29,762 nt of DNA from a virus, in IMG/VR virus record IMGVR_UViG_3300020159_000933, positions 1 through 29,762 of that record. One strand, given 5' to 3'. The notes below the pieces were generated by a model. The model did not search any database and was not told where the DNA came from. It worked only from the letters and a program-made list of their open reading frames with translations. Below are positions 1 through 29,762 of the stretch, piece by piece. How positions within the stretch are numbered: position 1 is the first letter of the stretch; every line of letters starts with the position of its first letter. Made by a program: the position numbers and the translations under genes.

Positions 1-1713
1 AGTACGGCCCAATTGAAATTGAAAAAAATCAACTGAACTTAGTTGAGTAAGTTCTCTGCTGCTGGCATAACCAGATTGAATTTCAAAGCCACCAGCCACT
101 GCGGTGGCTGCGGTGTCTATGTCCACTGTGCCACTTTGACTGGTTTGAGCAAAAGTGGCTCCAGTCAAAGTTGCATTGTTCAATAGTGCCCAACGATAGT
201 AGTTGACACTGGGGCTGAGAACATCAATTTGCCTTGGTACCACAATGGCATCCAGTCTGGCTGCGTTCAGTCTAATGCTGACCACAGGGTAATAGGTGCC
301 GCTGTTGGACAATCGCTTTTGTGTTGTGCCTGTGCCATAACTTTCTGTAGTACCAAATGAATTGTAGCCGCCCTCTGAAATTACAGTGCTACAAATCTGT
401 GTCATCATACTAGCACCACTAGTAGCGCCGGTGTTAGTTATTTCATATCGTATAGGTAATGTAGCTGTGGTCATATACACTCGATCAAAACCCAATTGAT
501 TGGCGTGATGAAATGTGTGGCACAACACATAAGCACCGTTGACGACAAATCCGCAACGAACAGACCCTACACCCAACCACTCTACATCAGCATAGAAAAT
601 TTGTGTTCTATCGGGATATAGTGTAATATTGGACGGATTCGTGATACCACCTGATCCATTCAGTCTGTCGCCGTTCCAGGCATCCTGGCGCACTCGTTCT
701 TCGTTGCCAAACGATTGGGATCTAATGACCATGTAATTATAGGTGCCGTCGTTTTCAAAAAACACACCGTTATTGGCCCCAAACAAACCAACTCGTTGTC
801 TTAAATTGGTTTTTGGGGTAGCAAAACAAAATGTGTTCATGGTCAATTGACTCTTGCCGGGCTGATAGGCAAACACTCGTTTGCTTTCTCTTATGACAGA
901 ATCTCCATTGGCAGAGCCAACATTCAATTGATAACTGCTTTGACTGGCCACATAAACCACATTGGCTGTGCCCACATTTACATTACTGAATTGACCGTGA
1001 TCATAGTATCTTGCCTGAGTGTCGAACAGGGTAAAAGGGTTGCTTACACGCAAACGACCAAACGCATCTGCCGATTGTCCAAATCCTGATATGGTCACGC
1101 TGGTATTAGCAGTCAAGCCAACATTGCCAGTCACTGACCAAGGAGTTGTACCTTGAGTGACATTGACATTACCACCATACACATGCACATTACCTGTAAT
1201 ACCAGGCATATCAGTAATACGAATATTTGAAGGAAAATTATCTACATTGACATTACCTGTAATGGCCGGTAATTGGGTTATTGATACATTTCCACTTACA
1301 CCAACATTGCCAGTAATGGCTGGTAGTGTGGTTATGCCTGTGATATTTCCAATTACGGCCACATTGGAATTACTAACTATCCACGGTATGGTGCCTTGAG
1401 TCACCATGATATTTCCAGAATCCACTGTGACATTACCGGCAACGGGTAGCCAAGGCACTTGCAGATTACCGCCGGTACCAACTTCAGTTATATGATTGTG
1501 TACGGGATTGTCAATTGATGAATAAACTTGCACTATTCCGGGAATAAGAACATTGCCCGAAATTACAAAAGCATTTGGTCCAAGATTGACACGCAGTTCC
1601 GGTTCGCCAGTTAGATAACGATATTGTAAAGCAGTATGCAGGTCTAATAGATTACGTTCCTGTGGGTGCTCGTAAGAGGTTGAATTTATTCTTGTGTCAC
1701 CGCGAGCAGCCAT
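1..1713 (-). CDS. Repeat-rich phage structural / tail-fibre-like protein, C-terminus cut by window edge
   Basis: The frame opens with an ATG at 1713 and stays open to position 1, giving at least 571 residues with no stop seen, so the C-terminus is missing. Residues about 50-200 hold repeated short beta-type units of the form (LPAI)TGNVxV and GNVxVTQGT, with GNV recurring near residues 53, 93, 135, 141, 153, 174, 181 and 196. A conserved-looking block, SADAFGRLRVSNPFTLFD, follows at about 214-231, then a long region rich in Gly, Thr, Asn and Ser. This architecture (repetitive stalk then globular domain) is typical of virion fibre or surface proteins of T4-like aquatic phages; that assignment is inference. 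It follows two small late-type genes with gaps of 2-3 bases and so probably shares their late promoter at 2258-2265. No enzyme motif was seen. Confidence 0.72.
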   Translation of the reverse strand, partial: MAARGDTRINSTSYEHPQERNLLDLHTALQYRYLTGEPELRVNLGPNAFVISGNVLIPGIVQVYSSIDNPVHNHITEVGTGGNLQVPWLPVAGNVTVDSGNIMVTQGTIPWIVSNSNVAVIGNITGITTLPAITGNVGVSGNVSITQLPAITGNVNVDNFPSNIRITDMPGITGNVHVYGGNVNVTQGTTPWSVTGNVGLTANTSVTISGFGQSADAFGRLRVSNPFTLFDTQARYYDHGQFSNVNVGTANVVYVASQSSYQLNVGSANGDSVIRESKRVFAYQPGKSQLTMNTFCFATPKTNLRQRVGLFGANNGVFFENDGTYNYMVIRSQSFGNEERVRQDAWNGDRLNGSGGITNPSNITLYPDRTQIFYADVEWLGVGSVRCGFVVNGAYVLCHTFHHANQLGFDRVYMTTATLPIRYEITNTGATSGASMMTQICSTVISEGGYNSFGTTESYGTGTTQKRLSNSGTYYPVVSIRLNAARLDAIVVPRQIDVLSPSVNYYRWALLNNATLTGATFAQTSQSGTVDIDTAATAVAGGFEIQSGYASSRELTQLSSVDFFQFQLGRT

Positions 1714-1716
1714 TGA

Positions 1717-1950
1717 TTACGCCCAAGGTCTTTTTTTCAGTAATCCGCCAGTGTTGGGATTATCTACTAGTGCGCCAGTATTGCTGGAAGCATTGTATCT
1801 GGTTGGTAGCTGTGTAGCATCAGCAGTGGTATCTGCATATCTACCTGGTTGAACTGTATTACGATTGGCTCGATCTGTACCTGCTAAAGCTAGTTTGGCA
1901 TCTTGACGAGCTCTTTTTAATGCTAGTTGTGCGATTCCATTTGCTGACAT
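1717..1950 (-). CDS. Small basic phage protein, unknown function
   Basis: The product is 77 residues and starts MSANGIAQLALKRARQ. A longer reading frame begins seven codons upstream at 1971, but the ATG at 1950 is preferred because an AAGGAG ribosome site sits 6 bases before it, and because the upstream gene ends at 1953. The N-terminal half looks like an amphipathic, Lys/Arg/Ala-rich helix. The C-terminal half is low in predicted structure (Thr, Asn, Pro, Gly) and ends LKKRPWA. It lies 3 bases upstream of the fibre-like gene and 2 bases after the preceding gene, suggesting a virion or assembly role. No family was recognised. Confidence 0.68.
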   Translation of the reverse strand: MSANGIAQLALKRARQDAKLALAGTDRANRNTVQPGRYADTTADATQLPTRYNASSNTGALVDNPNTGGLLKKRPWA

Positions 1951-1952
1951 AA

Positions 1953-2252
1953 TTAACTCCTTGCTTGCCAATCCGGGAACATACTGGGTGCATTGGTTCT
2001 GATGTCTGCGGGATTTTTACTGTAATGCACATCGTCCCCAGCTGGATATGCTGCACCCATTGGTGCTACAATAGTGTTTGGTTCGTTGGCAAATTCTGCG
2101 TCTTCAAGATCTAAAATTCCAGCCAGGCGCTGCATGTCCTGCATTTCTTGCTCAGGATCAATTTGTACTGCAATGGCCAGAGCAGGTTCTGCAGGAGCTT
2201 CTGCATTATCTATAACATCTAATACGCTGCGGATAATATCTGTAATCTTCAT
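1953..2252 (-). CDS. Small acidic phage protein, unknown function (late gene)
   Basis: The product is 99 residues and starts MKITDIIRSVLDVIDNAE. The frame can be extended five codons to a TTG, but the ATG at 2252 is preferred because MKITDII-type starts are common among small proteins of T4-like aquatic phages. A helical N-terminus is followed by an acidic stretch (DPEQEMQDMQRLAGILDLED) and a Pro/Asn-rich tail with little predicted structure. A late-promoter-like GCTAAATA ends 5 bases before the ATG, leaving room for almost no leader and no clear ribosome site. A terminator directly upstream separates it from the small-gene block, so it heads a separate late unit with the next two genes. Confidence 0.65.
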   Translation of the reverse strand: MKITDIIRSVLDVIDNAEAPAEPALAIAVQIDPEQEMQDMQRLAGILDLEDAEFANEPNTIVAPMGAAYPAGDDVHYSKNPADIRTNAPSMFPDWQARS

Positions 2253-2257
2253 AAGAG

Positions 2258-2265
2258 TATTTAGC
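2258..2265 (-). promoter_or_regulatory. T4-type late promoter candidate (GCTAAATA)
   Basis: On the minus strand the box reads GCTAAATA, 6 of 8 matches to the T4 late consensus TATAAATA. The same variant precedes the tailspike (15267-15274) and the gene at 21585. With the usual spacing (box from -13 to -6) transcription would begin on the A of the ATG at 2252. Confidence 0.55.
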
Positions 2266-2294
2266 AAAAAGAAACCCGCCGAAGCGGGTTAAAA
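2264..2294 (-). terminator. Intrinsic terminator with UUCG tetraloop
   Basis: Read on the minus strand, a 7-bp stem AACCCGC/GCGGGTT closes a TTCG loop (stem arms at 2273-2279 and 2284-2290) and is followed by TCTTTTT. It lies 25-55 bases past the stop of the gene at 2319-2603 and ends the small-gene block. The T-run merges directly into the late-promoter box at 2258-2265. Confidence 0.85.
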
Positions 2295-2318
2295 TACTGC
2301 TTAAGAAGCACTACACGA

Positions 2319-2603
2319 CTACTGCATTACATAATTTTCTAGTTCAAAATAGCTATTACCACGGGCAACACTTGCTTCAATCGTTTCGTCCCAATCGCCC
2401 GCTGCTTCATTTACAAATCTATTTTCTGCAGAAATTTCTATAGCATCAACTAGTCCCATTAGTGCTTCTCTGTACTCATCGTTGTCAATATTGGACACAT
2501 GCTCGCGCATGAAATCAATTACCGCCTCCATTTGCGGAATGTCAAGATCGGCGATAGCAATACGATCTTCCAGGATATTTTCTACCAAAGCTTCAACGTC
2601 CAT
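2319..2603 (-). CDS. Small acidic protein, unknown function
   Basis: The product is 94 residues, strongly acidic and mostly helical by eye (MDVEALVENILEDRIAIADL). No metal, nucleotide or membrane motif is visible. Its ATG overlaps the TAA of the preceding gene by one base (TAATG), indicating translational coupling. It is the last gene of the small-gene block and is followed by a strong terminator. Acidic small proteins in such early blocks are often host-takeover factors or DNA mimics, but nothing in the sequence proves this. Confidence 0.65.
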   Translation of the reverse strand: MDVEALVENILEDRIAIADLDIPQMEAVIDFMREHVSNIDNDEYREALMGLVDAIEISAENRFVNEAAGDWDETIEASVARGNSYFELENYVMQ

Positions 2604-2815
2604 TACAGGCTCCGCACATGGTTGATAACTTCATTGGCTTCTGGAAAACCCGCATATTCTTTTGCTTGTACTGCACCTTCAATCATTTCCATGTGTATAG
2701 AATGCAGTTCCTCAAGTTGTCGATTGATAATCTGACGCTTGCGTCCTAACCCTTGAGCATAACGTATTTCTTGTCGCGCTCGGTTAAAAGTATTACTAAA
2801 GTCTTTGGGTTCCAT
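2603..2815 (-). CDS. Small helical protein, unknown function
   Basis: The product is 70 residues, starting MEPKDFSNTFNRARQ, rich in Arg, Gln and Glu and probably helical throughout. An AAGGAGA ribosome site lies just before the ATG. Its stop overlaps the next start (TAATG). No domain recognised. Confidence 0.65.
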   Translation of the reverse strand: MEPKDFSNTFNRARQEIRYAQGLGRKRQIINRQLEELHSIHMEMIEGAVQAKEYAGFPEANEVINHVRSL

Positions 2816-2825
2816 CTGAGTCTCC

Positions 2826-3032
2826 TTAGTCGGGTGCTACACCAGAATCAATATCGCGGCCTTCCCAATGCGCTTGGCTAACGCAAACCTTGTTTTTCTT
2901 GAACTGATTAAGTCCAGAAATTTTTGTGGCCATACAAGCCTGCTTGGTAGGAAAAGGACCAAGTTCAAACTTGTCAACAAACTTACCGCTGGTAGTATGT
3001 AATGCAACAATCAAGATCCAGCCTGCGGTCAT
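2826..3032 (-). CDS. Small protein with two conserved-type cysteines, unknown function
   Basis: The product is 68 residues. A short hydrophobic N-terminus (GWILIVALHT) precedes a compact alpha/beta-looking part with the pattern LGPFPTKQAC ... NKVCVSQAHW, seen in many small phage and proteobacterial proteins of unknown role; the two Cys might form a disulphide if the hydrophobic start is a signal segment. AGGAGG lies directly upstream. Its ATG overlaps the preceding stop by 4 bases (ATGA). Confidence 0.65.
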   Translation of the reverse strand: MTAGWILIVALHTTSGKFVDKFELGPFPTKQACMATKISGLNQFKKNKVCVSQAHWEGRDIDSGVAPD

Positions 3033-3175
3033 ACAGCCTCCTGCTTGCGATGCTTGGGTTGTCGCTTGAACTGCCGTTTATTTTCTACCGTACGGCTCTT
3101 GAATGGTGAGCCAGCTTCGAATAGCACACGGTGTGCTCGAGTCTTTTGGTACGGTATTTTTACAATCTTTTTCAT
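3029..3175 (-). CDS. Very small, highly basic protein, unknown function
   Basis: This 48-residue frame starts MKKIVKIPYQKTRAHRV and is dominated by Lys, Arg and Gln with a basic tail (KRQPKHRKQEAV), suggesting nucleic-acid or ribosome contact; this is inference from composition. It exactly fills the space between its neighbours: its TGA overlaps the next ATG (ATGA), and the preceding TAA ends 2 bases before its ATG. The ribosome site is weak. A poor late-box match (AGTAAATA, 3183-3190) would start transcription about 2 bases before the ATG. Confidence 0.6.
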   Translation of the reverse strand: MKKIVKIPYQKTRAHRVLFEAGSPFKSRTVENKRQFKRQPKHRKQEAV

Positions 3176-3177
3176 GA

Positions 3178-3573
3178 TTAACTATTTACTGCTTGTTTAT
3201 GTACAACAAATTGATAAAGTGCATTGCATTCAGTAATAAACTGCAGACCAACATCCATGCTCACATAATTGTGGCCTTGCATGCCCTGTTCGCTGTAAGA
3301 TACATCAAGTATAGCTTCAGGACTAAAGCCCAAACTGTTTTCCATGCAAGTCAGAAAAGAATGCTTCCACATCATGTCGGTGTAAATCAAGCCATCGTTG
3401 TCCACATCCCACTCTTTGGGATCAAAGTAGGCTCTAAGCTCTCCAAAATCACCGGTGTCTTCATCTATATAGGCTAGACGCACACGATTGATCTTTACGG
3501 CTTTGACCTTGCCGGACCAAAAACCCCGACCGTCGGTTTTGGTAATAAAATTTACTTGCCGATCAAAGTTCAT
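3178..3573 (-). CDS. Hypothetical phage protein, unknown function
   Basis: The product is 131 residues. The first half looks beta-rich (VNFITKTDGRGFWSGKVKAVKINRVRLAYID) and the middle is acidic. The largest gene of the small-gene block, it is coupled to the gene upstream by a 4-base ATGA overlap. No enzyme motif or known family was recognised. A short OB- or SH3-like barrel would fit the N-terminal pattern, but this is a guess. Confidence 0.62.
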   Translation of the reverse strand: MNFDRQVNFITKTDGRGFWSGKVKAVKINRVRLAYIDEDTGDFGELRAYFDPKEWDVDNDGLIYTDMMWKHSFLTCMENSLGFSPEAILDVSYSEQGMQGHNYVSMDVGLQFITECNALYQFVVHKQAVNS

Positions 3574-3722
3574 ACTTGACCCATGTATTTTTGGATTGCT
3601 GCTTGACGAGCCTCGGCACGTAGTTTACGACCTGCCTTGACCAACTTTTCACGCTTTCGCATCGCTTCTAAAAATCGCTTTTCGAATATCTCTTTTTCTT
3701 CTTTAGTCATTGCCGTTCTCAT
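3570..3722 (-). CDS. Very small basic helical protein, unknown function
   Basis: The product is 50 residues, starting MRTAMTKEEKEIFEKRF, a charged amphipathic helix with many Lys/Arg. The first ATG (3722) is preferred over the one four codons later because GGAGG lies 4 bases before it. It overlaps both neighbours by 4 bases (ATGA), typical of a real, translationally coupled gene. Confidence 0.6.
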   Translation of the reverse strand: MRTAMTKEEKEIFEKRFLEAMRKREKLVKAGRKLRAEARQAAIQKYMGQV

Positions 3723-3868
3723 GCTGCCTCCAACTCTAAAATCTGTTTAAAAAGTTTCTCGCGCTGAACGTCAATAAAACGGTTGGTTTCTTCGTCAAAG
3801 CAACCAGCCTGTTCGTCAAGATTGATCAGCTCGTTGTACAGGCAATCAATCAAAGTTTGATCAGCCAT
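3719..3868 (-). CDS. Very small acidic protein, unknown function
   Basis: The product is 49 residues, starting MADQTLIDCLYNELINLDEQ, acidic and helical. It overlaps the upstream stop by one base (TAATG) and the downstream start by four (ATGA), so it completes the coupled chain. No domain recognised. Confidence 0.6.
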   Translation of the reverse strand: MADQTLIDCLYNELINLDEQAGCFDEETNRFIDVQREKLFKQILELEAA

Positions 3869-4071
3869 TACGCTTCCCCCAATTCGTGATAATTTTCTAC
3901 CATGACACCAAACTGCTCCAGGGCATTGTAGTATTCTGTATTCAACAACTTGACAGATCTTTTACGAATACCTGAACCAATTTCAAGTTCGTAAGTGTAT
4001 TCGCCGGTGCGCCACAAAACAACACGCTCGTCACGACCGTTGTAGCCATCTGTAATAAATTGAATGCTCAT
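3868..4071 (-). CDS. Small protein, unknown function
   Basis: The product is 67 residues, starting MSIQFITDGYNGRDERVVLW; the first 45 residues look like a small beta-sheet unit and the rest a helix. It is coupled to both neighbours by one-base TAATG overlaps. No family recognised. Confidence 0.62.
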   Translation of the reverse strand: MSIQFITDGYNGRDERVVLWRTGEYTYELEIGSGIRKRSVKLLNTEYYNALEQFGVMVENYHELGEA

Positions 4072-4298
4072 TACGCTGCCTCCTTAGCGTCCATCATTTC
4101 GGAAAGAATGAACTTGGCGATATTCAGTTGCTTGCGAGTAGCAGCTGATTGACCCATAGCTGCCAATTCCTGTGCATCCGACAGTATGCCCATTACTACC
4201 ATTTCCAGACCACTCAGGCGAGCAGTAATTGATTGCATGTACTGTTCACGGATATCTTCTTGGGACATACCGTAGCAGTTCTTTTCAAATTCTGTCAT
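4071..4298 (-). CDS. Small helical protein, first gene of the coupled block
   Basis: The product is 75 residues, starting MTEFEKNCYGMSQEDIREQY, probably all-helical, with a Met/Ala-rich core. A clear AAGGAG lies before the ATG. It heads the chain of overlapping genes down to 2319 and sits about 30 bases below a sigma70-type promoter at 4329-4357. Function unknown. Confidence 0.66.
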   Translation of the reverse strand: MTEFEKNCYGMSQEDIREQYMQSITARLSGLEMVVMGILSDAQELAAMGQSAATRKQLNIAKFILSEMMDAKEAA

Positions 4299-4328
4299 TT
4301 TTGGCTCCTTTTGTTTAACTTAGCCTAT

Positions 4329-4357
4329 AGTATAGCAAAATGGGTAATTATGGACAA
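4329..4357 (-). promoter_or_regulatory. Sigma70-type promoter with extended -10
   Basis: On the minus strand: TTGTCC, 17-base spacer, TATACT, with TGC directly before the -10. Predicted start near 4322, giving a leader of about 24 bases to the ATG at 4298. It shares an ACCCATTTTTGC-like spacer end with the promoters at 4581-4610 and 4854-4882, supporting a conserved early promoter type. Confidence 0.7.
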
Positions 4358-4364
4358 CCGTTTT

Positions 4365-4550
4365 TTAATAAAAGTACACAGCCCAATATCTTGCATTTTT
4401 CTTAAGACATGTGGCCTTAGTTAAATCATAACGAGGGCCACGATAACGAACTACACATCGCTTGCCTTGTAATTTTGCTAATGTTGTGTATTTTGGACGT
4501 AATACTTCCAACTGATCCATGGGCAAATTTGAAGCAATATATGTTGGCAT
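4365..4550 (-). CDS. Small basic protein, unknown function
   Basis: The product is 61 residues, starting MPTYIASNLPMDQLEVLRPK. It is basic, with a probable beta-hairpin region (KRCVVRYRGPRYDLTKATC) and an aromatic end (YWAVYFY). AAGGAG lies before the ATG. It has its own promoter upstream (4581-4610) and the next gene's promoter just downstream, so it is probably monocistronic or a short transcript. Compact basic phage proteins of this size often bind nucleic acid; there is no direct evidence here. Confidence 0.6.
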   Translation of the reverse strand: MPTYIASNLPMDQLEVLRPKYTTLAKLQGKRCVVRYRGPRYDLTKATCLKKNARYWAVYFY

Positions 4551-4580
4551 GGTTAACTCCTTGTTAATTACTATACATTG

Positions 4581-4610
4581 ATTATAGCAAAAATGGGTAT
4601 TTTTGGTCTA
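4581..4610 (-). promoter_or_regulatory. Sigma70-type promoter with extended -10
   Basis: On the minus strand: TAGACC, 18-base spacer, TATAAT, with TGC directly before the -10. It lies 31-60 bases upstream of the ATG at 4550. The spacer contains the ACCCATTTTTGC block also seen at 4329-4357. Confidence 0.65.
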
Positions 4611-4616
4611 CCGTTT

Positions 4617-4847
4617 TTATGTTGCTAATTTAACAAGTAATCCTGTTGTATAAATTGCAAGAAGTGTTGCATTTATAACAATAAGACTCCACTCTCGCCA
4701 TTTTATTGCAACAATGAGCCACAGTAGGGCACCAAAGTTAAGCAAAGCAGGGCCTAGCGGATAAAGATTAATGGAAGTGCAAATGGCTCCAACAATTGTT
4801 ATAAAAGTTGCAAGCCACTTAAGATAAAATACGGTGTCCTTTTTCAT
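4617..4847 (-). CDS. Small integral membrane protein, unknown function
   Basis: The product is 76 residues with three likely membrane segments at about 8-25, 28-48 and 51-72, separated by short turns with YPLGPALLNFGALLW and KWREWSLIVI. The pattern resembles a small membrane protein family found in aquatic phages and alphaproteobacteria (DUF6552-like); that name is from memory. The promoter at 4854-4882 would start transcription on the A of its ATG and there is no good ribosome site, so it may be translated from a leaderless message. Small phage membrane proteins in early blocks may act in superinfection exclusion or lysis timing; unproven here. Confidence 0.62.
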   Translation of the reverse strand: MKKDTVFYLKWLATFITIVGAICTSINLYPLGPALLNFGALLWLIVAIKWREWSLIVINATLLAIYTTGLLVKLAT

Positions 4848-4853
4848 GCTCTA

Positions 4854-4882
4854 AGTATAGCAAAAAGGACCTTTATGGTCAA
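4854..4882 (-). promoter_or_regulatory. Sigma70-type promoter with extended -10, overlapping a weak hairpin
   Basis: On the minus strand: TTGACC, 17-base spacer, TATACT, TGC before the -10. The predicted start coincides with the ATG at 4847. The -35 region also forms a short GACC/GGTC hairpin followed by CTTTTT, which may act as a weak terminator for the gene ending at 4886. Confidence 0.7.
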
Positions 4883-4885
4883 GTG

Positions 4886-5110
4886 TTAATGAATTGTTAA
4901 GTCTTCGTTAAATTGTGCTAGATCAATGACACCCAAGATCTTCATTATCTTGGCAATATTCTTGGGTGGTTTGTTAGGAACGACTTCGGGGATGAACGCA
5001 AACTTTAAATTCCCATCTGCGTCAAAGACAAATCCATAATCTTCTTCCCCAATTTCGTCTTCAATACTGTATGCTAGTTCTTCTATTTCGATTTCGGCTC
5101 GTTTGGTCAT
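4886..5110 (-). CDS. Small acidic protein, unknown function
   Basis: The product is 74 residues, starting MTKRAEIEIEELAYSIEDE, with an acidic helical N-terminus, a short beta-like part (YGFVFDADGNLKFAFIPE) and a Pro/Lys linker (PNKPPKNIAKI). CAGGAGG lies just before the ATG, and a late-type box CATAAATA is at 5132-5139, so expression is likely late. It follows the candidate holin gene by 31 bases. No family recognised. Confidence 0.62.
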   Translation of the reverse strand: MTKRAEIEIEELAYSIEDEIGEEDYGFVFDADGNLKFAFIPEVVPNKPPKNIAKIMKILGVIDLAQFNEDLTIH

Positions 5111-5131
5111 CGTAGCCTCCTGTTCTATGAG

Positions 5132-5139
5132 TATTTATG
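5132..5139 (-). promoter_or_regulatory. T4-type late promoter candidate (CATAAATA)
   Basis: The minus strand reads CATAAATA, 7 of 8 matches to the T4 late consensus. Predicted start near 5126 gives a leader of about 16 bases containing the AGGAGG site of the gene at 5110. Confidence 0.6.
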
Positions 5140-5141
5140 GA

Positions 5142-5504
5142 TTACTTGAACAGGATAAGTGCCATCAATGTTGCTTGGATAACAAAACCTAATCCAATGG
5201 TTACAATATTCAGTAGGTCTCGAAGAATTACTGCTCGACCAAACAACAATACGAGACCCAGCCACATAAAAAGAACAACATCTACACTAGGGGTGCTATC
5301 TGTTAATCCAGTAAGCAAGGCCAGTAGTGTAGGAATGGTAGCAGCATGTAAAGCAATAGCTGCTAACCAACCCATTGTCTCAGCTGAGATTTTACTAAAG
5401 TGGGTAGAGAAAAACTCTACCACACTTTGTTTAACGCGATCGAAATCAATTTTGTTTGAATTTTCCATAATCTTAGATTTTGAAGTTGAAGTTAAAATTG
5501 GCAT
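5142..5504 (-). CDS. Membrane protein, candidate holin
   Basis: The product is 120 residues from the ATG at 5504 (AGGA 8 bases upstream). A second ATG at 5468 (MENSNKIDFDRVKQSV) gives 108 residues and may be the true start because the first 12 residues look like random coil. After a soluble helical N-terminus come three likely membrane segments at about 44-66, 75-97 and 99-119, with few charges between them. It lies 14 bases downstream of the SleB-type hydrolase gene. Small size, three membrane spans and adjacency to a wall hydrolase fit a holin or lysis accessory protein; this is contextual inference. Similar proteins seem to recur in T4-like marine phages without assigned function. Confidence 0.6.
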   Translation of the reverse strand: MPILTSTSKSKIMENSNKIDFDRVKQSVVEFFSTHFSKISAETMGWLAAIALHAATIPTLLALLTGLTDSTPSVDVVLFMWLGLVLLFGRAVILRDLLNIVTIGLGFVIQATLMALILFK

Positions 5505-5518
5505 TCGTATTGTCCTGC

Positions 5519-6073
5519 TTAACTACCATAAAAAATATGGCGCCCAATTTTGGCAATGGGTTTTTTGCCCCACCCTGGTTGAACATAGTCAGCATGATAA
5601 TACATTGCATTCTTGATACTAGGTAAACGGAATCCTTCCAGTAGAACTTTTTTAGCAACTTCTGCACTTTCATTGTACAGAGGTTGATGCACTGGTTTTA
5701 CTCTATGAGTGCCTTCACAGTACCATGAAAACTGACAAACTACTTTTGAGTAGATGACATTTTTCTGATATACAACTGCACAGATGTCATTGGGAAACTG
5801 GCTACTATTAGCGCGATTGAGTGTTACTTGAGCCACAGCTACTTTTCCTTCAAACGGTTCGCTGGCGGCTTCCCAATAAATGTTCTGCGTGAGGCATCGT
5901 AGCTGGCGAGATCTTTCTTCTCCAGTTACCGGATGCACAGCAGCCATCTCAGCCTTTTCGGCCTTGAGTGATTCAAATTTGTTTTTGGTGACCTCTACCA
6001 GGGCGTATGTGGCAAGCCACATACCAAAAACGATTGATACAAATTTTGCAATGTTTGGCAAATGTTGTCTCAT
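5519..6073 (-). CDS. SleB-type (Hydrolase_2) cell-wall hydrolase with N-terminal membrane anchor, probable endolysin
   Basis: The product is 184 residues. An N-terminal hydrophobic segment at about 8-27 (IAKFVSIVFGMWLATYALVEV) could be a signal anchor or signal-arrest-release segment. Residues about 58-180 match the Hydrolase_2/SleB family: CLTQNIYWEAASEPFEGKVA, then VAQVTLNRANSSQFPNDICA, QFSWYCEGTHR and a C-terminal AMYYHADYVQPGW. The first Glu of WEAASEPFEG is the likely catalytic acid by family knowledge. These enzymes cleave peptidoglycan glycan strands, here for host lysis. A strong AAGGAGG precedes the ATG. A sigma70-type promoter bracketed by two direct repeats is about 90 bases upstream, and a candidate holin is immediately downstream. 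Confidence 0.87.
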   Translation of the reverse strand: MRQHLPNIAKFVSIVFGMWLATYALVEVTKNKFESLKAEKAEMAAVHPVTGEERSRQLRCLTQNIYWEAASEPFEGKVAVAQVTLNRANSSQFPNDICAVVYQKNVIYSKVVCQFSWYCEGTHRVKPVHQPLYNESAEVAKKVLLEGFRLPSIKNAMYYHADYVQPGWGKKPIAKIGRHIFYGS

Positions 6074-6147
6074 CTTTTTTCCTCCTTCTTTAAGGTTGTA
6101 GTTTTATATAACAATGATATTTTTGAGAAAACAACTGCTATAACCCC

Positions 6148-6164
6148 GTAATATGAGTACATTA
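6148..6164. repeat. Direct repeat copy 1, candidate operator
   Basis: The 17-base word GTAATATGAGTACATTA on the plus strand recurs exactly at 6190-6206. It is an imperfect palindrome with TAAT/ATTA ends. This copy overlaps the last four bases of the -10 element and the predicted start region of the lysis promoter. Confidence 0.7.
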
Positions 6165-6189
6165 TAGCATTTTTTCTGGTTTTTTACAA
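6161..6189 (-). promoter_or_regulatory. Sigma70-type promoter for the lysis genes
   Basis: On the minus strand: TTGTAA, 17-base spacer, TATAAT, with TGC before the -10. Predicted start near 6154, giving a leader of about 80 bases to the hydrolase ATG at 6073. One copy of a 17-base direct repeat overlaps the -10 and the other abuts the -35, so a binding protein could occlude it. Confidence 0.7.
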
Positions 6190-6206
6190 GTAATATGAGT
6201 ACATTA
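6190..6206. repeat. Direct repeat copy 2, candidate operator
   Basis: An exact second copy of the 17-base word at 6148-6164, offset by 42 bases (four helical turns) and directly upstream of the -35 hexamer. The 141-base gap 6074-6214 otherwise holds only the promoter and the hydrolase leader. Confidence 0.7.
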
Positions 6207-6214
6207 CGGTTGTA

Positions 6215-6511
6215 TCATCCGGCAATCACATCCGGACTACCGGCGGCTGCGGCATCACCACAACCAATGGCATCACCAATTCTTGCCACGGCCAAACCGT
6301 TGACAAAAAAGGTCAAACTACCACCAGACTGAGAACTGCCGTGAGTGTCAGGCGGTCCTGGATCGGTATGATCGGGCCAGGCATCAGACACTCGAACAAC
6401 ACCCTGGCCATTGATAAAAACGTCCGGGCTTCCGTTGGGTGTGCTTGGACGCGGAACGTACCCGCCATGCCCGGTACTTGGATCAACATTGGTTCTTGTG
6501 ACTGGTGGCAT
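6215..6511 (-). CDS. PAAR-domain tail-spike tip protein
   Basis: The product is 98 residues and almost entirely one PAAR domain: an N-terminal MPPVTRTNVDPSTGHGG segment, then Gly/Pro/Ser-rich turns with repeated units SPDVFINGQGVVRVSDAW and LTFFVNGLAVARIGDAIGCG, and a final SPDVIAG. PAAR proteins fold as a pointed beta-helical cone that caps the spike of contractile tails (gp5.4 in T4), usually binding a metal through His/Cys; several His (15, 48, 57) and one Cys are present. Its ATG overlaps the preceding stop (TAATG), and a perfect TATAAATA box lies about 60 bases upstream. Confidence 0.88.
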   Translation of the reverse strand: MPPVTRTNVDPSTGHGGYVPRPSTPNGSPDVFINGQGVVRVSDAWPDHTDPGPPDTHGSSQSGGSLTFFVNGLAVARIGDAIGCGDAAAAGSPDVIAG

Positions 6512-6966
6512 TAGTATTTTCCTTGAGCTACATATTGGACAAGATATTTTTGTCCTGGTGTGAAACTAGTATTATTTATAGTCTGAGTTATAGTAAACGG
6601 AGTACCATTTACAATCACAGTGTATGTAGCTGTAGCAGTACCACCACTTGCTGCCACATACTCAGACACAAAATTGTACCCTGGCGCAATGTCTTTAAAT
6701 CTTGATGCACTTTGCACCGCCTTATCACTGTCCTCGTAAGTAATTGATTTATCAAAATTATCATTATACCTACCGCTGACGGTAATTGTTGTATTGCCAT
6801 CAATCCCAACTGGTGCACCTACCACAATTGCCACATTTCCCAATGCCGAACACGTTGCGCTTACAGATGTAATTGCAGGATCGCCGATGTTGGTGTTTAC
6901 ATTAAATGTTAAATTAAGATCAACATCTTCTCCAACAGCCGGTAGTGTACTAGGCGTTACAAACAT
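6511..6966 (-). CDS. Phage structural-type protein, beta-rich, unknown function
   Basis: The product is 151 residues. The sequence alternates hydrophobic and Thr/Ser/Asn residues (VDLNLTFNVNT, TTITVSGRYND, ATATYTVIVNGT), which suggests a beta-sandwich such as an Ig-like or adhesin fold. No catalytic motif is visible. It is coupled to the PAAR gene by a TAATG overlap and follows the Sm-like gene by one base, so it probably works with the tail tip. The ribosome site is weak, suggesting re-initiation from the gene upstream. Confidence 0.62.
   Translation of the reverse strand: MFVTPSTLPAVGEDVDLNLTFNVNTNIGDPAITSVSATCSALGNVAIVVGAPVGIDGNTTITVSGRYNDNFDKSITYEDSDKAVQSASRFKDIAPGYNFVSEYVAASGGTATATYTVIVNGTPFTITQTINNTSFTPGQKYLVQYVAQGKY
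6573..6580 (-). promoter_or_regulatory. T4-type late promoter (TATAAATA) upstream of the PAAR gene
   Basis: A perfect 8/8 TATAAATA on the minus strand, inside the 3' part of the preceding gene. Predicted start near 6567 gives a leader of about 56 bases to the PAAR ATG at 6511. Being inside coding sequence, it could be chance. Confidence 0.45.
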
Positions 6967-6967
6967 G

Positions 6968-7279
6968 TTAGGTTATGATACTTCCCCTGGTCACAGGTTC
7001 TATGCCAGTGGTAGTTTTAATATAGTGTTTCTGCATAGCGTCAATGCTAGGAGCATGCATAATGACATGTTCTTTTTGTAGCACAACACCAGCATCGGCG
7101 TCGGCAGTGAATAAACTTTGAATAAGTCCCATACCTTGTGGACTGGGCATTACTGTGCATGGTTTAGAAATTTCAAATCCGTTGGGCCCGGCATCGACAA
7201 TTCTTGCTACCACTTCGTCGCCGGTAATCAATTTGAAACTGACAATATCGCCTTGTTGATAACCTCGTGATACTAACAT
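6968..7279 (-). CDS. Small SH3/Sm-like fold protein of T4-type phages, unknown function
   Basis: The product is 103 residues. The N-terminal half (GDIVSFKLITGDEVVARIVD, then GFEISKPCTVMPSPQGMGLI) matches a pattern common in small proteins of T4-like cyanophages and pelagiphages: a beta-barrel like Sm or SH3, with a 'KPCTVMPSPQG' signature followed by a Phe-Thr loop. I recall the pattern but not an assigned role. It overlaps the glutaredoxin stop by one base (TAATG) and precedes the beta-rich gene by one base. Confidence 0.65.
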   Translation of the reverse strand: MLVSRGYQQGDIVSFKLITGDEVVARIVDAGPNGFEISKPCTVMPSPQGMGLIQSLFTADADAGVVLQKEHVIMHAPSIDAMQKHYIKTTTGIEPVTRGSIIT

Positions 7280-7521
7280 TAGTTTTTTACCTTTTCAAAA
7301 AAATCTGCTGGTTGTTTGTTTAGACCGTCGAATCCTCCTGGAACTAATTCATACCCGTGGAAGATCTGCGGCACGCTCCTTAAGCCTTTATCTAACAACA
7401 TCTGCCTCGATTCTGAATCGTTCTCGATGTTAATTTCGTTAAAAGGCACGTTTTTACTTTCAAGTAATTGTTTTGTTCGATCGCAAAACGGACAATTGTT
7501 TTTAGAATATATTGTAAGCAT
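7279..7521 (-). CDS. grxC-like: Glutaredoxin
   Basis: The product is 80 residues, full length for a small glutaredoxin. The redox motif C10-P-F-C13 sits after the first strand (MLTIYSKNN). The cis-proline SVPQIF is at about 49-54 and the glutathione-binding GGFD at 62-65. It reduces disulphides with glutathione and here most likely recycles the phage ribonucleotide reductase encoded upstream (nrdA, nrdB). Unusually, two glycosyltransferase-like genes lie between nrdB and this gene. A weak late-type box CGTAAATA (7548-7555) overlaps the stop of the upstream gene. Confidence 0.9.
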   Translation of the reverse strand: MLTIYSKNNCPFCDRTKQLLESKNVPFNEINIENDSESRQMLLDKGLRSVPQIFHGYELVPGGFDGLNKQPADFFEKVKN

Positions 7522-7550
7522 AGTTTTATATTATAGTTAATGTTTTGTAT

Positions 7551-8684
7551 TTACGCAAATTTAAATTGCTCGGGTATTTTGTCCAAGATCATCTGATGCA
7601 TTTTATTTTTTGTTTGTTTTTGATATTGATAAAGATGATTGTAATTGTGCAAACGAATTTGTTCTGTTTGTTGCATTACTGTTTCTGGATCTAGTGTGCT
7701 TAAATATTCCACCTGATCAAATGCCATTTTAAATCTTGAACTGGCATCTGTGCAGTTGTCATACGATTCGTCAATCACATTATCAAAAGTTTGAAATCCT
7801 AGTTCTTTAAGAAATTTGAGAGTATGCTGTGGCCCAAACATTATAAACAATCTTTGCCCTAACAATACTTTGGCTGTCTTTTCAGTTATAAAAAAAGGTC
7901 CTGGATCTTGGTATCTGTCAGGAGAAGGATGTTGGAATATTGTTTCGCAGCAAATACTGTAGTAAGTTCTATCGTAAATAGCCCAAGGTGTGATTTCACT
8001 GATGTCTCGACGAATTTCGTTTGCCACTTCCCACGCAGGATCTAGATTGGGAGATATATAGGGCCAAATTAAATTGCTATTAACAACATCGGCTGCTTCC
8101 TTGTCTAGAAAGATTTTGGGATCGTGCTGATCGGACCCAAACTCTTTTCTATAAGTGATTACGGATTTCTGCAATATATCTTGTTTAAGATTAAATCTAG
8201 ACATAACATAAGATCTATGAATCTTTTGCGCTCCTAGCAGTGCTTCAAATAAAAATGATTTTTTTGTAGTGCCAGGACGAAATGAATTCAATCGCATGTG
8301 CTGAAATATCCACCACGGCCTATAAACAAAGTTTGCATCGCTAATAGGATCAGTAAGTCCTCCTAATGCAACAAGATAATTTTGAATATTTGCTTTGTGT
8401 ACATGTTCTAAAATAACATCTGTTGTTGAGTTTTCAATGTCCGACAGGATAACAAGATCAAATTTGCTCCAATCAATTGAACAAAGTTCACTGTTATATG
8501 CATACCCACCTTGTTGATTGAACAGTGTTGGAACAGCAGCCACTTTGTAAGGTTGGGCTAGACATTCTTGTAAATCGTCTGTGGTCTCAAATGCAGGATA
8601 GTCTTCTCCTTGCCAGTCTGGCATAGAATCAATTGCTGCATGCGGAGGTAGCAGCGTAAAAATTTTATACTTGAATTGATTCAT
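7551..8684 (-). CDS. Glycosyltransferase-like protein, paralogue A
   Basis: The product is 377 residues and soluble. The signature lies in the second half: YSICCET at 242-248, ITEKTAKVLLGQRLFIMFG at 266-284, then FLKELGFQTFDNVIDESYD to 309. It recurs in the proteins at 15965-16939 and 16936-18042. FLFEALLGAQKIHRSYV at 144-160 matches FDALLGQKRINRDAV in the 368-residue paralogue. The TEK(T/I)AK(P/V)L block resembles the nucleotide-sugar-binding end of fucosyltransferase-like (GT10-type) enzymes, so a sugar-transfer role is likely but unproven. Its ATG overlaps the preceding stop by 4 bases (ATGA), tying it to the DUF6492-like gene. Confidence 0.6.
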   Translation of the reverse strand: MNQFKYKIFTLLPPHAAIDSMPDWQGEDYPAFETTDDLQECLAQPYKVAAVPTLFNQQGGYAYNSELCSIDWSKFDLVILSDIENSTTDVILEHVHKANIQNYLVALGGLTDPISDANFVYRPWWIFQHMRLNSFRPGTTKKSFLFEALLGAQKIHRSYVMSRFNLKQDILQKSVITYRKEFGSDQHDPKIFLDKEAADVVNSNLIWPYISPNLDPAWEVANEIRRDISEITPWAIYDRTYYSICCETIFQHPSPDRYQDPGPFFITEKTAKVLLGQRLFIMFGPQHTLKFLKELGFQTFDNVIDESYDNCTDASSRFKMAFDQVEYLSTLDPETVMQQTEQIRLHNYNHLYQYQKQTKNKMHQMILDKIPEQFKFA

Positions 8685-9523
8685 ATACGACTGGCTATGT
8701 CGTTGTAAATTTTATCAAAATTGATAACAGTGTTAGAAACAAATTCAAATAATATACTGTCATCTAAGTTAGGACAGGCATCCACATAACAGTTATAATC
8801 AACACTGTTAAGTTTCGACAAATCTCCGATGTTTCTTATTTCACATCTATGTTGTACAGTCGTATCTATGTTTCTTCTGGTCAATGCATAATTGCCGAGC
8901 AATTCGTATTCACTAAACCATATTAGGTTAGTTTCGGCTTCTCTCTGACAACTGTCAATTATGGCATCAAGGAAATGTTTGTTGTGTTTTTGTTCTATCT
9001 GCTGGCGCATAGCTACCCAATCTTCTTTAAGAAAAGGTAAAAATTCTGTAATAAAACAGTCTGTTGTCTGTCTTTTTATGCCTAAACTGTCCTCAATTAC
9101 TGAATAATAACCAGGACTGTGTGTAGTGTTGGGTAAAACAAAGAAATTAGGTGTTTTACCATCAAAACATTTGTATGGCCGTATTGCAAACGTATCTGGG
9201 TCTTGAATTAAAAATGATTCTTCGTTAAAATAATCTAGACAAGCAATTTTAAGTGCCTGTTGTCTCAACCAGGTACCGCGATAGTCTCCGGGTTGATCCC
9301 AATGTAAAATTTCAGGATAAGCATCAATTAATTCTTGATCATTTACATATATAAATCTACTGGGATCATCTACATATTTTTCTAGTGTGGCTCGGTAATG
9401 ATGTTCCGATATGTTGCTGATAATATATGTTTTATCTATGCCTTCAAGAAAGTGGTCAAATTGAAAGGACATGATAGCATGTCCCATTCTGTATCCACCA
9501 ACAAATACTGCTCGAGCTGTCAA
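8681..9523 (-). CDS. DUF6492-like putative glycosyltransferase
   Basis: The product is 280 residues. The centre carries [17 protein letters not shown] followed by [14 protein letters not shown] (about 83-117), a DxD-type motif in the style of the DUF6492 family, thought to be nucleotide-sugar transferases. The frame starts with TTG at 9523, whose next base begins the TGA of nrdB (4-base overlap). The next ATG is 12 codons in and would cut the first strand ([14 protein letters not shown]), so the TTG start is favoured; AAGGG lies 8 bases upstream. Sitting between nrdB and another transferase-like gene, it may act on a host surface glycan or a virion component. Function is inferred from family resemblance. 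Confidence 0.65.
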
Positions 9524-10647
9524 AGACTAAAACCCTTAAACGTGTTGTTGTCTACATCTTGTTTGGTACCACCAATCACATAACTTGAAATTTCTGTTTC
9601 TTGTGGTGCCACTTGAACTTCTGCACCAGCAATCCATTTAGCAGTCCATGGTAAGGGATTAGATCCCGGCTTTATACCACAATTCAATCCCACTGCGGTC
9701 ATGCGCTTGCAGGTCAACCAATCCACATACTGTGCCAACAATTGTTCGTTAAGACCAATCATGCTTCCGTCTTTGAACAAATAATGTGCCCAGGCTTTTT
9801 CTTGTGCTGCTGCCGCCAAAAACATTGCTTCACATTCTGCACGAGTTTCTTCTTTTATAGAAGCATAGTCAGGATCATCCTGAGGTAGCAATTTGAGAAG
9901 GGTTTGCGTGGACCCTAAATGAACGTTTTCGTCTCGTGCAATCAGTTTGATAATTTTGGCATTGCCTTCCATCTTCTTTAGTTCTGCAAATGCCCACGAA
10001 CAGGCAAAGCTAACATAGAAGCGGATTCCTTCCAATGCGTTTACGCTGTTTAAGCATAACCACAATTTCTTTTTTAGTTCGTACATATCAACAACAATCT
10101 TCTTGTCGTTGACTGTATGTGTTCCTACACCTAGCAAATTATAATATTGTACAGATTCTATTAGCTCATCATAATAACGGCTAATATCTTTGGCACAATC
10201 GACAATATCTTCTATGTCAGTCAGCTCATCAAATACAATGCTAGGATCGCTATAAACATTACGTATAATATGAGTATAGCTGCGACTATGAATAGTTTCG
10301 TTGAACGCCCAAGTTTGAATCCAAGTTTCGAGCTCAGGAATAGTAGCGATGGGAAGAAAAGCAAGATTGGGACTACGACCTTGAACACTATCCAAAAGGA
10401 TTTGTCGCTTAAGATTACTTGTAAAAATATGTTGTTCATGTTCTGTAAGTTCTTTGAAGTCTTTACTATCTCGAAGTACATCAACTTCTTCTGGACGCCA
10501 AAAGAAGCCTAATTGTTTGTCTGTTAGTTTATCAAACTGTCTATATTTCAGTGTATCATACCGTTGTATTGGTTGTGCTCCGGAAGCATCTAAAAATGCC
10601 AACGACTCCGTATGCTTATTCTTGTTATTAATGTTAAATACGCTCAT
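9520..10647 (-). CDS. nrdB: Class Ia ribonucleotide reductase, beta subunit
   Basis: The product is 375 residues, close to the 376 of E. coli NrdB. NrdB holds the diiron-tyrosyl radical that starts reduction of ribonucleoside diphosphates by NrdA. Iron ligands and radical residue are visible: D86 in [11 protein letters not shown]117 and H120 in [11 protein letters not shown], and Y124 as the radical tyrosine. Further ligands lie in NALEGIRFY and [10 protein letters not shown]. The C-terminal NNTFKGFSL resembles the tail that docks on NrdA. The gene follows the PGDYG-domain gene by 3 bases and overlaps the downstream TTG start. Confidence 0.96.
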
Positions 10648-10650
10648 TTA

Positions 10651-11097
10651 TTATTGTTCCTGTACATAAGTTTTTGCAAATATATCTCGTTTTACCACAC
10701 CATAATCTCCAGGACCATGTCTAACTATATAATCTTCACCGGATTGATAGTTTAGTGTTTCACCCCAGCTGGTTGCAACAGAACCATCATGATCAGCCAG
10801 CTTGGCCAATTTGATAATCTTTTTAGGGTAGCATATACCATCACCGGCGTCGTCTTTTAATTCACGAAACTTTTCTGGTGGTATAGGATACTGTTCACCT
10901 TTGGGCCCGGTTAGAATATAAAAACCTCGTTTATAATTCACCGGACCTTCTAAGGTCTGTATAGTGCCATCCTCTTGAGCAATTTCGTATTGTTCAGGGT
11001 TTGGTTGCTTGTAAGTTTTAAATGCACCTTGAGCAAACCATTCTTCGCTAATACCATTGGCATCTTCAATCAAATTGATATATTTTCTTAAATTCAT
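10651..11097 (-). CDS. PGDYG-domain protein, unknown function
   Basis: The product is 148 residues. The C-terminal part reads SGEDYIVRHGPGDYGVVKRD then IFAKTY (about 117-143), which fits the small PGDYG domain family named for this motif; its biochemical role is unknown to me. The middle (GFYILTGPKGEQYPIPPEKF) looks like another small barrel. The start MNLRKYINLIEDA resembles N-termini of several T4-like phage proteins. It sits between nrdA (7 bases away) and nrdB (3 bases), so it is co-transcribed with the reductase and may influence nucleotide metabolism; this is inference from position. Confidence 0.65.
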   Translation of the reverse strand: MNLRKYINLIEDANGISEEWFAQGAFKTYKQPNPEQYEIAQEDGTIQTLEGPVNYKRGFYILTGPKGEQYPIPPEKFRELKDDAGDGICYPKKIIKLAKLADHDGSVATSWGETLNYQSGEDYIVRHGPGDYGVVKRDIFAKTYVQEQ

Positions 11098-11104
11098 ATT
11101 GCTC

Positions 11105-13417
11105 TTAGATTACACAACTATCACAATCTTCTTGATCATTGGTTTCTGTTTCTTCAACAGATTTTGATTCCATTAGTTTATCAATATTGATTTCACCTTG
11201 TCCATCAAAAGTGTTAAAATAGTAAAGCTGCTTCAATCCATATTTGTAGCACATGATTAGATGTTGCAACATCTCACTCATAGGAATCTTTTCATCTTCG
11301 TAGTATTGTGGATTGTAGGAAGTATTTACACTAATGCCTTGATCAATGTATTTTTGTAATACTGCACATAATTTTAAATAACCCTCAGGGCTGACCTGAT
11401 CCCATAGTAATTCATATTTGTTTTTAAGTCTACGATATTCAGGTACCACTTGTCTTAGTGCGCCGTGCTTGCTCTGTTTAACTGACACATAACTGCGTGG
11501 TGGCTCAATTCCATTAGTAGCATTACTAATTTGTGCAGATGTTTCTGCAGGCATTAGTGCCATCAATGTGGCGTTGCGTTGTCCGGTACGTTGAATCTGT
11601 TCGCGGAGTGATTGCCAAGGCATGCGCTCTTGGTAGGGCACCAATTCATCCACGTCTCGTTTACGTGTGTCAATAGGTAATACACCTTTTGCACTCTTTA
11701 GATCTTGCCATCTAGTGCAAGCTCCTTGTTCTTCAGCGAGGTCTGCAGAAGCCTTGATCAAATAGTACGACCATGCTTCTGCATACTCGTCAACTAAAGC
11801 TAACGCTTCAGGATCACTATAACTGACATCATTTTTAGCTAGGAAGTAGGCAAAATTGATAATACCAACCCCAATTGGCCTAAATTCTTCTGTTGCTAAT
11901 TGTGCTGCAAGAATTGGATAATTTTGATAACTCAACAGCGCATCCAATCCTCTCACCGCCAACCGACACATCTTTTCGAAGTCATGTGGGCTTTTTACAT
12001 TGCCCCAATTGATCGCTGACAGAGTACACAGGGCGATCCTACCATCCTCGTCGTTGACATCTCGTAACGGCACAGTTGGCAAATCTATTTCAGCGCAAAG
12101 ATTACTCATCTTGATCGGTGCTACCTTTTCATCAAATGGACTATGAGTGTTGGCATGGTCCACATTCTGTAGATAGATACGACCAGTATCCTTGCGTTCC
12201 TGCATGAATCTACTAAACAAATCACTAGCCTTGAAGGTCTTCTTTCTCAGCTTGGTATTACGCTCTGCTCGCTCATATAGCTCTTTGAATCGTTCTTGAT
12301 CGTTGAAAAAAGCAGAGTACAGCTCGGGTACATCATTGGGACTAAAGCAGGTAATGTCGCCACCTGTAATTAGTCTTTCATACATCAACTTGTTAAATTG
12401 CACGCCATAATCCATATGACGCACTCTATTGTCATCGGTCCCTTTGTTGTTTTTGAGAACAATTAGGTCCTCAATCTCGAGGTGCCAGATCGGGTAGTAC
12501 AATGTAGCGGCGCCATTACGGACACCCCCTTGGCTACAACTCCTTGTTGCGCTTTGGAACAGCTTGTAAAAAGGTATAACCCCCGTGTGGTAAGCATCTC
12601 CGTTTCGTATTGGGCTCCCAAGTGCTCGTATTCTACCTGCTCCAATCCCGATGCCGGCTTTCTGACTGACATACTTAACAATACTGCTAGTGGTAGCATT
12701 GATACTGTCAAGACTATCATCTGTTTCAATAAGCACACAGCTAGAGAACTGCTTTTGCGGAGTGCGAACACCGGCCATGACAGGAGTAGGCAAACTAATA
12801 TCATGTAAACTGATAGCATCGTAATAATCTTTAATCCATTGTAAACGAGTGTAATCGCCCCATACAGGGTAATTTTGAAATAAGGTTGCCGCAATCAGCA
12901 TATAAGCTATTTGCGGAGTCTCGTAAATTTCGTTGTTAACACGGTTCTGTACTAGATACTTACCGCGCCATTGCTCCATGGCAACATAGGTAAAGTTCTC
13001 ATCACGATCGTGTTTGATATAACTGTCTAAAATATTCCACTCTTCATCAGTGTAGGCGGCGAGAAGGCCAGTATCATAAAATCCTGATTCCACATTCTTT
13101 TTTACTAAATCCAGCAAGGGCCACGGTGTGTAATCGTTGTATACCTGCTTGCGTAAATGATAATTTATCAATCTACCAGCTACATATTGGTAATTGGGTG
13201 TTTCTTCGCTTATAAGATCAGCTGCTGATTTAATCAGTGTTTCTTGTATATCCGATGTTCGAATGCCATTGTAAAATTGAATATGACTTTTTATTTCTAC
13301 TTCACTTGCACTAACTCCGGTAATACCTTCAGTTGCCCAAAATACCACCCGGTGTAGTTTTTCTAAATCTAGTATTTCTTTACTTCCGTCTCTTTTCGTT
13401 ACTTGAATCTGCGTCAT
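11105..13417 (-). CDS. nrdA: Class Ia ribonucleotide reductase, alpha subunit
   Basis: The product is 770 residues (E. coli NrdA 761) and similar throughout. Residues 1-90 form an ATP-cone allosteric domain (VTKRDGSKEILDLEKLHRV). Active-site residues are present: C227 (QFSSCVLIET), N439, C441 and E443 (MSNLCAEIDL), and C464 (IALCTLSAIN). The conserved SQISNATNGIEPPR block is near the C-terminus. The C-terminal redox pair is C765 and C768 (EDCDSCVI), spaced CxxC instead of the CxxxxC of E. coli. The enzyme reduces ribonucleoside diphosphates to supply dNTPs for phage replication. AGAGG precedes the ATG. Confidence 0.97.
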   Translation of the reverse strand: MTQIQVTKRDGSKEILDLEKLHRVVFWATEGITGVSASEVEIKSHIQFYNGIRTSDIQETLIKSAADLISEETPNYQYVAGRLINYHLRKQVYNDYTPWPLLDLVKKNVESGFYDTGLLAAYTDEEWNILDSYIKHDRDENFTYVAMEQWRGKYLVQNRVNNEIYETPQIAYMLIAATLFQNYPVWGDYTRLQWIKDYYDAISLHDISLPTPVMAGVRTPQKQFSSCVLIETDDSLDSINATTSSIVKYVSQKAGIGIGAGRIRALGSPIRNGDAYHTGVIPFYKLFQSATRSCSQGGVRNGAATLYYPIWHLEIEDLIVLKNNKGTDDNRVRHMDYGVQFNKLMYERLITGGDITCFSPNDVPELYSAFFNDQERFKELYERAERNTKLRKKTFKASDLFSRFMQERKDTGRIYLQNVDHANTHSPFDEKVAPIKMSNLCAEIDLPTVPLRDVNDEDGRIALCTLSAINWGNVKSPHDFEKMCRLAVRGLDALLSYQNYPILAAQLATEEFRPIGVGIINFAYFLAKNDVSYSDPEALALVDEYAEAWSYYLIKASADLAEEQGACTRWQDLKSAKGVLPIDTRKRDVDELVPYQERMPWQSLREQIQRTGQRNATLMALMPAETSAQISNATNGIEPPRSYVSVKQSKHGALRQVVPEYRRLKNKYELLWDQVSPEGYLKLCAVLQKYIDQGISVNTSYNPQYYEDEKIPMSEMLQHLIMCYKYGLKQLYYFNTFDGQGEINIDKLMESKSVEETETNDQEDCDSCVI

Positions 13418-13426
13418 TTATTGCCT

Positions 13427-13876
13427 CTAGTATTGTTCTAATTTTAAATCTATTGCTGTATAGCAATATTTTAAGTTTAATTGTTGATTAATGTGTTCTT
13501 TATTTACGACCTCGTCCTCAATCAAATTAAGAACATATTTCCCATCGGCAAAGTATGCTATATGGTAAAGGTAATGACTAACTGTATCATTATATACTCG
13601 TATTTCTGGGCTAAGATCTTTGCCATGGTCGCTTAGATGTAAAGTATACACTATTCCCAAAGCTTTAGCAAGATCACAATAGTAGTTTTCTGAAATTAAT
13701 TCCCAAGGATTTGGCCATGAGTCAGGCTGCTCGATATTCAGATAAAAAGGAGTAAACGGACACAATTGCCATAGTTGTTGAGTAGCTTCTAGTGCTTTTT
13801 TTAATGGCATAGAGCCAAGTTGATTTCGAAAATTCTTCCAATAGGCCAATCGCCTACTAGTAGATAATTTGAACAT
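13427..13876 (-). CDS. Conserved T4-like phage protein, unknown function
   Basis: The product is 149 residues, starting MFKLSTSRRLAYWKNFRNQL. Features include many aromatics, PFTPFYLNIEQPDSWPNPWE at about 56-75, ENYYCDLAKALGIVYTLHLS at about 79-98 and a Tyr/His-rich middle (SHYLYHIAYF). I recognise this layout from T4-like aquatic phages but know no function. It lies between the tailspike gene (7 bases) and nrdA (9 bases). It could be an assembly partner of the tailspike, but that is only positional. Confidence 0.63.
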   Translation of the reverse strand: MFKLSTSRRLAYWKNFRNQLGSMPLKKALEATQQLWQLCPFTPFYLNIEQPDSWPNPWELISENYYCDLAKALGIVYTLHLSDHGKDLSPEIRVYNDTVSHYLYHIAYFADGKYVLNLIEDEVVNKEHINQQLNLKYCYTAIDLKLEQY

Positions 13877-13883
13877 TTATTAA

Positions 13884-15245
13884 TTATACAAATTGTGTAA
13901 AACTATATTTTAAGGTGCCTGTACCAGAATTTAAAGAACAAATAAGACTATCAGAATTAGCAAACAAATTTGCACCTAAACTAATATTTGATTCGGTATA
14001 AGAATCGGTGAAATTGCTATACGTACCGTCAGTTGAGAATGTAAATGAACCAAATCTTTTAGCTGAACTGTTGCTAATTTCATATCTTACTTTTCCCGAG
14101 GTATTAGGCACAAGTCCTGCAACATAAGTTGTACCACTTAATGCTACCCCTCTTGCCATTCCTGTTAACAAATTACCCAAAAACATACCGGTTGAAGGGT
14201 CAGATCCAGTTTGAAATGTTTCACCAAATCCAAAAAACGTTGTAGCTGAATTTTTGCTCGATACACCTGCTTGTCCTGCGTAATAGTTGTTTATTGATGA
14301 TATAGAATCAATAGCATTCATTACAAGAGCAAGATTAGAAAGATTCTCATATCTGCTATTCATTATATTCAACGCTCTAGTGGTAGTTCCAAAATTAACG
14401 ATTCCGTTGCCGCCACCAATAAAATGGCAACCATCAAAAGTAATAGCATTTACAGGGGAAACTGTACTATAGATATGAACGACATTTGGATAAACACTAG
14501 CCGAAACATTGGACCCAAAATGAGTGTTTACTATTCTAATATTAGATGCGCTGTCAATATTTAAAATAGGATAATTTACTCCGGCGCTCCGATTAATAAA
14601 CGACATTCCGCTAATTTCAATGCCTTGCGGCAATATAGCTGTGCCCGAACCAATCAATGGCCCTGAGTTAAAAGAAGAATCACATAAGTTAGCTACTGCT
14701 AAATTACCAAACTTTGCCTTGATGATTGTGCTATCAATTCCATCCCCTACTAGTCTAGCATAAGGTGGTATTTGTATAGTATTGGATGTTAGATATGTAC
14801 CGCCTGGTAGATATATTGTTCTACGAGTACGTGGATCGTTTTCATTTAAACTTGTTCTATAAATTTGAGTAATGGCTCTATTAATAGCAGCATAATCGTC
14901 GTCAAGACCGTTTCCTGTTGCGCCAAAATCTCTTACATTGACGAAATCATCAAATTTTTGTTGGAAACTGCGAACAGCTGGATTTAATAAACTGCTGCCA
15001 GTTTGTACTGCAAATCCTGTCGCATTTCCTACAAATGTGTAGGTTCCAAGCAATGCAGTTAAATCAGAATATTGGGTTAAAATTTCGGTTATGCCTAAAG
15101 TGGGTGCACCTTCATCTAACGTACCATTACCAATGTAAAGTTTTCTGGTGTCTAAACTCCAGCCAAATTCAGCTGAAGCAAGTTGCGGGAGATCTTGCTC
15201 TAACCCCCTACGATGTTGAATTCTGCTTATCTGTGTAACGGCCAT
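13884..15245 (-). CDS. Tailspike / receptor-binding protein with pectate-lyase-like beta-helix
   Basis: The product is 453 residues. Residues about 5-45 (ISRIQHRRGLEQDLPQLA ... ELGW-like ... RKLYIGNG) resemble the N-terminal virion-attachment domain of phage tropism proteins (Mtd_N-like). From about 102, FVNVRDFGATGNGLDDDYAA and YLPGGTYLTSN are classic starts of a right-handed beta-helix of the pectate-lyase-3 type, continuing with Asn/Ser/Gly-rich rungs to about 330. The C-terminal ~120 residues (beta-rich) are probably a receptor-binding or trimerisation domain. Such proteins bind or depolymerise surface polysaccharide. TGAGGAT lies before the ATG and a late box GCTAAATA about 22 bases upstream. 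Confidence 0.82.
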   Translation of the reverse strand: MAVTQISRIQHRRGLEQDLPQLASAEFGWSLDTRKLYIGNGTLDEGAPTLGITEILTQYSDLTALLGTYTFVGNATGFAVQTGSSLLNPAVRSFQQKFDDFVNVRDFGATGNGLDDDYAAINRAITQIYRTSLNENDPRTRRTIYLPGGTYLTSNTIQIPPYARLVGDGIDSTIIKAKFGNLAVANLCDSSFNSGPLIGSGTAILPQGIEISGMSFINRSAGVNYPILNIDSASNIRIVNTHFGSNVSASVYPNVVHIYSTVSPVNAITFDGCHFIGGGNGIVNFGTTTRALNIMNSRYENLSNLALVMNAIDSISSINNYYAGQAGVSSKNSATTFFGFGETFQTGSDPSTGMFLGNLLTGMARGVALSGTTYVAGLVPNTSGKVRYEISNSSAKRFGSFTFSTDGTYSNFTDSYTESNISLGANLFANSDSLICSLNSGTGTLKYSFTQFV

Positions 15246-15266
15246 GCTAAATCCTCAATTATTGTG

Positions 15267-15274
15267 TATTTAGC
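15267..15274 (-). promoter_or_regulatory. T4-type late promoter candidate (GCTAAATA)
   Basis: The minus strand reads GCTAAATA; the TAA inside it is also the stop codon of the nuclease gene. Predicted start near 15261 gives a leader of about 16 bases with the TGAGGAT ribosome site of the tailspike gene. Confidence 0.55.
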
Positions 15275-15968
15275 TTGTTAGATAGTAGAGCTCAACTCTA
15301 CGCATCCACTGATCGCTCCAGTACTGAAAATCCTGGGGTTCTAGCACAAATTCCTGGTACTGTGGGGTTGAATCGTCATCAGCTGGTTTAGTACACATAA
15401 GAATGACACCTGTTCTAATATCTGTTCCGTGTGTGTCATTGTGAGCTGCCGCATATGCTGCGAGCTGTAGAAAATAATCGTCGATCCATTCGCGTTTCTT
15501 AGGCTTATTCGTTTGCTTAAAATCCATGATTGCAGGCTGTCCTTTCCATACCCCGACACAGTCAGTAGTACCAGCATAAAGCCCAGAGTAGTATAAAGGC
15601 ACCTCGCAACCCCAATATTCATCAACATTTCCTAATCCTTCTAAAATAACTTGTGCTGCCATAAACCAGCTGGGCTGTGCAAACGGATTTGTAGGGAACG
15701 CACCAATATCATCGTTTTTAACGTACCGCTCAAGATAGGTGTGCATACGTGTTCCGCGGTTGGCAGCTTCTGTGGTAATTTGTTGTGCCCGCTCCGCGCC
15801 AACTCTATTGCGCCACTCTTGAAGTTTTTGCTTGGCTTCTGCGGGTTTTGTTTTGTCTAGAATTGTAGTGACGCTAGGAACTCTGCTGCCATCAGGCAGG
15901 GCATAATGGCGCTTGCCCTCTACGCTTTCTCTGGCTAGTGGAGTATAATCAAATTTTGGTATAATCAT
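15270..15968 (-). CDS. PD-(D/E)XK exonuclease, MGME1-like
   Basis: The product is 232 residues from the ATG at 15968. The frame extends 14 codons upstream, but the 15968 start overlaps the preceding stop by 4 bases (ATGA) and gives a domain-like MIIPKFDYTPLARES beginning. Nuclease motifs: PSVTTIL near 35, RGTRMHTYLERYV (His in the usual early helix), D in AGTTDCVGVW, then DFKQTNKPKK carrying the D-x-K/Q core, followed by YFLQLAAYAAAHN (the Q-x-x-x-Y helix). This is the pattern of RecB-family single-strand exonucleases related to mitochondrial MGME1, common in T4-like aquatic phages. A replication, recombination or end-processing role is likely. Last gene of the iscU operon. Confidence 0.82.
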   Translation of the reverse strand: MIIPKFDYTPLARESVEGKRHYALPDGSRVPSVTTILDKTKPAEAKQKLQEWRNRVGAERAQQITTEAANRGTRMHTYLERYVKNDDIGAFPTNPFAQPSWFMAAQVILEGLGNVDEYWGCEVPLYYSGLYAGTTDCVGVWKGQPAIMDFKQTNKPKKREWIDDYFLQLAAYAAAHNDTHGTDIRTGVILMCTKPADDDSTPQYQEFVLEPQDFQYWSDQWMRRVELYYLTS

Positions 15969-16939
15969 TTTAATAGATATTTCATTTTGGATGTTGGATC
16001 TGTTATGCAAATCTTGTTATATACTTTAATATTTTCCTGAGCAATATTATACATATTTTCTATAATTCTTTCTCTGTCCGGGCGATTATATAATTTATTT
16101 AGACTATCTATTATAGCACGTATCCTCAATGATGGCAACAAATACTGATCATATGATTCGTCCAAACAATCAGAAAAAGTTTTAAATCCTAAGTCTTGTA
16201 AATGTTGTAAAGAATCTTTGCCACTTAAGAGCACAAAGGGTTTGCCAGTTGACAATACTTTGGCTAGTTTATCTGTAATTCTTTCTCTGAGATACTCATC
16301 AGTTTCCATTACTACTTCAATTTTAAATTTATTCCAAATTTTTGGATATTCTTGTGCCGCAACATTCATGTCAAGACCATGCTCATGCATATCATTGTTG
16401 AACTGTTTATTTTGTATCCAATCAATTTCTTTATTAAAAACAAACTCCCCGTTAAAGAATTTGCAGAAATTTAGTGCATTAATATATGAATCTTTAGCAC
16501 AAGTTAAGAAAGTGTCTTCTCCAAATGTGGCAAATATTTCATACAACATCCTGGCCCGCATCATACTAGCACGACTGCCGCCAAGGCACCCTACAAATTT
16601 AGCATTTGATAAATCTTTATTAAACTGATTAAGATCAAAGTCTGGAATTAAATAATAGTCCCGTTGCGGTATCCAATGATACGGTTCTGGCGGTTTTATT
16701 TGTGTTTTGAATAAAATTTTCTCTATAGGAATGTCTAGTGCTGTTCGAATATTATCCACGCAACTAATAAAGTTAGGAAGCTTGATATTAGTGCCATCGA
16801 AGTCATCAAAAATTAAATCTTGCCCTCTATAATTTTGTATAATAGCATCTTCCAATTGTGGTAGCTGTATTGTTTGATAATTTTTAGTAATAAAAGCACC
16901 TGGTCTTATAGTAATTTTGTCATCAGAAATTTCTATCAT
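15965..16939 (-). CDS. Glycosyltransferase-like protein, paralogue C
   Basis: The product is 324 residues. It shares with the other two paralogues the C-terminal block ERITDKLAKVLSTGKPFVLL (about 219-238), HLQDLGFKTFSDCLDESYD to 264, and the preceding KIEVVMETD, equivalent to YSIVAET. The N-terminal half is diverged and lacks the FEALLGxxKxxR segment; instead KFVGCLGGSRASMMRARM is at about 114-131 and IDWIQNKQ at about 172-179. A sugar-transfer role is possible; substrate unknown. It overlaps both neighbours by 4 bases (ATGA) within the iscU operon. Confidence 0.58.
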   Translation of the reverse strand: MIEISDDKITIRPGAFITKNYQTIQLPQLEDAIIQNYRGQDLIFDDFDGTNIKLPNFISCVDNIRTALDIPIEKILFKTQIKPPEPYHWIPQRDYYLIPDFDLNQFNKDLSNAKFVGCLGGSRASMMRARMLYEIFATFGEDTFLTCAKDSYINALNFCKFFNGEFVFNKEIDWIQNKQFNNDMHEHGLDMNVAAQEYPKIWNKFKIEVVMETDEYLRERITDKLAKVLSTGKPFVLLSGKDSLQHLQDLGFKTFSDCLDESYDQYLLPSLRIRAIIDSLNKLYNRPDRERIIENMYNIAQENIKVYNKICITDPTSKMKYLLK

Positions 16940-18042
16940 AATGAATTTATTTTTTGTTGGATCTGATCTATTACTACTTTATTCCAGTCAGTTGCTGTTA
17001 GTAGATTGTAGTTATGTTCAAGAATATCTTTTGTTTTATTGTATATTTTAACTTGATCTGCATTGCATAAGAATTTTACTTGTTCCATAGCTGCACTATA
17101 TCTAGCAACATCATCTAATATCTGATCATAACTTTCATCAATTATGCCATCAAAAGTTTTAAATCCTGCACTACGCAAATTTTCTAAAAATTTATAACCA
17201 GTAAATACCACAAACAGTCTGCGGGCAATTATAGGCTTGGCAATTTTTTCTGTATAAAAACTTATTGTATTATCTATATTAGTTTCAGCTACTATACTAT
17301 AAGCTGTTTGATTAAAAACGTCAATTGGTATTACTCTGCTTAAAAATATTTCTATACCATTATATGTACAACGACTAACTGTGCCATGCATTTTTGATTC
17401 AGCCGGGAAACAGTCTTTCTCCCATATAAAATCACTTTTATCAGTAATTGGGCCATCACCTAAATATGTCATTATAAATTTGTCTTGGAGGTTATTATTA
17501 ATAACACCCTCATACACTGCATCTCTGTTGATTCTTTTCTGCCCTAATAAAGCATCAAAATATTTAGGTTTAGGTAAGTTATATGAAATTTCTGCTAACT
17601 TGTCGGGCCAATGATCTTTGTATAAATTTGCTATAATCTGTAACCAATCATGCCATATAATAATATTGTTTTTAAGTACCGATGGTTGTGTTACGGTCCC
17701 AGGTATAACCCAATAGACATTATCATGATGACATTTATCCCAGGTTGCCCATTGATGGCTATGCAATTCGCCGCCGAACGTAAACACTAAATCACTGATC
17801 AAACTTAATTCATTTATTTTATCAGGGAAGTCTGGTCTTGGCAAGTATGGCCAAGGTGGCCGTGGTGGATCACCAATGTCGTAATCTAGTGCAAACTGTT
17901 CTGTAGTAAAAGCTATTTTTTTATTTGCTTGTGCAGCACTATACTCATGCCTGCTATGACACAAAATATATTCCGAGGGAAAAGATAGTTTATTTAACCA
18001 GTAATCATCAAAAAATTTACTGTCTGTATAAACCGCTATCAT
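16936..18042 (-). CDS. Glycosyltransferase-like protein, paralogue B
   Basis: The product is 368 residues. It carries YFDALLGQKRINRDAVYEGV (about 161-180), TAYSIVAETN (246-255), FYTEKIAKPIIARRLFVVF (262-280) and FLENLRSAGFKTFDGIIDES (285-304), matching paralogue A along the second half. The N-terminus has its own pattern (DPPRPPWPYLPRPDFPDKIN and FGGELHSHQWATWDKCHHD). The TEKIAKP block resembles fucosyltransferase-like enzymes. Its ATG directly follows the TAA of the A-type carrier gene (no gap), and its stop overlaps the next ATG by 4 bases, so it is firmly part of the iscU operon. Confidence 0.6.
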   Translation of the reverse strand: MIAVYTDSKFFDDYWLNKLSFPSEYILCHSRHEYSAAQANKKIAFTTEQFALDYDIGDPPRPPWPYLPRPDFPDKINELSLISDLVFTFGGELHSHQWATWDKCHHDNVYWVIPGTVTQPSVLKNNIIIWHDWLQIIANLYKDHWPDKLAEISYNLPKPKYFDALLGQKRINRDAVYEGVINNNLQDKFIMTYLGDGPITDKSDFIWEKDCFPAESKMHGTVSRCTYNGIEIFLSRVIPIDVFNQTAYSIVAETNIDNTISFYTEKIAKPIIARRLFVVFTGYKFLENLRSAGFKTFDGIIDESYDQILDDVARYSAAMEQVKFLCNADQVKIYNKTKDILEHNYNLLTATDWNKVVIDQIQQKINSL

Positions 18043-18372
18043 TTAAACTCGAAAACTTTCGCCGCAACCGCAGCGGTCGCGTTCATTTGGGTTGACGAAC
18101 TCAAATCCTTCATTGAGTCCTTGCCGCTTGTAGTCCATTGTCAATCCATTTACATATGGTAGATCTTTTCCATTAACATAAATCTTAACGCCATTACTGT
18201 CGTATGTCATCCAGTCTCTGGTGATCGGCGGAGCATCGACGTATTCTAGTTTATAAGCTAATCCCGAACAGCCTGTTGTGCGAACTCCAATCATTATGCC
18301 GCAGCCCTTGCCGCGCTTTGTTAGGTGTTGTTGAACTTTTTTAGCTGCTAATTCAGTTAAAACAATCATCAT
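18043..18372 (-). CDS. iscA-like: A-type Fe-S cluster carrier (IscA/ErpA/HesB family)
   Basis: The product is 109 residues, full length for the family. It begins IVLTELAAKKVQQHL; the three invariant cysteines are present: C35 in TTGCSGLAYKL, and C101 and C103 in RCGCGESF at the C-terminus. These proteins accept an Fe-S cluster from the IscU scaffold and deliver it to client enzymes. The likely clients here are the radical SAM proteins, one encoded directly upstream with a 4-base overlap (ATGA) and another at 27492-28613. A second Met immediately follows the first; the first fits the overlap. The next gene starts directly after its stop. Confidence 0.93.
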   Translation of the reverse strand: MMIVLTELAAKKVQQHLTKRGKGCGIMIGVRTTGCSGLAYKLEYVDAPPITRDWMTYDSNGVKIYVNGKDLPYVNGLTMDYKRQGLNEGFEFVNPNERDRCGCGESFRV

Positions 18373-20093
18373 TCGTATCCTGTAAGACTTTTGAATTTTA
18401 CATTTACAGATTTGCCTTCTTTTTTAATACTGTTCTTTATAAACTCGCCAGGAGTTAATACACCTGGTTCAAGATTTTTAGCAATTAGATATAAAAGTTT
18501 ATGATTGTATATCCATGCCGTGCCAGTATTAAATATATAACATGCAGTAAGACAACCTTTACCATCTAGTTTATTTCCATCTAAACCTATTGTGTAGTAA
18601 AACTTATTATAATTAATCCAATTAGAATACAAATTTTCTTCAACTGCTTTATACATCGGCGACTTTAGAAAATCATCAACGACTTTTTCTAAGTTAAAAA
18701 CTGCAATTGACTGAGTTCTAAATTGAGTCAATGCAGAATAGATGTGAGATAAAATAGTCATTTTTACAAAATCTTTTTGATTAAAGCTTACACACGATGC
18801 AGGAAACGTTGCATTAAAATAGTGTTCTCCGTTAAATCGTTCGCTTGAACTATATACAAATTTAAACTTTTCTTGATAGCTTTTATCTCTTGCTGCCGGG
18901 CTCGCTGGCAATAGCTCGCTTATAAAAATTTGTAATTGCAAATCGTGCTTGCTAATTTCACTAAGTGTTTTCCTCCACGAATTAACTGTTTGTCCAGGTA
19001 AACCCTGTATTAACTGAATTTTTGAGCTAATATGAGGATATGCTTGTTTAAGTTCCTTGATCATTGAAAGATGGACATCCCACCCTACATCCGGTCTATC
19101 AATATTTTCTAAAATGGTTTTATTGATATCTTGCACTGATATTGTGAATCCTGCATAATCTGTAATTAAATTTGCTTTAGCTAATAAATGATATATTTTT
19201 AAATTATTTTCTTTTCTTAATTTACTAAAATTTCCGTCAATTTTAAAACCAGCATTTTCAAAAATATTCTTGTTGCCCATATATTCTATCATGTCAATAT
19301 CTTCTTGATATTGCCCAACATTGGCGTCTGCTAGATATATATTTTTAATCTCTAATTTTTGAAATAGGTCAATTTCTTCCTTGTAGCTATTTTTACGTCT
19401 AGTGGTTTTATTTGTTAATCCACTATTCCAGTCGCAGAACGTGCAACTATAAGGGCATCCTCTAGTTAAATCATAGGGAATAACTACACTAACCCCTCTA
19501 TTGCTTTCACTTTGTACCATTTTTGTAAATAAATCAATATTGCTTGTATAAGGACTAATTGACAATTGCGGAACATACTTAAAATCAGCAACAACAGTTT
19601 TTTGTTGTTGTTTGTTATGCCACGCAACATTTGATGTATTAAAAGCAATTAACTTTTTACGACTCAAAACACTTTCGGCTATATCTGCAAAAGCAACCTC
19701 TCCTGCACCATATATTGCATAATCAGCGAACGGATTTTTATTGAAAAAATCTAGATCAATATTTACATTAATACTTGGCCCCCCGGCAACAAAACAAATA
19801 TCCTCGGGTACCAAGTTTTTAATTCTATTAAGTTGACCACAAATAAAGCTATCATTCCAAATATAGTGGCTGCTACAAAATAGATCAGGTTTTTCTCTAT
19901 TTAATAAAAGCACTAATTCTTCATCTGACAATTTTTTTTGAATTGGTACACTCCATTGAATTTGTTCTCCAATATTGGGTCGATTTTGATCTATCCATGT
20001 TTTTAAATATAAAGCTGCAACACCTAAAAATATTATTTTATCGGCGTCATTACGGATTGTATCATTTGCATGATAAAATAAAACTTTAAGCAT
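18369..20093 (-). CDS. B12-binding-domain radical SAM enzyme
   Basis: The product is 574 residues. Residues 1-150 have the pattern of an N-terminal cobalamin-binding Rossmann domain (KVLFYHANDT, KPDLFCSSHYIWN, CFVAGGPSINV, YAIYGAGEVAFADI), without an obvious DxHxxG, as is usual in B12-radical SAM proteins. The radical SAM core starts at LTRGCPYSCTFCDWNSG with C213, C217 and C220 as [4Fe-4S] ligands, followed by IYLADANVGQYQEDI and IQLIQGLPGQT. The ~150-residue C-terminal part is unassigned. Such enzymes do radical methylations or rearrangements; the substrate is not evident. It overlaps iscU by 8 bases and the A-type carrier by 4, implying coupled cluster supply. Confidence 0.85.
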   Translation of the reverse strand: MLKVLFYHANDTIRNDADKIIFLGVAALYLKTWIDQNRPNIGEQIQWSVPIQKKLSDEELVLLLNREKPDLFCSSHYIWNDSFICGQLNRIKNLVPEDICFVAGGPSINVNIDLDFFNKNPFADYAIYGAGEVAFADIAESVLSRKKLIAFNTSNVAWHNKQQQKTVVADFKYVPQLSISPYTSNIDLFTKMVQSESNRGVSVVIPYDLTRGCPYSCTFCDWNSGLTNKTTRRKNSYKEEIDLFQKLEIKNIYLADANVGQYQEDIDMIEYMGNKNIFENAGFKIDGNFSKLRKENNLKIYHLLAKANLITDYAGFTISVQDINKTILENIDRPDVGWDVHLSMIKELKQAYPHISSKIQLIQGLPGQTVNSWRKTLSEISKHDLQLQIFISELLPASPAARDKSYQEKFKFVYSSSERFNGEHYFNATFPASCVSFNQKDFVKMTILSHIYSALTQFRTQSIAVFNLEKVVDDFLKSPMYKAVEENLYSNWINYNKFYYTIGLDGNKLDGKGCLTACYIFNTGTAWIYNHKLLYLIAKNLEPGVLTPGEFIKNSIKKEGKSVNVKFKSLTGYE

Positions 20094-20466
20094 TTTGTTT
20101 ATTTTTATAATCAGTTAGTGCTGCTTTGATTGCGTCTTCGGCTAATATAGAACAGTGTATTTTTACAGGAGGGAGAGCAAGCTCTTCTGCAATTTGCGTA
20201 TTTTTAATCTCCCCGGCTTCTTCAAGAGTCTTGCCCTTGACCCATTCTGAAACAAGCGACGAACTTGCAATTGCCGAGCCGCAACCATAGGTCTTGAACT
20301 TGGCATCAGTAATAACATTATCTTCTACTTTGATTTGAAGCTGTAATACATCTCCGCAAGCTGGTGCACCAACTAAACCGGTTCCTACATTGGGATCATT
20401 TTTGTCTAGTTTGCCAACATTTCTTGGATTCTCATAGTGATCCAAGACTTGACCTGAGTAAGCCAT
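20086..20466 (-). CDS. iscU: Fe-S cluster scaffold IscU
   Basis: The product is 126 residues, essentially the length of bacterial IscU (128). All key residues are visible: C37 and D39 in GAPACGD, C62 in YGCGSAIASSS, and H104-C105 in KIHCSILAEDAI. The LPPVK motif recognised by the HscA chaperone is at 98-102. The protein is the platform on which a cysteine desulphurase builds [2Fe-2S] clusters; no desulphurase gene is visible in the window, so the host IscS would be needed. An AGGAGAT site precedes the ATG, with a candidate sigma70-type promoter at 20486-20514. First gene of a six-gene operon ending at 15270. Confidence 0.95.
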   Translation of the reverse strand: MAYSGQVLDHYENPRNVGKLDKNDPNVGTGLVGAPACGDVLQLQIKVEDNVITDAKFKTYGCGSAIASSSLVSEWVKGKTLEEAGEIKNTQIAEELALPPVKIHCSILAEDAIKAALTDYKNKQNA

Positions 20467-20485
20467 TGCTATCTCCTAATAGTAT

Positions 20486-20514
20486 AGTATAAATTATTTA
20501 ACTACGTTTTGCAA
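20486..20514 (-). promoter_or_regulatory. Candidate sigma70-type promoter of the iscU operon
   Basis: On the minus strand: TTGCAA, 17-base spacer, TATACT (a second overlapping TATACT follows at 20481-20486). Predicted start near 20479, leaving a 13-base leader with AGGAGAT. Unlike the promoters in the small-gene block it lacks the TGC extension. It overlaps the 3' end of the gene at 20498-20908. Confidence 0.5.
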
Positions 20515-20908
20515 GAGCTGATTTGGCCATTGAGTCTACCGTGCGCTCTGGTGGAGTTCTTGGTGCGTTTGGATCACCGATTGCTGCCTCTTCTTCGTCG
20601 TCGGCAAATGGAGTAAGATACACATATTTTACACCAGTGGCATCATCTTTGATATCTTTAATTAAAGATTTTAAGGCTTCATTGTTAGACATAGCCTGAT
20701 CTAGTGTATCTAAGGTGAATTGTGGATGCTGCATTTGTACTAAATTGATCAATGAATCGGCCCGCACTCGTGGTACAGCATGACTGTCGTGAGCGCGGTT
20801 TCTCATAGTTTCAAGAATATTCATTAAATCAAGAATTGCAGGATCTGCTGCTTCGTCCTCGAGGATTTCATCAATTGTGTCCTCGGTAATAATTTCACGA
20901 ATACGCAT
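20498..20908 (-). CDS. Acidic phage protein, unknown function (virion/assembly-like)
   Basis: The product is 136 residues, starting MRIREIITEDTIDEILEDEA. It has an acidic helical N-terminus, a middle helical bundle (LMNILETMRNRAHDSH; ADSLINLVQMQHP) and a Pro/Ala/Asp-rich tail that looks disordered. Its ATG overlaps the stop of the preceding structural-type gene (TAATG), so the two are probably made together from the late promoter at 21609-21616. Scaffold- or core-like composition; no family assigned. Confidence 0.62.
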   Translation of the reverse strand: MRIREIITEDTIDEILEDEAADPAILDLMNILETMRNRAHDSHAVPRVRADSLINLVQMQHPQFTLDTLDQAMSNNEALKSLIKDIKDDATGVKYVYLTPFADDEEEAAIGDPNAPRTPPERTVDSMAKSALAKRS

Positions 20909-21585
20909 TAACGTTTTTCTCTGCCAATTACGTTAGGACCAGCTGCTGCATCAGTTGCTGCAAATTCATCAGTATCCATATCGCTGCCCATGTCAGGTGC
21001 TGGCATTACATCTGGAGCCATTCCTGGTGCAACACCCATACCCATTGGTTGTGCCACTTGTTCACCAGCTAATGCTCTAGCTGCGGTATCTGCTGTGCTT
21101 CTTGCTGAGCTTAACTGTTGAGACATATTGGCTAGCAATGGCTCAACTGCTGCCTTGAATGCATCTGCTTGTTCCATACCAATTTGATCACGGATGGTAT
21201 CTAGTAGAGCAGGCATTTGTTCGTTCTGCATTTTGCTAACTTCTTCAAGCATGTCCTGAACGCTGTCAACCATGTCCTTGGCAGCTAGAATAGCTTGACT
21301 CTTGCCCATTTCGCTTTCCATAATAAGCTGTTGCTTATTTTCTACCATCCAGCGATGTAAGCCTTCACGTACCATTAAAAGTTCCATATACTTAGGATTC
21401 TTTTCTGCTACATGTACTCCATGACTGCGCTTGATTTGATCAAGGCTTTCAGTTAATCCTCGTGCCAGCACATAAGCACGTTTGAAGTCCAAATTGGCAT
21501 AATCAATCTTAACGCCAAAACGGCTTTCCATTACTTTGTTAATTTTTTTTGCTGTGGGCTTGGTGCCCATTTCTGTTAGTCTCAT
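20908..21585 (-). CDS. Virion or scaffold-like protein of T4-type phages
   Basis: The product is 225 residues, starting MRLTEMGTKPTAKKINKVME. Residues 1-150 are helical and include LTESLDQIKRSHGVHVAEKN, YMELLMVREGLHRWM and a long coiled-coil-like stretch of Glu, Met and Gln. Residues 170-225 are low-complexity (Met, Gly, Pro, Ala, Asp: GMGVAPGMAPDVMPAPDM). This resembles prohead core or other assembly proteins of T4-like aquatic phages; the role is inferred. It has a late box and a TAGGA-type site, and its first 47 bases overlap the end of the upstream gene. Confidence 0.65.
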   Translation of the reverse strand: MRLTEMGTKPTAKKINKVMESRFGVKIDYANLDFKRAYVLARGLTESLDQIKRSHGVHVAEKNPKYMELLMVREGLHRWMVENKQQLIMESEMGKSQAILAAKDMVDSVQDMLEEVSKMQNEQMPALLDTIRDQIGMEQADAFKAAVEPLLANMSQQLSSARSTADTAARALAGEQVAQPMGMGVAPGMAPDVMPAPDMGSDMDTDEFAATDAAAGPNVIGREKR

Positions 21586-22114
21586 AGCGGTTGTTCCTAA
21601 AGTTAAAGTATTTAGCCGAAATTAAAGTTTTTTTCAAAATCTGAATTGAATCTCTACGCTGCATTCTAGCATCTGATAATCTATTCAATGCAACATCTTT
21701 TTTGAAACTATCTTCTTTTTTTGTTCTTGCTTGTATTGTTTTTTCGTAATACATAATGTCCGAGCTCAATTTTCCAATTTTTTTATCTAAGTCTAGTAGT
21801 TCAGCTGCTTTCCAGAACTGCCTGCGAGTCTCATATAAACAATACAAAATAGCTGTAATCTTGTCCACAAAGTCATGAACATGTTTATCATCAACTTGAC
21901 TTACTGTCCAGCACTGCTGATGTATACCCTCAATTTGAAAAGGTCCAACAAAAAACCTGTAGTCTCCTAATGGAATTACTACAGGTTCCGATCTATATTT
22001 TGCTAGTTCTTGTTTAGTCCATGATTGAATATAATTGAGTCCAAATTCTGCAAAAGCTGCTCTTGCAGCTTCAAAATTAGATTTTCTTTCGGTAGTAAAT
22101 GCGCCCTTCGTCAT
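21539..22114 (-). CDS. Conserved T4-like phage protein, unknown function
   Basis: The product is 191 residues. The N-terminal part has EAARAAFAEFGLNYIQSWTK, EPVVIPLGDYRFFVGPFQIE and CWTVSQVDDKHVHDFVDKIT, followed by two long charged helices (about 100-175). I recognise this arrangement from marine T4-like phages without a known function. Its start overlaps the preceding gene by 38 bases and its end overlaps the following gene by 47 bases, with the next gene's late promoter inside its coding region. Confidence 0.65.
   Translation of the reverse strand: MTKGAFTTERKSNFEAARAAFAEFGLNYIQSWTKQELAKYRSEPVVIPLGDYRFFVGPFQIEGIHQQCWTVSQVDDKHVHDFVDKITAILYCLYETRRQFWKAAELLDLDKKIGKLSSDIMYYEKTIQARTKKEDSFKKDVALNRLSDARMQRRDSIQILKKTLISAKYFNFRNNRYETNRNGHQAHSKKN
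21609..21616 (-). promoter_or_regulatory. T4-type late promoter candidate (GCTAAATA)
   Basis: The minus strand reads GCTAAATA inside the 3' end of the preceding gene. Predicted start near 21603 gives an 18-base leader with TAGGA before the ATG at 21585. Confidence 0.5.
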
Positions 22115-22283
22115 TTTTTCTATATAATATGTCTTTGTTTACCAATTGATTAGCTAATAGTATTTCCCGTGGTGTTAAATCTTTTTTTAATACTTCCGCG
22201 GATTCGCTAAATTTGCCTAAGATATCTGCTTCTTCGTTTGTTATTGGTAATCTAACTTTATTTAATAATTCTACTATCTTCAT
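22077..22283 (-). CDS. Small winged-helix-like protein, unknown function
   Basis: The product is 68 residues: MKIVELLNKVRLPITNEEAD, then LTPREILLANQLVNKDILYR and a beta-hairpin-like end (KNDEGRIYYRKKI). The helix-helix-hairpin order resembles a compact winged-helix unit, so DNA binding is possible but untested. It overlaps the next gene by 38 bases and follows the coiled-coil gene by 2 bases. Small conserved gene of T4-like aquatic phages, in my judgement. Confidence 0.62.
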   Translation of the reverse strand: MKIVELLNKVRLPITNEEADILGKFSESAEVLKKDLTPREILLANQLVNKDILYRKNDEGRIYYRKKI

Positions 22284-22285
22284 TT

Positions 22286-22552
22286 TTATTTTAGAATAAG
22301 TTGTACAAGAACCATTATTAAACCAGTTAGCATTGCTACACCAAATGCTGTGCCAATAGTAATCAACTGCCCGCTACTTTTACTCGTAGCCTCGGCTGCA
22401 GATTCTGATAGTTTCGTGCGTATGATAATGATGTGTTCTTCCATCGCATGCATACGCTGTTCTAGTTTGTCTAGTTTTTCTTCCAATGCCTTATATCTTT
22501 CAGCGCATAAATCCACGTGCGCTTCAAGGCTATTTCTTTCACTTGCTGCCAT
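22286..22552 (-). CDS. Coiled-coil plus C-terminal membrane-segment protein (XhlA-like topology)
   Basis: The product is 88 residues. Residues about 8-48 form a heptad-rich coiled coil (YKALEEKLDKLEQRMHAMEE), a Ser/Ala linker follows, and residues about 64-87 are one membrane segment (GTAFGVAMLTGLIMVLVQLI). This order matches haemolysin XhlA-type phage accessory proteins that help holins, so a lysis or membrane-anchoring role is possible. The ribosome site is weak. Another reading frame with protein-like content (22471-22614) overlaps its first 27 codons. Confidence 0.65.
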   Translation of the reverse strand: MAASERNSLEAHVDLCAERYKALEEKLDKLEQRMHAMEEHIIIIRTKLSESAAEATSKSSGQLITIGTAFGVAMLTGLIMVLVQLILK

Positions 22553-22614
22553 TTTGTTTTGCTTCTTTCTATAAAAATGCAGGGTTCTGTTAATGTATCT
22601 AGATAATGTGCCAT
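22471..22614 (-). CDS. Candidate overlapping small gene
   Basis: An ATG at 22614 opens 47 codons (MAHYLDTLTEPCIFIERSK at the start, ending IRHWKKN) that fill the otherwise empty 91-base gap 22553-22643 and then overlap the start of the coiled-coil gene in another frame by 82 bases. The translation is protein-like: charged amphipathic stretches and four Trp. The ribosome site is weak (AAGG 11 bases upstream). It may be a real small gene of T4-like phages or a chance frame. Confidence 0.4.
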   Translation of the reverse strand: MAHYLDTLTEPCIFIERSKTKWQQVKEIALKRTWIYALKDIRHWKKN

Positions 22615-22643
22615 AAAGAAAAGTGCCTTAAAAGTGCCAGGAT

Positions 22644-23078
22644 TTAAATTGTATTTAAGTTGATTCTGCCAGGTTTAAAGTATATGTTTTTTATAGCACC
22701 GTAGGGATAAAAAATTGGTAGTATAAATCTTGCTGTTTCGTCTAGACCACAAATTATAGGTACTTGGGCAAAATCTCGATCTAGTCCGCCCACTGGATCG
22801 TTGTCTTCTAAGAACACATCCTCATGTTCAACTCCAAAGCAAAAAATCCAAACACGCTGCTTTCCAAAATACATTTCTCCAAATTCACTTAATTCGTCAA
22901 TGTTAAATTCTGCTGTTATTGGGCCTTCGATCAATTGAGGTTGCGATCTTAACCCAATGACTTGTAAAACTGTTTCCCAATTGCGTTGCTGGTCTCTGGC
23001 AGTTTCTTGTCCGGCCCTGTGACGAGTTATTCCGGTAGCGGTGATATCAACAAGTGTAATGCCAGTGTAGAATTTCAT
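22644..23078 (-). CDS. Conserved phage protein, unknown function (late gene)
   Basis: The product is 144 residues, starting MKFYTGITLVDITATGITRH. The middle has RNWETVLQVIGLRSQPQLIE and a Trp/Phe-rich strand (RVWIFCFGVEHEDVF); the end is IKNIYFKPGRINLNTI. It looks like a compact alpha/beta protein. A perfect TATAAATA box ends 6 bases before the ATG, so the predicted message has about one untranslated base and no ribosome site. The terminator of the previous unit lies just upstream. Role unknown; late expression suggests a virion or assembly function. Confidence 0.65.
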   Translation of the reverse strand: MKFYTGITLVDITATGITRHRAGQETARDQQRNWETVLQVIGLRSQPQLIEGPITAEFNIDELSEFGEMYFGKQRVWIFCFGVEHEDVFLEDNDPVGGLDRDFAQVPIICGLDETARFILPIFYPYGAIKNIYFKPGRINLNTI

Positions 23079-23084
23079 ATATGA

Positions 23085-23092
23085 TATTTATA
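23085..23092 (-). promoter_or_regulatory. T4-type late promoter (perfect TATAAATA)
   Basis: All 8 bases of TATAAATA on the minus strand, in a true intergenic gap between the terminator at 23097-23121 and the ATG at 23078. Predicted start at 23079. Confidence 0.75.
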
Positions 23093-23096
23093 GTCA

Positions 23097-23121
23097 TAAA
23101 AAAAGCAGACCAAGGTCTGCT
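23097..23121 (-). terminator. Intrinsic terminator of the second MPIG gene
   Basis: Stem arms GCAGAC/GTCTGC (23105-23110 and 23115-23120) with a 4-base loop, followed on the minus strand by seven T. It lies about 20 bases past the stop at 23142. Its stem is identical to that of the terminator at 23580-23608. A-rich flanks could also allow function for the opposite direction. Confidence 0.87.
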
Positions 23122-23141
23122 TTTTATTAATGCATATTTTA

Positions 23142-23522
23142 TTATGCTACTACAAAGCTGGTACCAGCTGTGACAGTTGTGCTACCTAAGTTTACTAAAC
23201 CTTTTTTGGTTCCAATTGCTTGGATGGCAGTTTGTAATGCTGATGCTGCTGGTGCATTTACACCGTCGCAAATAAAACTAATTGCACCAGATGTTGCATG
23301 AGCATAGTATGCTAAAACTGGTGGCATTGTTAAAATAATTGCTTCAAACGCCTCGTTTGCTGCATCATCTTCTCCACTTAAATCTAATCCAGCATCTACT
23401 AGATATAGTGCTACACTTTGTCCGACTTCTTGACTACGAGCACTAGTTGCTGCTATACCATTTAATAAACCAGTGGCTCCACCATAATTATAACCTGCGC
23501 TACGATCAATTCCGATTGGCAT
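23142..23522 (-). CDS. Putative abundant virion protein, MPIG paralogue 2
   Basis: The product is 126 residues, starting MPIGIDRSAGYNYGGATGLL. It is Ala/Gly/Ser-rich with alternating helices and strands (LYLVDAGLDLSGEDDAANEA; MPPVLAYYAHATSGAISFIC). The neighbour at 23626-24063 also starts MPIG, is Ala-rich and similar in size, and shares promoter type, leader and terminator stem, so the two look like a diverged tandem duplication. Own late promoter, AGGAGA ribosome site and own terminator suggest strong late monocistronic expression, as expected of a major structural or decoration protein. The molecular role is not shown by any motif. Confidence 0.68.
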   Translation of the reverse strand: MPIGIDRSAGYNYGGATGLLNGIAATSARSQEVGQSVALYLVDAGLDLSGEDDAANEAFEAIILTMPPVLAYYAHATSGAISFICDGVNAPAASALQTAIQAIGTKKGLVNLGSTTVTAGTSFVVA

Positions 23523-23563
23523 TTTTATTTCTCCTAAATTATTTGCGTATTACCGCATGTTAA

Positions 23564-23571
23564 TATTTATG
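23564..23571 (-). promoter_or_regulatory. T4-type late promoter (CATAAATA)
   Basis: 7 of 8 consensus matches in the intergenic gap upstream of the second MPIG gene. Predicted start at 23558, so the leader would begin ATGCGGTAATACGCA, with AGGAGA close to the ATG at 23522. Confidence 0.7.
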
Positions 23572-23579
23572 CTGGTCAC

Positions 23580-23610
23580 AAAAAAAGCAGACCGAAGTCT
23601 GCTTTTTTTT
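23580..23610 (-). terminator. Intrinsic terminator of the first MPIG gene, TTCG loop
   Basis: Stem arms GCAGAC/GTCTGC (23587-23592 and 23597-23602) around a TTCG loop on the minus strand, followed by seven T. It lies about 25 bases past the stop at 23626. The stem sequence is the same as in the terminator at 23097-23121. Confidence 0.9.
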
Positions 23611-23625
23611 AGAACAAAGTTCTGA

Positions 23626-24063
23626 TTAGCTTGATGCTGCTAGTTTGATACCAACATTACGAACATCCATAGTGGTTGTTGTGATTGGACCGTTTGCACC
23701 AATGTTGCTTGCCAAGGTAGCACGTAATGCAACTTGCATTGCTAGGGCACTTGTCCATGAACTACGCTCAGTGATAACGCTTAACTGAGTATTAGCTGCA
23801 CTTGCACCAATATCAACTTGATATGCTAAAATACTTGCATTAGCAGAAATTGCTGTTAATAGTGTTTCTACTGCACCTGCTGTACCATTGGTACCGCGGC
23901 TTAGTTCTGCTGCTAGATTACCTGCAACAACCTGAATGTTGTATGCATTAACTGGGCCAACAACACCAGTGCTGATAATTGCTGCGTTTGTTAGAATGCG
24001 ACCACCATCGACGTTGTTTACGCCACCTGTATCGCCATTTACTTTAGTTACTCCGATTGGCAT
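23626..24063 (-). CDS. Putative abundant virion protein, MPIG paralogue 1
   Basis: The product is 145 residues, starting MPIGVTKVNGDTGGVNNVDG. It has Ala/Thr/Ser-rich segments (ILTNAAIISTGVVGPVNAYN; LLTAISANASILAYQVDIGA), a helical SSWTSALAMQVALRATLASN region and a strand-like end (ITTTTMDVRNVGIKL). Perfect late promoter, AAGGAG site, conserved 5' leader and dedicated terminator point to strong late expression, consistent with a structural protein. It is probably the partner copy of the gene at 23142-23522. No enzyme motif; exact role unknown. Confidence 0.68.
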   Translation of the reverse strand: MPIGVTKVNGDTGGVNNVDGGRILTNAAIISTGVVGPVNAYNIQVVAGNLAAELSRGTNGTAGAVETLLTAISANASILAYQVDIGASAANTQLSVITERSSWTSALAMQVALRATLASNIGANGPITTTTMDVRNVGIKLAASS

Positions 24064-24102
24064 GTTATTTCTCCTTAAAATTTTGCGTTTACCGCATGTT
24101 TG

Positions 24103-24110
24103 TATTTATA
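24103..24110 (-). promoter_or_regulatory. T4-type late promoter (perfect TATAAATA)
   Basis: All 8 consensus bases, intergenic, upstream of the first MPIG gene. Predicted start at 24097, so the leader would begin ATGCGGTAAACGCA and carry AAGGAG before the ATG at 24063. Confidence 0.8.
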
Positions 24111-24117
24111 CCAATTG

Positions 24118-24714
24118 TTAAATTTCGCGTATTAAACCTTTTTTTCTAGCACAAAGTTCCGCCATTTCTTCGTAAGTTATGTTCTCCTCTGGTGCGACAC
24201 TTAAACAATATCTAGTGTAAGGTGAATTATTGTAAACTGTATGATATTTGTCTAAATTTACTAGATTAGCACCTTGTAATTCGTCCTTAAATAGTAATCT
24301 ACAATCTTCGTTATATACCCACAAATACGATTGATCGTAAAATTTTTCCTTATATGGCTTATATTTTCCTCGAAAGTTATACCATTCCATAATAGTTTTT
24401 CCGCCCCAAACCCAATTTACTGCAAAATTTCTAAAGTATTTTGTATCATGCTCATCGGTCAGTGAGTTATCAGAATCCATATGAATTTTATGTCTTTCTT
24501 GAGCTTCTTGAATATACAAAATACTTTTTTCTTTTGATGCTGTTAATCCTAATTTTTTAAAAAAATCTATCGCTGTATTAGGAATAACATGTCCTCCTAA
24601 CGTGAACCAAATCATATTATTAAATGTAAGAAATCTCTCAATGTCCTCTTGTAGCTTTAATTCATCAGAAATATTAGGTAAATTAAGAGGTATATAATAA
24701 TTTTTTGAATTCAT
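24118..24714 (-). CDS. Probable 2OG-Fe(II) oxygenase-like (double-stranded beta-helix) protein
   Basis: The product is 198 residues. The metal and cosubstrate ligands expected of 2-oxoglutarate/Fe(II) oxygenases can be placed: H78 and D80 in HKIHMDSDNS, H158 in DKYHTVYNNS, and R168 ten residues after it (SPYTRYCLSV), the usual spacing to the 2OG-binding Arg. Strand-like NFAVNWVWGGKTIMEWY at about 96-112 fits the barrel core seen in phage hydroxylase-like proteins. Substrate unknown; protein or nucleic-acid modification are both possible. Its ATG overlaps the preceding stop (TAATG), and it ends the five-gene unit starting at 27469. Confidence 0.58.
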   Translation of the reverse strand: MNSKNYYIPLNLPNISDELKLQEDIERFLTFNNMIWFTLGGHVIPNTAIDFFKKLGLTASKEKSILYIQEAQERHKIHMDSDNSLTDEHDTKYFRNFAVNWVWGGKTIMEWYNFRGKYKPYKEKFYDQSYLWVYNEDCRLLFKDELQGANLVNLDKYHTVYNNSPYTRYCLSVAPEENITYEEMAELCARKKGLIREI

Positions 24715-25826
24715 TAGTTATTTTTTGCAAAATTTGCGGCGCTGAATACTTCGCGATCTACAATCTTTACTAATCCGCTTGATGTGGGAAATACAAAGCC
24801 TTCGCCTGCTGGTTGCCCACTAACATATTCTTCAATGCCTTGTACTTGTGCTGCTAACTGTTTAGCTAGATTTTGTTTAAAGGCATATATATTATTCCAA
24901 ATAGCCTTTAATCCAACGTAGGCAGGGCTTTCAACTATTTCTTTGTCAGGAGTTTGTGCAAACAACTTTCCTGTAAAATCGTCGCCAGCTAATGCATTGT
25001 ATTGTACTTTACTGACATTCGCTGCCAACCAAGTATGTAATGGCTCGTTTGTTTGTCGTGTAATAAATTTATTAAAGTATGTTTTAATTCTATCTCTAGT
25101 GCTTTGCGGAACAGATGCTAATAGTTCATCAACTGCCGCGCCATATTTTTTTAAAGCAGATTCTGCTGCTCGTTCTTGTTGTACTGGAGTTTTTAAAGTA
25201 AACTTATTACCAGCAGTTGGTGAAATTATGGCCATACCGCCTGGTACGTTTGCTAATCCGTTGCCATTCCATTGTGCAGGCTGACCACCAACTTGATCAA
25301 AATACTGATGTACAACAATACCACCAATGGTACCTGTAATTTGTTTTCCTAATGGGCTATTGGTAGCTACTCTATATTCAACTAGGTTTGGCTGAAATAC
25401 AAACTTGCCTTGTTGAGGTTGTAGTTGTCCCGCATATAATAAATCACCCCAATAAAATCCTGGTCCTTGTGTTGCTTGATTTAATGCCGGCCATATTGCT
25501 TCTAGTAGACCGTAAAGACTGCCTCTTAAATTACCTGATGCTTTTTGTGAATCATAGCGTTTCCAATCGTCTACATTTTTAGCAAGGAATCCTGCATCAA
25601 ACATGTATTTGTCCATGACCGCCAATTGACCATCCTTGTCTCTACCAAATATGAGAGCCGGCTTTCCATCCCATTTGATAGTAAGGTTTCTAGGATTAGA
25701 TATTACAGATTTTAATCCGGCGATTTGTTGAGCCGCAGCAGCACTGCCAGACAGTATTGCATCCTCGGGATGTGGGGTCCTAGGATTGGTAGCTTCCATT
25801 AAGTACTCAACAAATTCAAAATGCAT
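24714..25826 (-). CDS. DNA/RNA ligase-like (covalent nucleotidyltransferase superfamily) protein, DUF6267-like
   Basis: The product is 370 residues. Ligase superfamily signatures can be read: motif I K51-W-D53-G54 in LTIKWDGKPALIFGRD (K51 the candidate AMP/GMP-accepting lysine), a middle strand GFYWGDLLYAG at about 123-133, a motif IV-like GEGFVF at 341-346, and a motif V-like lysine K354 in GLVKIVDREVF. The ~200 residues between are helical and Gln/Ala-rich. I recall similar phage proteins as DUF6267, without a proven reaction. It is coupled by one-base overlaps to a nucleotidyltransferase-like gene upstream and an oxygenase-like gene downstream. Nucleotidyl transfer is inferred from motifs. 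Confidence 0.68.
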   Translation of the reverse strand: MHFEFVEYLMEATNPRTPHPEDAILSGSAAAAQQIAGLKSVISNPRNLTIKWDGKPALIFGRDKDGQLAVMDKYMFDAGFLAKNVDDWKRYDSQKASGNLRGSLYGLLEAIWPALNQATQGPGFYWGDLLYAGQLQPQQGKFVFQPNLVEYRVATNSPLGKQITGTIGGIVVHQYFDQVGGQPAQWNGNGLANVPGGMAIISPTAGNKFTLKTPVQQERAAESALKKYGAAVDELLASVPQSTRDRIKTYFNKFITRQTNEPLHTWLAANVSKVQYNALAGDDFTGKLFAQTPDKEIVESPAYVGLKAIWNNIYAFKQNLAKQLAAQVQGIEEYVSGQPAGEGFVFPTSSGLVKIVDREVFSAANFAKNN

Positions 25827-26569
25827 TATGTTAATTTATCCGTATATGTTCTAAACCAAGCTGCTGTGCCCGGTGCAGGTGCTGCTTCTGGTAGTTGTAT
25901 ATTACTCTTGGCAAGAGTTTCTCTGGCTGCGGCGATCAATTGATCGTAGTCGGGACGTTTACTAATTGCATCAATGATATCGTCGGCTGAATTCAATTTG
26001 ACAGCAGGTATGCCAGTGATCTTGCTTAATGTAGCAGGACTTTTACCATCTTCAATAGTGGTATTGGTTATACGGTCAACTAGTCCGTGTTTATAACTCC
26101 ACTTCAAACCAGGTTGCAATGCAGAAACAATGCTGGCCAATATAACATGACGACTCATTCCAGTCAATTGACTGCCTTCGGCGCCACCGCTCATACTAAA
26201 TGCTTGCCATTTAGGATCACCAAACATCAAATCAGCCTGTACATACCCTTGTCCTAGTCTACCACCAATTGGAACCATTATGTGTACGCTATCACCAGAT
26301 TTTTTAATTGCCTTGGCATCAACACCAGATGACAGTAAAACTTTAATTAGTGTATCTTTGTCTATAGCTGTTTCGTCAACAGCTAAGTCTAGATCGCCGG
26401 AACTTGCTTTTCTTCCTGTTGTTCCTAACCAGGATTCTTCAGGAAATCTAATATCCGATACATGTTCGATCCATTTAATGGTAGCCGGAACATCTTCGCG
26501 ATTGATACGCTGTGTTAGTGGCTGGCCATCGGGACTTTTAAATACATGACCGCCTTCGTTTATTTGCAT
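25826..26569 (-). CDS. Pol-beta-type nucleotidyltransferase-like protein
   Basis: The product is 247 residues. The pattern ESWLGTTGRKASSGDLDLAV at 45-64 fits the superfamily motif hG[GS/T]...[DE]h[DE], with D59 and D61 as metal ligands; D113 in GYVQADLMFGDP is a good third carboxylate. A helical region follows (SRHVILASIVSALQ). These enzymes transfer nucleotides to RNA, protein or small molecules. The end (PEAAPAPGTAAWFRTYTDKL) looks like a linker and tail helix. It is coupled by TAATG overlaps to both neighbours, including the ligase-like gene, suggesting the two act on the same substrate. Substrate unknown. Confidence 0.7.
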   Translation of the reverse strand: MQINEGGHVFKSPDGQPLTQRINREDVPATIKWIEHVSDIRFPEESWLGTTGRKASSGDLDLAVDETAIDKDTLIKVLLSSGVDAKAIKKSGDSVHIMVPIGGRLGQGYVQADLMFGDPKWQAFSMSGGAEGSQLTGMSRHVILASIVSALQPGLKWSYKHGLVDRITNTTIEDGKSPATLSKITGIPAVKLNSADDIIDAISKRPDYDQLIAAARETLAKSNIQLPEAAPAPGTAAWFRTYTDKLT

Positions 26570-27231
26570 TATAACTTTCCTCTCTCTTTGGTCAAGAAAG
26601 TTTGCAAGGCAGGGGTTACTTTACCTGTTGTACCAAATGGATGCCATATTCCAAAGTCATCCATTTCAAATCTCTTACCTTTGTACTGTAGAACCAATGG
26701 CCACGATTGCATTACAGATATGTCTGAATGCAAGGGCGTTTCTGTGGATGAAGGCATTGGTTCATCGGCTGAAGCGATTGGGGATTCTGGTTCTTGCGTT
26801 TGGTCTGGTATTTCACTCAATCTACCGTTTTTGTTAACCAAGGATTCCAACGCTTTAACTGATTCATCAGCAAATATTTCTCGTCCTTCTGCATCTGTCC
26901 AATATCCAGTGGGATCTTTTGCTCCCGGTTTGGCTGGAAGTTTGTAATATTCTCTTCCGTCTTTGGTATTAACAGTTAGCTTAAAACCTGGTTTTACTTT
27001 ATAGCGGCTAATTCTTTCTGGATCGTTGTCATCGGGTGCATCCACCCACATGCTGCCTGACCCGGCACCTAATCTATCACCAACACCTTTTAGCATAGTT
27101 GCAAAAGAGTTTGGGTCGGGTACTTCCCTACCAGTGTATTCTCCAGTTTCGGGATCTTTTTCGTAATCGTATGAATAAGGATCTTTAACCCTTTTAGTAC
27201 CAACTTCGTTAACAATGTCTTTAATCTTCAC
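26569..27231 (-). CDS. Phage protein, unknown function (GTG start)
   Basis: The product is 220 residues from a GTG at 27231 (MKIKDIVNEVGTKRVKDPYS), with AGGAGAT just upstream. A longer frame from an upstream codon at 27279 would overlap the previous gene by 59 bases and adds a non-conserved-looking tail, so the GTG is preferred (11-base overlap). Features: a charged segment YDYEKDPETGEYTGREVPD, a central YYKLPAKPGAKDPTGYWTDA that looks like a small beta unit, a Pro/Ser-rich acidic linker (about 140-170), and a C-terminal strand unit LVLQYKGKRFEMDDFGIWHP. No known family; probably a virion or assembly protein. Confidence 0.62.
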   Translation of the reverse strand: MKIKDIVNEVGTKRVKDPYSYDYEKDPETGEYTGREVPDPNSFATMLKGVGDRLGAGSGSMWVDAPDDNDPERISRYKVKPGFKLTVNTKDGREYYKLPAKPGAKDPTGYWTDAEGREIFADESVKALESLVNKNGRLSEIPDQTQEPESPIASADEPMPSSTETPLHSDISVMQSWPLVLQYKGKRFEMDDFGIWHPFGTTGKVTPALQTFLTKERGKL

Positions 27232-27469
27232 GCTTAAATCTCCTGACTCCACGGGCGAATTTTGCAGGATCTTGAGCACGAATACTGTTAAGCAATCTGC
27301 GTTCTAGTTCAGCTGATTGCTCTGCATCGTAATTTTCTTTAATATAATTAATCAAATTAATAGCACCTTGAATAACATGACTAGCACGACTTTCCACTAG
27401 ATTTTCCCGATCTTTACTCACGGGCATGTGGGCTAATTCATCTAAGATGCTGCGGGTGCGTTTTTGCAA
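27221..27469 (-). CDS. Small helical phage protein, unknown function (TTG start)
   Basis: The product is 82 residues from a TTG at 27469 (MQKRTRSILDELAHMPVSKD) with CGGAG 7 bases upstream; the next ATG, 14 codons in, has no site. It is helical and charged (ASHVIQGAINLINYIKENYD; AELERRLLNSIRAQDPAKF). I recall similar small proteins starting xKKRTRSILDEL in T4-like aquatic phages, which supports the TTG start. First gene of the coupled unit down to 24118, with a late-type box at 27489-27496. Confidence 0.65.
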   Translation of the reverse strand: MQKRTRSILDELAHMPVSKDRENLVESRASHVIQGAINLINYIKENYDAEQSAELERRLLNSIRAQDPAKFARGVRRFKRED

Positions 27470-27488
27470 AATCTACTCCGTTATTAGA

Positions 27489-27496
27489 TATTTATT
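27489..27496 (-). promoter_or_regulatory. T4-type late promoter candidate (AATAAATA)
   Basis: 7 of 8 consensus matches on the minus strand, overlapping the last codons of the radical SAM gene. Predicted start near 27483 gives a 14-base leader with CGGAG before the TTG start at 27469. Confidence 0.55.
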
Positions 27497-28613
27497 GTAA
27501 ATATCGAGAATAGTATTGCACAATCTCAGGAAATGTATTTTTCCAGTTTTGTCCTCTAATTTGATCATGTTTTTCAGTTTCTGACAGCATTTTTTTAATT
27601 TTGCTTGGATTTTCCTTCCAGTTATTTGGAAGCATTTGTTTAGTATTCCTATCTTTGATAACCTGGGCATACTCCTCTGTTATTGCATCTATACCAAGCA
27701 AGTTATGTACTGCTAACTGCTGCGAATGCTCAACTATATCGCCCAATCTATTTGCATGAAAATTATTTTTTATCCATGCTGCAACTTCGCCAGAATAGAA
27801 TAAACTAAAATTACTCAAAGTTTCTGTGATACAAAACATTACATTCACAGGTAGTTTTTCTCTCATTTGCATGATATTTTGTGTCATTTGATTCCAGTCG
27901 CCAGGCCATCTAAGATAATTAAATTTTTGTTCTACCCCATCTATACTGATAAAAATTTTTACTAGATGAAATTTTTCTATTATTTTATAATATTTTGGAT
28001 TTATTGATTGAGTGCCATTTGTTTGGAATCCTACCAAAAGTTTTTTTCCAGCATCGGGCACAAGCTCGGCCAACGCTTCAGCTAATTTCCAGTATGAAGT
28101 TCCTAACAATGTTTCACCACCACAAAAATGTACCTGTTCCAGGTTAGATAAATCTAGAGTTTTTAATGCAGATATTACTTTGTCTACGTCCGTAGAATTA
28201 TTTAAATTAGTGTAGGACATATTATTTTGTTTTAGATATTGTTGCCATAAAGTACTACTCTCAGGACCGCAAATAGTACAAGCTAAATTACAACCTCTAT
28301 CAAATAAAAAATCAATTCTCAACGGGCCAGACAAGTTATATTTTTTTCCGTAGTGTTCGAGCATTGATTTTCTAAAACTTTTAAGTCCCCCAGCTTCAAT
28401 CTGTCTGCACTCCCAACAGTTAGGATCCCATTGATTTTGATTGTTTACTTCTCTTAAACTAGTAAATTTTAAATTTTTCCATATTTTATCATTGTCTAAA
28501 CTCATTAAAGGTTCGGTACTTAAACAACATTGATTTATGCCCAACTCTCCATTGTTGTTTTTAAAATTAATATTAAGTCCGCCGTGGATCATTGGACAAT
28601 AAAGGTCAGCCAT
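27492..28613 (-). CDS. Twitch-domain-type radical SAM protein
   Basis: The product is 373 residues. The radical SAM cluster motif is RGCNLACTICGPESS with C108, C112 and C115; GGE-type VHFCGGETLLG follows, then ISIDGVEQKFNYLRWPG. Extra cysteines in the N-terminal part (C6, C29, C30, C66 and C69 in NCWECRQIE) could bind an auxiliary Fe-S cluster, as in twitch/SPASM proteins. This type is frequent in T4-like aquatic phages and its substrate is unknown. It lies 21 bases after the helicase gene. The phage-encoded IscU and A-type carrier could supply its clusters. Confidence 0.85.
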   Translation of the reverse strand: MADLYCPMIHGGLNINFKNNNGELGINQCCLSTEPLMSLDNDKIWKNLKFTSLREVNNQNQWDPNCWECRQIEAGGLKSFRKSMLEHYGKKYNLSGPLRIDFLFDRGCNLACTICGPESSTLWQQYLKQNNMSYTNLNNSTDVDKVISALKTLDLSNLEQVHFCGGETLLGTSYWKLAEALAELVPDAGKKLLVGFQTNGTQSINPKYYKIIEKFHLVKIFISIDGVEQKFNYLRWPGDWNQMTQNIMQMREKLPVNVMFCITETLSNFSLFYSGEVAAWIKNNFHANRLGDIVEHSQQLAVHNLLGIDAITEEYAQVIKDRNTKQMLPNNWKENPSKIKKMLSETEKHDQIRGQNWKNTFPEIVQYYSRYLQ

Positions 28614-28634
28614 TTGTATATCTTTCTAGTATTT

Positions 28635-29762
28635 TTATTCAGCTTTAGTTTTTAAACCAGCAAGCATTTGTTTAAGTTTACTGTTATCAACTGTTGCATG
28701 TACAGACTTTTCTAACTCAAATCCTGGCTTGGGTTTGGCTGCAATCATAGGCGGGCTGGTTGTTGCGGCAGATGTTTTAATCTGATCCATAATCTGACTA
28801 CTTGTACGGAATCCCTGACCACCATTTTCACTTTGTGCATCTGGGCCGGGATCAGTAATACGCATGGTTTCAATATTATATTCTAAATCCACTTTCATGC
28901 CCACACCTGTACTACTACGACTTTTCATACACTGGATTTGATAGCGACCACGCTCACGCATGGCTCTACTTGTAAAAATACCAAACACGTTATCTGCTGT
29001 GTTAATTTTACTGATACCACCTGATATATGGCTGTGATCAAATTCAACTTCTTCTACTGCTGATCTATTCAGCTGACTAGCCGTTACCATCAACATGCCT
29101 AGTTCTTTGGCTAAATTGCGTAGTTCTTCACTAACATACTTGTCTTTCACAAACAAGTCGTTGGGACTAACTTTGGCACTGACTGGCATCAGCAAGTCTA
29201 GATAATCAATCATGATAAAGTCCACTTGACGACCTGTTTGAATTTGATATTCTTTGAGATAAGCACGTATGTCATTGATATTGCTTTGTGCAGGTAATCC
29301 TTTGACTTGATATGTTCCAGCTTTCTTGCCTACCATTTTTACTTTGAGTGTGGTAGTATCAATGTCCTTACGAATATCTTTTGTGCTCATATTGGACAAC
29401 ATGGCATCAGTACGCAAGCTGGTCAGTTCTTCACTCAGTTCCAGTGTAATATAAACACCGTTTAATCCTGATTGTAGCCAGTTCAAGGCAATATTCATCA
29501 TAACAAGAGATTTACCAGATCCTGATCCACCAGCAAAGATGTTTAGTTCTCCTCTGCTGAATCCACCATACAACAGTTTATCAAGACTGGGCCATCCTGT
29601 ACTTACTTGTCCACCACTATTAAAATACTTGTTGATACGAGCAGACGGATCGGCAAAATAGTCTGTGCCCATGTCTTTGGTAAGACTGATTTGCACAGCA
29701 TCTTTGATCAATTTTTCTACAGGATCAAACTCACCTTTTTCGATCATGTCTGCGGCTTGTAA
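28635..29762 (-). CDS. gp41-like: Replicative DNA helicase (gp41/DnaB type), N-terminus cut by window edge
   Basis: The frame is open to the right edge, so the N-terminal domain is missing; an internal ATG at 29747 is unlikely to be the start. About 375 residues are visible. From that Met: Walker A GGSGSGKS at 73-80, a strand-Glu segment GVYITLELSEE, Walker B-like VDFIMIDYLDLLMP, and MVTASQLNRSA with the sensor Gln. These define a RecA-type core. The Walker A position implies roughly 120 residues lie outside the window if it is like T4 gp41. The enzyme unwinds DNA at the phage fork and recruits primase. The C-terminal ~70 residues are low in complexity. It is followed by the radical SAM gene after 21 bases. 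Confidence 0.92.
   Translation of the reverse strand, partial: LQAADMIEKGEFDPVEKLIKDAVQISLTKDMGTDYFADPSARINKYFNSGGQVSTGWPSLDKLLYGGFSRGELNIFAGGSGSGKSLVMMNIALNWLQSGLNGVYITLELSEELTSLRTDAMLSNMSTKDIRKDIDTTTLKVKMVGKKAGTYQVKGLPAQSNINDIRAYLKEYQIQTGRQVDFIMIDYLDLLMPVSAKVSPNDLFVKDKYVSEELRNLAKELGMLMVTASQLNRSAVEEVEFDHSHISGGISKINTADNVFGIFTSRAMRERGRYQIQCMKSRSSTGVGMKVDLEYNIETMRITDPGPDAQSENGGQGFRTSSQIMDQIKTSAATTSPPMIAAKPKPGFELEKSVHATVDNSKLKQMLAGLKTKAE

Follow-up and report, generated by a model that had tools for sequence, protein, structure and literature searches.

The window, a viral DNA stretch of 29,762 nucleotides, carries a gene for a cobalamin-type radical SAM (rSAM) enzyme placed between iscU and iscA. 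Comparison with related phages suggests that the isc pair is near-standard equipment of rSAM-rich phages, and that the interval between the two genes is an optional cargo site, not part of a dedicated three-gene machine. The reading that we favour, with a probability of roughly 0.6, is that iscU and iscA provide a general Fe-S supply in T4-related phages which makes use of the host desulfurase, and that their junction is a cargo slot, holding here a probable methylase. According to this mechanism, the two genes would form a near-standard supply module in a group of T4-related phages. IscU would most likely pair with the cysteine desulfurase and chaperones of the host, and IscA would pass the clusters on. 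The clients would be the phage-encoded rSAM enzymes, of which a genome often has several, and perhaps also proteins of the host. The iscU/iscA interval would act as a cargo site, occupied in the window by an enzyme of the TokK/CysS type.

Locus layout and Fe-S proteins

The original prediction described a series of tightly packed genes, in which iscU, a B12-type rSAM gene and an A-type carrier gene overlap and are followed, at 0- to 4-base spacing, by two glycosyltransferase-like genes and a nuclease. Open reading frames in this order were found on the minus strand (Table 1), with an 8-bp overlap between iscU and the rSAM gene and a 4-bp overlap between the latter and iscA. The downstream spacing is also as described: 0 bp between iscA and GT1, and 4-bp overlaps between GT1 and GT2 and between GT2 and Exo. 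The last value is obtained with the in-frame ATG seen in the Exo translation, the mechanically listed frame having a TTG start and a 46-bp overlap with GT2.

Table 1. Features of the locus and of its surroundings in the window.
Feature	Position	Strand	Basis or remark
iscU, Fe-S scaffold	20086..20466	-	TIGR01999, PHROG 8429; C37/D39/C62/H104/C105 and LPPVK
TokK/CysS-like cobalamin-type rSAM enzyme, probable C-methyltransferase	18369..20093	-	Radical_SAM, profile, predicted fold
iscA, A-type Fe-S carrier	18043..18372	-	TIGR00049, PHROG 17776; C35/C101/C103
GT1, glycosyltransferase-like, GT-B-type model	16936..18042	-	AF2 model, structural matches
GT2, remote GT1 relative	15965..16939	-	Alignment with GT1
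Exo, PD-(D/E)XK exonuclease	15270..15968	-	PHROG 298; ATG at 15968
hypB, conserved upstream neighbour of the slot	20498..20908	-	Flanks many slots in the locus census
hypA, conserved gene, one census anchor	20908..21585	-	Relatives in 303 viral contig stretches
Second rSAM gene, twitch-domain family	27492..28613	-	NF033640

Between 20467 and 20514, the sole feature was a sigma-70-like match at 20514-20486. Since such matches are rarer in the region than in shuffled sequences (36 vs. a mean of 43.8), no promoter or operon boundary was assigned. Terminator-like sites numbered 12, as compared to 7.4 in the shuffles. The motif TATAAATA, which we take to be that of T4-type late promoters, was found at 3 sites with 3.72 expected by chance, and was discarded as not above expectation.

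Among the neighbours, Exo matched PHROG 298 (1.1e-55), and the second rSAM gene scored 175.8 bits against NF033640, over the cut-off of 170. No Pfam match was obtained for GT1 or, at 0.01, for hypB. The AF2 model of GT1 (mean pLDDT 86.7) resembles many GT-B enzymes at Z 10-12 (best Foldseek E 5.7e-5), the best match being an alpha-1,3-fucosyltransferase (GT10; Z 12.4 over 262 residues, rmsd 4.6). GT2 is 21% identical to GT1 (alignment A2, 15 invariant columns in 16 sequences).

In IscU proteins, three cysteines and an aspartate serve as cluster ligands, and the LPPVK motif has an established role. The phage protein is an IscU equivalog (NifU_N, 2.4e-51; TIGR01999, 219.3 bits, over the curated cut-off of 192.4). 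IscA falls in the broad A-type family (Fe-S_biosyn, 1e-18; TIGR00049, 94.8 bits, over the cut-off of 58.8) and outside the IscA equivalog TIGR02011 (134.7 bits, below the cut-off of 150.6). The scaffold and carrier cysteines are intact, as had been claimed, and C213, C217 and C220 of the rSAM enzyme are also present. The GCGSA and LPPVK-HCS patterns were found in 135/135 distinct phage IscU proteins and P-x-CGD in 132/135; in phage IscA, GCSG was found in 129/129 and CGCGESF in 128/129 distinct proteins. With dS mostly near saturation, dN/dS was 0.003 and 0.063 for IscU, 0.079-0.14 for the rSAM enzyme (one pair gave no ratio) and 0.032 for IscA, where both comparisons concern the same contig.

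With respect to the well-known bacterial ISC gene set, the phage pair shares the IscU equivalog, the A-type carrier and the LPPVK motif, whereas no cysteine desulfurase exceeded the PF00266 cut-off in 20 related records, which are possibly fragments (one fragment scored below it). Because LPPVK is kept and no desulfurase passed the cut-off, the phage IscU probably uses that of the host. The best cellular IscU, among 398 genomes of the phylum to which a Magnetococcales genome belongs (Pseudomonadota), is 82% identical; since phage IscU proteins themselves span 74 to 100%, identity alone names no host. Among 50,697 named phage records there were 17 IscU and 11 IscA matches, several of which resemble host DNA by eye.

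Slot cargo and rSAM content in related phages

A census of 77 distinct hypA..Exo loci gave 68 with both iscU and iscA, 12 of which, the window's own phage included, have the order iscU-rSAM-iscA with the B12-type enzyme. The loci were chosen by neighbouring genes, from the best 80 of at least 599 and the best 80 of 303 (hypA) anchor matches, and both sets lean to the relatives of the window. Loci with a missing or oddly ordered anchor were dropped (16/81 in the Exo set, where one locus was listed twice, and 33/80 in the other), as were 9 and 15 duplicates; the other searches for relatives took the best 80 of 462, of 396 and of 171. A B12-type rSAM gene with an incomplete isc pair was found in 0 of the 77 loci, and its presence showed no association with that of isc (Fisher p 0.34).

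The content of the slot changes from phage to phage. The B12-type gene lies between iscU and iscA in 12/12 cases vs. 9/40 for other cargo genes (related, hence not independent, loci; unnamed cargo under 140 aa excluded). Some of the other cargo in the interval is not of the Fe-S kind (GNAT, kinase-like, sulfotransferase-like and GT-like products), and further unrelated occupants are a TylF-like methyltransferase, a BPL_N-like product and, on the opposite strand, a fatty acid desaturase. On the best reading, the commonest occupant is a probable methylase of the B12-type rSAM family. About four rSAM kinds, grouped by eye, occur in or beside the isc module, and 25/68 isc loci hold at least one (five proteins were counted by motif alone, one of them under the Pfam cut-off). 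With kinship ignored, this association of any rSAM with isc has a p of 0.027 (25/68 vs. 0/9 other loci); independent pairs on the hypA tree did not back it (median p 1), the informative pairs being too few.

Such variety of unrelated cargo might mean that recombination is concentrated in the hypB-Exo region, and that the bracket is passed on or swapped by way of the isc genes on either side, with no functional link. The hypA tree is in line with this, as the B12-type rSAM gene changed between presence and absence at least 6 times, 4 of them forced by supported branches. Against it stands an excess of rSAM genes near iscU: in 17 records chosen only by neighbouring genes, 8/65 lie within 2 kb, as compared to 2.32 expected (permutation p 0.0021). 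In this test the records are taken as independent and the phage of the window is among them; it covers 65 listed of 76 counted matches and leaves out G046, an anchor-chosen record without iscU. Over 37 records the figure was 16/140 with 5.2 expected, a value biased by records picked for their rSAM genes. We regard simple hitch-hiking as possible, though rather unlikely.

The majority of rSAM genes are distant from iscU, so that proximity accounts for few of them. In general, the idea of a phage that provides for its own radical SAM chemistry was supported: 37 scanned iscU records hold 158 rSAM matches, 35 of them have at least one, and the excess near iscU points the same way (one of the underlying scans listed 150 of its 169 matches). 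The density, a contrast confounded by lineage and habitat, was 3.5 matches per 100 kb in these records and 3.6 in the 17 anchor-chosen ones, as compared to 0.34 in 10 phage isolates without NifU_N. C48C1, the sole named phage record with iscU that was scanned, has 1 match. The accessible text of a study on T4-like marine viruses reports IscU or A-type carrier genes together with up to 12 rSAM genes per genome, and proposed already in 2017 that phage isc genes serve many viral rSAM and other Fe-S proteins (PMC5332604).

That same text terms marine viral isc genes auxiliary metabolic genes (PMC5332604), a label that fits another explanation, namely that they mainly sustain host Fe-S enzymes during infection and that the nearness of rSAM genes is incidental. 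In agreement with it, two of the 37 iscU records (G045 and G050, both about 50 kb) gave no rSAM match; however, the other 35 did, and we find host upkeep as the main role doubtful.

The bracket around the rSAM gene and its translation

In 56 distinct members of the rSAM family, 43 genes lie between iscU and iscA, 1 follows iscA and 12 have no isc gene nearby. Four members (L079, L091, L112 and L117) were found through isc queries alone, and without them 39/52 are bracketed; three of the 43 are on contigs that end soon after the rSAM gene, with a partial iscA in L009 and L032 and none in the last 1.1 kb of L024. The bracket is kept down to about 40% rSAM identity, and tandem rSAM pairs also occur inside a single one. 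The expected nearness of isc genes to B12-type rSAM genes thus holds for most members and fails for 12/56. These twelve also represent the case named beforehand as contrary evidence, homologous phages with the rSAM gene and without iscU/iscA, seen here at the level of the locus in records that are mostly fragments (iscU lies elsewhere in 2/16 such records). Nine of them keep the same flanks, hypB preceding and Exo following the rSAM gene, adjacent to it or one gene away (one contig stops short of Exo). In the rSAM tree the isc-less members are nested; 4 changes are needed, of which supported branches force 2.

Translation of the rSAM gene is probably coupled to that of iscU, because of the 8-bp overlap and the lack of a Shine-Dalgarno-like sequence: such a tetramer precedes 0/17 rSAM starts with this overlap vs. 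104/122 iscU starts. Where phages have no cargo in the slot, it is iscA that starts at the end of iscU, without such a sequence in 13/14 junctions, so the coupled place would be a property of the junction and not of the rSAM gene. At rSAM/iscA junctions, 8/27 iscA starts carry the tetramer, so iscA would not always be coupled. The 14 and 27 junctions are those in which the iscA start fits one pattern.

The original prediction saw the isc pair as a supply for the bracketed client, a dedicated cassette in which iscU and iscA mature the enzyme between them and all three form one functional unit. The frequent bracket, tandem pairs included, its persistence among distant members and the likely coupling speak for it, yet 12/56 rSAM genes with no local isc, nested in the tree, 56/68 isc loci with no B12-type rSAM, the absence of association between the two and the start of cargo-free iscA at the same place make it improbable.

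The cobalamin-type rSAM enzyme and its implications

The enzyme belongs to the radical SAM superfamily (PF04055, 3.6e-10, 40.7 bits vs. a cut-off of 29.5), and its CxxxCxxC motif is invariant in 29 aligned family members. The Pfam B12-binding match (0.015, 15.6 bits) is under the cut-off of 32.1; the B12-type assignment then gained backing from profile and predicted fold. Profile search against the PDB gave TokK at 2.2e-43 and CysS at 4.8e-27. The AF2 model (pLDDT 87.8; Foldseek to TokK, 4.5e-29) is predicted to contain a cobalamin-type Rossmann domain, a radical SAM domain and a C-terminal domain, as in TokK/CysS-type methylases, and matched TokK at Z 27.1 (528 residues) and CysS at Z 25.7 (497 residues), the next being TsrM at 18.3. 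W79, invariant in 29/29 members, aligns with TokK W76 and CysS W75 (numbers counted from the alignment), and a tryptophan lies under the cobalt in TokK and CysS, according to the accessible text of PMC12846815 and PMC13331322.

The likeness to the carbapenem (TokK) and cystobactamid (CysS) methylases includes a near full-length fold with an N-terminal Rossmann-type domain, the cysteine motif and the tryptophan; the phage enzyme differs in being only 16-22% identical and in coming from a virus-dominated family. The KedN5-type methylcobalamin radical SAM methyltransferases (NF033712) are the best NCBIfam match, at 99 bits over residues 25-404, far below the cut-off of 700, so that the enzyme is not a member. 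As PDB titles indicate that substrate-bound TokK and CysS hold pantetheinylated substrates, a carrier (PP-binding) domain was searched for; PF00550 was found in just 1/22 related records (G021, the record of bracketed locus L218), and a carrier-protein substrate was set aside.

The named phage records contain one weak rSAM relative (25.5% identity over one third of the length). Two viral BFVD models, A0A6J5LGQ4 and A0A6J7XS70, have a similar fold at 18-19% identity. Cellular relatives were found at 7 loci (20-26% identity) and were not taken as orthologues; two of these, in Magnetococcales, lie among sugar-nucleotide-like genes as judged by eye. Viral rSAM enzymes with a B12-binding domain have been described, with no isc context in the accessible text (PMC9723712), and the account of the marine T4-like genomes, as far as accessible, names neither a fixed iscU-rSAM-iscA order nor a cobalamin-type enzyme (PMC5332604). 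In the literature searched, part of it accessible only in excerpt, we found neither this order in phages nor such a viral rSAM family.

The family is virus-dominated and, by its model, of the TokK/CysS fold, and the enzyme is most likely a C-methyltransferase that would bind cobalamin and act on a small molecule or glycan, the substrate being a guess. That it has this fold and yet works without cobalamin, or catalyses no methylation, would agree with the low Pfam B12-binding score and with AprD4, MiaB and RimO among the fold matches, but seems quite unlikely given two cobalamin methylases as best near full-length matches and the invariant tryptophan at the under-cobalt position.

A more speculative and rather improbable view is that the iscU-iscA junction is a client cassette, where an Fe-S enzyme is translated in step with its scaffold and receives its cluster immediately. 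The most frequent client would be a virus-evolved TokK-like B12 methylase that modifies some molecule of the phage or of the host, e.g. a glycan made by the adjoining GT-like enzymes. If true, it would amount to a virus-owned radical methylation pathway. On the preferred reading of a general supply with a cargo slot, the data suggest that phage Fe-S assembly genes are best read with the whole rSAM set of the phage and not with one neighbour. They also bring to light a large, mostly viral family whose members are probably B12-dependent methylases, the one in the window having no PHROG match at E 0.1. With a phage enzyme dependent on cobalamin as well as on a 4Fe-4S cluster, infection would be linked to the B12 and iron status of the host.

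Gene content of the window and kinship of the radical SAM enzyme

The window, a virus record of 29,762 bases, matches a 53.6-kb IMG/VR contig with which it is identical across 17.9 kb (one alignment), and all genes discussed lie on its minus strand. The original prediction of overlapping genes for an IscU scaffold, a B12-type radical SAM enzyme (rSAM) and an A-type carrier, with all scaffold and carrier cysteines intact, was borne out by ORF translations, family profiles and a junction check. For the exonuclease (Exo), the ATG at 15968 is the preferable start, and with it the gene shares 4 bp with GT2. GT1 had no match in a Pfam search, but its predicted structure is similar to GT-B glycosyltransferases; 'glycosyltransferase-like' is a fair label for this putative enzyme. 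The window also encodes ribonucleotide reductase NrdA/NrdB and glutaredoxin (family profile matches) and, judged by eye, a DnaB-like helicase.

Features of the window, with positions and strand
Feature	Position	Strand	Remark
hypA	20908-21585	-
hypB	20498-20908	-
iscU	20086-20466	-	Fe-S scaffold
rSAM	18369-20093	-	B12-type radical SAM
iscA	18043-18372	-	A-type carrier
GT1	16936-18042	-
GT2	15965-16939	-
Exo	15270-15968	-	exonuclease
Third GT1-like gene	7551-8684	-	24% identical to GT1; adjoins ribonucleotide reductase genes
DUF6492 gene	8681-9523	-	adjoins ribonucleotide reductase genes
Second radical SAM gene, twitch-domain family	27492-28613	-	9 relatives flank the isc pair in 68 census isc loci
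PAAR-type spike-tip protein-like	6215-6511	-	by eye
DUF6267 protein	24714-25826	-	5.8e-31

In the rSAM protein, Pfam detected the radical SAM domain well and the B12-binding domain below the cut-off. A profile of 29 viral relatives, searched against solved structures, retrieved TokK (2.2e-43) and CysS (4.8e-27). The AF2 model (pLDDT 87.8, pTM 0.88) was closest to TokK (Z 27.1, rmsd 4.3, with 528 of its 574 residues aligned), then to CysS (Z 25.7) and TsrM (18.3). Trp79, kept in 29/29 relatives, aligns with TokK Trp76 and CysS Trp75, which PMC12846815 and PMC13331322 place at the lower face of the cobalt. On fold and motif, a cobalamin-dependent methylase is the likeliest identity of the enzyme.

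The family is mostly viral: relatives with E values of 1e-3 or lower are encoded in 462 viral-contig stretches, and cellular relatives were found at 7 loci (20-26% identity) in a single, non-exhaustive scan of a genome collection of 84,980 species (one genome per species, two conserved peptide patterns as query). The window's protein had no match in PHROG, and one weak relative was present among 50,697 phage records. In BFVD, distant phage proteins share the fold, one of them named B12-binding-like; phage enzymes of this kind had thus been deposited earlier.

Constancy of the iscU-rSAM-iscA arrangement

Among 56 distinct family proteins, 43 are bracketed by iscU and iscA (3 of these on contigs ending soon after), one follows iscA and 12 lack isc genes in their vicinity. 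The family search kept the best 80 of the 462 matches, and 4 of the 56 proteins (in L079, L091, L112 and L117) were reached only through isc queries; without them 39 of 52 are bracketed. Some brackets contain tandem rSAM pairs; two different family members stand in the slot of loci L091 (6393-9856) and L079 (2142-5605), as well as L219 and L221. The same flanks, hypB before and Exo after, were observed in 9 of the 12 isc-less loci (L012, L013, L019, L177, L200, L206, L209, L210 and L213; the L213 contig stops short of Exo, and in L019 hypB is followed by a short ORF). There, Exo follows rSAM directly or behind one gene, SGNH hydrolase-like by eye and without a Pfam match. iscU occurs elsewhere in 2 of 16 records having rSAM without local isc genes; because most of these records are short and the search was for iscU, absence is a local statement only. 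In the rSAM phylogeny the isc-less members fall within the bracketed ones, and their state needs 4 changes, 2 of them forced by supported branches. At L191, L192 and L199, off-slot family members adjoin a gene that clusters with a dioxygenase of TauD type, as checked in L198, and a UvdE-type endonuclease (checked in L192) lies nearby.

A census of loci was drawn through Exo (best 80 of at least 599) and hypA (best 80 of 303), so as not to select on the isc and rSAM genes themselves; both sets lean towards relatives of the window. The 77 distinct hypA..Exo loci comprised 56 with iscU and iscA without a B12-type rSAM, 12 with iscU-rSAM-iscA (one being the window's own phage), 4 with none, 3 with iscU only and 2 with iscA only; presence of rSAM was not associated with that of isc genes (p 0.34). 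When present, rSAM lay between iscU and iscA in 12/12 loci, which are related, compared with 9/40 for other cargo genes. The hypA tree requires rSAM to have been gained or lost at least 6 times, and supported branches force 4 of these changes. The flanking isc genes could carry the insert along via homologous exchange.

Further occupants of the interval in census loci are rSAM proteins of other kinds, GNAT acetyltransferases (one Pfam-checked), a GT-like gene and, by eye, one kinase-like and one sulfotransferase-like protein. Loci beyond the census add a TylF-like methyltransferase, an opposite-strand fatty acid desaturase and a BPL_N-like protein. The opposite-strand desaturase-like gene occupies the interval at L110, L113 (Pfam-checked), L111, L132 and L147, also with a hydrolase-like, BPL_N-like or TylF-like gene. 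Of the twitch-domain rSAM genes in the 68 isc loci, 6 precede iscU, 3 follow iscA and none stands between the two. An rSAM of any kind was found in 25/68 isc loci vs. 0/9 loci without the pair (p 0.027, a statistic that ignores kinship); independent pairs on the hypA tree did not support this association.

Translation, selection and proposed cluster supply

The 8-bp iscU/rSAM overlap is present in 17/56 family members. An SD-like tetramer precedes 0/17 of these rSAM starts vs. 104/122 iscU starts, and rSAM is likely translated through coupling to iscU. At cargo-free junctions iscA begins at the iscU end without SD in 13/14 cases measured, and behind rSAM 8/27 measured iscA starts have an SD-like tetramer; the coupled place is therefore a property of the iscU end and not of the trio. 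All three genes look to be under purifying selection (dN/dS 0.003 and 0.063 for IscU, 0.079-0.14 for rSAM and 0.032, from one pair, for IscA, with dS mostly near saturation).

Phage IscU retains the scaffold residues and the LPPVK motif, which is chaperone-binding. Cysteine desulfurase was not found above the cut-off in any of 20 records, some of which may be fragments, so that the sulfur for phage IscU would most likely have to be supplied by the host.

Forty long records contained 169 rSAM matches; the 37 records with iscU account for 158 (3.5 per 100 kb, up to 13 per record). Over 3.54 Mb, ten phage isolates without a NifU_N match gave 12, a density of 0.34 per 100 kb; they share the exonuclease or NrdA gene, and the contrast in density is confounded by lineage. 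The rSAM-rich records are G022, G043, G001, G019 and G027 (the last with the maximum of 13); G022 has 13.8 matches per 100 kb, and iscU was not found in it. In 17 anchor-chosen records, which include the window's own phage, 8 of the 65 rSAM genes listed are no more than 2 kb from iscU vs. 2.32 expected (p 0.0021). Since the majority are distant from isc genes, a general supply fits better than a dedicated one.

The gene order of the original prediction was observed, but the reading of the isc pair as a supply dedicated to the enzyme it brackets is weakened: rSAM without isc genes, the outcome named there as refuting, occurs locally in 12/56 family members. In PMC5332604, T4-like viral genomes carry IscU or A-type carrier genes, one holds 12 rSAM genes, and the assembly proteins are suggested to serve viral and host proteins; PMC9723712 notes 15 rSAM enzymes, along with a B12-binding domain, in a huge virus. 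From these reports, the general idea is already published. The conserved iscU-rSAM-iscA bracket, the behaviour of the slot and the TokK-like viral family had no match in the literature searched. With moderate confidence, we retain the broader reading, in which the phage helps to sustain radical SAM chemistry of its own.
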